Shown: positions 1 through 56,621 of the stretch, piece after piece
Layout of the letters: each line of letters begins with the position of its first letter
Numbering within the stretch: position 1 is the first letter of the stretch
From: Rikenella sp.
GTDB taxonomy: Bacteria > Bacteroidota > Bacteroidia > Bacteroidales > Rikenellaceae
DNA length: 56,621 bases
Assembly (NCBI GenBank): GCA_022511025.1
Contig: JAFLSI010000002.1
Location: 1-56,621 of the forward strand
Direction of reading: 5' to 3'
Notes under the pieces: model-generated
What the model was told of the DNA's origin: nothing
The model's input: only the letters and a program-made list of their open reading frames with translations
Database searches by the model: none
Translations under genes and position numbers: made by a program

Positions 1-60
1 GCTGGCTCCGACACTCGGCGGTGCTCGTGTCTCCACGCCGGGCGGCTGACCCAATAGCAC
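1..60. repeat. Partial copy of the dispersed intergenic repeat
   Basis: gctggctccgacactcggcggtgctcgtgtctccacgccgggcggctgaccc aligns to 47238-47300 with one gap and scattered substitutions. Confidence 0.65.
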
Positions 61-276
61 TCAACATCCAAAAACGGCCGCCTATACCCCTACACTCGTC
101 CCAAATTTTTTCGGGCGCGGGCGGCCTTACGGCCGCCATTAAAAGCGGCGGGCCTGCAAGCCCGCCGCCATATTCCCCCCGATCCCCCTCAGGCCTCCGC
201 GAAACGGGGAGACACAGACCGCGGGACATCAATGTCCCGCGGTCTATATCTCCCGTTCCGTTTCGCGTCGCCCGGA

Positions 277-2616
277 TTATTCTTGGAGGCAACGCACCTG
301 ACGACCGTACGCACGGTAGGCGCTGTTCTGCGGGGTAACCCCACTGTAGCTGAAGTGCAAGTAGTAGGCATTGGTGCCGCTCGCCGACGACGACCAGCTG
401 TACCCGCTCTGGCCGACGTAGTACAACTGACCATTGCCGCGGTAGCGGTTGCCCGGCGCAGGGTACCACGCCTTCACGTTCCCCGAAGCCGGCTGGTAGA
501 GGCGGCCGTTCCGCGCGCTCTGCACGAAAGCCGGAGTCCCGCTCTGGGTCTGCTGCACACCGTTGATGTAGTAGAAGAACGGAGCCGCGTAAGCATCAGT
601 ACCGAAGTCATCCCACGTGCCGTTCGGGGCAATACGCCACCCCTTCGGACACGGGTCATAAGCACTCTTCGGACCTCCATCGCCCCACAAATTGTTATCC
701 TGGTAATCTGCATTATCCGTGTACCAGTCGCAAATACCAGAGGCATTCGAGATAAACCGGGTCGGATTCTTGATCGAATATTGCAACGTGTTATTACCTG
801 TTTTCGCAGTGCCTACATCGACATTTTGAACCGTACCTGCCGAAGAACTGTAGCCCAATTCCATCGTTTTATTCGACGTTCCGTCTGCCCCGTACATAAT
901 CCGCGTAAGAGCCTGTTGGTTCGTGGTGCTTCCCTCACCGCTCCACTGAGGCAGCGGGTCTTTCCGTCCCCACTGGTAGAAGAGACCGAAACTATTGGCA
1001 TCGGCCGCAGCAGGCGCTGCATACAATCCGGACAAAGCCCCGAGGTTCCGGTCCATAATCACCCGGCCGGGATTCAAAGCCATGAATTTTTCGCCGTAAG
1101 TATGCACCTGACCGCCGCTCACGGTGTAAGCGGTGTTGGCGGTACGCACACCGGTACCGGCTTCGTTCGGGTCGTAGCTCGTTACCCAAACGTGCCAGCT
1201 CCACAGAATATCGCCGCCGCTCGTATTATTATACAGAGCAACCACTGCATTCCCCTGAGTAGTTTTGGAGGATTTGACGGTCAACAGGCCGTTCACCTTA
1301 TCCAAGGTTACGTCGCCGGCATTGATCACATTCCCGTCCTGCCACAAAATCTCAGCCCGCAACGTTGCGCTCGCACCGAGTGCCGGCAGGCTCGTCCAGC
1401 TGTTGCCGTTCACTTTCCGGATATCGAACGTTACGGCCCCTGCATCGCCCGAATTGGGTTTGATGATGGCGCTGTTGTTCATGTCGAAGGTCTCAACGGT
1501 TACACGGCCGTCGGAGGTGTTGGTGCCGAGGATGTCGACAGTTACGTTGTAGACGTTGTTCCGCAGGACGTTGAAGTCGCCCATGTTGGTCGACGGGTCG
1601 CCGAGCAAAATGGCATAGGTGGCACGTTCGCTCTTGGCGGAACTCTTGTAATCGCCTTTGATTTCGATATAGGTGGCGTTGCCGTCGGTCTTGCTCAGCA
1701 CGCGGTCGCCGGCCGAGGTGATGCCGGAAACAACGGTCCGGACGTTTTCAGGTACGTACCACACGAATTTCTTATATCCGCCATCGTCGGCTGCATTGGC
1801 TACCGTTTCGGCCGGATAGTCGATGTGGCTGCCGTTCGCTTTTGCCGGGAAAACGCTCGATGTGGAGAGTTCGCCGCAGAATGCGATATTGGCGGAGACG
1901 TTCCGCATCTGTACGCCGGTTACGGTGAAGCCGCTGAACGAGTCGGCCACTTTGTACTTCAGGATCACTTTAGCCACGAGGCGTTTCATGTTCACGTTGC
2001 CGATGGCAGCGGCAGAGTTGACAGTCCCGGTGTAAACCCCGAGCATCGGAATCCCGCTGTTGCCGTCGGGTTTGTATTCGGTGCCGATGGTTTTCAGCAC
2101 GGCTGCGAGTTTCTGTTCGTTGGCAACGTTCTCCGTGTTAAAGAAACTCGGCGAGTGGGTGTTGGCCACGAAATATACTTTCCCGCCCGCTTCCGCATTG
2201 GAGGTCAGATTGACGGAAAGATTGTAGGTGGCGTCGATCCCCGAACTGCTCCCGCTGGAGGCCGGAATGTCGGTCGTGTAATAGGGGGTACCGAGCAGTG
2301 TCCCGTCGGCCTTGAACTGAATGGCCCACACGTTCTGGACTTTGGAGTCGTCGGTGGTGGTGAGTTCGGTGGTCGACTTGGTGTCTGCCGCTCCGCCGAC
2401 GCTGACTGCGAGCGAGGAGTTTTCAACTCCCGCTGCGGCTTTGGTGGCGGCGGTAAATCCGCTCCCGGGCTGACTCAAGGCTTCGGCACTCAGGGATACC
2501 GTTACGGGCAGCTCGTTGGGCCGACCGGTGGTCTCCGGATGCTGAATGTCTGATTTCGTGCACGATGCCAAACCGAAACCGACGGCGACAACTGCAAAAA
2601 TCATCAATCTTTTCAT
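277..2616 (-). CDS. Fimbrillin-family lipoprotein with C-terminal FISUMP-like domain
   Basis: ORF restart at MKRLMIFAVVAVGFGLASC (lipobox); C-terminus DPCPKGWRIAPNGTW...GYSWSSSASGTNAYYLHF...GRQVRCLQE typical of FISUMP-type ends of Bacteroidetes fimbrillin-like proteins. Confidence 0.8.
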   Translation of the reverse strand: MKRLMIFAVVAVGFGLASCTKSDIQHPETTGRPNELPVTVSLSAEALSQPGSGFTAATKAAAGVENSSLAVSVGGAADTKSTTELTTTDDSKVQNVWAIQFKADGTLLGTPYYTTDIPASSGSSSGIDATYNLSVNLTSNAEAGGKVYFVANTHSPSFFNTENVANEQKLAAVLKTIGTEYKPDGNSGIPMLGVYTGTVNSAAAIGNVNMKRLVAKVILKYKVADSFSGFTVTGVQMRNVSANIAFCGELSTSSVFPAKANGSHIDYPAETVANAADDGGYKKFVWYVPENVRTVVSGITSAGDRVLSKTDGNATYIEIKGDYKSSAKSERATYAILLGDPSTNMGDFNVLRNNVYNVTVDILGTNTSDGRVTVETFDMNNSAIIKPNSGDAGAVTFDIRKVNGNSWTSLPALGASATLRAEILWQDGNVINAGDVTLDKVNGLLTVKSSKTTQGNAVVALYNNTSGGDILWSWHVWVTSYDPNEAGTGVRTANTAYTVSGGQVHTYGEKFMALNPGRVIMDRNLGALSGLYAAPAAADANSFGLFYQWGRKDPLPQWSGEGSTTNQQALTRIMYGADGTSNKTMELGYSSSAGTVQNVDVGTAKTGNNTLQYSIKNPTRFISNASGICDWYTDNADYQDNNLWGDGGPKSAYDPCPKGWRIAPNGTWDDFGTDAYAAPFFYYINGVQQTQSGTPAFVQSARNGRLYQPASGNVKAWYPAPGNRYRGNGQLYYVGQSGYSWSSSASGTNAYYLHFSYSGVTPQNSAYRAYGRQVRCLQE

Positions 2617-2757
2617 AATCGGTATTGTTGTGTTTTTTATGTTATTTTTTGTACTGTAGTCTCTCGCTCGGTTTTCTTCGGGGTGCGGCGCCTGCCGCGG
2701 GCATATCAATACGTAACGAATCGTATCTCTAAACTTTCTCTCTCCTCCGGGGCTCGC

Positions 2758-3930
2758 TTACTGGCCTACGCTGCTGCCGCTGTCGACACTCCCCCAACCA
2801 CCGACTCCGCCGGATCCGTTCGACCCGATAAAACTGTCGTCCTGTGCCACTGACTGCCAACTCCCGACCTCCAAAACTCCATCGGTTACATCGGGGTTGG
2901 TCCCGACGGCTCCGCTCCAATCGACATTCCCCCAAGTCCCGACGAGAATCGTTCCGTTCGGACCGCCGAAACCGCCCAAATCCTGATCGACTTCGTTCCA
3001 CGAAAGAACGTCGAGCATGAGGTCGATGCTCCCGTTTTTCACGCGTGCGGTGAAACGGTAATCATTCCCTTTCTCAAAGGCCCGCGAGGGGAGTTCTGCG
3101 GTCAGCTTGTAACGGGCGTTTCCGATCTTCACATAAAACTCGGCGGGAACGGCTCCTGCACTCTTAGGCAGGAAAATCCCGGAACCGGAGGCGCCTTTCC
3201 CTTTCTGCGAAGGATCGAGGTAGGAGAAGGTCTTCAACACGCCTTTGTCGTCGGTCCCTCCGACGGTGGGGGTCAAATCGCCGCCGATGGTGTAATCGCC
3301 GGCCGGCGAAACAGCCAACGAATGGAGCACGACGCTGTCGGCAAAAAGATCGGAACTCTCTATCCCGCCTTCCACGGGCTGAACGCTAAAGGTGATTTTC
3401 GCACATTCGTGCTCAAACAGCAACCGAACACTGGTCGACGAACGGTTGATAACCTGACTGCCGACGAATGCACCCAAAAAATCGGTCCCGTGGGCTACGC
3501 CTTTCACGGTCTGGTTGTCTCCCTCGATCTTCCGGGCGGGCGAATAGGCGTAAAAATCATAGGTCCCGTTCCCCAATTCCATCCCTTTCGCTCCGGCGGT
3601 GGCGATTTCCACTCCTTCATCGTCGACGTCGCAGGGTACGAGGGTGGTCCCGTCGCTCTGCACTTTATAGGTTGCTTCTGCTTTGAAAATATCGGTCGCC
3701 AATGCGGGATCGCTCTGACCTGCACCGCCGCTCCGCTGATAAGCAACTACGCGTACGGTGCTCCCGGCTTCCAAAGCTACGTCTGCCTTGGTGGCTGCCT
3801 CCAACTGCAAACTGCCGGCCGAAAAATGAATCTCGCAGCTCTCACCTGCCACACCATCAAAAATGGTGCGACGCTGGCATCCCGCCAATACCCACACTGC
3901 CGCTGCTGCAATCACTAAACAACGTTTCAT
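2758..3930 (-). CDS. Fimbrillin-family (Mfa/FimB-like) lipoprotein
   Basis: Start MKRCLVIAAAAVWVLAGC lipobox; AATKADVALEAGSTVRVVAYQRSG and TYDFYAYSPA motifs typical of fimbrillin family; upstream of and co-directional with the 277..2616 gene. Confidence 0.75.
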   Translation of the reverse strand: MKRCLVIAAAAVWVLAGCQRRTIFDGVAGESCEIHFSAGSLQLEAATKADVALEAGSTVRVVAYQRSGGAGQSDPALATDIFKAEATYKVQSDGTTLVPCDVDDEGVEIATAGAKGMELGNGTYDFYAYSPARKIEGDNQTVKGVAHGTDFLGAFVGSQVINRSSTSVRLLFEHECAKITFSVQPVEGGIESSDLFADSVVLHSLAVSPAGDYTIGGDLTPTVGGTDDKGVLKTFSYLDPSQKGKGASGSGIFLPKSAGAVPAEFYVKIGNARYKLTAELPSRAFEKGNDYRFTARVKNGSIDLMLDVLSWNEVDQDLGGFGGPNGTILVGTWGNVDWSGAVGTNPDVTDGVLEVGSWQSVAQDDSFIGSNGSGGVGGWGSVDSGSSVGQ

Positions 3931-4000
3931 CTCCGTCTTGCTTGTTTTTACCTCCCGGAAAATACTTAAAGCCAAAGACTTAAATGCCCCGGACTTTACT

Positions 4001-4017
4001 TTTAACCGTTCGATTAA
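4001..4017. repeat. Putative serine-invertase crossover site L (TTTAACCG-TT-CGATTAA)
   Basis: Imperfect dyad around a 2-bp TT core; inverted partner at 4169-4185 has core AA. Confidence 0.75.
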
Positions 4018-4168
4018 ATACTAATAGTGCTACAAATGTATGACAAGTTCTTGAATATCCAAAAAATTTTTGCCCTTATTCTTTGCCCCTGCTTCGTCTC
4101 AAAGTACCTCGCATATGACAAAATGGCGCTCCAATCCGGTTTTTCCCTATCCTCAATAACGCTTTCCA
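4018..4168. promoter_or_regulatory. Putative invertible promoter segment (fimbrillin phase switch)
   Basis: 151 bp bounded by inverted crossover-like sites, next to an invertase gene, containing one consensus promoter. Confidence 0.75.
4033..4063 (-). promoter_or_regulatory. Bacteroidetes-type promoter directed at fimbrillin operon
   Basis: Minus strand TTTG (4063-4060), N19, TACATTTG (4040-4033) = TTTG-N19-TAnnTTTG. Confidence 0.8.
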
Positions 4169-4185
4169 TTTAACCGAACGATTAA
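4169..4185. repeat. Putative serine-invertase crossover site R (TTTAACCG-AA-CGATTAA)
   Basis: Partner of 4001-4017; core AA is the complement of TT, i.e. inverted orientation. Confidence 0.75.
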
Positions 4186-4305
4186 TTGAATGGGTCCGGC
4201 TGCAAAACAAAAGGTTCCATTTATAGCTATATTTATTATACACAGACTTTTATGCGACTATATGCGTATGTATCCTACTTACTTTATCAAATCTTTTATT
4301 CTACT

Positions 4306-4908
4306 ATGGTTATCGCTTATCTTAGGGTCAGCACGGAAAAACAACACCTCGAAAACCAACACCTCGAAATCTCAAAGTTCGCCGAGGCCCGAAACATCAA
4401 AATCGACCGCTGGGTTACCGAAATCGTCAGCGGAAAAACCAAACGCTCGGAAAGACGACTCGGAGCCCTCATCCGAAGACTCAAAAAAGGAGATACGCTG
4501 ATCGTTACGGAACTCTCCAGACTCAGCCGAACACTGCTCGATATCATGTCGATCCTCAATATCTGCATGGAAAAACAAATCACGGTCTACAGTACCAAAG
4601 ATGGCTATGCGTTCGATAACAACATCAATAGCAAGGTCCTGGCGTTCGCGTTCGGTCTGGTTGCGGAAATCGAACACAACCTGATCTCGCTCCGTACCAA
4701 AGAGGCGCTGGCTCTCAAAAAAGCCGAGGGAATCCGTATCGGCAGACCGGTCGGAAGCCGGGTCAAACTCCAAAAATTGATCGATGACAAAAAAAAGGTG
4801 ATCGATATGCTCAACCAAGGGGTGTCGATCGCGCATATCTGCCGGGAATACCAAGTCTCGCGAGGGGTGTTCTACCAATTCCGAAACCAGTGTCTGGCGG
4901 CATCCTGA
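4306..4908 (+). CDS. Serine site-specific recombinase / DNA invertase (Mpi/Hin/Pin family)
   Basis: MVIAYLRVSTEKQHLENQ (catalytic Ser), TELSRLSRTLLDIM, FAFGLVAEIEHNLIS.RTKEALA..KAEG...GRPVGS, C-terminal HTH ICREYQVSRGVFYQF. Confidence 0.95.
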   Translation: MVIAYLRVSTEKQHLENQHLEISKFAEARNIKIDRWVTEIVSGKTKRSERRLGALIRRLKKGDTLIVTELSRLSRTLLDIMSILNICMEKQITVYSTKDGYAFDNNINSKVLAFAFGLVAEIEHNLISLRTKEALALKKAEGIRIGRPVGSRVKLQKLIDDKKKVIDMLNQGVSIAHICREYQVSRGVFYQFRNQCLAAS

Positions 4909-4938
4909 CTCGCGCGCAATGAAACAATCAAACAGTAA

Positions 4939-4982
4939 GCCGGTCGTTTCAGCCAGCGCCGGCGCTGGCTGAAACGACCGGC
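4939..4982. repeat. 44-bp perfect spacer-less palindrome
   Basis: gccggtcgtttcagccagcgcc | ggcgctggctgaaacgaccggc, exact reverse complements. Confidence 0.95.
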
Positions 4983-5026
4983 GCTGGCTGAGACGGCCGG
5001 CGCGGAAATTGTGCGGTGCACAGGCA

Positions 5027-5076
5027 GCGCGGGCGAACGCTCCCCCTTCGGAGCGTCCGCCCGCGCGTTTTTTTCT
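5027..5076 (+). terminator. Rho-independent terminator after invertase
   Basis: gcgcgggcgaacgctcc-cccttc-ggagcgtccgcccgcgc (one mismatch) followed by gttttttt. Confidence 0.85.
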
Positions 5077-5127
5077 CTCCTATTATATAATAGGTGTGGT
5101 TCCGAACCAACCCCTAACGGGGTGAAA

Positions 5128-6138
5128 TCAGTCCAATACTACCAGTTCATACGTCTGACTCCCCAACCCGATCGCTTCGGCATGCTCCAACGTGTGCATG
5201 CCGTGGCGCGAGTCGATCCGTTCGATCAAATGGATCTTGCCGTGATCCTCGGATGCGCGCACCAAATCGGTGCATGCTTTGTCCAATGCCACCGGATCGA
5301 GCGAAGCCAATATCCCGATGTCGCCCATCTGAGGATCCTCCGGCGAGGAGTCGCAATCGCAATCGACGGACAAATTGTTGGCTACGCTGATATACAGAAT
5401 CCGGTCGCCGCAATGGTCGGCCACGGCTTTGGCCGCTTCGGCCATCGACTCCAAAAAGTCGTCCTGTTCCGGCAGGTTGTTCCACAGTTCGTCCGGATTC
5501 TTGATCTTGCCGGCCGTGTGGATCCAGGTCTTCCCCTCGGCCGAGGCGATCCCGATCGACATGTTCTTCACCGCTCCGCCGAAACCGCCCATCGCATGGC
5601 CCTTGAAATGCGACAGCACGATCGTGAAGTCGTAGTCCGGATAGCTCTTCCCGACATAATCCTCGGTCAGGTGCTTCCCGCCGGCAACCGGCAGGGCGAC
5701 CTCTCCCTCGGAATCCATAATGTCGACCGGAGCGATCGCTGTGAAGCCATGCTCCTCGGCCGCTTTCCGGTGGCTCTCCACATCGGAGCGCCGACCCTTG
5801 TAAGCGGTGTTGCATTCGACGATCGTCCCGTTCACTTTCTGCACCAAATCCTTGATGAGCACCGGTTGCAGGTAGTTGTGGCCGCCGGGTTCGCCGGTCG
5901 ACAGTTTCACGGCCACTTTGCCGGTGGCCTCGCGTCCCAATGCCTCGTAGATCTTCACGAGGTTTTCGGCCGAGATCTCTTTGAACAGGTAGACTTTAGC
6001 CGCTTTCGACTCGTCCGCCCCCTGTGCGCAAGAGAGGCTCAGGCCTGCCGCCGAAACGGCCAATCCGCAAGAAATCATAGTGATGATTTTTTTCATATCG
6101 GTCTGTTTTTTCATGGAATTATTCGTAGTAAGCCTCAA
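5128..6138 (-). CDS. DUF362 domain-containing exported protein
   Basis: Signal peptide (MKKIITMISCGLAVSAAGLSLSC) and GHAMGGFGGAVKNMSIGIAS...KTWIHTAG typical of DUF362. Confidence 0.8.
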   Translation of the reverse strand: MRLTTNNSMKKQTDMKKIITMISCGLAVSAAGLSLSCAQGADESKAAKVYLFKEISAENLVKIYEALGREATGKVAVKLSTGEPGGHNYLQPVLIKDLVQKVNGTIVECNTAYKGRRSDVESHRKAAEEHGFTAIAPVDIMDSEGEVALPVAGGKHLTEDYVGKSYPDYDFTIVLSHFKGHAMGGFGGAVKNMSIGIASAEGKTWIHTAGKIKNPDELWNNLPEQDDFLESMAEAAKAVADHCGDRILYISVANNLSVDCDCDSSPEDPQMGDIGILASLDPVALDKACTDLVRASEDHGKIHLIERIDSRHGMHTLEHAEAIGLGSQTYELVVLD

Positions 6139-8027
6139 AAACTCAGATTCACCCCGGCCAGCACCGTCGCCCGCGGCATCGGAAACCCGGCGTTGATCTC
6201 ATAGCGTTGCGCCAGCAGATTTTCGCCCCGCGCCCAGAAGGTCAGCCAGTCCGTCGCCCGAAACGACGCCCGCAGGTTCCACAGGACGAAATCCTCCCGC
6301 TCGGCCGGCTCCAGCGACTTGTACAGCCCCGCCACATACTGCACCCCCGTCGAAACCGTCCAACGTCCCTTCGCCCAGTCGACACCGCCGTAGAGTTTGT
6401 GTTCCGGCGAGGCCAGCACCGGGTGTTCCATGTGCAGATAGCTGTAATTGGCCTCGACCGACCACTCGGACGAAATCCGGTAAGCGATCTGCGCCTCGGC
6501 CCCCGCATTCTCGACCCGCCCCGTATTGACATTCGTCGGCCGGCCGTCGACCGGCATCCGCATAATCAGATTTTCGCCGTCGATATAGAACAGATTCACT
6601 CCGTAAAACAGGCGCCCGTCGAGCAGCCGCTGCGCATAGGAGAGTTCGTAGCTCCACAGCCGTTCCGGTTTCAGGTCGGGATTGGCCGGACGGAACATGT
6701 ACATCTCGCGGATCGTCGGATAGCGAAATCCCTTCGCCGCCCGCAGTTTGATCTCCGCCCCGTGCGGCAGGGAGAACGACACCCCCGCCTGCGGCACCCA
6801 CTCCGTCCCGACATGCGAATGGTGGTCGATCCTCACCCCCGCATCCAAGGTCAGCCACGGCGCGACCGTCTGCCGAAAATCGACATACCCCGCCACCTCG
6901 TCCTGCATCTTGTCCACGAGCGGCTCGCACCGGCCGTCCAAGTAGCGGTTCCACGACCGGCCGCCGAAATGGAAATAGTCCGCCCCCACCGTCAGCCGGT
7001 TTCCCTCGAAGAGCCGGGCACTCTGGAACCACGACACGCCGAGCATCCGGTCTCGCGACAGGAAGCGGTAATCCAACGGCTCTCCTCCCGGATGGTACCC
7101 GTCGTCGATCCAGTGGTTCCCCCAGTTGGCGAAAAAACTCAGCGAACCGGAGGTGTGTCCGTAGTCATTCTCGACCGCCACCGATGCCATACCGCGCGTG
7201 ATCCGCTGGTCGTTGTCGATCAGCGGGTCGAAAATTTCGCCCGGATTCGAGGCGTTGAAATGGATCAAGTTCACATCGGCCAGCACGTTCCACGCCTCCG
7301 AAATCTCGTACCCCAACTTGGCATATCCGCCGTACTGCTCGAACCCCATATCGGCCCGGTGGCCGTCGGTCCGGTTGTACGAAGCGCCGACCACGCTGGA
7401 GAAGCGTCCTTTGCGAATCCGGTTGGTCGCTTCGCTCTGGAAGGTATTGAACGAGCCGTAACCCAACCGGGCATGGGTCCGCACTCCGTCCTCCTGCATC
7501 CGGCGCGTAACGATGTTGATCACGCCTCCCATCGCATTCGACCCGTACAGCGTGGAGGCCGGCCCCCGCACCACTTCGACCCGTTCGGCAAGCATCGACT
7601 GGCAAGCATCCGCAATCGGGTGCCCCATCAGCCCGGCATACTGGGGATGGCCGTCGACCAGCACCAACAGGCCGGTGGTCGGCACGCCCGCCTGCGACGC
7701 CCCGCCCACGCCGCGAACCGACATCTGACCGGCCGCTCCGCCCGACACGCCGTACCCCATGATCCCGCGTCCGGTAACGAACAGACCGGGCACCTGTTCC
7801 GTCAGCAGGGGCAGCAGCGACGGTTCGTTGCTGCGCTCGATCTTCGCCCGCCCCACCACCGACACGCTCATCGGCAGGAGGCGAACATCGGTCCGGTTGC
7901 GCGTCCCGGTAACCACCACCGTCTCGGCATCATACACCGGCCCTGCCGGCCGCAGCGAATCACCTTGCGCCGCTGCGAACCGGCAACCCGAACCGAGCAT
8001 CGCTCCGAGCAAAATCCATTTTTTCAT
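6135..8027 (-). CDS. TonB-dependent outer-membrane receptor
   Basis: Plug domain VVVTGTRNRTDVRLLPMSVSVV...RVEVVRGPASTLYGSNAMGGVINIVTR; C-terminal Phe after barrel. Confidence 0.92.
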   Translation of the reverse strand: MKKWILLGAMLGSGCRFAAAQGDSLRPAGPVYDAETVVVTGTRNRTDVRLLPMSVSVVGRAKIERSNEPSLLPLLTEQVPGLFVTGRGIMGYGVSGGAAGQMSVRGVGGASQAGVPTTGLLVLVDGHPQYAGLMGHPIADACQSMLAERVEVVRGPASTLYGSNAMGGVINIVTRRMQEDGVRTHARLGYGSFNTFQSEATNRIRKGRFSSVVGASYNRTDGHRADMGFEQYGGYAKLGYEISEAWNVLADVNLIHFNASNPGEIFDPLIDNDQRITRGMASVAVENDYGHTSGSLSFFANWGNHWIDDGYHPGGEPLDYRFLSRDRMLGVSWFQSARLFEGNRLTVGADYFHFGGRSWNRYLDGRCEPLVDKMQDEVAGYVDFRQTVAPWLTLDAGVRIDHHSHVGTEWVPQAGVSFSLPHGAEIKLRAAKGFRYPTIREMYMFRPANPDLKPERLWSYELSYAQRLLDGRLFYGVNLFYIDGENLIMRMPVDGRPTNVNTGRVENAGAEAQIAYRISSEWSVEANYSYLHMEHPVLASPEHKLYGGVDWAKGRWTVSTGVQYVAGLYKSLEPAEREDFVLWNLRASFRATDWLTFWARGENLLAQRYEINAGFPMPRATVLAGVNLSF

Positions 8028-8066
8028 CGTGGCAAAATTTATCGGCCGCACGGACCGTCCGCAAAA

Positions 8067-8900
8067 TTATCGAACCGGTTCGAGTGCGTCATACACCTCG
8101 TCCGAGATCGGTTCGAGCCATTCGGTGGAGGTGTTCTCCCCTTCGATCTCGACCGCCAGATGAGCGAACCAACTGTCGGCCGCCGCCCCGTGCCAGTGTT
8201 TCACGCCGGCCGGAATGTGGATCACCGTACCGGGCAGAATCTCCTGCGCCGGCTGCCCCTCCTCCTGGTACCAGCCGCGCCCGGCCACACCGATCAACAT
8301 CTGTCCTCCGCCCCGGGTCGCGCGGTGGATGTGCCAGTGGTTGCGGCAGCGCGGCTCGAAGGTTACATTGGCGATGCGCACCTGCCGGTCGGAAACGGGC
8401 GCTAAATAGCTTCGACCTGTGAAATACTGCGCATAGGCATCGTTCGGTTCGCCGACCGGGAAGATCATCTCCCGCTGAAAAGCGGTTTTCGCATCGGTCG
8501 AATCGGAGGCCTCGGCCCACACCTCTTTGGCCAACCGGAATGCCCCCCATGCGTTCGGCCAACCGGCATAAAAGGCGATGTGGGTGAGCAGCTCCGCCAT
8601 TTCGGTCCGCGTAACGCCGTTGTCTTTGGCGAACTGGAGATGGTGGCCGAGCGACGAGTCGACGATCCCTTTGCCGACCAAGGCGGCCACGGTAATCAAG
8701 CTGCGTTCCCGGGGAGCGAGTCCCGGCCGGTTCCACACCTCGCCGAAAAGAATGTCGTCGTTGAGTTGGGCGAATTTCGGAGCGAACTCGCCCAACTGAG
8801 TCCGTCCGGCGGTCTGTTCGATCTTTTTCTGTGCCATAACAAGTGGAGTGTTTACTGCGGTCAGTGCAACGATCGCAACGAGTACAATACGCTGTTTCAT
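8067..8900 (-). CDS. Carboxymuconolactone decarboxylase-family / cupin fusion protein
   Basis: N-terminal GLAPRERSLITVAALVGKG...HIAFYAGWPNAWGA; C-terminal cupin HWHIHRATRGGGQMLIGVAGRGWYQEEGQPAQEILPGTVIHIPAGVKHWHGA. Confidence 0.85.
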   Translation of the reverse strand: MKQRIVLVAIVALTAVNTPLVMAQKKIEQTAGRTQLGEFAPKFAQLNDDILFGEVWNRPGLAPRERSLITVAALVGKGIVDSSLGHHLQFAKDNGVTRTEMAELLTHIAFYAGWPNAWGAFRLAKEVWAEASDSTDAKTAFQREMIFPVGEPNDAYAQYFTGRSYLAPVSDRQVRIANVTFEPRCRNHWHIHRATRGGGQMLIGVAGRGWYQEEGQPAQEILPGTVIHIPAGVKHWHGAAADSWFAHLAVEIEGENTSTEWLEPISDEVYDALEPVR

Positions 8901-8906
8901 AGAGAG

Positions 8907-9878
8907 TTATTTCGCTAAATACCGGTTCAGAAAGGCCTCGATCCGGTCGAAGGGAATGATCTCGGTCCGGTCGTACAGGTCGGTGTGGCTCGCTCCGGGA
9001 ACGATCAACAGCTCTTTGTTGTCGCCGGTCAGTTTCCGGAAGATCTCTTCGCCGAAGTAGCGCGAGTGGGCCTTTTCGCCGTGAACGACGAGCACGGCGC
9101 TGCGGATTTCGTCGCTGTAGGCCAGAATCGGCTGGTTGAGAAACGACAGCATCGAGGTGCGGTTCCAGCCGCCGTTGGAGTTGAGCGACCGGAGGTGGTA
9201 ACCGCGCGGGGTTTTGTAATAGTCGTAATAGTCTCTCACGAACTGCGGCACGTCGTCCGGAAGGGGGTCGGCCACCCCGCCGGCCAAAGCGTACGAGCCG
9301 TTCCGGGCATCTTCCGTCCGACAGGCGTTCAGCTGCCGCCGCAGTTCATACCGCGCATCGGCATCCATCGAGTCGAAATAGCCGCGGGCACTCAACCGGC
9401 TCATATCGTAGAGGGTGGAGGCGACGGTCGCCCGGATGCGGGTGTCGACGGCGGCAGCGTTGACCGCCAGCCCGCCCCAGCCGCAAATGCCGAGGATACC
9501 GATCCGGTCGGGGTCGACCCGGTCGTGGATGGAGAGAAAATCGACCGCCGCGCAGAAATCTTCCGTATTGATGTCGGGCGAGGCTACATAGCGCGGTTCG
9601 CCGCCGCTTTCGCCCGTAAACGACGGGTCGAAAGCTACGGTCAGAAAGCCCCGTTCGGCCAGCGTCTGGGCATACAGACCCGAACACTGCTCCTTAACGG
9701 CTCCGAACGGTCCGCACACGGCGACCGCCGGCAGCCTCCCCTCCGCACCCGCCGGCAGGTAGAGGTCGGCGGCCAGCGTTATGCCGTAACGGTTCGGAAA
9801 GGTTACTTTCGTGTGGTTCACTTTGTCGCTCTGCGGGAAAGTTTTGTCCCACTCGGCGGTGAGGTGCAGATTTTCCAT
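8907..9878 (-). CDS. Alpha/beta hydrolase (dienelactone-hydrolase-like)
   Basis: GILGICGWGGLAVN nucleophile elbow with Cys; VLVVHGEKAHSRYF and GASHTDLYD C-terminal motifs. Confidence 0.8.
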   Translation of the reverse strand: MENLHLTAEWDKTFPQSDKVNHTKVTFPNRYGITLAADLYLPAGAEGRLPAVAVCGPFGAVKEQCSGLYAQTLAERGFLTVAFDPSFTGESGGEPRYVASPDINTEDFCAAVDFLSIHDRVDPDRIGILGICGWGGLAVNAAAVDTRIRATVASTLYDMSRLSARGYFDSMDADARYELRRQLNACRTEDARNGSYALAGGVADPLPDDVPQFVRDYYDYYKTPRGYHLRSLNSNGGWNRTSMLSFLNQPILAYSDEIRSAVLVVHGEKAHSRYFGEEIFRKLTGDNKELLIVPGASHTDLYDRTEIIPFDRIEAFLNRYLAK

Positions 9879-9947
9879 GCCTCAAAAACGTTGGTATCGA
9901 CCGTACAACCGCAAGACAAATCTGTCGAAGTCTTGCCGAAAACAAAA

Positions 9948-9977
9948 GACACCGGTGTTTTTGCAAACACCGGTGTC
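9948..9977 (-). terminator. Hairpin terminator downstream of tRNA-Gly
   Basis: gacaccggtgttt-ttgc-aaacaccggtgtc; followed on minus strand by TTTTGTTTT. Confidence 0.8.
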
Positions 9978-9986
9978 CCGAAAAAG

Positions 9987-10059
9987 AGCGGAAAACGAGA
10001 CTCGAACTCGCGACCCCAACCTTGGCAAGGTTGTGCTCTACCAACTGAGCTATTTCCGC
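9987..10059 (-). tRNA. tRNA-Gly (GCC)
   Basis: GCGGAAATAGCTCAGTTGGTAGAGCACAACCTTGCCAAGGTTGGGGTCGCGAGTTCGAGTCTCGTTTTCCGC; anticodon loop contains GCC. Confidence 0.95.
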
Positions 10060-10170
10060 CAAATCCCCTTTTGTCCTCTTTCGGCAGTCCTGTTTTGACA
10101 ACTGCCGCGTACAAAGATAGGATGAATTTCCGAATCTGCCAAATGTTTTGCAACGGGGCAGCCCTCCCCG

Positions 10171-11643
10171 TCAATCCTGCCTGCTGTAGTTCGGAGCCTC
10201 GCGCGTAATGGTTACGTCGTGGGGATGGCTCTCCTGCATCCCCGAGGCGGTGATGCGCACGAACTTGGCCCCTTTCAAGGCCTCGATATCCTTGGCTCCG
10301 CAATAGCCCATCCCGGCGCGCAGCCCGCCGACGATCTGGTAAATGACCTCGGCCAACCGCCCTTTGTAAGGCACCCGCGCTGCAATCCCCTCCGGCACCA
10401 ACTTTTTGACATCGTCTTCCGCATCCTGGAAATAGCGGTCTTTGGATCCTTTCTGCATCGCCTCCAACGACCCCATTCCGCGATAGGTTTTGAACTTCCG
10501 TCCGTTGAAGATCACCGTTTCGCCCGGCGACTCTTCGACTCCGGCGAACATCGACCCGGCCATCACGCAGTCCGCCCCCGCCGCAATCGCCTTGACGACA
10601 TCGCCCGTATAGCGGATCCCGCCGTCCGCAATCACCGGCACGCCGGTCCCTTTGAGCGCCGAAGCCACGTCGTAGACCGCATTGAGCTGCGGCACCCCGA
10701 CCCCTGCGATGATCCGGGTGGTGCAGATCGACCCCGGCCCGATCCCCACCTTCACTCCGTCGGCACCCGCTTCGACCAGCATCTTCGCCGCCGCCGCGGT
10801 CGCCACGTTCCCCACCACCACATCCAACTCCGGATAACGTGCCTTGACCTCCCGGAGTTTTTCGACCACTCCCCGCGAATGGCCGTGCGCCGTGTCGATC
10901 ACGATCGCATCGGCTCCCGCCTCATACAGCGCCGCTACCCGCTCCATCGTGTCGGGGGTAACCCCCACTCCGGCCGCCACCCGGAGCCGCCCTTTCGAGT
11001 CTTTCGCCGCATTCGGGTTGTCCTTGACCTTCGTAATGTCCTTGTAGGTCAGCAGACCGACCAATTTCCCCGCAGCATCCACCACCGGCAGCTTTTCGAT
11101 CTTGTTGTCGAGCAGTATCTCCGCCGCTTCGCCCAAATCCGAGTTGTGGGTCGTAACCAAGTTGTCTTTGGTCATCACTTCGCTGATCCGTTTGGCCGCA
11201 TCGGTCTGGAAACGCAGGTCGCGGTTGGTAACGATCCCGATCAACCGGCGGTCGTCGTCGATCACGGGGATTCCGCCGATCTTGTTTTCGTGCATGAGCG
11301 CCTTGGCTTCGCCCACCGTACCGTCCGCCCCGATCGTGATCGGATCGTAAATCATTCCGTTCTCCGCCCGCTTCACCTTCCGCACCTGACGGGCCTGCTC
11401 CTCGATGGACATGTTCTTGTGAATCACGCCGATCCCGCCCTCTCTCGCGATGGCGATCGCCAAGTCCGCTTCGGTTACGGTATCCATCGCGGCCGAAACG
11501 ATCGGGGTGTTGATCGGCACGCGGCGCGAGAAACGCGAAGCCACGCACACCTCGCGCGGCAATACTTCGGAATAGGCCGGGACGAGCAAAACGTCATCGA
11601 ACGTCAGCCCTTCGGATACGATTTTTTCATCTATGAACGACAT
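10171..11643 (-). CDS. guaB: IMP dehydrogenase
   Basis: [20 protein letters not shown] pair, [34 protein letters not shown]. Confidence 0.97.
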
Positions 11644-11706
11644 AACGGCTACCCTTTTAGTAAATTTGGGCAAAGGTAATACTTTTTGCCGAGATCCGGC
11701 GGTTTT

Positions 11707-12114
11707 TCAGACGAAAAACGGCGCCAACCGCTCCAACAGCACTTTCGGCGGCCGGCAGGCGCTCTTCGTGCCGGCGTGCATAAAGGCCAGCGTTACCGCC
11801 CCGGTGGTGATCCGTTCGCCGTTTTCGCGAAGAACTTCGTAGTCGAATTTTATTCTCACGCCGGGCATTTCGCGCAGGGTGGTCCGCACGGTCAGCAGGT
11901 CGTCGTAATAGGCCGGATTCCGGTACTCCACTTCGACTTTCAAAACGGGCAGCATCACGCCGCCGGCTTCGATCTCGGCGTTCGACAGCCCGATGCTGCG
12001 CATCAGTTCGGTGCGCCCCATGTCGAACAGTTCGACGTAGTGCGAGTGGTAAAAAAAGCCCATCCGGTCGACATCGCCGTACGGTACGCGAAATTGGGTC
12101 TCGTGAGTGATCAT
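11707..12114 (-). CDS. Acyl-CoA thioesterase, 4HBT/YbgC family
   Basis: QFRVPYGDVDRMGFFYHSHYVELFDMGRTELMR hotdog motif. Confidence 0.85.
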   Translation of the reverse strand: MITHETQFRVPYGDVDRMGFFYHSHYVELFDMGRTELMRSIGLSNAEIEAGGVMLPVLKVEVEYRNPAYYDDLLTVRTTLREMPGVRIKFDYEVLRENGERITTGAVTLAFMHAGTKSACRPPKVLLERLAPFFV

Positions 12115-12192
12115 TCGGTTTATGGATTTGTGGTCAGGCCGTCGCCGGTCCGCAGCGCCTCACGGCGCGCAAGACAAACCGTTCAGCAGTTC

Positions 12193-13002
12193 CTAATTCC
12201 CTGTATCGAGCCGCTCCCGCAAAGAGTCGAGCCGCGCATAGTCGGTCAAATCCATCTGAACCGGCACCACCGCCACAAAACCCTGCCGCAAAGCCCATTC
12301 GTCCGAATCGACCGCCTCCGGCTCCTCATTGCAGAACCGTCCCGACATCCAGTAGTAGTCGCGGTTTTGCGGATCGGTCCGGTGGACGAAATCTTCGCGC
12401 CAGTTTCCGCGGGTCTGCCGGCAGACCCGGATTCCCCGTATTTCGTCCAACGGGATGTTCGGCACGTTGACATTGAGACACAGCCCTTTCCGCTGTTCGG
12501 CGGGACAGCTCAGCACACGGCCGATCACTTCGCGCGCATAATGCACTGCGGCCGAGAAGTCTGCCGCCGGCGAGTGGTCGGTCAGCGAGAGGCCGATGGC
12601 CGGCAAACCGTACATCGCTGCCTCGGTGGCTGCCCCCATCGTTCCGGAATAGACTACGCTGACATTCGCATTCGAGCCGTGGTTGATGCCCGACAACACC
12701 AAATCGGGCACCCGGTCCCGCAAAATTTCGTCGAACCCGATCTTCACGCAGTCCACCGGCGTACCGGTGCAGGAGTAGACTTCGAGTCCCGGTTCCCGGC
12801 TGACGGCACTGACAAAAAGCGGCCGCTGCATGGTGATGGAGTGCGACATGCCGGAGTAGCTCTCGTTCGGCGCCACCGCCACCACATCGCCGAACTCGGC
12901 GGCCAAACGCATCAAGGCGGCGATACCCGCAGCCTGTACGCCATCGTCGTTGGTTACGAAAATCAGAGGTCGGTCGGTCGGAGTCATACAGAGGTCGGTC
13001 AA
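12193..13002 (-). CDS. surE: 5'/3'-nucleotidase SurE
   Basis: FVTNDDGVQAAGI...APNESYSGMSHSIT...VLSGINHGSNANVSVVYSGTMGAATEA. Confidence 0.96.
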   Translation of the reverse strand: MTDLCMTPTDRPLIFVTNDDGVQAAGIAALMRLAAEFGDVVAVAPNESYSGMSHSITMQRPLFVSAVSREPGLEVYSCTGTPVDCVKIGFDEILRDRVPDLVLSGINHGSNANVSVVYSGTMGAATEAAMYGLPAIGLSLTDHSPAADFSAAVHYAREVIGRVLSCPAEQRKGLCLNVNVPNIPLDEIRGIRVCRQTRGNWREDFVHRTDPQNRDYYWMSGRFCNEEPEAVDSDEWALRQGFVAVVPVQMDLTDYARLDSLRERLDTGN

Positions 13003-13223
13003 AGGATTGGAGAGACAAATTTAGACAAATATTTTGCCTGTTCCGAATTTATCGTTACTTTTGTCCCCGCTTCGTGCAGGAATCTCTTGCGGCGGGCGGT
13101 ACTTCGGATAATGGGGCAGTGGCCTCGTTTGTTTTCCCTGCGGTCGTTTCCGGAGGGGACGGAGCGCGCCCGGACGGAACCGCAATATTCCGCACTTAAC
13201 CTTCTTTTAGATTCAGTTCAACC

Positions 13224-13586
13224 ATGAAGAACAATCTGATTGCGATCGCCCAGGAGGCATTCAAGCAGGAGACGGCCGAAGTCCCTGATTTCAAGGCTGG
13301 TGATACGATCACCGTAACCATCAAAATTCGCGAAGGAAACAAGGAGCGCTTGCAGAATTTCCGCGGCGTGGTGTTGCAGCGGAGAGGCTCCGGAGCTACC
13401 GAAACGTTCACGATCCGGAAGATTTCGGACGGGATCGGGGTGGAACGTATTTTCCCGATCAACTCGCCTACGATCAGCAAGATCGAGTTGAACAAACTCG
13501 GTGTGGTTCGCCGGGCGCGGATTTTCTATCTGCGGAAATTGACCGGGAAGAAAGCGCGGATCAAGGAAAAGAAGATGGTGAAATAA
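13224..13586 (+). CDS. rplS: 50S ribosomal protein L19
   Basis: FKAGDTITVTIKIREGNKERLQNFRGVVLQRRGSG...GVERIFPINSP...ARIFYLRKLTGKKARI. Confidence 0.98.
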   Translation: MKNNLIAIAQEAFKQETAEVPDFKAGDTITVTIKIREGNKERLQNFRGVVLQRRGSGATETFTIRKISDGIGVERIFPINSPTISKIELNKLGVVRRARIFYLRKLTGKKARIKEKKMVK

Positions 13587-13617
13587 CGATCTTCTTCGAC
13601 TTGAGAACATCATTTAT

Positions 13618-13663
13618 CGATCGGGGTGTTTGTTTTGGAAAACAAACACCCCGATCGGCTTTT
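13618..13663 (+). terminator. rplS terminator
   Basis: 19-bp perfect arms cgatcggggtgtttgtttt / aaaacaaacaccccgatcg followed by gctttt. Confidence 0.85.
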
Positions 13664-13980
13664 AGAACATCTTCATCGCTTCAGGCATCTTTTTTTGAAA
13701 GAACTCGCGCCAGGCCGGAGGCGAGCAGCGCGAGGGGTGCTGCATAAACCACAGATCGAGGGTGTAGCCGTTCTTCGGACAAGTGATTGTGGCATAACGA
13801 GGCTTGGTTCTCCCTCCGACAGGTTCCGAATAATCCTCGAGCGACCCACGGCCGCCAGCGGAGGCTCCCGATCGCATCGAACCGCGGGTCGTACGAGGTG
13901 TCTAACAATCCATTTTCATGGTAGTCTTTTTTTAGAGGAATGTTTTCTGATCTCCCAACAACATGATATATGTAATGCAA
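13662..13980 (-). pseudogene. Gene remnant, probably internally deleted/frameshifted
   Basis: Two overlapping minus-strand frames each look partly protein-like: ENIPLKKDYHENGLLDTSYDPRFDAIGSLRW (frame of 13681..13980) and YATITCPKNGYTLDLWFMQHPSRCSPPAWREFFQKKMPEAMKMF (frame of 13662..13877). Confidence 0.5.
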
Positions 13981-14525
13981 TTTGAGAAGGAGAGGATTCC
14001 CATTAAGAAAGCATAGAAAGTCCTATCAAATAAATCAAATTGTTCCCATGCCAAAGCCATGAAGAGAATCAAGAATAGGCTTAAGGCATTGAAAATAGCC
14101 ATAAACGCTCCTATAAATATTCCATGTTCTGAAACTTTAGGGTCTTTTTTTGTTGCTCTGATTAAAGCTATGCCAAATAAAATATTAAAACTTAGTATTA
14201 AAAAATAAGTTATGCCATATATGAAAGCTGACAGGAAAAAGGATAATACCCCTACGGTATTAAGCAATATTAAGATAAGACAGTAATTCCGAAGTAATCG
14301 TACAGGATGATCTAAGCTTAAGCGTTTAAAAATCATATACAAAGCAGTAAAACCTCCGATAAATAACAAATCGAAAAAGAATCTTGCTACCGAAGGTTCG
14401 ATGGGTCCCCCCGCCAATAAACTGATGATTGCGCACAGTAGCACACAAATGAATCCAAAAATGGACCAACGAGAATTCCATTTCGCAGAGGATGATGCGA
14501 AAACTTGAGACTGATTTTGTTTCAT
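13932..14525 (-). CDS. Hypothetical multi-pass membrane protein
   Basis: MKQNQSQ start (cat at 14523-14525); several hydrophobic helices; AT-rich coding sequence compared with neighbours. Confidence 0.65.
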   Translation of the reverse strand: MKQNQSQVFASSSAKWNSRWSIFGFICVLLCAIISLLAGGPIEPSVARFFFDLLFIGGFTALYMIFKRLSLDHPVRLLRNYCLILILLNTVGVLSFFLSAFIYGITYFLILSFNILFGIALIRATKKDPKVSEHGIFIGAFMAIFNALSLFLILFMALAWEQFDLFDRTFYAFLMGILSFSNCITYIMLLGDQKTFL

Positions 14526-14595
14526 GGCTTTTTTGTTTGTTTTGGTGAGTAAAATAGAGACTGTATACAAACAAAAGCGTGGGCCTTGAATCTTA

Positions 14596-14714
14596 TTTGC
14601 TATCCAGGTATCGCCAAACACCGTGCAACCAAATAAGTAAAGCCCACGTGCTGCCACGTGAGCGTTACTGCTTTACTTTTGGTTGCTTCAAAATTGGCGA
14701 TTTTGGATAGCAAA
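14596..14714. repeat. Long imperfect inverted repeat (MITE-like or structured RNA)
   Basis: TTTGCTATCCA..ATCGCCAA..GCAACCAAA..AGTAAAG..CACGTG mirrored by CACGTG..CTTTACT..TTTGGTTGC..TTGGCGAT..TGGATAGCAAA. Confidence 0.75.
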
Positions 14715-14810
14715 AGGAAAAGCTAACGCTTTATATGTATGTCCTAAACGAGCAGGTTTATTTCATCGGCAAATCAGGTTTGATTGGGGCAAATATAACA
14801 AAAATCGGGA

Positions 14811-16262
14811 TTATTCACCGTTTCCGTCCAAAAAGAACCGGTCGTCGTAATTGACCAAGTAGAGCCGCTCCGTAGCCCGCGTAACCGCCGTGTAGAGCCA
14901 CCGCAGCAACTCGAGCGTCATCGGCTCCTCCCCGAACAGCATCGCATCCAAGAAAATCGCCGACCACTGCCCCCCCTGCGCCTTGTGGCACGTGATCGCA
15001 TAGGCGAACTTCACCTGCAAGGCACAAAAATACTCATCCCCCAGCACCGCCTTGTAGCGTTTTCCCTTCTGCTTAATCTCCGCATAGTCCTGCTCCACCG
15101 CCAGAAACAGCCTCGCCTGCTGCTCCCGACTCAGCGACGGCGCATCGCTGTACAACACGTCTAACAGCAGCCAGCACTCCAACCGGTAATCGTCGTAATC
15201 CGGAAACTCCAGCTCCGCATACGCAAACCGGAAACCGTACCGCTCCCGCGTCTTGTAAATCCGGTGGACCCGCGCAATGTCCCCGTTGGCGATGAAATCC
15301 ATCCGGGCATTCGGATCCCGCTCCACATAGTGGTAATTGTTCTTGACCACCATCAACATGTCGCCCGCCCCGATCTCCCCGTCGCCATCCAGAATCGTCC
15401 GCCGGATACCTTGGTTATAGTGGTTCGCCCGTTTGTTCGAGCGCGTAACGACCGCCGTCTCCGACCGGCCGTAGCGACCGTAGCAGGAGTCGATCTCGTC
15501 GATCAGCTCCCGGCCGTCGATCCGCACGACATCCGGAAAGCGCAGATCGAACTGCGGGATCCCCGGCAGCCCCCCCTCGATCATCCGGCGAATCCCGGTC
15601 GCATTGTGCAGAATCCCCGAATCGTCCTGCTGCCGCACCACCTCCGACAACGACCCCTCCCACACCGTGCCGTACTTGGCCATATATACCGGGTCCAACG
15701 CCGGCGAAGAGGCATACCCAACAGGCGGCAGCTGCGCCGCGTCGCCCACTAAAATCACCTTGTTGTTCCGCCCCAGCCGGATGTAGTCGAACATATCCTC
15801 GATCAAGTCGCCCGTACCGAACGTCGCCCCCTCGCCGCCGAATGCCGTCGCCGCCCGCCCCGTCAGCATCGAAGCCTCGTCCACGATGTAGAGCGTATCG
15901 TGCGCCTTGTTGAAATTCAGATCGAAACGGCTCCCCTCGGCCCCCCCCGCCGTCCGTTCGCGGTAGATCGTTTTGTGGATCGTACAGGCCTCCGCCCCCG
16001 CATACCGTCCCATCACCTTCGCCGCCCGTCCCGTCGGCGCCATCAACACGCACGGAACCTCCATCCGCCCCAGCGTCCGCACCAAAGCGCCGATCACGGA
16101 CGTTTTCCCCGTCCCGGCATACCCGTTGATCAGGAAAACGGCGCTCTCGTCGCCCGAAGCGAGGTACTCGCCCAACCGGTCGATCAACTTTTTTTGCTCG
16201 TCAGTTGGTGTAAATGGAAAATTATTATATATTTGGGTCGAAATATGACTGCTCAGGGACAT
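14811..16262 (-). CDS. RecD-like ATP-dependent DNA helicase (AAA family)
   Basis: Walker A INGYAGTGKTSVIGALV, APTGRAAKVM, Walker B LYIVDEASML, C-terminal FAYAITCHKAQGGQW and YTAVTRATERLYLVN. Confidence 0.9.
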   Translation of the reverse strand: MSLSSHISTQIYNNFPFTPTDEQKKLIDRLGEYLASGDESAVFLINGYAGTGKTSVIGALVRTLGRMEVPCVLMAPTGRAAKVMGRYAGAEACTIHKTIYRERTAGGAEGSRFDLNFNKAHDTLYIVDEASMLTGRAATAFGGEGATFGTGDLIEDMFDYIRLGRNNKVILVGDAAQLPPVGYASSPALDPVYMAKYGTVWEGSLSEVVRQQDDSGILHNATGIRRMIEGGLPGIPQFDLRFPDVVRIDGRELIDEIDSCYGRYGRSETAVVTRSNKRANHYNQGIRRTILDGDGEIGAGDMLMVVKNNYHYVERDPNARMDFIANGDIARVHRIYKTRERYGFRFAYAELEFPDYDDYRLECWLLLDVLYSDAPSLSREQQARLFLAVEQDYAEIKQKGKRYKAVLGDEYFCALQVKFAYAITCHKAQGGQWSAIFLDAMLFGEEPMTLELLRWLYTAVTRATERLYLVNYDDRFFLDGNGE

Positions 16263-16333
16263 GGGCTTTCGATTGTTTCTGCCGGCGGTCGTGCTGCTCA
16301 CCGCAAAACAAACTTAAAAATTAAAATCATAAG

Positions 16334-16984
16334 ATGAAAAAAATTCTTCTCCAAGTCATTCTGCTGGCTGCGATCGCGGCTTTGGTGTGGTGGATGTACT
16401 CGCTGTTCAACACGCCGCTGGAGTTTGAAAAAGTCCGCAAGGAGCGCGAAACGAAAGTGGTGGAACGGCTCAAGGATATTCGGACGGCCCAGCGGGCTTT
16501 CCGGAACAAATACCTGAAATTTACGCCGAACTTCGACTCGCTGATCGCTTTCATCGAAAACGATTCGCTGACCTATGAACTCGCGATCGGATCGGCCGAC
16601 GACTCGGTGGCGGTGGCACAGGGGTTGGTGAGCGTCAAGAAGTTCAATGTAGCGGTTAAAGACACGCTGTCGTTTATCAGTCTCGACGGCAATTTCAACA
16701 ACCTGCGCTACATTCCGGGGTCGAACATTCCGTCGAAATTCAACCCGACGGGGGAATGGCAGGAGTTCCTGATGGACACCGCCTCGATCAAGACCGAATC
16801 GGCGGTGGTGGTGCCGGTGGTCGAGATTTTCGCGAAATACCCGACTTTCCTCGGCGACCTGAACGAACAGGAACTGATCAATTTCCGCGACTACCAAATC
16901 AATACGCTCAACCGGGCCGACGGTCTGAAAGTCGGTTCGCTGACCGCTACGACCAACGAAGCGGGGAACTGGGACGGGGAGTAA
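16334..16984 (+). CDS. Conserved hypothetical membrane-anchored protein
   Basis: Single N-terminal TM then soluble 216-aa reading frame; strong codon bias. Confidence 0.75.
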   Translation: MKKILLQVILLAAIAALVWWMYSLFNTPLEFEKVRKERETKVVERLKDIRTAQRAFRNKYLKFTPNFDSLIAFIENDSLTYELAIGSADDSVAVAQGLVSVKKFNVAVKDTLSFISLDGNFNNLRYIPGSNIPSKFNPTGEWQEFLMDTASIKTESAVVVPVVEIFAKYPTFLGDLNEQELINFRDYQINTLNRADGLKVGSLTATTNEAGNWDGE

Positions 16985-17093
16985 TTCCCTGTCGACCGTT
17001 TTTTAGGAGGAGGATTGATTTGCAGCAGGAAGAAAGTTCGACGCGGATTCGTTCCGGAGAGTTTTCTCTCTTTCCCTGTCAGGGGCTTTTTCC

Positions 17094-17879
17094 GTGCATA
17101 AGTTAAAAGACCCTATCGTACTTTTACCGACCTTTGCGATGCAGGAAGAAGTTCAACCTTACAGCCGCAGCCGGGAATTATCCATTCAGCTCAGTCTGAA
17201 TGGATTTTCTTTTGTCGTGTTCGACCTCTCGCCGGGAGGGGGCGGCGAAGCGATCCTCCGCTCGGTGGCCTACCGCGAAAACGACATCGAGTCGATTTTG
17301 CAGCGGGAACCGATGCTTACGGCCATAGAGCCGCCGTTGGAACGGGTATTCGTCTCCTGCTCGACAGACCATGTGCTGTTGATCCCCCAACCGCTGTTCG
17401 AACCGGAACGGGCCGAACAATATTTGGTAGCGGCCAACATGTACGTGCCGGGAATGACGACCCTCTCCAACAACTTGCTCTCCGCTCAGGCGGCGGCAGT
17501 CTGGCAGGTCGACGCAGGTTCAGCGGCCGGACTGCTGCAACTCTATCCGGGCGCACTGTTCTATCACCCGTTGCTGCTGGAACTCGAGGCTACTCCGGCC
17601 AACCATATCCATGCGATTTTAGACGGAGAGCTGGTCCACCTGACGATCTGCCACGACCGGCTCTATGCCGCCGAATCTTTCCGGGCCGAGACGCCGGAAG
17701 AGCTGCTCTACTACATCCAGCGGTTAGTCAAACACGACGGTTTCACCTCGTACCGGTTAGTGCTGACGGGCGAGGGGGCGGAGCGGCTCCGGGGATTTTT
17801 CGACCGCTATTTCAACGAGGTCGAAGCACGCGAGATCACATTCTATAACCACCAACGGATCAGAGAGCTATGCGGATAG
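17094..17879 (+). CDS. DUF3822-family protein
   Basis: SRELSIQLSLNGFSFVVFD...; located directly before rsmD and overlapping it, as commonly seen in Bacteroidetes. Confidence 0.75.
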   Translation: MHKLKDPIVLLPTFAMQEEVQPYSRSRELSIQLSLNGFSFVVFDLSPGGGGEAILRSVAYRENDIESILQREPMLTAIEPPLERVFVSCSTDHVLLIPQPLFEPERAEQYLVAANMYVPGMTTLSNNLLSAQAAAVWQVDAGSAAGLLQLYPGALFYHPLLLELEATPANHIHAILDGELVHLTICHDRLYAAESFRAETPEELLYYIQRLVKHDGFTSYRLVLTGEGAERLRGFFDRYFNEVEAREITFYNHQRIRELCG

Positions 17880-18415
17880 TAGGAGGGGTTCGCAAACGGC
17901 GGCAGATCGTTCCGCCGCGCAACTTCAGAGCCAGACCGACGACCGACTTCGCGAAAGAAAACCTGTTCAACGTCTTGCAGAACCGGTACGATCTGGAAGA
18001 GGTGGCCGTGCTGGATCTCTTTTCGGGCACCGGGTCGATCAGTTACGAGTTCGCTTCGCGCGGGGCTGTTCGTGTGGTGTCGGTGGAGCTGAACCCGATC
18101 CACCAGCGGTTCATCGCTGAAACGGCGAAAGAATTGGGATTCAACCAGATTCAGAGCATCCGGACCCATGTTTTCGTCTACCTCAAGAGTATGGCGGGAA
18201 GCGACGGTTTCGACATCGTCTTCGCCGACCCGCCGTACGACATGGAGGGGGTCGAAACTTTGCCGGAATTGGTTTTCGGAGGCGGTTTCGTGAACGAGGG
18301 GGGTGTTTTCATCCTGGAACATTCGGCGGAGAAAGATTTTTCTGCATACCCAAACTTTTCAGAACGAAGAAGTTACGGCAGCGTCCAGTTCTCGTTTTTC
18401 CGAAAAGGGGAATAA
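17870..18415 (+). CDS. rsmD: 16S rRNA (guanine966-N2)-methyltransferase RsmD
   Basis: MRIVGGVRKRRQIVPPRNFRARPTTDFAKENLFNVL...VLDLFSGTGSISYEFASRG...FDIVFADPPYD. Confidence 0.93.
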   Translation: MRIVGGVRKRRQIVPPRNFRARPTTDFAKENLFNVLQNRYDLEEVAVLDLFSGTGSISYEFASRGAVRVVSVELNPIHQRFIAETAKELGFNQIQSIRTHVFVYLKSMAGSDGFDIVFADPPYDMEGVETLPELVFGGGFVNEGGVFILEHSAEKDFSAYPNFSERRSYGSVQFSFFRKGE

Positions 18416-18503
18416 AATTTCGGTCTCCGTCTTGTATTTCCGAAAAAGGCGTTATCTTTGCTTCCGCAATTCCGGAAACGGAAAGGTCGCAGTCATAGAG
18501 TTC

Positions 18504-18580
18504 GGTGCGGTAGTTCAGCTGGTTAGAATACCTGCCTGTCACGCAGGGGGTCGCGAGTTCGAGTCTCGTCCGCACCGCCA
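18504..18580 (+). tRNA. tRNA-Asp (GTC)
   Basis: GGTGCGGTAGTTCAGCTGGTTAGAATACCTGCCTGTCACGCAGGGGGTCGCGAGTTCGAGTCTCGTCCGCACCGCCA; anticodon GTC, encoded CCA. Confidence 0.95.
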
Positions 18581-18584
18581 TATC

Positions 18585-18627
18585 ACGGGAGAGATCATCA
18601 TTTTATGATCTCTCCCGTACTTTTTTG
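18585..18627 (+). terminator. Terminator after tRNA-Asp
   Basis: acgggagagatcat-catttt-atgatctctcccgt followed by acttttttg. Confidence 0.85.
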
Positions 18628-18667
18628 CCAACCTGCATCCTATTTTTGTGAGAGCAAACACGAGAAG

Positions 18668-18991
18668 ATGAACTGGATTATTTTGATCGCAGCCGGACTG
18701 TTTGAAGCCGGTTTCGCCTTCTGTTTGGGCAAGATGAAAACCGTCGCCGGAACCGCCTGGTACCTATGGGGTGCAGGATTTCTCATTTCGTTGACACTCA
18801 GCATGCTGCTCTTGGCCAAAGCCGCCCAGACCCTGCCGATCGGCACCGCCTATCCCGTGTGGACCGGCATCGGCGCCGTGGGAACCGTCCTACTCGGCAT
18901 CCTGTTTCTCGACGAACCGCTGACCGCAGCCCGAATCGGCTTCATCACCCTGTTGATCGCCTCTATTATCGGCCTGAAGATCGCCGGATAA
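18668..18991 (+). CDS. SMR-family efflux protein (SugE/Gdx-like)
   Basis: MNWIILIAAGLFEAGFAFCLGKMK...LPIGTAYPVWTGIGAVGTVLLGILFLDEPLTAARIGFITLLIASIIGLKIAG. Confidence 0.9.
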   Translation: MNWIILIAAGLFEAGFAFCLGKMKTVAGTAWYLWGAGFLISLTLSMLLLAKAAQTLPIGTAYPVWTGIGAVGTVLLGILFLDEPLTAARIGFITLLIASIIGLKIAG

Positions 18992-19039
18992 CGATGCTCC
19001 GGCGAGAAACCGTCCAACGAACCGAAAACCCGACATCCG

Positions 19040-20194
19040 ATGATTCTGTTTCCCCTGCTCTTCGTACTGCTCCTGCTGCTGCCCGACCTCTATATCTGGA
19101 ACACATTCGTCCGGGGAGCCATTCCCGCAGCCGGGTCGATCGCCTACTGGATCCCTGCCGCCTTGGCCTGCGCCACAGTCATCGCTTGGTTCGCCGGCAT
19201 CCATGCGGATTGGACGATACGCCTCTTTTTCGGTTTACTGGTCTGCGTCGCCCTGCCGAAAGCCCTTTTCACCCTCGTTTCGCTCGTCGGGCGAGGCATC
19301 GGAACATTCGCCCCCCATGCTGCGACCGTCGGGAACACGATCGGCATCGGACTTGCCCTGCTGGTATGCGGAGCCTTTCTTTACGGCTTCGTTCACGGTT
19401 GGAAACGGTTGCAAACCAAAGAAATCGAGATCGTTTCGGCCGATCTGCCCGCCGCATTCGACGGGTACCGGATCGTCCAATTTTCCGACCTGCATATCGG
19501 GACATTCGGCAACGATACGACCTACGTTCGACGACTCGTCGAACGAATCCAGCATTTGCACCCCGACATGATCGTCTTCACGGGCGACTTGGTAAACGCC
19601 TCAACCGAAGAACTCGATCCGTACGGTTCGCTGCTGTCGCAGCTTCGGGCTACGGACGGGGTCTTTTCGGTCCTCGGCAACCACGACTATTGCACCTACC
19701 GCCGTTACGATACGGACGACGGAGCAGCGCTCAACGTGGCCGAGTTGAAACGCCGGCAGAGGGCATTCGGCTGGGATTTGCTGCTGAACGAGCACCGGAC
19801 GATTCGGCGAGGCAGCGACAGCATCGTCTTGGTCGGCGTGGAAAACGACAGCCAGCCTCCGTTTCCCGCACACGGTGATTTGGAGGCTGCCTTGCAAGGA
19901 GTCGCAACCGGTTCGTACAAAATTCTGCTGAGCCACGATCCGAGCCACTGGCGGCGCGAAGTTCTCCCCGGGAGCGACATCCAGCTGATGCTGTCCGGCC
20001 ACACCCACGGCATGCAGTTGAAGATCGGCCGCTTCTCGCCGAGCCGCTGGAGCTATCCCGAATGGGGCGGCCTTTACCGCGACAATGAGGGGCGTACCCT
20101 TTTCGTCTCGTTAGGTGTGGGCGGCACCGTTCCGTTCCGCTTCGGCGCATGGCCCGAAATCGATCTCATCACGCTGCGGAGCGGGAGACGATAA
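19040..20194 (+). CDS. Membrane-anchored metallophosphoesterase
   Basis: N-terminal TM helices; FSDLHIG, VFTGDLVN, GNHDYC, LSHDPSH, LSGHTHGMQL motifs. Confidence 0.92.
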   Translation: MILFPLLFVLLLLLPDLYIWNTFVRGAIPAAGSIAYWIPAALACATVIAWFAGIHADWTIRLFFGLLVCVALPKALFTLVSLVGRGIGTFAPHAATVGNTIGIGLALLVCGAFLYGFVHGWKRLQTKEIEIVSADLPAAFDGYRIVQFSDLHIGTFGNDTTYVRRLVERIQHLHPDMIVFTGDLVNASTEELDPYGSLLSQLRATDGVFSVLGNHDYCTYRRYDTDDGAALNVAELKRRQRAFGWDLLLNEHRTIRRGSDSIVLVGVENDSQPPFPAHGDLEAALQGVATGSYKILLSHDPSHWRREVLPGSDIQLMLSGHTHGMQLKIGRFSPSRWSYPEWGGLYRDNEGRTLFVSLGVGGTVPFRFGAWPEIDLITLRSGRR

Positions 20195-20297
20195 CCGGCT
20201 GCCTATTCTTTTGTTTTTCAAATCGTTTTCGTATTTTTACCGTATAGGAGAACTCACCTGCCATAACAAAGATTGTTTTTATTAACATGCGTTTGTT

Positions 20298-20935
20298 ATG
20301 AAACGTTTTAGATTTTTATTGCTGTTGATGATCGGCTCGTTGGCCGGGACAATGGCACTGGCACAGTAGCCTGCGGAACGTCCGTTCAAAACCCGGTTTT
20401 CCGTCGGAGCCGGTTTCACGCCCGAATGGTTAGTGGAAAAGGGTGATATCCAAGGGCATTTTTCCCCGAGTTTCGGGGTGGCGTTCGAGGCGCAGTTTAC
20501 CCGCCACAGCGGAATCGAGGTCGGGATTTACGATCGATCCCAGCGGGAGTCGTGGACGGAATATGTGCCGATCGACGCCAAAATAGTGAACTATCCGCCG
20601 GACCAATATCGCCCGGTCAAGCGGTCGGAACGGGGACACTGGCTTTCATTCCGAGGCGGATACAAGCTCTCGACCCCGTTTTGGATGTCAGCGCCGGGTT
20701 GGTTTATGATCTCCGGTTAGCCTATCATATACACGGAGAAGGGATATATGTAGGGAGAGGAGAACTCGATCTGATTAGGCCGTACCTGACATTGAGTCGA
20801 AATATCACGCTCTACAAAGGGCTGTTGCTGGAGTTGCGGGCACAGGTCAATCCGGTATTCTACGTTCGGGAAGGAAATTCCGGGTATGCCGGAACCTTTG
20901 TCGGGCCGGGGATCGGGTTCAAATACCGGTTCTGA
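20298..20935 (+). pseudogene. Decayed outer-membrane beta-barrel protein gene
   Basis: MKRFRFLLLLMIGSLAGTMALAQ then in-frame TAG (20367-20369); frame resumes, then shifts frame around 20650-20700 to ...DVSAGLVYDLRLAYHIHGE...YAGTFVGPGIGFKYRF*. Confidence 0.8.
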
Positions 20936-21026
20936 GGCCTTCGGGAAACTATCCCCCCCACATACACCGAGGGTGCTGCACGCTTATGTGCGCAGCACCC
21001 TCGTTCGCATTCAACCGGGATTCGCA

Positions 21027-22541
21027 TCAATCGAGCAAATCCGGTTTTCCCGCTCCCGCCTTCGAAACCCAGTGGTCGAATATGGCCCCGATCTGACTAT
21101 CCGTCGCCGTCGAGGGAAGAGCGATCAAGGCATCGAAGATATCATGCACCGCCTCGGTGCACGGTTCCGGATTGCCCGTATACGGCGGGGTATTCATTCC
21201 TTGCACAATATTGTACAGCGTCGCGTAAGAATAGCCGTTCAGCATATCCTTTCGGGTCTGCATCTCCACATAAGTGTCCAATACAGGATGTAACCCTTCG
21301 CCCAAAGCCAGCATATCGCCGGATTGAACGAAACCCCTTATTTTATTGACAAAGAAAGAACGCATTTTCGTCAGTGCTTCGCTGCGGCTGTCCATATAGT
21401 AATACATGCCGTGAATATACTCGTCGCCGAAGTTTTGGTACTCATTGTCGACCGTATGGCTGCCTGCTCGGAGGTATTTATATTCACCGACCGAGAGATC
21501 GTACTCAAAGATCTCCTGCAACATGAGTTCATGAACTGTAGGCACGGTTTTATCACTGTATATTTCTCCTTCTCCCCTATCTTCTCCCCCGAGCAGATGG
21601 AAACAAAGCAACGTTTTGCAAATTTCACATCCGACTTTTTCAATAGTTCCGCCGCATGTACAAGTCTCCTGCAATCGATATTTCCCCTCAAAACGTTTCC
21701 CGCATGTTCCGCAACGGGCGCAAACGCATTGAGATTCAAACGGCATAGCATAATCATTGTATTTATCGCACATTATACAATGCTTACTTCTATCATTCTT
21801 TGCCTTACAGTCTTTCCTGCAAATTGTACAGATATCGTCAGCATAAACTTTAGTTTTGATTGAAAGCAACAGAATTGAATGCTCTGGATAGAGAATCGCT
21901 TCATCCACAATCTCGAGGATCTTCGCTTCGTTTTCGCCCGTCGGCTCCGCACTTTGCGTACAGGTGCCGTTTTCGTATCTCGCCACTTGGACGAGTCTCC
22001 CCGTCAGATCATGCCACGACACGAAACCGTCGAAGCCGGCCAAGCCGATCGCCGAAGAAAAATCGCGGAGTTCCGCCACACATCCTGCCTCCGGAACGAT
22101 CGTAGCCACCAAAGCCCGTTGCGATCCATCGGTCTGCATTTGAACCACCAGTTTTTGCAAAGTTCGTACGGCAGAGCGGTCGTGTCCGCAAGCCTCTCCG
22201 TCATGGCTGTGATGCCCCTGACGTACAGCGGTATAAATAATAGCCGATTCGATCGGCACATCCACCCATGCAGTCCCGTCCGACCAAACGGTCGCCGCGG
22301 CCCGGTCCCACAGCGGAGTCATTTCTCCCGGCAGCGGTTTAATTGCGATTGACTGTCCGCCGGAGATCTTGGTCAGCGGAGCGGCGATACTTTCATAATA
22401 GGAACGCGCCTGTACAATGACATTCTCCGTCCGCCAATCATATTCCTGCGAATAATCGGCTTTCGTACAGGACCATCCGACAACAGCGAATGTCGCCAGA
22501 CACAACATGTTGTGTCCGATCGAAAAGAAAACTTGTTTCAT
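21027..22541 (-). CDS. Secreted lipoprotein with Cys-rich zinc-ribbon-like region; function unknown
   Basis: Lipobox VVGWSC; CTICRKDC...CIMC...CVCARCGTC...CTC...CEIC cluster; C-terminal helical ALGEGLHPVLDTY region. Confidence 0.75.
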   Translation of the reverse strand: MKQVFFSIGHNMLCLATFAVVGWSCTKADYSQEYDWRTENVIVQARSYYESIAAPLTKISGGQSIAIKPLPGEMTPLWDRAAATVWSDGTAWVDVPIESAIIYTAVRQGHHSHDGEACGHDRSAVRTLQKLVVQMQTDGSQRALVATIVPEAGCVAELRDFSSAIGLAGFDGFVSWHDLTGRLVQVARYENGTCTQSAEPTGENEAKILEIVDEAILYPEHSILLLSIKTKVYADDICTICRKDCKAKNDRSKHCIMCDKYNDYAMPFESQCVCARCGTCGKRFEGKYRLQETCTCGGTIEKVGCEICKTLLCFHLLGGEDRGEGEIYSDKTVPTVHELMLQEIFEYDLSVGEYKYLRAGSHTVDNEYQNFGDEYIHGMYYYMDSRSEALTKMRSFFVNKIRGFVQSGDMLALGEGLHPVLDTYVEMQTRKDMLNGYSYATLYNIVQGMNTPPYTGNPEPCTEAVHDIFDALIALPSTATDSQIGAIFDHWVSKAGAGKPDLLD

Positions 22542-22579
22542 AGTAAAACTCGAGGTTAAGTTATAAAATTAACAAAGAT

Positions 22580-23293
22580 TTATCTTTCGTCCGGTTTATC
22601 CGCTATAAAAGCAAGATAGTACCAGACCGGTGTAGGAACGGACTTGGCATACTGACTTTTCGCCCAAGAGTAGGCACTATAAGCATGACCATCACTCTCA
22701 AGTTCCATTTGGTAAGCAATTAATTCCGAAGAAGATCCTTTTATATAAGGATACGCAGGTCTCCCCCACCCCAACTGCTTCTTCCCCCACCACGGTTCAT
22801 TCAGCGTAAAATTATAGCTCTTGGGGATATAGGATAAATATTCTTTTCTCAGATAATCCCCCGCATTGGGCCACTCCTTGCTCACCGTATCATAGATACA
22901 TTGATACTGCAAAGGAAAAACGACAAAGAGCGACGTATCCCGACCAGAAAGCGATGCGAGCAAAGCACGGTCCACACGCAGATCCTTCGTCGCAGAAAGA
23001 AAGGCCGGTGTAACATAAGCCCCGATATGGTTCGCACTCACCCGAGTCAGCTTGTTCTTGACCTTTCCGTTCCGGCCGACAGTAAGTTGGACATAAAGCT
23101 CCGCCGGCTCATCCGTCGGCAAGGCCAAGGCGAACAGCGTGTCCCGAGTCGAAAAAAACACCGGCCCGTCGATTCGTTCGGAAACAGCATGAAACAAAGC
23201 CCGATTCAAGGTTTGCGCCCGCCCGATTCCTCCGACAGCCAATACTGCTATACATATACAAAACAAACTCTGTTTGAATGAAAATCGTTTCAT
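22580..23293 (-). CDS. Secreted hypothetical protein (paralog A), TonB_C-like core
   Basis: Signal peptide; shares a near-identical ~110-aa core with 23328..24014. Confidence 0.75.
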   Translation of the reverse strand: MKRFSFKQSLFCICIAVLAVGGIGRAQTLNRALFHAVSERIDGPVFFSTRDTLFALALPTDEPAELYVQLTVGRNGKVKNKLTRVSANHIGAYVTPAFLSATKDLRVDRALLASLSGRDTSLFVVFPLQYQCIYDTVSKEWPNAGDYLRKEYLSYIPKSYNFTLNEPWWGKKQLGWGRPAYPYIKGSSSELIAYQMELESDGHAYSAYSWAKSQYAKSVPTPVWYYLAFIADKPDER

Positions 23294-23327
23294 AAAATTC
23301 TGTATATCAAGTTATAAAAAACAGAGA

Positions 23328-24014
23328 TCATTCCGATCGGGCAATAAAAGCAAGATAGTACCAGATCGGTGTAGGAACGGACTTGGCATACTGACTTTTC
23401 GCCCAAGAGTAACCCCCTGACCCCACACAACTATTCTTATACTCTATTTGGTAAGTGGTTAATTCCGAAGAATACCCTTTTATGTAAGAGTAATTAGGCT
23501 TTTCCAAAATCATATAAGCCATATCACGACTATCGGGTATGCGACTTACAGCTTTCCTTGCATAATCTCCCGCATTGGGCCACTCTTTGCTAATCGTATC
23601 ATAGATGCATTGATACTGCAAAGGAAAAACGACAAAGAGCGACGTGTCCCGACCAGAAAGCGATGCGAGCATAGCACGGTCCACACGCAGATCCTTCGTC
23701 GCAGAAAGAAAGGCCGGTGTAACATAAGCCCCGATATGGTTCGCACTTACCCGAGTCAGCTTGTTCTTGACCTTTCCATTCCGGCCGACAGTAAGTTGAA
23801 CATAAATCTCAGCCGGTTCGTCCGTCGGCAAAGCCAAAGCGAACAGCGTGTCCCGGGTCGAAAAAAACACCGGCCCGTCGATCCGTTCGGAAATCGAGCA
23901 TAAAAAAGCCTCCTCCAAACTCCCGAAAGAGTCGGTTTCTTGGGCCATAACACCATTTCGGAACAAGGCAAGAACAACGGCAATGCCGAACCAAGTTTTG
24001 AATCCTGTTTTCAT
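23328..24014 (-). CDS. Secreted hypothetical protein (paralog B), TonB_C-like core
   Basis: Signal peptide; same core with different N-terminal and C-terminal variable blocks. Confidence 0.75.
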   Translation of the reverse strand: MKTGFKTWFGIAVVLALFRNGVMAQETDSFGSLEEAFLCSISERIDGPVFFSTRDTLFALALPTDEPAEIYVQLTVGRNGKVKNKLTRVSANHIGAYVTPAFLSATKDLRVDRAMLASLSGRDTSLFVVFPLQYQCIYDTISKEWPNAGDYARKAVSRIPDSRDMAYMILEKPNYSYIKGYSSELTTYQIEYKNSCVGSGGYSWAKSQYAKSVPTPIWYYLAFIARSE

Positions 24015-24180
24015 CCGATTGAGATTTTAGAAGCGTTCAGGACAAATCTAATAAAATTAATCTGAAAAACAAGGAAATACACCAAAAATTTCAGCCGGCG
24101 AGTCCGAACCGAACCCCAAAATAAATCGAAAAATAATTTTAGGCGAACCCCGCGATGATGTATCTTTGCCCCTGAAGACT

Positions 24181-24870
24181 ATGAGACCGGACAGACCCTT
24201 TTTGCAGCTCACGGACGCTGTGATTTTTCAGAAAAACACCCGTCGGGAACTCTTGCGGGATGTGAACCTTTGCGCCTATCCCGGCGAACTGATCTACTTG
24301 GTGGGGCGCGTGGGGAGCGGCAAGAGCAGTCTGCTGAAGACCCTGTACGGCGAGTTGCCGTTGCGAGTCGGCCGGGGACAGATCGCCGGATTTATGCTCC
24401 ACGCCCTGCCCCGAAAAAAAGTGCCTTATCTGCGGCGACAGTTGGGGATCGTGTTTCAGGAGGCCTCCCTGCTCGAAGATTGCACCGTTTATCAAAACCT
24501 CGAATTCGTGCTGCGGGCCACGAACTGGCGCGATGCAGCAGCGATCGACAACCGGATCTGGCACGTGCTGAATCTGACCGGCATGGAACACAAGGCGCAC
24601 GCCTACCCCAACCAGCTGTCCGGCGGGGAGAGACAGCGGGCCGGAATTGCACGGGCCTTGCTGAACGGCCCCCAGATCGTGCTGGCCGACGAACCGACAG
24701 CCAACCTCGACCCGAACACGACACGCGAAGTGATGGAACTGTTCCGCGGAATTGCCGAGGAGGGGCGAACCGTCATCATCTCGACCCACAACATGGACAA
24801 CATCCGCCAGTATCCCGGCCGCACGTGGCTGTTGGAAGAGGGATACGTTACGGAACTCGATCCGGAATGA
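24181..24870 (+). CDS. ftsE: Cell-division ATP-binding protein FtsE
   Basis: VGRVGSGKSSLLKTLYGELP, NQLSGGERQRAGIARALLNGPQIVLADEPTANLDP; TATCTTTG -7 box at 24161-24168. Confidence 0.85.
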   Translation: MRPDRPFLQLTDAVIFQKNTRRELLRDVNLCAYPGELIYLVGRVGSGKSSLLKTLYGELPLRVGRGQIAGFMLHALPRKKVPYLRRQLGIVFQEASLLEDCTVYQNLEFVLRATNWRDAAAIDNRIWHVLNLTGMEHKAHAYPNQLSGGERQRAGIARALLNGPQIVLADEPTANLDPNTTREVMELFRGIAEEGRTVIISTHNMDNIRQYPGRTWLLEEGYVTELDPE

Positions 24871-25498
24871 CCGCTTCGACAGCAACAGAGACCGGCATTT
24901 CACAAATTTCGCACCGCTCCGGCAGCGTCGTCTCCGGAGCGAACAACCCTCCGCACCGTGCACACACCGACCACGAACCGGCGGCCGTATCCCGGCCCGG
25001 ACCCTCCAACGTCCGGCGGAAGCAAGCCTCGTGGCGTTCGGCCAGAATCGTCAGCATCCGAAACAAACGCACCGCCTCGTCCACCCCTTCGGCCGCAGCA
25101 GTCTGTTCGAAAATCGGGAAAGCGGTCAGCATCTTGTAACTCTCCATCCGGCGGGCATTTTCCAGATTGATCCGCGTCGATTCGATCGGACCGATCGAAT
25201 CGACCGGCAGCGCCTCCCACGCCATCCGTTCGCCATATCCGTTCAACAACCGGAGCTGGTGTTCCGCCTGGATCTCCTCCGACCGGGCCAGTGCAGCAAA
25301 CAGACGGGCCGCATCGAAGCACCCCTCCTCCTGTGCCCGCACCGCACAGGCGCGACAACGCTCCGCCGCACCCCGCTCGTAGAGAACCGCATTCCGCAAA
25401 TTGCCGATCGTCTTGACCGGCCGCGACGAACAAGCCCACGCAAACGGGACGATTGCCAGACCCATCCGCATCCATCGAAAGAGAGACCACCGTATCAT
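24848..25498 (-). CDS. Exported rubrerythrin-like protein
   Basis: Lipobox-like FAWACS; EEIQAEH and AERHE diiron-type motifs; C-terminal CARCGGLF...CEIC rubredoxin-like knuckles. Confidence 0.75.
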   Translation of the reverse strand: MIRWSLFRWMRMGLAIVPFAWACSSRPVKTIGNLRNAVLYERGAAERCRACAVRAQEEGCFDAARLFAALARSEEIQAEHQLRLLNGYGERMAWEALPVDSIGPIESTRINLENARRMESYKMLTAFPIFEQTAAAEGVDEAVRLFRMLTILAERHEACFRRTLEGPGRDTAAGSWSVCARCGGLFAPETTLPERCEICEMPVSVAVEAVIPDRVP

Positions 25499-25654
25499 CG
25501 CCAATTTCGTTTTATATCCGTCCAACCCGGACCGAATCATACTGCAATAAAACTTATCGTTGTACAAATATACGAAAAAACGCGATTCTATACAAGCCTC
25601 ATCCGACCGATTTTCGGTCCGAGCCGCAAAAACCCGACGAAAAGAGAACGGGGG

Positions 25655-26866
25655 TCAATCCTTCGCCGTGTAATTCTTGGCCAGCCCCCCTTCCGCCGTC
25701 TCCTTGTACAGGCTCGGCAAGTCATGCCCCGTCTGGCGCATCACCTCCACCGCGCGGTCGAAACTCACCCGATGCTTGCCGTCCGAGTAGGTCGCATAGA
25801 TGTTCGAGTCCAACGCCCGCGCCGCCGCATAGGCATTCCGTTCGATACAGGGGATCTGCACCAGTCCGCAGATCGGGTCGCAGGTCAGCCCCAAGTGGTG
25901 TTCCAGCCCCATCTCCGCCGCATACTCGATCTGGGCCGGCGTCCCCCCGAACAGCTGGCACGCCGCAGCCGCCGCCATCGCACACGCCACCCCCACTTCG
26001 CCCTGACACCCCACCTCGGCCCCCGACACCGAGGCATTGTACTTCACCACATTCCCGAACAGCCCTGCCGTAGCCAGCGCCCTCAACAGGCGCGGCCGGC
26101 TGAATTCACGCGTCTGCCGGAGGTAGTAGAGCACCGCCGGCACCACGCCCGACGAACCGCACGTCGGCGCCGTAACGATCTCCCCCCCGGCTGCATTCTC
26201 TTCCGAGGTGGCCAGCGCATAGGCATAGACCATGCCCCGGCTCCGCATCGAGTCCGAATAGCCTTTGGAGCGGATGTAGTAGTCCACCGCTTTCCGCCGC
26301 ACGCCGAGTCCGCCCGGCAGCACCCCTTCCGCCTGCAATCCCCGCTGAATCCCCTGCTGCATTACCTCCCACACCCGGTCGAGGTAGTCCCAGATCTCCG
26401 GCCCCTCGCACTGCTCGACGTACTCCCAGTAGGAATAGCCGGTCCGCTCGCACCAGGCCAGAATCTCGGCGATCGTCGTCATTTCGTAAATCCTCCGCGG
26501 CCGCTGCACGGCTGTCTGTTCGTCGGCTAACGAACCGCCTCCGATGCTGTAGGTCCTCCAGCGCTCGCGCGGCTCTGCCTCCGAACCGAAATAGCTCTCG
26601 AACTGCATTCCGTTCGGGTGAAAGGGCAGGAAAACTTCCGGCCGCCAATGGATGGCCGTGGGCGCTTCCGGCTCCAGCACCTCCAAAATCGCGCGGTCGG
26701 TCAGGTGGCCTTTGCCCGTGGCAGCCAAACTGCCGAACAGCGTTACATCATAACGCACGGCCCCCCGGTTGCGCTCCAAAAACTCTTGGGCCGCCCGGCG
26801 CGGAGCCATCGTATGGCTGCTCGACGGTCCGTGCCCGATACGAAATATCCCTGTGATCGATTCCAT
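25655..26866 (-). CDS. sdaA: L-serine ammonia-lyase
   Basis: MESITGIFRIGHGPSSSHTMAPRRAA; TAPTCGSSGVVPAVLYYL; EVGCQGEVGVACAMAAAA; MGLEHHLGLTCDPICGLVQIPCIERNA. Confidence 0.95.
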   Translation of the reverse strand: MESITGIFRIGHGPSSSHTMAPRRAAQEFLERNRGAVRYDVTLFGSLAATGKGHLTDRAILEVLEPEAPTAIHWRPEVFLPFHPNGMQFESYFGSEAEPRERWRTYSIGGGSLADEQTAVQRPRRIYEMTTIAEILAWCERTGYSYWEYVEQCEGPEIWDYLDRVWEVMQQGIQRGLQAEGVLPGGLGVRRKAVDYYIRSKGYSDSMRSRGMVYAYALATSEENAAGGEIVTAPTCGSSGVVPAVLYYLRQTREFSRPRLLRALATAGLFGNVVKYNASVSGAEVGCQGEVGVACAMAAAAACQLFGGTPAQIEYAAEMGLEHHLGLTCDPICGLVQIPCIERNAYAAARALDSNIYATYSDGKHRVSFDRAVEVMRQTGHDLPSLYKETAEGGLAKNYTAKD

Positions 26867-26976
26867 ACCTAATAACCTTTTTGATGCTTCGATTCTCAAA
26901 GATACTATTTTTTGAATGCCCGCTTTTTGGAGTACAGGAGAGAACTGTTCCCAACGAATAGAGTATGCAAAAAATA

Positions 26977-27007
26977 TTTGCAAATTCAGGGAAAGCATAT
27001 ACCTTTG
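26977..27007 (+). promoter_or_regulatory. Promoter of riboswitch leader
   Basis: TTTG (26977-26980) N19 TACCTTTG (27000-27007). Confidence 0.8.
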
Positions 27008-27012
27008 TCCCC

Positions 27013-27262
27013 GGCAATGGTTCGCCGGCACGTGCCGCTTCTCGAGCGGCGCAGGCGATTAAAAGGGAATCGGGTGGAAATCCCGAACAGTCCCGCTGCT
27101 GTGAACCTCATCCGGCCGTTTCACCGCCGGATTGCGAGTGCAGGACATTCTGTTTCAGGCCACTGTTCGCCGAAGGGCGCCTCTACACAGGGGAGAGGCG
27201 GCACCGACAAAGAACGGGAAGGCAACGTCCGACACACTCCGAGGTAAGTCAGAAGACCTGCC
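27013..27262 (+). ncRNA. Cobalamin (AdoCbl) riboswitch
   Basis: aaaagggaatcgggtggaaatcccgaacagtcccgctgctgtga ... gtaagtcagaagacctgcc signature. Confidence 0.93.
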
Positions 27263-27486
27263 TTGTCATTACCTGTCGTCCGCTTCCGGGGATTTGGAGC
27301 GGGACGGCGCCAGTCGGAAATTCTTGCAGCCAGAAACGAAAGTTTCATCCCGTCCCCAGTTATGCGGGTTCGGAGCGGACTTTTGCCACGGAACGATAGC
27401 ACACGCAAACACATCTGCGTATGTTTCATCGTATGATTTTTCGGCCGGCCGATGAGACGGAAACACACTCAAAAACATACGAAAAG

Positions 27487-28533
27487 ATGAAAAAAATCAA
27501 CTTGTTCGCAGCCCTCTCGGCTGCCCTTCTGCTGTTCGGCTGCTCGAAAGACAAAGGTCCCAAAGTGCCGGAGCCGCACGAACCCACCGAAACCGTCGGG
27601 TATTACATTCTGAGTGAAGGGACATGGGGGCAGGCCGGCTCGGCCTCGATCGCCTGGTACGACCTCGCCGCCAAAGAGCTGACGCCCGACTGGTACAGCA
27701 AACAAAACGGCGGCGCCACCTTGGGCGGCACACCCAGCGACCTGAAAATCTACGGCACGAAGATGTACTGCACGGTGTTGGAGGACAACGCCGTATTAGT
27801 GATGAACGCCGCAGACGGCAAATTAGTGAAGACATTGCCCGTTACCTCGGCCCGTTCGTTGGCCTGCGACGACGGGAAAGTCTACGTATCGTCGTACAAA
27901 GGCGAAGTGGTACGGATCGACACCACAACCCTGACGATCACCGGAACAGCCGCCGTAAACGGCGAATACTGCGAAGGCATCGCCGTACTGAACGACAAAC
28001 TGTATGTCGCCAACGACGCCACCAAAGGCGGATACCAAGGCGGCGGGAACACCGTGTCGGTCATCGACCTGACCACCTTTGCCGAGACGGCTCAGATCGA
28101 AACCCCGGTCAACCCGACCGGTCTGCTGACCGGTACGGACGGCTACATCTACCTGACCACCTCCGGCGACTGGATGACAGTGGACGCCCAGCTGCACCGC
28201 ATCGACCCGGCCCAGAACAAAGTGATCTACACCTTCCCCGACCTGATGGCCAGCAAGATGGCCATCTTCGGCGACTACATCTACACGAGCCACTTCAGCT
28301 ACATCGAATTCGAGTCGGCAGTGAAACGGGTGAACATCAAAACGAACGAGGTAACGACCTTCGTGGAGGACGAACCGATCTATTACGGCGTGGCGACCAA
28401 TCCGCTCAGCGGCGAGATTTTCTACTTGAACGAGGGGGGGCGGATCGACTGTTACAAGGCCGACGGCACGAAACTGTACAGCATCGGAACGGTCAGCCTG
28501 CGTCCGAATTCCATGGCATTCCTGTTAAAGTAA
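27487..28533 (+). CDS. BtuG-like / YncE-type surface beta-propeller lipoprotein
   Basis: MKKINLFAALSAALLLFGCSKD lipobox; repeated propeller blades (VYVSSYKGEVVRID, LYVANDA, IYLTTSGDW); directly after the B12 riboswitch. Confidence 0.8.
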   Translation: MKKINLFAALSAALLLFGCSKDKGPKVPEPHEPTETVGYYILSEGTWGQAGSASIAWYDLAAKELTPDWYSKQNGGATLGGTPSDLKIYGTKMYCTVLEDNAVLVMNAADGKLVKTLPVTSARSLACDDGKVYVSSYKGEVVRIDTTTLTITGTAAVNGEYCEGIAVLNDKLYVANDATKGGYQGGGNTVSVIDLTTFAETAQIETPVNPTGLLTGTDGYIYLTTSGDWMTVDAQLHRIDPAQNKVIYTFPDLMASKMAIFGDYIYTSHFSYIEFESAVKRVNIKTNEVTTFVEDEPIYYGVATNPLSGEIFYLNEGGRIDCYKADGTKLYSIGTVSLRPNSMAFLLK

Positions 28534-28598
28534 AAACTTGATCCAAAGTTTTTATTCGTGAAGCGCCCGTACGTGTTTTGCAGGTGCGGCGGGTGCGG

Positions 28599-28636
28599 AG
28601 GCACGGGGAAGGTGGTTCTCCCCGTGCCTTTCTTTT
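28599..28636 (+). terminator. Terminator after BtuG-like gene
   Basis: aggcacgggga / tccccgtgcct arms with T-rich tail ttcttttgtt. Confidence 0.8.
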
Positions 28637-28660
28637 GTTCCCGGCCCCGGCCGTTTCCGG

Positions 28661-29197
28661 TCAGAGCGGTTTCCGGTCGAAAAACGGATTCTTGGCCGTC
28701 GCGCTGAGCGGCAGGGCCAACACCGCCCGGCAGCCCGGCAACAGATTCATCGCCAAGGCCGCCGCCCCCGCCGAATAGAGCACCCGGCAGTCCGTCCGGT
28801 GGTCGGCCGCCACCGACACCGCCGATCCGACGGCAATCCCCAAGTCGTTGGTATTGAATGCACACGGAGCCGCCGGCGCCTGCAACGCTTTGGCCTCGCA
28901 AGTCGCAAAACCGCACCACCCGCAGTTCAGCCCCAACGGTTCGTACCGGCTGCCGATCAACACCACAGCTCCGGCCTGAGCGATGTTCTCCGCATCGCGA
29001 ATGAAAAAACTCCGGCCGGACTCCTCGCCCATTTCGCGCAGTTTGCCGGCCAGCCGCAACCGGTCGTCTCCGGTCAGCAGGGCGATTTCCAACCGGTCGA
29101 CCCCGCGCGCCTTCGGAGCGGTCCGGGCAGCATTCATCATCAACGCGGCCACCTGCCGCAGGGTCTCTTCGCCGATCTCGGTCTGCATCTCGATCAT
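28661..29197 (-). CDS. DUF2148-family ferredoxin domain protein
   Basis: GLNCGWCGFATCEAK...PCAFNTNDLGIAVGSAVSVAADHRTDCRVLYSAG. Confidence 0.8.
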   Translation of the reverse strand: MIEMQTEIGEETLRQVAALMMNAARTAPKARGVDRLEIALLTGDDRLRLAGKLREMGEESGRSFFIRDAENIAQAGAVVLIGSRYEPLGLNCGWCGFATCEAKALQAPAAPCAFNTNDLGIAVGSAVSVAADHRTDCRVLYSAGAAALAMNLLPGCRAVLALPLSATAKNPFFDRKPL

Positions 29198-29348
29198 AAT
29201 TCGTACAGGTTTAAGTTTCAACATTCAAATCTAACGAAAAAATCCTCCGGTACAGAACCATCGCCTCCGCAGACCGCACAGGAAAACCCGTCAAACGGCT
29301 CTTTATCATCGGCTTACCGTACGGGCACCGGAAAATTCTCGAAAAATT

Positions 29349-29379
29349 TTTGTCCGGTCCGAAAATTTAGCTACCTTTG
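29349..29379 (+). promoter_or_regulatory. Promoter of tRNA-Lys cluster
   Basis: TTTG (29349-29352) N19 TACCTTTG (29372-29379). Confidence 0.8.
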
Positions 29380-29394
29380 CGCTACCAAAAGGAT

Positions 29395-29467
29395 GCTTCT
29401 TTAGCTCAGTTGGTAGAGCACGACACTCTTAATGTTGGGGTCCAGGGTTCGAGCCCCTGAGGAAGCA
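29395..29467 (+). tRNA. tRNA-Lys (CTT)
   Basis: Stem CGACA / loop CTCTTAA / stem TGTTG; acceptor GCTTCTT/AGGAAGC. Confidence 0.95.
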
Positions 29468-29471
29468 CGAT

Positions 29472-29544
29472 GATTCCGTAGCTCAGCTGGTAGAGCACAA
29501 CACTTTTAATGTTGGGGTCCTGGGTTCGAGCCCCAGCGGGATCA
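29472..29544 (+). tRNA. tRNA-Lys (TTT)
   Basis: Loop CTTTTAA; acceptor GATTCCG/CGGGATC. Confidence 0.95.
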
Positions 29545-29621
29545 CAGGAGCGGCCTTGTAATCGACAGATTGTGAGACCGCTTCGCTTTTATCGGGAACA
29601 CACACACTCTCTCAGCGAGAG

Positions 29622-29706
29622 GCTCCGGTGGTGGAATGGTAGACACGAAGGACTTAAAATCCTTTGGCCATTTTCGGCTGTGCGGGTTCAAGTCCCGCCC
29701 GGAGTA
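29622..29706 (+). tRNA. tRNA-Leu (TAA)
   Basis: Stem AAGGA / loop CTTAAAA / stem TCCTT; class II long variable arm; acceptor GCTCCGG/CCGGAGT. Confidence 0.93.
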
Positions 29707-29856
29707 CGAAACAGACAGATAACGACCGGTTTATCTGTCTGTTTTCGTTTCGACCGCTCCCGCTGCGGAGCGCCGTCGGGGAAATCCGCGCCCCGACCGC
29801 TTGTTTTTACAAGGTTTTTACTACTTTTGCCCTCGCAAAACTTAACCAACACACAC

Positions 29857-30033
29857 ATGGAAGCATTACTCAAAAAAATCGCCGCAGAGATCGCGAACTT
29901 TCAGGAAAACGCTGCCTTGCAGTGCGAAAAAGGCAACAAAGCTGCCGGGACGCGCGCACGCAAAGCTACGCTGGAACTGACCAAACTGATGAAAGAGTTC
30001 CGTCAGGTATCGCTCGAAGCATCGAAGAAGTAG
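29857..30033 (+). CDS. Histone H1-like protein (58 aa)
   Basis: MEALLKKIAAEIANFQENAALQCEKGNKAAGTRARKATLELTKLMKEFRQVSLEASKK; TACTTTTG promoter box upstream. Confidence 0.85.
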   Translation: MEALLKKIAAEIANFQENAALQCEKGNKAAGTRARKATLELTKLMKEFRQVSLEASKK

Positions 30034-30146
30034 TCCTCGCTTTGCGACGAATAACACGGCCCGCCGTTTCTCCAATACACATTTGGAGAAGCGGCGGGCT
30101 TTTTCGCACCGCATCCGCATTCGGACAGGGCGGCCGGCAAAACCTC

Positions 30147-32066
30147 TCACTCCAGCATCATCCCCCCGTCGGTCATCTGCCGGATTCGCCCCGCCGCCAA
30201 CAAACGGCGCAGCATCGTCAGGATCGTCATCGGCCGTCCGGAGACCCGCGCCATCAATGTCCGCACCGACATCGACCGCCCCGCCGGAAGCTCCGCCAGC
30301 ACCTTCAGCAGCTCCGATTCGATCCGCACAAAAGCATCGCTCTCCCGATACCCATCCGCCGACCGCCGCGACAGACACACATCGCACACCCCGCACGGTT
30401 CCGGCTCCTTTTCATCGAAATACTCCCGCAGCAGCACACTCCGGCACTGCGACCCGTTTTCCGCATACTCGACCATGGCCGACGCCCGCAACTCCTCCAT
30501 CTCGCGCCGCCAGTGGTACGTTGCCGGAGCGATCGCCACATCCTCCGTCGGCAGGCGCTCCTCGTGCAAAATCAGCAGCGGCGAACTCCGCCGCGGGATA
30601 TAACGGATCACCCGCATGACCGACAACTGGTAAAGCAACTCTTTGACCCGCTGCTCCGTATATCCCGACATCCGCGCCATATAGGCCTCGTCCACCGCCA
30701 CGAACTCCGTGAACAGCCCCGTATAGAGCCGCAGCACGATACGCAGAAAGCTCTCCAAATCGGTCCGGTCCACCTGCAACCGGTACAGCTCCTCGCGCGA
30801 CATGCGAAACATGATCCGCGTCGGATTGTCCAATACATCCGTCAGCGTCATGTAACCGTTCAACTCCAACAGTTTGACGGCACTGAACGCCGTGAGCGAA
30901 AAGAGTTTGAACTTCGCCGCGAACTCCTCTATATCGAAATCGAAAACCGCCTCTTTTCCTCCCCCCACCGACACTTGCAGGTAGTTGAAAATCGACTCGT
31001 AGACCTTCTTGATCGTTTCGATCGGCGGATAAGCCGCTTCGATCCTCCGTCGCGCCGCCGTCTCGTCCATCTCGTTGTAGAGCAGCACGGCAAACGACGG
31101 CCGTCCGTCCCGTCCGGCCCGCCCCGCCTCTTGGTAATAAGCCTCCAACGAGGCCGGCATCTGGTCGTGAATCACGAACCGCACATCGGCTTTGTCGATC
31201 CCCATGCCGAACGCATTCGTCGCCACGATCACCCGCACTTCGCCCCGCAGCCAAGCCTCCTGTTTGGCGGCCCGCAGCCGGAATCCCAACCCTGCGTGGT
31301 AGAAATCGGCTGCAATCCCCTCCTCCCGCAGCCGATCCGCAATCTCTTCCGTTGCCCGCCGCGTGCGGGCATAGACGATCCCCGACCCTTCGACTGCACG
31401 GATCACGCGGAGCATCTGTTCCGCTTTGTTCTCGGCCCGCCGAACCACGAAACGGATGTTCGGCCGTGCGAACGATCCCCGAAAAACCTGCGGATCGTCC
31501 AATCTCAGATGCCGTTTTATGTCTTCCAAGACGAGTGAGGTTGCCGTAGCCGTTACCGCCAGAAACGGCACCTCCGGCAGCCACTCCCTGAGCCGGGCGA
31601 TTTTGAGGTAGGCCGGCCGGAAATCGTACCCCCACTCCGACACGCAGTGCGCCTCGTCCACCGCGACCAAAGCGACCTCCATCTTTTGCACACGGGCATG
31701 AAAAAGACGGGTTTCGATCCGCTCCGGAGCGATGTAGAGCAGTTTCACATCGCCGTAGACGCAATTGTCCAACGCAATGTCGATCTCCCGCGCGGACAGG
31801 GCGGAGTGGATCGCCACGGCCCGAATCCCCCGGTCGCGCAACGCGTCGACTTGGTCTTTCATCAAGGCGATGAGCGGGGTGATGACGATCGTTACACCGG
31901 ACTGAGCCAAAGCCGGAAGCTGGTAGGTCAACGATTTTCCGCCCCCGGTCGGCAACAGTGCCACTGTGTCCCGACGGGACAGCACCGAGTCGACAACCTC
32001 GCGCTGCAAGGGCCGAAAACTCTTGTAACCCCAGTATTTTTCGAGTATTTGCTGAATATCTGCCAT
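30147..32066 (-). CDS. recQ: RecQ-family ATP-dependent DNA helicase
   Basis: FRPLQREVVDSVLSRRDTVALLPTGGGKSLTYQLPAL, VDEAHCVSEWGYDFRPAY, ATNAFGMGIDKADVRFVIH, QEAGRAGRDGRPS. Confidence 0.93.
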   Translation of the reverse strand: MADIQQILEKYWGYKSFRPLQREVVDSVLSRRDTVALLPTGGGKSLTYQLPALAQSGVTIVITPLIALMKDQVDALRDRGIRAVAIHSALSAREIDIALDNCVYGDVKLLYIAPERIETRLFHARVQKMEVALVAVDEAHCVSEWGYDFRPAYLKIARLREWLPEVPFLAVTATATSLVLEDIKRHLRLDDPQVFRGSFARPNIRFVVRRAENKAEQMLRVIRAVEGSGIVYARTRRATEEIADRLREEGIAADFYHAGLGFRLRAAKQEAWLRGEVRVIVATNAFGMGIDKADVRFVIHDQMPASLEAYYQEAGRAGRDGRPSFAVLLYNEMDETAARRRIEAAYPPIETIKKVYESIFNYLQVSVGGGKEAVFDFDIEEFAAKFKLFSLTAFSAVKLLELNGYMTLTDVLDNPTRIMFRMSREELYRLQVDRTDLESFLRIVLRLYTGLFTEFVAVDEAYMARMSGYTEQRVKELLYQLSVMRVIRYIPRRSSPLLILHEERLPTEDVAIAPATYHWRREMEELRASAMVEYAENGSQCRSVLLREYFDEKEPEPCGVCDVCLSRRSADGYRESDAFVRIESELLKVLAELPAGRSMSVRTLMARVSGRPMTILTMLRRLLAAGRIRQMTDGGMMLE

Positions 32067-32132
32067 CTTTCTGCTAAACAAATTTACACAAATTAATCGT
32101 ACCTTTGTTCGGTAAATTTATATAGAGAACAG

Positions 32133-32783
32133 ATGCCACGGATTTTATCGCCCTCCTTTTTGTCCGCCGATTTTTTGCAGTTGGGAGCTGCCGCCCGGAT
32201 GATCGACCAAAGCCGCGCCGAGTGGTTCCACCTCGACATCATGGACGGCCGGTTCGTGCCCAACATCACTTTCGGGCCTCCCGTGGTCAAAGCTCTGCGG
32301 CGCACGACAGAGAAGATTTTGGACGTACATTTGATGATCGAACAGCCGGAGCGGTATATAAGCGACTTCAAAGCAGCCGGGGCAGACTACCTCACGGTGC
32401 ACGTCGAAGCATCGGTTCACCTGCACCGGACCTTGCAGGCCATTCACGATGCCGGGATGCGGGCCGGCGTCGCCCTGAACCCGCACACCCCCGTTTGCGC
32501 CGTCGAAGAGGTGGCGGCACTGGCCGACTTGGTGCTCGTGATGAGCGTCAATCCGGGGTTCGGCGGGCAGCAGTTCATCGCCTCCTCGTTGGAGAAAGTC
32601 AGCCGGATGAAAGACCTTTTGATCCGCAAGAACAGCACCGCCCTGATCGAAGTGGACGGCGGGGTGAACACCGAGAACGCCGCATCGCTTTTCGCCGCCG
32701 GAGCCGACGTATTGGTGGCCGGGCAGGCCGTATTCGGCGCGGCAGATCCCGTGGCCGCCATCCAACAGTTGCTCGAAGCATAG
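32133..32783 (+). CDS. rpe: Ribulose-phosphate 3-epimerase
   Basis: LSPSFLSADFLQLG, WFHLDIMDGRFVPNITFGP, VMSVNPGFGGQQFI, IEVDGGVN. Confidence 0.97.
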   Translation: MPRILSPSFLSADFLQLGAAARMIDQSRAEWFHLDIMDGRFVPNITFGPPVVKALRRTTEKILDVHLMIEQPERYISDFKAAGADYLTVHVEASVHLHRTLQAIHDAGMRAGVALNPHTPVCAVEEVAALADLVLVMSVNPGFGGQQFIASSLEKVSRMKDLLIRKNSTALIEVDGGVNTENAASLFAAGADVLVAGQAVFGAADPVAAIQQLLEA

Positions 32784-32803
32784 CCAGTACCTTATAGAAA
32801 AAG

Positions 32804-34795
32804 ATGTTATCCGTAGATAATCTGACCGTATCGTTCGGCGGCACCGACCTGTTCCGCGACATTTCGTTCCTGATCAACGCCAAGGAACGGATCGGTCTCG
32901 TGGGACGGAACGGCGCCGGAAAATCGACCCTGCTGAAGATTATCGCCGGCCTTCAGGCCCCCATCTCCGGGAGCGTATCGAAGAGCGACGACTGCACCAT
33001 CGGCTACCTGCCGCAGCAGATGCGCGTCGCCGACGACACCGACCTCGTTACCGAGTGCGGCAAAGCCTTCACCGAACTGATCCGGCTCGAACAGGAGATC
33101 GCCGCCAGCACCGAAGCGGTTTCCAACCGCACCGATTACGAATCCGACGACTACGCCCGGCTGCTCCACCGGCTCCACGAAGCCACCGAGCGGTACCACC
33201 TCTTGGAGGGCGACAACCGCGAAGCAGAGATCGAGAAAACCCTGTTAGGCTTAGGATTCCGGCGCGAAGAGTTCACCCGTCCCACCTCCACCTTTTCCGG
33301 CGGCTGGCGGATGCGGATCGAATTAGCCAAGCTGCTCCTGCGGAAGCCCACCCTTTTTCTGCTCGACGAGCCGACCAACCACCTCGACATCGAAAGCATC
33401 CAGTGGCTCGAAAGCTATTTGCAGAACTACGGCGGCGCCGTGATTCTCATTTCGCACGACCGCGCCTTTTTGGACAACGTAACGAACCGGACGATCGAAC
33501 TGGCCTGCGGGCGGGCGACCGACTACAAAGTTTCGTACAGCCGGTACGTCGAGTTGCGCGCCGAACGGAGGCAGCAGCAGCGGGCCGCTTACGAGAACCA
33601 GCAGCGGATGATCGAAAAGACCGAAGAGTTCATCGAACGGTTCCGGTACAAGCCCACCAAATCGAACCAAGTGCAGTCCCGGATCAAACAGCTCGAAAAG
33701 CTCGACCGGATCGAGATCGAAGAGGAGGAGACCACAGCCCTCAACATCCGGTTTCCCGCCGCACCGCGGTCGGGACAGATCGTCGTCGAAGCCAAGGAGG
33801 CCGGCATGACCTTTCCCGCACGGGATCATACAGCAGCGAAACAGGTCTTTTCCGGCGCCAACATTTCGGTGGAGCGGGGCGAGAAGGTAGCCCTCGTGGG
33901 GCGGAACGGAGAGGGGAAGACCACTTTCGTGCGAATGGTGCTGAACGAAATCGCCGCCACCGAAGGTTCGGTCCGAACCGGCCACAACGTCCGGATCGGT
34001 TACTTCGCCCAGAACCAGGATGATTTGATGGACGGCGAGTTCACCGTGTTCGACACGTTGGACCGCGTGGCAGTGGGCGAGATCCGGACACGGCTGCGGG
34101 ACATACTCGGCGCATTTCTTTTCCGCGGCGAGGAGATCGACAAGAAAGTCAAGGTGTTGAGCGGCGGCGAACGATCGCGGTTGGCCTTGGCGCGGCTGAT
34201 GTTGGAGCCGTACAACCTGCTGATCCTCGACGAACCCACCAACCACATGGACATGCGGTCGAAAGACATTCTGAAGCAAGCCCTGCTGGCTTACGACGGA
34301 ACCGTGCTGGTGATTTCGCACGACCGCGAATTTTTGGACGGCTTGGTGAGCAAAGTGTACGAATTTCGCAACGGGCGGGTCAAAGAGTATTTAGGCGGCA
34401 TTTACGACTTTCTGCGGGCCCGGCAGATCGAGAACATGCGGGAGATCGAGCGGAGCGCGGCACCCTCCGCCGCTGCGGATAAAAAACAGACTGCCGACAG
34501 GAAACAGGCCGCCGCACCCCCGCCGGAGAAAACGAGACGGCCGGAGCTGTCGTATGCCGAGAAGAAAGAGCGGGACCGGCAGCAGACACGGCTGCGAAAC
34601 GCCGTGGCCAAGTTGGAGGGCGAGATTGCCGAATTGGAGCAGGCTGCCGCGGCGTTGGAGAACCGGTTGATGGATCCGGAGCAGTACACGCTGGCTCTGT
34701 TCGAGGAGTACAACCAGTTGAAGACCCGGTTAGACGACCGGATGCGGGAGTGGGCCGAAACGACTGAAAAATTGGAACAGCATGGGATACGATAA
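32804..34795 (+). CDS. ABC-F family ATP-binding protein
   Basis: Two ABC cassettes (GRNGAGKST; GRNGEGKTT), FSGGWRMRIELAKLLL, linker and C-terminal coiled coil. Confidence 0.95.
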   Translation: MLSVDNLTVSFGGTDLFRDISFLINAKERIGLVGRNGAGKSTLLKIIAGLQAPISGSVSKSDDCTIGYLPQQMRVADDTDLVTECGKAFTELIRLEQEIAASTEAVSNRTDYESDDYARLLHRLHEATERYHLLEGDNREAEIEKTLLGLGFRREEFTRPTSTFSGGWRMRIELAKLLLRKPTLFLLDEPTNHLDIESIQWLESYLQNYGGAVILISHDRAFLDNVTNRTIELACGRATDYKVSYSRYVELRAERRQQQRAAYENQQRMIEKTEEFIERFRYKPTKSNQVQSRIKQLEKLDRIEIEEEETTALNIRFPAAPRSGQIVVEAKEAGMTFPARDHTAAKQVFSGANISVERGEKVALVGRNGEGKTTFVRMVLNEIAATEGSVRTGHNVRIGYFAQNQDDLMDGEFTVFDTLDRVAVGEIRTRLRDILGAFLFRGEEIDKKVKVLSGGERSRLALARLMLEPYNLLILDEPTNHMDMRSKDILKQALLAYDGTVLVISHDREFLDGLVSKVYEFRNGRVKEYLGGIYDFLRARQIENMREIERSAAPSAAADKKQTADRKQAAAPPPEKTRRPELSYAEKKERDRQQTRLRNAVAKLEGEIAELEQAAAALENRLMDPEQYTLALFEEYNQLKTRLDDRMREWAETTEKLEQHGIR

Positions 34796-35726
34796 CGACA
34801 AACCGTTGAAAAGCCGTTTTTACCGGCGGCCGTCGGATGCCGAGAGTCGGGACCTTCCGGCGCCTCAACGCCGGACGACACCACAGCCGCAGCGAATGCA
34901 CAGCCACGGAGCACACCCCGACCGCAAAAGGCCGGAGAGAGCGGCGCCGGAGAACCTCATCTTCGGGATTCATCCGGTGCGCGAAGCGATCGAAGCGGGG
35001 ACCGGTATCGAAAAGATCTATTTTCGGAAAAGCGCCGGCGAAGTGCTTTCGCCGCAGGAGCGGGCCGGCGTCGGTGCATTGAATGCGCTGCGGACGCAGG
35101 CGGCAGAGGCCGACATACACATCCAGGAGGTGCCTGTCGAAAAACTCGACCGGCTGACCCGCCACGGCAACCACCAAGGGGTGGTTGCCGTGGCGGCGGC
35201 CATCGCCTACCGGGAGATCAACGAACTGGCCGAAGCGATAGAGGCGCAGATCGAGGCCGGCGAGGCACCGGTCGTCGTGGTGCTGGACTCCGTTACCGAC
35301 ATCCGCAACTTCGGCGCGATCGCCCGGAGCGCCGAGTGTGCAGGGGTGGCGGCACTCATTGTACCGGCCAAGCACGCAGCCCCGGTCAATGCCGAAGCGA
35401 TCAAGAGTTCGGCGGGGGCCTTGAACCTGATTCCGGTCTGCCGGGCGGGATCGCTCAGGGGGGCCGTCTCGCTGCTCAAAGGGATCGGCATGCAGTGCGT
35501 GGCGGCCACGGAGAAAAGCAACACCTTGATCTACGAAGTCGATTTCGTGCAGCCGACCGTGATCGTCATGGGGGCGGAAGACCGGGGAATCTCGCGCGAC
35601 CTGCTGAACCTGTGCGACGTACAGGCCGGGATCCCGCTCGCCGGACGGATCGAATCGCTGAACGTCAGCGCGGCAGCCGCCGTGATTCTCTTCGAATCCC
35701 GGCGACAGCGCTTCGAGCGGAGTTGA
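34782..35726 (+). CDS. rlmB: 23S rRNA (guanosine-2'-O-)-methyltransferase RlmB (SpoU family)
   Basis: IFGIHPVREAIEAG, VLDSVTDIRNFGAIARSAECAGV, NVSAAAAVILFE. Confidence 0.93.
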   Translation: MGYDNDKPLKSRFYRRPSDAESRDLPAPQRRTTPQPQRMHSHGAHPDRKRPERAAPENLIFGIHPVREAIEAGTGIEKIYFRKSAGEVLSPQERAGVGALNALRTQAAEADIHIQEVPVEKLDRLTRHGNHQGVVAVAAAIAYREINELAEAIEAQIEAGEAPVVVVLDSVTDIRNFGAIARSAECAGVAALIVPAKHAAPVNAEAIKSSAGALNLIPVCRAGSLRGAVSLLKGIGMQCVAATEKSNTLIYEVDFVQPTVIVMGAEDRGISRDLLNLCDVQAGIPLAGRIESLNVSAAAAVILFESRRQRFERS

Positions 35727-35906
35727 CCACAGCCGCCGGCCCTTTTCGGAAGCGGCGCTTTCGGAATCCCGGACAAGCATAAAAAAGCGGCCGAATGAGG
35801 CGCGGAGCCGAAAAAAGTTCTATATTTGCGTGTTGCACAGTCTCCGCACAGAGCCGGAATGCTCTGCGAGAGCCGGGAAAAGACCGGGAGACGACGCACC
35901 GGGAGT

Positions 35907-36653
35907 ATGGCACAAAACGACAACCACACCGCATCGCGACCTGCGTTGAACGCTGTACCGCGCCACGTGGCCATCATCATGGACGGCAACGGCCGGTGGG
36001 CGAAAGGGCGCGGCGAGGAGCGGCTCTACGGACACCGGCACGGCGTGGACGCCGTGCGCGAAGTGGTTCGGACCGCAGCGGAAGTCGGGATCGAATATCT
36101 GACCGTCTACGCCTTCTCCACCGAGAACTGGGGACGGCCGGAGGCAGAGGTGGACGGAATCATGGCACTGATTGCGAACGCCATTCTCGCCGAACTCGAC
36201 ACGTTGACTGGAGCCGGAATCCGGATGCGGTTCATCGGCGACACCGGGTCGCTGCCGGAAAACCTCCGCGCCAGCATCCGAACGGCCGAAAACACAGCGA
36301 TTCCGAAAGAACGGCTACGAATGACGCTGAACGTAGCGGTCAACTACAGCGCCCGGTGGGAGCTGGCCGAAGCCGCGAGACAGATCGGAGAATCGGTGTG
36401 CCGGGGCGTACTGAGTCCGGAGGAGATCACCCCGGAGTTGATTTCGGACCACCTGACGACCCGCGGGATGCCGGATCCGGAACTCCTGATCCGCACCAGC
36501 GGCGAGCAGCGCCTGAGCAACTTTCTGCTGTGGCAGCTCTCGTACACCGAACTGTACTTTACCGACACCCTTTGGCCGGAGTTCGGACGCGACGGCCTGT
36601 TGGCCGCCCTGCACGAATACGAACAGCGCGAACGGCGTTTCGGACGCCTGTAA
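35907..36653 (+). CDS. uppS: Isoprenyl transferase (undecaprenyl diphosphate synthase)
   Basis: HVAIIMDGNGRWAKGRGEERLYGH, LTVYAFSTENWGRP, PELLIRTSGEQRLSNFLLWQLSYTELYF. Confidence 0.97.
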   Translation: MAQNDNHTASRPALNAVPRHVAIIMDGNGRWAKGRGEERLYGHRHGVDAVREVVRTAAEVGIEYLTVYAFSTENWGRPEAEVDGIMALIANAILAELDTLTGAGIRMRFIGDTGSLPENLRASIRTAENTAIPKERLRMTLNVAVNYSARWELAEAARQIGESVCRGVLSPEEITPELISDHLTTRGMPDPELLIRTSGEQRLSNFLLWQLSYTELYFTDTLWPEFGRDGLLAALHEYEQRERRFGRL

Positions 36654-36714
36654 ATAACCGGCCGCAGCGACCGGCAAGACCGGTTCCGGACAGCGGCCCA
36701 CACGACACACACGA

Positions 36715-39312
36715 ATGAGGATGACAAGACGACAGCTTTTCACGATACTGGCCTTGGCGATAGGGAGTTCGACGTCGGTCTCGGCACAGCAGATCGCCAC
36801 CCCGGACTCCATATCGAAAGCGATGGAGAGCGTGATGCCGGTCTACGACTCGCTGCTCGGCCGGCCGGTGGACGAAGAGTTGGGCGTTTTGCCGCGCGTG
36901 GACTACAGCGGGACGCCCAAAACATACATCGTCGGGAAGATCCGCGTGCACGGAGCGGTGGCGGTCGACCCGCAGATGATTATCGACAACCTGGCGATCG
37001 CCGCGGGCGACACCATTACCGTGCCCGGCGACGCGATTACGATCGCCACGCGCGGACTGCTCGACCGGCGCTTTTTCGCCAACATGAAAGTCGGAACCTC
37101 GTTTCGGGCCGACACCATCGACCTCGACTTCTACGTACGCGAACGGATGCAGGTGCGCGGCTGGGACTTCGTCGGAGCCAAAAACACCGAGCGGAAAGAT
37201 CTGGAAGAGAAACTGCGGCTCAGGCAGAACAGCGAACTCTCGGACTACCTGCTGACCACCTGCATGAACCTCATCCGCAAGTACTACGACGAAAAAGCCT
37301 TCCGGCATGCCAAGATCAGCTACACCGTTACGCCCGACACCTTGGTGCAGACGGCCGTACTGGTCCATTTCCATATCGACCGCGGAGACAAAGTGCGGAT
37401 CGGAGAGATCGAATTTGCCGGGAACGACCACCTGTCGGCCAAAAAGCTCACCCGGTCGATGAAAAAGACCCACAAAGTCGGAATCAACTTCCTGCGCAAC
37501 ACCAAATTCAACGAAAAAGACTTCGAAGGGGATTTGGACAACATCCGGAACTACGCCCGGTCGCAGGGGTACCGCGATGTGGTGATCACGAAAGACTCCC
37601 TCTACGCCATCCCGGGAAAGCCGAAACGGTTAGGGATATACATCGCGATGGAAGAGGGCGACAAGTACCACTACCGGAATATTACGTGGTTAGGGAATAC
37701 CCTCTACCCCACCTCGGTGCTGGAACAGACCCTGGGGCTGCAACACGGCGACGTGTACGACAGCGAAGCGATGAACAAGCGGCTCAACGGAATGGACCCG
37801 ACCGACATGTCCATTGCCAACACCTATAAGGATCGCGGCTATCTGGCCTTTTCAGCCGAACCGGTCGAGACCGTCGTGCCGGGCGACTCCGTGGACGTCG
37901 AAATCCGGATCGTGGAAGGGAGCCAGTTCCGAATCAAAAACGTAACATTCGACGGGAATACGCGCACCAACGACCACGTGATCCGGCGCGAACTCTCGAC
38001 CCTGCCGGGCGAACTCTACAGCCAGTCCCTGTTGATGCGGACCTACCAGCGGCTCGCTTCGATGGGCCAGTTCGACGCCCAGACCCTGCTGCCGAACGTC
38101 AACCCGAATATCCAGCAGGAGTTGGTGGACATCAACTACTCGCTCAAAGAGGTGCCCAACGACCAGCTCGAACTCTCCGGCGGCTGGGGAGCCGGGATGT
38201 TTATCGCCTCGGTGGGGATCAACTTCACGAACGTCTCGCTGCGCAACTTCTTCAACAAAAAAGCCTGGCGGCCCTATCCCGCGGGGGACAACCAGACCAT
38301 CGGGCTGAAAGTCCAGACCAACGGGAGTTATTACCGGGCCTTGTCGGTGAATTTCATCGAACCGTGGCTCGGCGGACGGAAGCCGACCTCGTTCTCCGTC
38401 TCGTTCTACACCTCGCGCGAGACCAACGCCTACTACTTAGGCCAGAAAGCCACCGCCCACTTCGGGACATTGGGCGGAACGGTCGGAATCGGGAAGCGAC
38501 TCAACTGGCCCGACCCCTACTTTACGATGTCCGTCGGGCTGACGATGCAGACCTACCGGCTCTACAACTGGGACTACTTCATCGTCAAAGACGGGACGTG
38601 CAACACACTGGCCCTGAACCTCGGCCTGACCCGCAACTCGGTGGACGACATCATGCAGTATCCGACCACCGGATCGAAATTCGACCTCTCGGTGGCCCTG
38701 ACCCCGCCGTGGTCGGCATTCGACGGCAAGGACTACAGCAAACCCATGACCGACCGCGAACGCTACCACTGGATCGAATACCACAAATGGAAACTCAACG
38801 CACAGTGGTTCGTACCCCTTTCGGCCAACAACAAATTGGTGCTGATGGCCCGGGCGCAATTCGGCTATTTGGGCCATTACAACAAATACAGACTCTCCCC
38901 GTTCGAAGGATTCGAGATGGGAGGCGACGGGCTGACCGGGTACAGCATGTACGGGGTCGAAACCGTCGGGCTGCGCGGTTACAAGGAGGATGCTTTGACC
39001 CCGATGGCGAACTACGGGATCTATGCCCGGATTTTCAGCAAATACACGATCGAGATGCGCTACCCGTTAGTGCGGACGGCCGGGACCTTGGTCTATGCGC
39101 TGGCGTTCGGCGAAGCGGGGAATGCGTTCAACACCCTGGCCGAATTCAAACCCTTCAGTTTGAAACGGTCGGCAGGGATCGGGCTGCGCGTCTACCTGCC
39201 CTACTTAGGGATGCTCGGGATCGACTGGGGCTACGGCTTCGACCAGACCACCGAATCGAACGGAAAAGCCTCCGGCGGAAAATTCAGCTTCTCGTTGGGA
39301 CAAACGTTCTAA
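36715..39312 (+). CDS. bamA: Outer-membrane protein assembly factor BamA
   Basis: POTRA repeats (FDGNTRTNDHVIRRELSTLPGELYS) and Omp85 barrel ending FSFSLGQTF. Confidence 0.95.
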   Translation: MRMTRRQLFTILALAIGSSTSVSAQQIATPDSISKAMESVMPVYDSLLGRPVDEELGVLPRVDYSGTPKTYIVGKIRVHGAVAVDPQMIIDNLAIAAGDTITVPGDAITIATRGLLDRRFFANMKVGTSFRADTIDLDFYVRERMQVRGWDFVGAKNTERKDLEEKLRLRQNSELSDYLLTTCMNLIRKYYDEKAFRHAKISYTVTPDTLVQTAVLVHFHIDRGDKVRIGEIEFAGNDHLSAKKLTRSMKKTHKVGINFLRNTKFNEKDFEGDLDNIRNYARSQGYRDVVITKDSLYAIPGKPKRLGIYIAMEEGDKYHYRNITWLGNTLYPTSVLEQTLGLQHGDVYDSEAMNKRLNGMDPTDMSIANTYKDRGYLAFSAEPVETVVPGDSVDVEIRIVEGSQFRIKNVTFDGNTRTNDHVIRRELSTLPGELYSQSLLMRTYQRLASMGQFDAQTLLPNVNPNIQQELVDINYSLKEVPNDQLELSGGWGAGMFIASVGINFTNVSLRNFFNKKAWRPYPAGDNQTIGLKVQTNGSYYRALSVNFIEPWLGGRKPTSFSVSFYTSRETNAYYLGQKATAHFGTLGGTVGIGKRLNWPDPYFTMSVGLTMQTYRLYNWDYFIVKDGTCNTLALNLGLTRNSVDDIMQYPTTGSKFDLSVALTPPWSAFDGKDYSKPMTDRERYHWIEYHKWKLNAQWFVPLSANNKLVLMARAQFGYLGHYNKYRLSPFEGFEMGGDGLTGYSMYGVETVGLRGYKEDALTPMANYGIYARIFSKYTIEMRYPLVRTAGTLVYALAFGEAGNAFNTLAEFKPFSLKRSAGIGLRVYLPYLGMLGIDWGYGFDQTTESNGKASGGKFSFSLGQTF

Positions 39313-39354
39313 CCGGCATACATAACAACCGAAAAATCAAACAACACACAGACC

Positions 39355-39882
39355 ATGAAAATCGCACAGAAACTGACACTGACATTCGCTGTAGCAGCAG
39401 CGTTCCTGTTTATCGGTACCGGCTCGGCCAGCGCACAGAAATTCGGTTACCTCAACATGGAGGAGTTGCTGGCAACCATGCCCGAAACCGACTCCGTACA
39501 GAAGAAAGTCATGGACTTGGGGAAAGAGTTGGAAGAACAGTTCACCGTCATGCGGACCGAATACACCAACAAAGCACAGGATCTGGCCAATAACTTGAAC
39601 ACGATGTCCGAGACCGTCCGCAAACAGAAGGAAAAAGACCTCTTCGACCTGCAAACCCGGTTGGAAGAGTTCCAGCAGTCGGCTCAGCAGGAGATTCAAA
39701 GCAAACAGATCGAATGGATCAAACCGGTGATCGACAAGGCACAGGAAGCCATCTCCAAAGTGGCGAAAGAACAGGGGCTGACCGCAGTATTCAATTTGAG
39801 TTCCAATGCACTGGTCTATCAGAACGAGGCACAGATGGTCAACATGCTGCCGTTGGTGAAGCAGTCGCTGGGGATTAAGTAA
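39355..39882 (+). CDS. OmpH/Skp family periplasmic chaperone
   Basis: Signal peptide, KFGYLNMEELLATMPE, coiled coil; immediately 3' of bamA. Confidence 0.92.
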   Translation: MKIAQKLTLTFAVAAAFLFIGTGSASAQKFGYLNMEELLATMPETDSVQKKVMDLGKELEEQFTVMRTEYTNKAQDLANNLNTMSETVRKQKEKDLFDLQTRLEEFQQSAQQEIQSKQIEWIKPVIDKAQEAISKVAKEQGLTAVFNLSSNALVYQNEAQMVNMLPLVKQSLGIK

Positions 39883-39997
39883 GGGGTATAGCGAGAACAC
39901 AGGGCTGACCTGGTTACCCTATTGTGCTGTCGCGTCCGAAATTTTTCGGACGCGACCGCTTTTTTGTATCTTTGCTAATTGTAACCGCAGAGAAGCA

Positions 39998-40807
39998 ATG
40001 GCAATCGACAAACACGCTCCGATCGGCATCATCGACTCCGGCGTAGGCGGCATCAGCGTTTGGGCCGAGATCGTCCGGCAGCTGCCGTTCGAGAGCGTCG
40101 TCTACTGGGCCGACAGCGCCCATTGTCCATACGGCGGACGGACACAGGAAGAGATCATCCGACTGGTTCGCCCCGGCGTCGAGACCTTGATTCGGGCCGG
40201 CGTCAAACTCATCGTCATCGCCTGCAACACCGCGACCACAGCCGCCATCGCCACCTTGCGGGCAGAGTGGCCGCAGCTGCCCTTCGTCGGACTGGAACCC
40301 GCCGTGAAACCGGCCGCACGGGCGACACGCAGCGGCATTGTAGGCGTGCTCGGCACCGCTTATACCGTGCACAGCGAGATGTTCCGGCGGACCGCCGAGA
40401 AATACGCTTCAGGCGTGCAGATTATCGCCACCGCTGGGAACGGACTCGTCGAACTGGTCGAAAGCGGCAGAGAAGAGACCCCGGAAGCCGAACGGTTGCT
40501 GCGACAGTATATCGAGCCGATGCTCACCGCCGGAGCGGATCAGTTGGTGCTGGCCTGCACCCACTTTCCGCTGTTGCGCGCGACGATCCGCCGCGTGATC
40601 GGTCCCCGGTCCGTAGCCGTCATCGACCCTGCACCCGCAATTGCGCGGCACACCGCAGATTTGCTGCGCGAGCACAACCTGCTGACCGACCGGACGACAC
40701 CGGGCGAAAGGCGATTTATGAGCAGCGGCACACCCGCCGACACCGAACGGCTCCGGCAGCAGGCCCAACGATACGAAAACACGACATGGCAGCAAAACGA
40801 CAGATAG
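39998..40807 (+). CDS. murI: Glutamate racemase
   Basis: IGIIDSGVGGISVWAEIVRQLP, YWADSAHCPYGGRT, IACNTATTAAIATLR, LACTHFPLLR. Confidence 0.96.
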   Translation: MAIDKHAPIGIIDSGVGGISVWAEIVRQLPFESVVYWADSAHCPYGGRTQEEIIRLVRPGVETLIRAGVKLIVIACNTATTAAIATLRAEWPQLPFVGLEPAVKPAARATRSGIVGVLGTAYTVHSEMFRRTAEKYASGVQIIATAGNGLVELVESGREETPEAERLLRQYIEPMLTAGADQLVLACTHFPLLRATIRRVIGPRSVAVIDPAPAIARHTADLLREHNLLTDRTTPGERRFMSSGTPADTERLRQQAQRYENTTWQQNDR

Positions 40808-43800
40808 ACAGCATAGCCGAACGTGCCGTTCGGGCACCTCGTCCGGTCGCCCCGTCCGATAGCCGGGCTGCGGGGGCGTCGTCCCGTCGGGCTGCCGACC
40901 CATCCGGATCGGCACGGACCGGGAAGCCGGCCGGAGCAGCGAAGCGGCCCGATAGAGCCGGAGCGAAAAGCGACCGGTTGCGGACCGACCGCGTGCAACG
41001 CGTTGCGAACCGGAGCGCCCTGCGCGGTTCCGGGAGCGCGGTATCGGACACAACGGCGAATCCGCAGAAGAAACAGAGTCCGGCCGGCCGGCAGCCGGCA
41101 CGCCAACCGGCTCCCAAAACCGAACAGGCCTCGGACCGCTACATCTGGCCCAGCCTGATGCTGCTCTTTCTGGCCGGCTACCTCGCCGTCTCCGCCATTT
41201 CGTACCTCATCTACTGGGATGTAGACCAAAATATCGCCACCTGGGGCCACCTCTTTGCCAACCCGAAGCAAGACGCCATGAACTGGGGCGGGCGGATCGG
41301 AGCGATTCTCGCCGACAGCATCGTCGGCCGGTGGTTCGGCATCTTCGGCGAGCTGTTCGCCCTGCTCGTCTTTTTCTTCTCGATCAAACTGATGCGGCTG
41401 CGTTCGATGCGGCTGCGGCGCGCCATCCGTTCGACCCTGCTGTTGATGATCATCGGCTCGATCGCCGCCGGACACTTCTGGGGGGCCGATCCGCAGGTTT
41501 TCGGCAGCGGCTGGGGAGGGGCACACGGCGTCTTCGTCGCCCAATGGTTAGAAGCCATGATCGGCTACGAAGGGACATCGCTGTTGGTGATCGTTTTGTC
41601 GGTCGGGACACTCTACTACGCCAACGGATGGCTGATCCGGCAATGGGCCGCACAGTGGAAAGCATACAGCCGGCGCAAACGGGAAGAACGTCGCGTGCGG
41701 AGCGAAATGGCCCGGATAGCCGCTCAGGAACGCATGCTCCGGATGCGGGCCGCGATGGAGCGTCAGCGAGAAGCGATGGCAGCCTTTCAGTCGGCACAAC
41801 CGATCCCCCAGCCTCCGGCGGCCACCCCTCCGGACACGCCGGAACCGCCCGAAGCGAAGCCGCAGGCAGCAGAGCCGCCGATTCCGCCTCAATCTCAACC
41901 CGCGGCGCATCCTGTGCCGGAGCCGTACGTGCCGGCTCCTGCCGAGCGGAACCGTTTGGTGGCGAACTACGACGGATCGTGGGGCTACTTGGTCGGATAC
42001 GACGGCTGGGGGCAGCCGGTCGTTTACAGTTTCGACCGGGAGACCTACTATTACAATCTCTACTACCCCTCCGGTTACGATTCCGCCGGTTATCCGACCG
42101 CACCGGAAGAGCACCCGGAGGCGGCACCTTCGGTGAACGAGGAGGAGGTCCGGTTCACGGTTGCTTCCCGGCCGCCGGCGGAACCGGAAGAACCCGCACG
42201 GCCGACGCCCCGCCCCCTGCAACCGGATGAAGACCCGGGCTTCATCGTCGAGCAGCCCGAAGAGGAGCAAGTGGACGACGAGGTGATCAACAGCAGCGAC
42301 CTGTACGACCCGACTCTGGAGCTTTCGCACTACCGGAAACCGCCGGTGGAGCTGCTCGACGACCACACCAAGCGCGTTACCGTAACCGACGCCGAATTAG
42401 TCGAAAACAAAAACCGGATCGTTACCACACTGGAAAACTTCGGTATCCGGATCGACACCATCGAAGCAACGATCGGGCCGACCGTAACGCTGTACGAAAT
42501 CGTCCCCGCACCGGGGGTCCGGATCAGCAAAATCAAGAACTTGGAAGACGACATTGCGCTGAGTCTGGCCGCACTCGGTATCCGGATCATCGCCCCGATA
42601 CCGGGCAAGGGGACGGTCGGGATCGAAGTGCCCAACAAGGACAAGGAGGTCGTTTCGATGTACTCGGTCATCAAATCGCCCCGGTTCCACGACTCGCGGG
42701 CCGACCTGCCGGTGGCATTGGGCAAGACGATCCAGAACGAAACCTTCGTGTTCGACCTCGCCAAGATGCCCCACCTGTTGGTGGCCGGGGCGACGGGTCA
42801 GGGGAAATCGGTGGGGCTGAACGCGATCATCACCTCACTCCTGTACAAGAAGCATCCGGCCGAGCTGAAATTCATCCTCGTCGACCCGAAGAAGGTCGAG
42901 CTGACCCTGTATGCCAAGCTCGAAAAGCACTTCTTAGCCAAGATGCCGGCCGAGGAGGAGGCCATCATTACCGACACCCAGAAGGTGATCTACACCCTCA
43001 ACTCGATCTGCATCGAGATGGACGCCCGGTACGACCTGCTCAAGGCGGCCAAAGTGCGGAACATCAAGGAGTACAACGAGAAATTCATCAACCGGCGCCT
43101 CAATCCGGAGAAGGGGCACCGCTACCTGCCCTACTTCGTGGTGATCGTGGACGAATTCGCCGACCTGATCATGACCGCCGGCCGGGAGATCGAGACCCCG
43201 ATCGCCCGGATCGCACAGCTGGCGCGGGCCGTGGGGATCCACCTGATTATCGCCACCCAGCGGCCGACGACCAACATCATTACGGGGGTCATCAAAGCCA
43301 ACTTCCCCGCCCGGATCGCATTCCGCGTAACCAGCATGATCGACTCGCGCACCATTCTCGACCAGCCGGGCGCCAACCAGTTAGTCGGACGCGGCGACAT
43401 GCTCATCTCGACAGGAAGCGAAATGACCCGCGTGCAGTGCGCCTTTATCGACACGCCGGAGGTGGAGCGGATCACCGACCACATCGAGCGCCAGCAGGGT
43501 TACCCGTCGGCGTACGAGCTGCCCGAATACACCCCGGAGGGCGAGGAGTCCGGGGCGGTGTCGGGAAGCGACCTGCTGGCCAAACGCGACTCGCTGTTCG
43601 AGGAGGTGGCCCGGTACGTAGTGGCCAATCAACAGGGATCGGCCTCGACCATCCAGCGGAAATTCTCGATCGGCTTCAACCGCGCCGGACGGCTGATCGA
43701 CCAGTTGGAAGCGGCCGGCATCGTGGGACACAGCGAAGGGGGGGGGAAACCGCGGCAAGTGCTGGTCAACGACCCGATGTCGCTCGAAACGATACTCGAC

Positions 43801-43809
43801 AACTTGTAA
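40786..43809 (+). CDS. ftsK: DNA translocase FtsK
   Basis: N-terminal TM helices, LVAGATGQGKSVGLNAIITSLLYKKHPAELKFILVDPKKVELTLY, YFVVIVDEFADLIMTAGREIETPIARIAQLARAVGIHLIIATQRP, gamma domain. Start by reading-frame inspection at 40786. Confidence 0.95.
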   Translation: MAAKRQIDSIAERAVRAPRPVAPSDSRAAGASSRRAADPSGSARTGKPAGAAKRPDRAGAKSDRLRTDRVQRVANRSALRGSGSAVSDTTANPQKKQSPAGRQPARQPAPKTEQASDRYIWPSLMLLFLAGYLAVSAISYLIYWDVDQNIATWGHLFANPKQDAMNWGGRIGAILADSIVGRWFGIFGELFALLVFFFSIKLMRLRSMRLRRAIRSTLLLMIIGSIAAGHFWGADPQVFGSGWGGAHGVFVAQWLEAMIGYEGTSLLVIVLSVGTLYYANGWLIRQWAAQWKAYSRRKREERRVRSEMARIAAQERMLRMRAAMERQREAMAAFQSAQPIPQPPAATPPDTPEPPEAKPQAAEPPIPPQSQPAAHPVPEPYVPAPAERNRLVANYDGSWGYLVGYDGWGQPVVYSFDRETYYYNLYYPSGYDSAGYPTAPEEHPEAAPSVNEEEVRFTVASRPPAEPEEPARPTPRPLQPDEDPGFIVEQPEEEQVDDEVINSSDLYDPTLELSHYRKPPVELLDDHTKRVTVTDAELVENKNRIVTTLENFGIRIDTIEATIGPTVTLYEIVPAPGVRISKIKNLEDDIALSLAALGIRIIAPIPGKGTVGIEVPNKDKEVVSMYSVIKSPRFHDSRADLPVALGKTIQNETFVFDLAKMPHLLVAGATGQGKSVGLNAIITSLLYKKHPAELKFILVDPKKVELTLYAKLEKHFLAKMPAEEEAIITDTQKVIYTLNSICIEMDARYDLLKAAKVRNIKEYNEKFINRRLNPEKGHRYLPYFVVIVDEFADLIMTAGREIETPIARIAQLARAVGIHLIIATQRPTTNIITGVIKANFPARIAFRVTSMIDSRTILDQPGANQLVGRGDMLISTGSEMTRVQCAFIDTPEVERITDHIERQQGYPSAYELPEYTPEGEESGAVSGSDLLAKRDSLFEEVARYVVANQQGSASTIQRKFSIGFNRAGRLIDQLEAAGIVGHSEGGGKPRQVLVNDPMSLETILDNL

Positions 43810-43821
43810 TACCGCCATACG

Positions 43822-44460
43822 ATGAAAGCGAAACAACTGCTTCTTTTCAGCCTGTTGGTCTTGGGACCGGCCAGCGGGCGGGCCGACGAACGGTCGGCCG
43901 AACTGCTCGGCCGGCTGAGGGCGAAAGTGCGGACCATGTCGAGCTACCGGCTCGACTTCACCGCCACGGTCGAGGACGGGGGAACGATGCAGGGGAGACT
44001 GACCGTAAGCGGCCAGCGGTTTGCGGCTCAGGTTCAAGGGCAGGAGCTTTATTGCGACGGGACCACGCTGTGGAACTACACGCCTCAGCAGCACGAGGTA
44101 ACGGTCGAGCGGCTCGACCCGAAAAGTTCGAGCCTCTTCTCGAACCCCTCGAAACTGTTGGACATCGATCCCGCCGACTACACACACCGGTCGCTGCCGG
44201 AGGTTTCGGATCCGAAAGGGAAACGGTTGGCCGTCGTGGAGCTGACACCGAAAGCACGGATGGAAGATGTGTCGACCCTCACGCTCTATATCGACCCGGC
44301 GACCTCGCTGCCGGAGCGGATCGCAATCGCTTCGCCGGCGGCCGCAGAGCCGGTCGAACTGACTTTGCAGGGGATACAAAGCCCGGTTCCGGTTTCGGAG
44401 TCGACCTTTCGGTTCGACGTCAAGGCCCATCCCGGAGTCGAAGTGATCGATTTCCGATAG
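43822..44460 (+). CDS. LolA-like outer-membrane lipoprotein carrier
   Basis: KVRTMSSYRLDFTATVEDGGTMQGRLTVSGQRFAAQVQGQELYCDGTTLWNYTPQQHEVTVE. Confidence 0.88.
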   Translation: MKAKQLLLFSLLVLGPASGRADERSAELLGRLRAKVRTMSSYRLDFTATVEDGGTMQGRLTVSGQRFAAQVQGQELYCDGTTLWNYTPQQHEVTVERLDPKSSSLFSNPSKLLDIDPADYTHRSLPEVSDPKGKRLAVVELTPKARMEDVSTLTLYIDPATSLPERIAIASPAAAEPVELTLQGIQSPVPVSESTFRFDVKAHPGVEVIDFR

Positions 44461-44484
44461 CGCACATTGTAAAAATATGATTTT

Positions 44485-45438
44485 ATGACCCTAAAAATCA
44501 AATCCATAGCGATCGGTTTTATATGCGCCGCCGGCTGGACGGCTGTCGCGGCCCAGCAACGGTTCGACATCGAAACGACGACCCGGTGGGTGAACAACAA
44601 CACCAGTTTGGAGATCAACGCCGAGAAACGGACGACAGGGAGCTATACGGTCCTGCTGCAATTCACCGACCGGCAGAACACCCGGCAGCAGCCGATCTTC
44701 AAGACCGTCATGCGCAACCCTACCCAAAAGCTGCTGACCGTCGAACCGATTCAGGCGGACCGACCCGTTCGGTGTACCTACCGATACTATTATATCCGGG
44801 GCTACCGCCATCCGAAGCTCGACAGCACATTCGTCTACCGGCTGCCGTACAGCCCGGCGCGGAAAGCGGTGCAGGCCCATTCGCTCTACGACCTGAACGA
44901 ACGGCATTTCGACGGCAAGCCGATCCGGGGATGGAGTGCATGGCAGTTTCTGTTGGAGGAGGGAGACACCGTATTCGCCATGCGGAAAGGGATCGTCGTC
45001 GAGGTGCATGACGGCGAGACACCGCTACAGGCAGGATTGCAGTCGACCTTCCGCTCGAAAAACAACTCCGTATTGGTGGAGCATCCGGACGGGACGCTGT
45101 GCAACTACTCGGTGCTCGCCAACGGCACGATAACAGTTCGCGAAGGGGATGTCGTTTTCCCCGGCACGCCGATCGCACAGGCCGGAGCTTATTATGAAGA
45201 AGGCGAACGACAAGTGCGGATCTGCATTTACTTCCCGGACGACAATCCGGCATTCCGGCCGAACGCCTCGGTAAGGGATGTTTCGGCATTCGAATGGGTC
45301 TTCTACAACCCGTGGTTCGCAACGGGCGACGGGACGATGCAGTTGACCGGCGGCCGGTTCTACCGGGCGACGACCTCGCCGGAGTTGGTGCAGAAAGAGA
45401 TGACCAAGAAAGAGATCAAACTCTATCCGGATTTGTAA
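44485..45438 (+). CDS. M23/LytM-domain protein, probably catalytically degenerate
   Basis: VFAMRKGIVVEVHDGE...NNSVLVEHPDGTLCNYSVLANGTITVREGDVVFPGTPIAQAG matches the M23 fold but lacks metal-binding His at expected positions. Confidence 0.7.
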   Translation: MTLKIKSIAIGFICAAGWTAVAAQQRFDIETTTRWVNNNTSLEINAEKRTTGSYTVLLQFTDRQNTRQQPIFKTVMRNPTQKLLTVEPIQADRPVRCTYRYYYIRGYRHPKLDSTFVYRLPYSPARKAVQAHSLYDLNERHFDGKPIRGWSAWQFLLEEGDTVFAMRKGIVVEVHDGETPLQAGLQSTFRSKNNSVLVEHPDGTLCNYSVLANGTITVREGDVVFPGTPIAQAGAYYEEGERQVRICIYFPDDNPAFRPNASVRDVSAFEWVFYNPWFATGDGTMQLTGGRFYRATTSPELVQKEMTKKEIKLYPDL

Positions 45439-45463
45439 CCGCTTTATATTCTGAGCAGACCCG

Positions 45464-45862
45464 ATGAACCGCTACCAGCTGTACACCCGTTTCCGCCACG
45501 CCGCCACTGCCGGACATTGGCGCGGCCACGGCATTCACTCGCCGATGATGTACCGCTTCGTCCGTGAAGTGGCGATGCCGGTTCGCCGCCGGGCCTTGGC
45601 GGCGGCCATTGTCGAGCGGTACGGTGCGGAACGGGTGGCGGCGGTCGATTCGGTCGCCGAACTGACCGCCCTGCCCGCAGACGAGGCCGCCGGGACGAAG
45701 CGGATCGTGCTGCTGCGCGAGCCGTTCCGCTCGGCCGGCGAACGAAAAACATTCGCCGGGTGGTTCGACCGGACGCACGTCGTAGCCGCCCATTTTCAAG
45801 GGCTGCTGGTACTTTTCTTCGACCCGAAACTGCAAAAACAGTTCTTCCGCATCCGGAACTAA
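45464..45862 (+). CDS. Short GHGIHSP-type protein (possible methyltransferase derivative)
   Basis: RFRHAATAGHWRGHGIHSPMMYRFVREV N-terminus and FQGLLVLFFDPKLQKQFFRIR C-terminus. Confidence 0.6.
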   Translation: MNRYQLYTRFRHAATAGHWRGHGIHSPMMYRFVREVAMPVRRRALAAAIVERYGAERVAAVDSVAELTALPADEAAGTKRIVLLREPFRSAGERKTFAGWFDRTHVVAAHFQGLLVLFFDPKLQKQFFRIRN

Positions 45863-45884
45863 ACCCTATCACAGAGCATCTCGC

Positions 45885-47120
45885 GTGGAACCCTCCGATT
45901 TCGACATACTGACCTCGGCCGACGGGCAGGCCCTGATCGAACGCCACCTGACGGACGATCCGGCCCGGCTGGCCCTCAAACTGCGCAATCCGGCCGTAAC
46001 GCAGCAAATCCGGATGCTCCAGCGGTGCCGGACCAAGCTGCCTGCGTTCTACGCCGCACGGTGCATCGTGCCGCAGCTCGCCTACGAACAGGCCAGCAGT
46101 GAAGCGGCCGCCGCTGCCCGGACAGAGGGTCTGACAGCAGCGGTTCCGGCCGGCGAGCGGCGGTTGGCGGTCGATTTGACCTGCGGGTTGGGGGTCGATG
46201 CGCTGACGCTCGGCCGCAGTTTCGAGCGGGTCGTGGCCGTGGAGAGCGATCCGCTGCGCGCACGGATCGCCCGCTGGAATTTCGAGCGGCTCGGTGCGGA
46301 GAATATCGAAGTCGTCCACGACTCGGCCGAACGTTTCACGGAGCTTTGGGAAGCGGAGGGGCGGCCGGCGATCGACTTGGTCTATGTCGATCCGTCGCGC
46401 AAAACGGCGGAGGGCAAACGGGTCTACTCCTTGGAGGACAGCTCGCCGCAGATACTCGACCTGCTGCCTGCGCTGCGGCGGATTGCGCGGCGGGTGGTGG
46501 TCAAGCTGTCGCCGCTGTTCGACGTCTCGGAGGTCTACCGGCGGTTCGGTCCGGAGGCGAGCGCGGAGGTGATCTCGTTGGAGGGCGAGTGCAAAGAGGT
46601 GCTGGCCCGGATCGGGTTTCCGGACACGGAGGCGGATCTGCGCGCGACGGTCATTCGGCGGGGCAGGGTCGAACGGTTCGATTTCAGCCGGACGGTGCTG
46701 ACCTCCGAAACCTCCTCCGGTCAAGAGGCAAAATCGACGGAGGAGGCGCGCTTTCTGCTGGTTCCGGACGTGGCGTTCTACAAGACACGGACGGTGGAGG
46801 CCTACTGTACGCAGTATCTGGCGGCCGAGGCATGCAACCTGCGGATGGCCGGCGGGTACCTCTTTTCGGACGAGGTTCCGGAACAGTTTGCAGGCAAAAC
46901 CTACCGAATCACTTTCCGGCATCCGTACCACCCGAAAACGATCTCCCGCATGCTCCGTTCGCGGGGAATCCGGCGGGTCAATGTCCACCGCCGCAATTTC
47001 CCGTTCCCGGCGGAGGAGGTGGCCCGGGCGCTGGGGGTCGAATTAGGAGGGACGACGGATATTTTCTGTTTGAACGTGCAAAACGATCTTTCGGTCTTCT
47101 TTGTCCTCCGGATTGACTAA
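45885..47120 (+). CDS. Class I SAM-dependent methyltransferase (THUMP-like)
   Basis: AVDLTCGLGVDALTLGRSFERVVAVESDPLRARIARWNFERLG; LVYVDPSRKT. Confidence 0.85.
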   Translation: MEPSDFDILTSADGQALIERHLTDDPARLALKLRNPAVTQQIRMLQRCRTKLPAFYAARCIVPQLAYEQASSEAAAAARTEGLTAAVPAGERRLAVDLTCGLGVDALTLGRSFERVVAVESDPLRARIARWNFERLGAENIEVVHDSAERFTELWEAEGRPAIDLVYVDPSRKTAEGKRVYSLEDSSPQILDLLPALRRIARRVVVKLSPLFDVSEVYRRFGPEASAEVISLEGECKEVLARIGFPDTEADLRATVIRRGRVERFDFSRTVLTSETSSGQEAKSTEEARFLLVPDVAFYKTRTVEAYCTQYLAAEACNLRMAGGYLFSDEVPEQFAGKTYRITFRHPYHPKTISRMLRSRGIRRVNVHRRNFPFPAEEVARALGVELGGTTDIFCLNVQNDLSVFFVLRID

Positions 47121-47194
47121 TTTTGTCCGCAAACCGTTCGTTTTTTTTGACCGGTGGCCGGCGCCAACGCATTTTTTAGGGCAAAGGCAGTCCA

Positions 47195-47300
47195 GACTGC
47201 GACTCTTCGAGTCGCGCGGGCCAGCCGCCGCCCACCGGCTGGGCCGCCACTCGACGGTGCTCGTGGCGTTCCGCCGGACGGCTGCCCCGCAGCACTTTGC
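47195..47300. repeat. Intergenic GC-rich structured repeat, second copy at window start
   Basis: gcgactcttcgagtcgc hairpin and gctgggccgccactcgacggtgctcgtgg...ccgccggacggctgcccc resembling positions 1-60. Confidence 0.65.
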
Positions 47301-47346
47301 AGCACACAAAGGACTCTCAAAAAAACGAACCGATAAACAGTCAGAT

Positions 47347-47853
47347 ATGGGCAACTTCAAGGAAGAGATCGCCAAGATTCGCGCTTTCGTGTTCGACGTA
47401 GACGGCGTATTCACCGACGGCCGGATTCTGTTGACCCCCGACGGACAGTTTTTGCGCGAATACAGCGTACGCGACGGATTGGCCGTCGTGCGCGCCGTCG
47501 AGAGAGGATACCCCATCGGCATCATCTCCGGCGGCCACGGCGAACAGCTGCGCCAGCGGATGGAGGGGCTCGGCATCCGGCACATTTACACCGGGAAAGA
47601 GCGCAAAATCGACTCTCTGCACCATTTCAGCGCAGCATGCGGCGTCCCGTTGGACGAGATGATCTACATGGGCGACGACTATCCCGACATCGAGCCGATG
47701 CGGGCCGTGCACCTCGCCACCGCCCCGGCCGACGCCGATGCGGCCGTCAAAGGCACGGTCCATTACGTCTCCCCCTTCGAGGGCGGCCGGGGATGCGTGC
47801 GCGACATCATCGAACAGGTGCTCCGGGTCCGCGGCGACTGGTTCGAGAGTTAG
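47347..47853 (+). CDS. kdsC: KdsC-type 3-deoxy-D-manno-octulosonate 8-phosphate phosphatase (HAD)
   Basis: AFVFDVDGVFTDGRILLTPDGQFLREYSVRDGLAV...GIISGGHGEQLRQRMEGLGIRHIYTGKERK...YMGDDYPDIEPM. Confidence 0.92.
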   Translation: MGNFKEEIAKIRAFVFDVDGVFTDGRILLTPDGQFLREYSVRDGLAVVRAVERGYPIGIISGGHGEQLRQRMEGLGIRHIYTGKERKIDSLHHFSAACGVPLDEMIYMGDDYPDIEPMRAVHLATAPADADAAVKGTVHYVSPFEGGRGCVRDIIEQVLRVRGDWFES

Positions 47854-47854
47854 A

Positions 47855-48295
47855 CTACTCCTTCAGGACCAGCGTGTGGTTCACCCCCGTCCGCACCCGT
47901 TGCAGATCCATCCCGAGCAGCTCCAACCGGTCGCCGAACGAGAGGAAATGCAACGTATCCGGATGCAGCCTTTCCGACGAGATCAACCGGAGGACGACCG
48001 CCTCCGCATCGTCCGGAATCCCCCGCAAAGTCGTCCACCGGCCTGCCGACTCGAACGAGACATCTCTCCCCTTGTCCCCCTCGATGTAAGTCATCGTCAG
48101 CGAGAAATCGCCTCTGACCAGCGAATCCCCCGCCGGACCGCTCAAGGTCAAGTCATACACGATACCCGGCCCGTCGGCCGCCGGCAATGTGCCCACATAC
48201 CGGTGCGACACGGTCCCTGTCCCGCGGCTGCCGCAAGCCGCAGCGGCGAATCCCAATGCAACGGCACAAATCATAGATACCCCGACTCTTTTCAT
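47855..48295 (-). CDS. NlpE-like lipoprotein
   Basis: Lipobox FAAAACGS; RYVGTLPAADGPGIVYDLTLSG...DFSLTMTYIEGDKG. Confidence 0.75.
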   Translation of the reverse strand: MKRVGVSMICAVALGFAAAACGSRGTGTVSHRYVGTLPAADGPGIVYDLTLSGPAGDSLVRGDFSLTMTYIEGDKGRDVSFESAGRWTTLRGIPDDAEAVVLRLISSERLHPDTLHFLSFGDRLELLGMDLQRVRTGVNHTLVLKE

Positions 48296-48445
48296 ACGCT
48301 TCTTGTTGTTTTCAGGTTTGTCATTCTGTTCTGTACTTTCTGCCGGCGCTCTGCCGGTCTGCACAAACACCGTACAAAAAACAAGCCAAAGAGACAAAGC
48401 GAAAAATTTCTATCTTTGTCTGCCAGAACCCACAGTTTTCCCTTC

Positions 48446-49477
48446 ATGGAGATCACCATTCTCGGCATCGAATCCTCCTGCGACGACACCTCCGCCGCCG
48501 TCGTTCGCGACGGCAGGCTGCTGTCGAACGTCATCGCCTCGCAAGCCGTTCATGCCGAATACGGCGGCGTCGTACCGGAACTCGCCTCGCGTGCGCACGG
48601 ACAGAACATCGTACCCGTCGTAGACCTCGCCCTCAAACGCGCCGGCATTACACCGGCAGAGGTGGACGGCATCGCCGTTACCCGCGGTCCCGGACTGCTC
48701 GGTTCGCTGCTCGTCGGCGTTTCGTTCGCCAAAGGCTTTTCGATCGCACAGAACACCCCGATGATGGAGGTCAACCACCTGCAAGGACACGTGCTGGCCC
48801 ACTTCGTAACGCTGCCCGAACAGCCCGACCGGCCGAAGCCGCGGTTTCCGTTCCTGTGCCTGCTGGTCTCCGGCGGGAACTCCCAGATCGTGCTCGTGCG
48901 AGACTACCTCGACATGGAGATCGTCGGCAGCACGATCGACGACGCCGCGGGAGAGGCATTCGACAAGTGCGCGAAAATCATGGGCCTGTCCTATCCGGGC
49001 GGTCCGCTGATCGACCGGCTCGCCCGGAGCGAAGGAGCCGACCCCCACGCATTCAAGTTCGCCAAACCGTCGGTCCCCGGATTCGACTACAGCTTCAGCG
49101 GTCTGAAGACCTCGTTTCTCTATTTTCTGCGGGAGCGCGTGGCTGAAGATCCGGAATTTATCGACAAACACCAAGCCGATTTGTGCGCCTCGCTGCAAGC
49201 CACGATCGTCGAAATCCTGATGAACAAACTCATCCGGGCCGCCAAACAGTACGACATCCGGGAGATCGCCGTGGCAGGAGGCGTATCAGCCAACTCCGGA
49301 CTGCGCGACGCCATTCGTGCCGCCGGACAGCGGTTCGGCTGGGAGACCTATATCCCCCCCGTCGAATTGACCACCGACAACGCCGCCATGATCGCCATTA
49401 CAGGCTATTACAAATACCTGCGCGAAGAGTTCGCCGGGTTGGACATGACCCCCGTTGCCAAGATCGGTGCCCTGTAG
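48446..49477 (+). CDS. tsaD: tRNA threonylcarbamoyladenosine biosynthesis protein TsaD
   Basis: ILGIESSCDDTSAAVV, GVVPELASRAHGQNIVPV, TRGPGLLGSLLVGVSFAKG, HLQGHVLAHF. Confidence 0.97.
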   Translation: MEITILGIESSCDDTSAAVVRDGRLLSNVIASQAVHAEYGGVVPELASRAHGQNIVPVVDLALKRAGITPAEVDGIAVTRGPGLLGSLLVGVSFAKGFSIAQNTPMMEVNHLQGHVLAHFVTLPEQPDRPKPRFPFLCLLVSGGNSQIVLVRDYLDMEIVGSTIDDAAGEAFDKCAKIMGLSYPGGPLIDRLARSEGADPHAFKFAKPSVPGFDYSFSGLKTSFLYFLRERVAEDPEFIDKHQADLCASLQATIVEILMNKLIRAAKQYDIREIAVAGGVSANSGLRDAIRAAGQRFGWETYIPPVELTTDNAAMIAITGYYKYLREEFAGLDMTPVAKIGAL

Positions 49478-49510
49478 GCACCCTGTAGAGGCACCCGACA
49501 ACCAAGCGCG

Positions 49511-50641
49511 ATGCGATTCACCCTCGAACATACCGATCCGCACTCGGCCGCCCGCGCCGGCGTGTTTCGCACCGACCACGGCGAGATACGCACCCCGGTG
49601 TTCATGCCCGTCGGGACAGTGGGAAGCGTCAAGGGAGTCTTTCACCGCGACCTGATCGACGAAGTCGGGGCACAGATCATTTTGGGGAACACCTATCACC
49701 TCTACCTGCGGCCCGGCACTGAGATTCTGCGCCGGGCCGGCGGACTGCACCGGTTTGCGGGGTGGGACCGTCCCATACTGACCGACAGCGGCGGTTTTCA
49801 GGTCTTTTCGCTCACCGGCATTCGCAAACTGACCGAAGAGGGATGCCGGTTTCAGTCGCACATCGACGGCTCGCGGCACCTCTTCACACCGGAAAACGTC
49901 ATCGACACCCAGCGGTCGATCGGTGCCGACATCATGATGGCCTTCGACGAATGTCCGCCGGGGACCGCCGAGTACGACTATGCGGCCAAGTCGTGGGGGC
50001 GGACGGCCCGGTGGCTCGAACGCTGTTTTACGCAATACGCCAAGACCGATTGCCCGTACGGACACCACCAGTCGCTCTTTCCGATCGTGCAGGGGTGCAC
50101 CTATGCCGACCTGCGGCGGCAATCGGCCGAATTCGTGCGGCAGTTCGACGCAGACGGCTACGCCATCGGCGGACTGGCCGTGGGCGAACCCGCCCCGGTG
50201 ATGTACCGGATGATCGAAGTGGTGAACGACGTGCTGCCGCAGGACCGGCCGCGCTATTTGATGGGAGTCGGGACACCGGTCAACATCCTGGAGGCGATCG
50301 AACGGGGGGTGGACCTGTTCGACTGCGTGATGCCGACACGCAACGGACGGAACGGCATGCTCTTCACGTCGGAAGGGATGATCAACATCCGGAACGCGAA
50401 ATGGGCCGAAGACTTTTCGCCGATCGACCCGATGGGGCATACCTTCGTCGACACGCACTACACCAAAGCCTATCTGCGCCACCTGACGGTGGCGGGCGAG
50501 ATGTTGGCGGCCCAGATCGCCTCGCTGCACAATCTGGGCTTCTACCTGTGGCTCGTGGGCGAAGCGCGGCGGCATATCGCGGCGGGGGACTTTGCGGCGT
50601 GGAAAGCGGAAACGGTCGAAAAGTTAGGCAAACGGCTATGA
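49511..50641 (+). CDS. tgt: Queuine tRNA-ribosyltransferase
   Basis: TPVFMPVGTVGSVKG, LGNTYHLYLRPG, LTDSGGFQVFSL, IGGLAVGEP, FDCVMPTRNGRNG. Confidence 0.97.
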   Translation: MRFTLEHTDPHSAARAGVFRTDHGEIRTPVFMPVGTVGSVKGVFHRDLIDEVGAQIILGNTYHLYLRPGTEILRRAGGLHRFAGWDRPILTDSGGFQVFSLTGIRKLTEEGCRFQSHIDGSRHLFTPENVIDTQRSIGADIMMAFDECPPGTAEYDYAAKSWGRTARWLERCFTQYAKTDCPYGHHQSLFPIVQGCTYADLRRQSAEFVRQFDADGYAIGGLAVGEPAPVMYRMIEVVNDVLPQDRPRYLMGVGTPVNILEAIERGVDLFDCVMPTRNGRNGMLFTSEGMINIRNAKWAEDFSPIDPMGHTFVDTHYTKAYLRHLTVAGEMLAAQIASLHNLGFYLWLVGEARRHIAAGDFAAWKAETVEKLGKRL

Positions 50642-51744
50642 CGACACTCCTGAGACACTTTCGGTTGCAGATCATCGACCGGTACATCATGCGCCGGTTT
50701 CTGGGGACCTATCTGTTCGCCATCGCGTTGATTATCGTCATTGTCGTAATCTTCGACGCCGCCGAAAAGATCGACGACTTTCTCGAAGGACACGCCCCCT
50801 TCTCGGAGATCATACTGGGCTATTACGTCAACTTCATCCCCTACTTCGTCAACCAGTTCAGCGGACTGTTCACTTTCATCGCCGTGATCTTCTTCACCTC
50901 GAAAATGGCCTACAACACCGAGATCATCGCCATTCTGTCGAGCGGAGTCAGTTTCCGGCGGATGATGTGGCCCTACTTCGTCTCCTCCCTGCTGATCACG
51001 CTGCTCAGCCTGAGCCTCAACCTCTTTCTGATTCCGGAAGCCAATGCCCGGCGGTTGGCGTTCGAGGCCAAATACATGGGCAAGCACAAATCGAACTACG
51101 AAGCGCACATCTACCGGCAGCTCGAACCGGGTACGTTCGTCTATATCCGCGGTTTCCAGGGGCAGTCGAAAATGGCCGAATTTCTCGCCATCGAATCGTA
51201 CGAAGGGGGGAGCATCGTCAGCTCGCTCGAAACGCAGAACGCCCGGTTCGACACGCTGACCGGCCGCTGGCGGGCGCCGAAATACATGATCCGGCGCTAC
51301 GAGGGGGAACACGAGATGCTGACCAAGTACATGACCCCGCTGGATACGTTGGTGAACCTCTCGGCAGACGAACTGGGCCGGACGCAGGACCTGGTGCAGA
51401 CGATGAACTCGGTGAAACTGAGCCGTTTCATCCGGCAGCAGCAGAAAAAGGGGTCGGACATGGTGCCGCTCTTTCAGGTCGAAGCCTATTCGCGGTGGGC
51501 CTATCCGATTTCGACCTTCGTACTGACACTGATCGGCGTGTCGCTCTCGTCGCGGAAAGTGCGCGGCGGAACGGGGCTGCACATCGGCGTGGGGATCGCG
51601 CTCTGTTTCACTTACATCGTCCTGATGCGCTTCACGGGCGAGTTCGCCAAAGGGGGATTGATGCCGCCGGTGGTGGCGATCTGGCTGCCGAACATCATCT
51701 ACGCAGCAGTCGGGGTCTATCTCTACCAAAAGGCACCGAAATAG
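50638..51744 (+). CDS. LptF/LptG (YjgP/YjgQ) family permease
   Basis: IIDRYIMRRFLGTYLFAIALIIVIVVIFD; ATGA overlap with tgt stop; six TM helices. Confidence 0.93.
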   Translation: MTTLLRHFRLQIIDRYIMRRFLGTYLFAIALIIVIVVIFDAAEKIDDFLEGHAPFSEIILGYYVNFIPYFVNQFSGLFTFIAVIFFTSKMAYNTEIIAILSSGVSFRRMMWPYFVSSLLITLLSLSLNLFLIPEANARRLAFEAKYMGKHKSNYEAHIYRQLEPGTFVYIRGFQGQSKMAEFLAIESYEGGSIVSSLETQNARFDTLTGRWRAPKYMIRRYEGEHEMLTKYMTPLDTLVNLSADELGRTQDLVQTMNSVKLSRFIRQQQKKGSDMVPLFQVEAYSRWAYPISTFVLTLIGVSLSSRKVRGGTGLHIGVGIALCFTYIVLMRFTGEFAKGGLMPPVVAIWLPNIIYAAVGVYLYQKAPK

Positions 51745-51762
51745 CCGAGATCCCCTCCGACT

Positions 51763-51801
51763 GTCAAAAAATCAGACACCGAACGTCTAAGAATTAGACA
51801 C
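51763..51801. promoter_or_regulatory. Two tandem dyad operators (putative activator UAS)
   Basis: GTC-AAAAAATCA-GACAC (51763-51779) and GTC-TAAGAATTA-GACAC (51785-51801), 22 bp apart. Confidence 0.7.
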
Positions 51802-51856
51802 TCACGGTGCCGCCAATAGACCCGCAACAGACTCATTCCAAACCGGTTATCCGTTT

Positions 51857-51872
51857 AGGCATAAAATTTGCG
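51857..51872 (+). promoter_or_regulatory. Putative sigma54 (-24/-12) promoter
   Basis: aGGCATAAAATTTGCg: GG (51858-51859) N10 GC (51870-51871), matching GGCA...TTGC. Confidence 0.65.
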
Positions 51873-51910
51873 AAAAACGGAGAGCAAAAACCAACCTCTC
51901 CCCTGTCGAC

Positions 51911-54337
51911 ATGTTCGGAAACTACCTGCTGCTGGCCTTTCGTCATTTGAAACGTCAAAAACTGTTCAGCATCGTCAACACCCTCTCGTTGGCCCTCGGC
52001 ATGGCCGTGGCGCTGCTGATTTTGAACTACGTCGTTTTCGAGCAAAGCTACGACTCGATGCACCCGGCCAAAGAGCGGCTGTACCGCGTCGAGAGCCGCT
52101 TCTACGAAGGCGAGGAGCTGACCGACGACTGGGCCACCTCCTCCTACGGCTACGGCCCCGCCATGAAACGCTCCATTCCCGGCGTCGAACAATTCGTCCG
52201 CTTCGACATCAACAACCCCGAACAGATCGTCCGCTACAACGACCGCTGTTCGCGCGAAAACAGCATTACCGCAGCCGATCCGTCGATGTTCGAACTGTTC
52301 GGGTTCCGCCTGCAGGCGGGCGACCCCGACCGCGCATTAGCCGGACCGAACAAAGTCGTCATCACCCCGTATGCCGCCTCCAAATACTTTCCGAAGGGCG
52401 AAGACCCACTGGGGAAAACCCTGCGTTTCAACTCCCTGAACGGCGAACTGCACTGCGAAGTAACCGGCATTTTGGAAGAGCTGCCCCGAAACACCCACCT
52501 CCGTTTCGACTTTTTCATCTCCTGGGAGACCCTCCCCCGGTGGATCGACGAATTTTGGTACCGCCACGAAGCCTACACCTACGTCCGCTTAGCACCGGGC
52601 GTCGACCCGCGGCAAGTCGAAGCCCTCTTTCCCGATCTCGCCGAAAGCTACAAGACCGAAGAGGCCCTCCGGAACAAAACCTGGAAGATCGTTCTGAACC
52701 CCGTGGAAGCGATCCACCTGACCCCGTGGAAACAATACGAACGCGAAGCGAAAGGGAGCCGGAACGCCGTCGACATCCTGATTCTCGTTGCGTGGGCCAT
52801 GCTGATCATCGCCTGGATCAATTCCATCAACCTCTCCACCATCCGGTCGCTCGACCGGGCCCGCGAAGTGGGCATCCGGAAAGTATCGGGCGGCACGCGG
52901 CGGCAGCTGACCGGCCAATTCCTGCTCGAATCGGCCCTCGTCAATCTGCTGGCCCTGTGGATCGCGATCGGCCTCGTTGCGCTTTTCGGACCGTGGCTCG
53001 ACCGGCTGATCGGTCAGGAGGTCGGCTTCATCCTGTCCGACCGGCCGATCTTTTGGGTCGCGGCGACCGGCCTTTTCCTCCTCGGCATTCTCCTTTCGGG
53101 CTTCTATCCCGCCTTCATCCTCTCGAACACCCCTCCTGCCGCCGTACTGAAAGGAAAATACATCCACACGGCCCAAGCCGGCTCGCTGCGCAAAACGCTC
53201 GTCGTCGTGCAATTCACCGCCGCCTTAGTGCTCCTCGCCGGCACCTTCGCCGTCGACCGGCAGTCGGCCTACATGCGCCGCCAGCCGTTAGGGATGAACA
53301 TCGGGCAGGTATTCGCCATCCGATACCCCGGATCGACCGACGCGATAGAGAGCAAAATCGAAGCCTACAAACAGGAGCTGAAAAATATTCGCGGCGTGGA
53401 ACAGGTCTCGCTGTCGGGTGCCGTACCGGGGATGGAGGTAGCCACGTTCCTCTCCAACCGGCTGACCGGCGACATCGCCCGACAGAACCGGCTGTACGAA
53501 ATGTTGGTCGTCGACGACGACTACCTCGCGACCTACGGCCTCCGGGTGATTGCCGGCCGCGGGTTCGGCCGGGCATTCACCGGCGACGAGAACCGGATGG
53601 TGGTCAACGAAGCCGCCGTCCGCGCTTTGGGATTCACCTCGCCCGACGAAGCGATCGGGAAACGGGTAACGGTCGAGACGCGCGAAGACCGGCCGATGGA
53701 AATCGTCGGCGTTCTGGCCGACTTTCACCAGCAGGGGCTGAACAACCCCTACACCCCGATCATGGCGATCCGCGAAAGCGCCATCGACTGGCTGCCGCGG
53801 CGCTTCATCTCGGTTCGTTTCTCGGCCGGCACCCCGATCGACGATCTGCTGCACGAAGCCGAACGGCGGTGGACGAAGTTTTTCCCCGATGCACCTTTCG
53901 ACCGCTTTTTCGTAGACCGTTTTTACGACCGGCAGTACGCTGCCGACAAACGTTTCGGCCGCGTATTCGCCCTCTTTGCCGCCCTGACACTCTTCATCGC
54001 AGTCGTGGGGCTGTGGGTGCTGACCCTGTTCGCAGCCAACCGCCGGCGCAAAGAGATGGGCATCCGCAAGGTATTCGGCGCAACCGGCCGGAAACTGTTC
54101 GGCTGTTTGTCGGCCGAGTTTTGCTACCTGACGGCGGCCGCCGTCGTCATCGGCCTCCCGATCGCGTGGTATGTCATGAAGAGCTGGCTGGCCCGCTACC
54201 CGTTCCGGGTGGAGCTTTCGTGGTGGCTGTTCGCGGTTCCGGCGGCGGCGATCGTCGCGATCACGCTGGCGACGGTGGGCGGACAAATCTGGATCACGCT
54301 GCGCACAGATCCGATCCGGTCGCTGAAACACGAATAA
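51911..54337 (+). CDS. MacB/FtsX-like ABC transporter permease
   Basis: MFGNYLLLAFRHLKRQKLFSIVNTLSLALGMAVALLILNYV; SLDRAREVGIRKVSGGTRRQL; NRRRKEMGIRKVFGATGRKLF. Confidence 0.93.
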   Translation: MFGNYLLLAFRHLKRQKLFSIVNTLSLALGMAVALLILNYVVFEQSYDSMHPAKERLYRVESRFYEGEELTDDWATSSYGYGPAMKRSIPGVEQFVRFDINNPEQIVRYNDRCSRENSITAADPSMFELFGFRLQAGDPDRALAGPNKVVITPYAASKYFPKGEDPLGKTLRFNSLNGELHCEVTGILEELPRNTHLRFDFFISWETLPRWIDEFWYRHEAYTYVRLAPGVDPRQVEALFPDLAESYKTEEALRNKTWKIVLNPVEAIHLTPWKQYEREAKGSRNAVDILILVAWAMLIIAWINSINLSTIRSLDRAREVGIRKVSGGTRRQLTGQFLLESALVNLLALWIAIGLVALFGPWLDRLIGQEVGFILSDRPIFWVAATGLFLLGILLSGFYPAFILSNTPPAAVLKGKYIHTAQAGSLRKTLVVVQFTAALVLLAGTFAVDRQSAYMRRQPLGMNIGQVFAIRYPGSTDAIESKIEAYKQELKNIRGVEQVSLSGAVPGMEVATFLSNRLTGDIARQNRLYEMLVVDDDYLATYGLRVIAGRGFGRAFTGDENRMVVNEAAVRALGFTSPDEAIGKRVTVETREDRPMEIVGVLADFHQQGLNNPYTPIMAIRESAIDWLPRRFISVRFSAGTPIDDLLHEAERRWTKFFPDAPFDRFFVDRFYDRQYAADKRFGRVFALFAALTLFIAVVGLWVLTLFAANRRRKEMGIRKVFGATGRKLFGCLSAEFCYLTAAAVVIGLPIAWYVMKSWLARYPFRVELSWWLFAVPAAAIVAITLATVGGQIWITLRTDPIRSLKHE

Positions 54338-54452
54338 CCCTTTCAGCGATCCGGAGGAGCGACGGCTTTGTCCCCGTTCACCCCGGCTCCGTATTTCGGA
54401 AATCCGGCACAATTCCGTACTTTTGTCTCGTGGACATCAATGCCGAAAGACT

Positions 54453-55307
54453 ATGATCCAGAGAGAACAAGCCGATTTTTTCCTCGCCGAAGCCTACAAC
54501 GCCGCCTTGCGGGCCGGGGCGAAAATCATGGAGATATACACCCGCTACGACGATTTTTTCGTCGGCCTCAAAGCCGACAGCACCCCGATTACGATCGCCG
54601 ACCGGGAGGCCCACACGCTGATCAAGCATTACCTGAGTGCGACCCGGATTCCGCTTTTGTCGGAGGAGGGTCGCGACCTCTACTTCGACGAGCGGCGCGG
54701 GTGGGACCTCTACTGGTTGGTCGATCCGTTGGACGGCACCGAAGAGTTCATCAAGCGCAACGGCGAATTTACGGTCAACATCGCCTTGATGGTGGACAAC
54801 CGGCCCTACTTGGGCGTGATCTACCTGCCGACCACCGAGACGATCTACTTCAGCGACCCGGACCGCGGGTCGTTCTGCAAGACCGGCGTGCGGCCGGAGA
54901 TGGGGGCCAAATATACGATCGGCCAGCTGTTCGGCGGAGCGCGGCGGCTGCCGTCGGCGACCGAACGGAACACTCCGCTGAAGATCGCCTTGAGCCGCTC
55001 GCACGAGTCGGACCAGGTGCGGGAACACATTCTGCGGTTGCAGGAGCGGGTCGGCGAGGTGCAAATCGTCGAATACGGCAGTTCGCTGAAGATGTGTTTG
55101 GTGGCGGAAGGATCGGTGGACTGCTACCTGCGGACGACGCCGACCTCGGAATGGGACACGGCGGCCGGCGAAGCGATTGTACGCGGAGCAGGATGCCGGA
55201 TCGTCGCGCTGAACGGCGAGCCGCTACGGTACAACGAGGAGTCGCTCGAAAATCCGCCTTTCATTTGTCTGACCCAATACCTGAACGGCTATGAGTGGCA
55301 GCGGTAG
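54453..55307 (+). CDS. cysQ: 3'(2'),5'-bisphosphate nucleotidase CysQ / inositol monophosphatase family
   Basis: LLSEEGRDL, WLVDPLDGTEEFIKRNGEFTVNIALM, TSEWDTAAGEAIVRGAGC. Confidence 0.9.
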   Translation: MIQREQADFFLAEAYNAALRAGAKIMEIYTRYDDFFVGLKADSTPITIADREAHTLIKHYLSATRIPLLSEEGRDLYFDERRGWDLYWLVDPLDGTEEFIKRNGEFTVNIALMVDNRPYLGVIYLPTTETIYFSDPDRGSFCKTGVRPEMGAKYTIGQLFGGARRLPSATERNTPLKIALSRSHESDQVREHILRLQERVGEVQIVEYGSSLKMCLVAEGSVDCYLRTTPTSEWDTAAGEAIVRGAGCRIVALNGEPLRYNEESLENPPFICLTQYLNGYEWQR

Positions 55308-56364
55308 CACCCCTTTTGGGGCGGGATTTTCGCCGGACGATGTCGGGGTGGCCAACGGATGTTACTTCGGGCTGCCGTTTTCGCCGGAGGAGGCGGAGTT
55401 GGTGCTGCTTTCGGCGCCATGGGATGTAACGGTGTCGTACCGCGCGGGAAGTGCGGCGGGGCCGGAGGCGATTTTGGCTGCTTCGACTCAGGTGGAGCTG
55501 CGCGATGTCCACTATCCGGAGGGGTGGCGGCGCGGGATAGCGACGGTGGCGGCGGACCCGTGGATCGCCGAAGCCTCGGCCCGGCTGCGGCACGAGGCGG
55601 AACGGGTAATCGCCCATTTGGAAAACGGTGGTTCTTTAACGGACCCGTGTATCGCCGCCCCGCTGAAGGCAGTCAACGAAGGATCCGAAAAACTGAACGA
55701 TACGATTTTCGCCCAAGCCGCACCGTTTTTGGCGGAGGGGCGCATCGTGGGGCTGGTGGGGGGCGACCACAGCACGCCGCTGGGATTGATGCGTGCTGTG
55801 AACGAGCGGTTGAAAGGTCGGGGGGAGTCGTTCGGAATTTTGCACATAGATGCCCACGCGGATTTGCGGGCGGGATACGAGGGGTTCCTCTATTCGCATG
55901 CGTCGATCATGCACCATGCCGTGCAGCTGTCGCAGGTGGAACGGCTGGTTCAGGTGGGGATTCGCGACTTCTGCGGGGCGGAGACCGAACGGACGGCGGA
56001 GAGCGGTGGACGAATCGTGCCGTTCGACGATTGCACGCTGGCGCGACGGGCGTTCGAGGGGATGAGCTGGGGGAGGCAGTGTGCGGAGATCATCGACCGG
56101 CTGCCGGAGACGGTCTACGTCAGTTTCGACATCGACGGTCTCTCGCCGGATAACTGTCCCGGAACGGGAACGCCGGTGCCGGGGGGGCTCTCTTTTCGGG
56201 AGGCGGTCTACCTGCTGGCGGCATTGGTCGATTCGGGCCGGAGGATCGTGGGCTTCGACCTCTCGGAGGTGGCACCGGCGGTGAACGATGGGGAGTGGAA
56301 TGCGAATGTGGGGGCCAGAATCCTCTACAAACTGGCTAACCTCACCCTCAAATCTATTCTTTAA
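55291..56364 (+). CDS. Arginase/agmatinase/formimidoylglutamase family hydrolase
   Basis: GGDHSTPLG, HIDAHADLRAGYEG, SFDIDGLSPDNCPGTGTPVPGGLSF metal-binding motifs intact. Confidence 0.92.
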   Translation: MSGSGSTPFGAGFSPDDVGVANGCYFGLPFSPEEAELVLLSAPWDVTVSYRAGSAAGPEAILAASTQVELRDVHYPEGWRRGIATVAADPWIAEASARLRHEAERVIAHLENGGSLTDPCIAAPLKAVNEGSEKLNDTIFAQAAPFLAEGRIVGLVGGDHSTPLGLMRAVNERLKGRGESFGILHIDAHADLRAGYEGFLYSHASIMHHAVQLSQVERLVQVGIRDFCGAETERTAESGGRIVPFDDCTLARRAFEGMSWGRQCAEIIDRLPETVYVSFDIDGLSPDNCPGTGTPVPGGLSFREAVYLLAALVDSGRRIVGFDLSEVAPAVNDGEWNANVGARILYKLANLTLKSIL

Positions 56365-56499
56365 CCGTTCGTTTTTCTGCTGTTTTGTTCTTTGGTGTCG
56401 GGAGGATACTGTTCTCTTTGTGAACAAAGAGAACCAGAAAAACTTTAGGCGATACTGGCGTATCGCTATGGCAGCCTCGGCCTTATGTTTGTTTTGCTT

Positions 56500-56564
56500 T
56501 TGGGTTGGGGTAATGGAGCGCTAAATGTGGTTTTCTCCCTAAGCGCTCCATTACCCCAACCCAA
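56500..56564. repeat. 23-bp perfect inverted repeat with 19-nt loop
   Basis: ttgggttggggtaatggagcgct ... agcgctccattaccccaacccaa. Confidence 0.9.
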
Positions 56565-56621
56565 GAACAGGGCGAAGCATATCACCGCGAACGGTCATGG
56601 AATGCGCAAGCATTCCCGAAA

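Follow-up and report, generated by a model that had tools for sequence, protein, structure and literature searches.

A putative invertible promoter before a type V pilin-like operon of Rikenella, adjacent to an Mpi-like serine invertase gene

In a genome of a gut Rikenella sp. (Bacteroidales), a fimbrillin-like gene and the gene of a serine DNA invertase are separated by a short region in which two similar dyads enclose a promoter, which raises the question whether this region is a phase switch of the pilin operon. The window, i.e. the whole stretch of 56,621 nucleotides that was analyzed, was examined for this purpose together with the remainder of the 1.87-Mb assembly and with related genomes. 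As is set out below, sequence comparisons indicate that the segment is very probably an invertible promoter that switches the pilin operon, flipped most likely by the neighboring Mpi-like invertase (Table 1).

The products of both operon genes resemble type V pilins (FimA/Mfa family). The fimbrillin-like protein gives a profile match to 4h40, a putative cell adhesion protein (1.5e-6), and its fold model also matches 4h40, albeit at low confidence (pLDDT 55). The tip protein has profile matches to PG49/Mfa4 and, both below cut-off, to a FimD tip adhesin model (1.4e-10) and to TIGR02145 (0.0079); its structure model is likewise of low confidence (pLDDT 52) and was left unused. LAGC and LASC boxes in the pilin sequences can be read as lipoprotein marks. 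Directly downstream of the tip gene, a long imperfect palindrome at 198-267 is a possible terminator between the pilin operon and the next region. In Rikenella microfusus (L060), an inverted second copy of the tip C-terminal end with the same stop region is found ~0.8 kb downstream (9102-9294 and 10070-10268), and this is a possible alternative C-terminus.

Table 1. Features of the switch region and the pilin operon (window coordinates)
Feature	Position	Strand	Basis
Putative DGR variable region (VR), 3' end of tip gene	277..460	-	Template-like copies on C199; mismatches enriched at template adenines
Tip-adhesin-like pilin: FimA-type N-terminal region, DUF4906, C-terminal FISUMP-like domain	277..2616	-	P_gingi_FimA 2.2e-6; DUF4906 1.4e-11
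Fimbrillin-like lipoprotein, type V pilin family	2758..3930	-	Mfa_like_2 2.9e-22; 4h40 profile match
Left crossover site, TTAACCG-TT-CGATTAA, core TT	4002..4017	+	Sequence; degenerate-site count in assembly
Putative invertible segment between sites, ON orientation in window	4018..4169	.	28/28 pairwise comparisons among 8 loci
Bacteroidetes-type promoter TTTG-N19-TACATTTG, aimed at pilin operon	4033..4063	-	Pattern match; kept in 8/8 loci
Right crossover site, TTAACCG-AA-CGATTAA, core AA, opposite core polarity	4170..4185	+	Sequence; degenerate-site count
Fixed leader, right site to invertase; OFF-state promoter would read into it	4186..4305	+	Alignment
Mpi-like serine DNA invertase, 200 aa	4306..4908	+	Resolvase 6.9e-33; NF009949 267.7 bits; gamma-delta resolvase alignment

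The apparently flippable segment that bears the promoter comprises 184 bases. Each crossover site is a 16-bp dyad with a 2-bp core, and positions 4001-4017 read TTTAACCGTTCGATTAA and positions 4169-4185 TTTAACCGAACGATTAA, with an interval of 151 bp. The initial annotation, made from the letters of the window, had placed the two sites there and had called them inverted by virtue of their complementary cores. The coordinates are borne out by the sequence and so is the core polarity, with the refinement that the arms of the window sites are direct repeats, and that the inverted polarity comes from the 2-bp core alone (TT versus AA). In five of the seven other loci that are described below (L057-L061), the sites are exact inverted repeats of one another, which makes the polarity argument stronger than the window alone permits. 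A minus-strand promoter at 4063-4033 before a fimbrillin start at 3930 had also been claimed, and pattern search and open reading frame agree with it; the Mfa_like_2 match to the protein that starts with this ATG is in line with the further claim that the switch governs a fimbrillin operon. The promoter is located 15 bp inwards of the left site and ~103 bp upstream of the fimbrillin ATG, and matches of the TTTG-N19-TACATTTG type number four in the window versus 0.09 expected. Its spacer is N19 in the window and N20 in the other seven loci. Every segment contains one consensus promoter, which faces the downstream gene in one state only.

The sites are specific. A degenerate form, TTAANCGWWCGNTTAA, has exactly four matches in the assembly, one pair in the window and one pair on contig C200, each with a start-to-start spacing of 168 bp, and a reversed-pattern control gave 0 matches in the same 1.87 Mb. 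Among 268 Rikenellaceae genomes, the paired-site pattern occurs in six, all of them Rikenella; the remaining 262 yielded no paired sites, and the control pattern had 0 matches. An Rfam search of 3900-4320 gave no match. Related motifs occur singly. The R. microfusus genome (G001:C2) contains ~20 scattered lone TTAAYCG-TA-CGRTTAA palindromes with a self-complementary core, so that a motif of similar sequence serves another purpose in that genome. Lone TTAAACGAACGGTTAA sites at G006:C26:24103 and G007:C58:361 are located within a few hundred bases of a second, weakly resolvase-like gene, and in G007 a promoter-like TATATTTG directly precedes the lone site. Another contig of G007 (C164, L063, 1-120) begins within a further copy of the switch, with a leader that resembles that of the invertase and with no invertase behind it.

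Evidence for inversion comes from a comparison of eight loci in six Rikenella genomes, each oriented by its fimbrillin gene, with states read from consensus assemblies, mostly MAGs. Two loci are ON, that of the window (genome G000) and G002:C292, and six are OFF, namely G000:C200, G002:C95 and the loci of G001 (R. microfusus DSM 15922), G003, G006 and G007. Interiors of segments in the same state align unflipped in 16 of 16 pairs (scores as-is 31-151), and interiors in opposite states align only when flipped, in 12 of 12 pairs (flipped 15-44, as-is 8-15, shuffle maxima 12-17). Inversion hence fits all 28 pairwise comparisons; the weakest opposite-state pair, the window and G002:C95, is marginal by itself (flipped 15 versus a shuffle maximum of 14). 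The flanks are collinear among the loci, which restricts the change to the segment between the sites. It had been proposed at the outset that the promoter of this fimbrillin operon is invertible and that the window is in the ON orientation; the promoter indeed faces the fimbrillin gene, and the presence of both orientations across strains and between paralogues supports the predicted invertibility.

The gene beside the segment had been annotated as a serine invertase gene starting at 4306, and this assignment holds. The protein contains a resolvase domain (PF00239, 6.9e-33) and a C-terminal HTH_7 match that is below its cut-off (1.1e-4), and its YLRVST motif, in the catalytic serine region, aligns with YARVST of gamma-delta resolvase. 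By far the best NCBIfam model is the "master DNA invertase Mpi" (NF009949, 6e-80), but with 267.7 bits the protein falls 4 bits short of the curated cut-off of 272. Four Rikenella orthologues score 263.6-269.4 bits, 3-8 bits short, and because of the score under the cut-off we name the protein Mpi-like and not Mpi. A close invertase (87-90% identity) is found in six of the eight genomes of the genus, the same six that bear the paired sites, and G004 and G005, the two members without it, have no paired sites. As sites and close invertase are confined to one small clade, their co-occurrence amounts to few independent events. In G007 the gene (L061, 1482-2071) is split over two frames by a frameshift or an assembly error. 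Beside more distant Mpi-like loci (58-69%), including those of Alistipes, no convincing switch was seen in a search for inverted repeats with promoters, which required 10 exact bases and thus misses imperfect sites. In the 91%-complete window assembly, only one other resolvase-family gene was found, which is weak and distinct (33 bits); another invertase could be hidden in the missing ~9% of the genome.

It could be argued that the segment was inverted in the past and is now fixed in each lineage, a relic and not a working switch. The evidence indeed consists of consensus assemblies only, the OFF state is common to four mpi-linked loci, and the split copy of G007 may be locked unless it reflects an assembly error. 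However, the sites are almost perfect although the interiors diverge, both genomes that have two complete switches show one of them ON and the other OFF, and in all but one of the six genomes the invertase gene is intact, with 87-90% conservation, so that we consider a relic unlikely. Serine invertases such as Hin and Gin need dyads with a 2-bp core of defined polarity, and the 16-bp dyads with their polar core suit an enzyme of this kind; moreover, sites and close invertase are present in the same genomes, and no other strong resolvase-family match is found in the window genome. These points speak against a real inversion that is carried out by another recombinase, either of the tyrosine type or an unassembled invertase, which we also regard as unlikely, even if the assembly is incomplete and tyrosine recombinases of Bacteroides fragilis are also master invertases (PMC4747536). 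The notion that the dyads are operators of a regulator, for which the lone core-TA palindromes of R. microfusus might be cited, and that the orientation differences are ordinary rearrangements or assembly errors, is highly improbable, as in all loci, one of them from a near-complete genome, the breakpoints of the orientation change coincide exactly with the paired sites, and the spacing of the sites is constant at 168-169 bp.

According to the preferred reading, the Mpi-like protein, as the most likely enzyme, would recombine the two dyads at their 2-bp cores and thereby flip the segment. In the orientation of the window the promoter would drive the pilin operon (ON); after flipping, the pilus operon would be silent and the promoter would be placed upstream of the invertase gene (OFF), and adhesion would be expected to vary with the state if flipping continues today. 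In the OFF orientation the promoter would face the invertase gene and end about 152 bp before its ATG, a geometry that is identical in all six invertase-linked loci. A separate Bacteroidetes consensus promoter for the invertase that is better than shuffles was not found in the fixed leader, and no terminator-like site is reported in 4186..4305. The OFF-facing promoter may make a feedback loop with the invertase. A stretch of the leader near 4209-4250 is conserved in six loci and might serve as a control element of another type.

The second switch of the window genome, on C200, has an equal arrangement of sites and promoter in front of a paralogous fimbrillin (67% identical) and a tip gene (69%), with the promoter facing away (OFF). 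No invertase is present on this contig. No Mpi-type invertase other than that of the window was found, so that switching of C200 would probably occur in trans, and it is probably the invertase of the window that would act on it. The neighbors of the C200 operon are an HU-like gene and a MeaB-like GTPase (named from their translations). The operon is syntenic with G002:C95 of another species, where the HU-like gene is 90% identical, the switch is OFF as well, and no invertase match was found within the 8 kb that were read. The end of another contig of the window genome (C57, L103, 4078-4279) holds a second C-terminus of the target type together with a stop codon; it may belong to the tip gene of C200, the contig of which ends within this gene.

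A further source of variation is suggested by the end of the tip gene. The last ~60 residues of the tip protein recur in four tandem copies on contig C199, between an Avd-like gene (bAvd 1.1e-12; NF033474 Avd 1.8e-13, but below cut-off) and a reverse transcriptase (PF00078, 6.4e-17). The latter contains IGNLTSQ and YVDD, which we take to be motifs of the reverse transcriptases of diversity-generating retroelements (DGRs), and it is found in the same six genomes of the genus as the switch, in G003 as a short fragment only. In G006 a single contig contains, in this order, invertase, switch, fimbrillin, tip, Avd, five template-like copies and reverse transcriptase. The order of the genes is the same in R. 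microfusus, for which no template-like copies of the G006 type were found. The ending of template-like copies is CAAGCATTTA or a close variant of it, that of target copies CAAGAATAA. If all template- or target-like copies of the tip-adhesin C-terminus are counted as cassettes, the arrays comprise 4 in the window genome (L101; G000:C199, 1226-4941), 5 in G006 (L107/L059; C50), 15 in G007 (L131; C17, 1449-7875) and at least 11 in G002 (L130; C10), where cassettes with another 3' end extend past the reverse transcriptase. A two-template DGR is on record (PMC6642488), and accounts of template arrays this long were not found in a limited literature search.

The mismatches between template (TR) and target (VR) are enriched at template adenines. 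In G007, the first copy differs from the partial tip 3' end at 5 of 23 template adenines and at 0 of 89 other positions, and this adenine-only pattern is the classic DGR signature. In G006 the mismatches affect 15 of 42 adenines versus 14 of 153 other positions, and in the window genome, with a weaker bias, 15 of 45 versus 15 of 123. DGRs typically have 75% of their mismatches at adenines (PMC8144416), and the window genome falls below this value. The window operon appears to be linked to the C199 retroelement by synteny only, because the 32-bp overlap of the contig ends is a repeat; a join by this overlap was rejected, as the 32-mer has 11 copies. Window positions 1-32 are this sequence, the copies of which are mostly near contig ends, and it is presumably an interspersed repeat at which the assembly broke off.

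One locus might combine three layers of variation: the switch, an OFF-driven invertase that would make the switch asymmetric and self-resetting, and a DGR that would rewrite the tip from 4-15 template or archive cassettes. This wider reading is tentative, and we would rather doubt than assert it at present. If it is true, OFF cells would make the invertase and ON cells none.

Short dyads, in which the polarity of a 2-bp core makes the sites inverted, are shared with the DNA invertases of the Hin/Gin type, but unlike there, the Rikenella invertase gene lies outside the segment. The phase-variable fimbria-like locus of B. fragilis is reportedly driven by a tyrosine recombinase, and no retroelement is said to be described there. 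As in that locus, DNA inversion would control a pilin-like surface locus in Rikenella (PMC12632263). With Mpi of B. fragilis, the system has in common a serine recombinase, promoter segments, probably including distant ones, and surface structures as presumed targets (PMC4747536, PMC12632263). However, Mpi acts on capsules and 13 targets, whereas pilin operons and two presumed targets are found here, and the gene of the Rikenella invertase, which scores just under the Mpi cut-off, is faced by the OFF-state promoter of its own switch. Like the invertons before fimbrillin genes of human gut isolates, the segment has a promoter oriented to drive a gene of the fimbrillin family (PMC11892184). In that 2025 survey, which names tyrosine-type or generic site-specific integrases as invertase families, invertases adjoining invertons are generally not drivable by the inverton promoter, and this makes the drivable position of the Rikenella invertase unusual. 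Avd, reverse transcriptase, template repeat and the tip-adhesin C-terminus as target correspond to the Bacteroides DGRs that diversify type V tip pilins (cited in PMC12632263), but in Rikenella there are arrays of 4-15 template-like cassettes, and the locus is, in relatives, common with a serine-invertase switch.

Invertible promoters, Mpi-type invertases and phase-variable or DGR-diversified pilins are thus each already described (PMC4747536, PMC11892184, PMC12632263). New in this system are the pair of switches in opposite states, probably operated in trans, an invertase gene that is faced by the OFF-state promoter of its own switch, and, in relatives, the locus common with a multi-template DGR. 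Beyond the initial annotation go the second (OFF) operon in the same genome, the OFF promoter that faces the invertase, and the DGR that is linked in relatives. Mpi-type phase switching would be extended to pili in Rikenella, with a natural system of two operons in opposite states within the same genome. With its OFF-state promoter directed at the invertase gene, the locus offers a testable case of orientation-controlled invertase expression. Since the locus of the relatives seems to carry targeted hypermutation of the tip adhesin, on/off switching and diversification of the binding site could be studied together, also in the cultured type strain R. microfusus DSM 15922.
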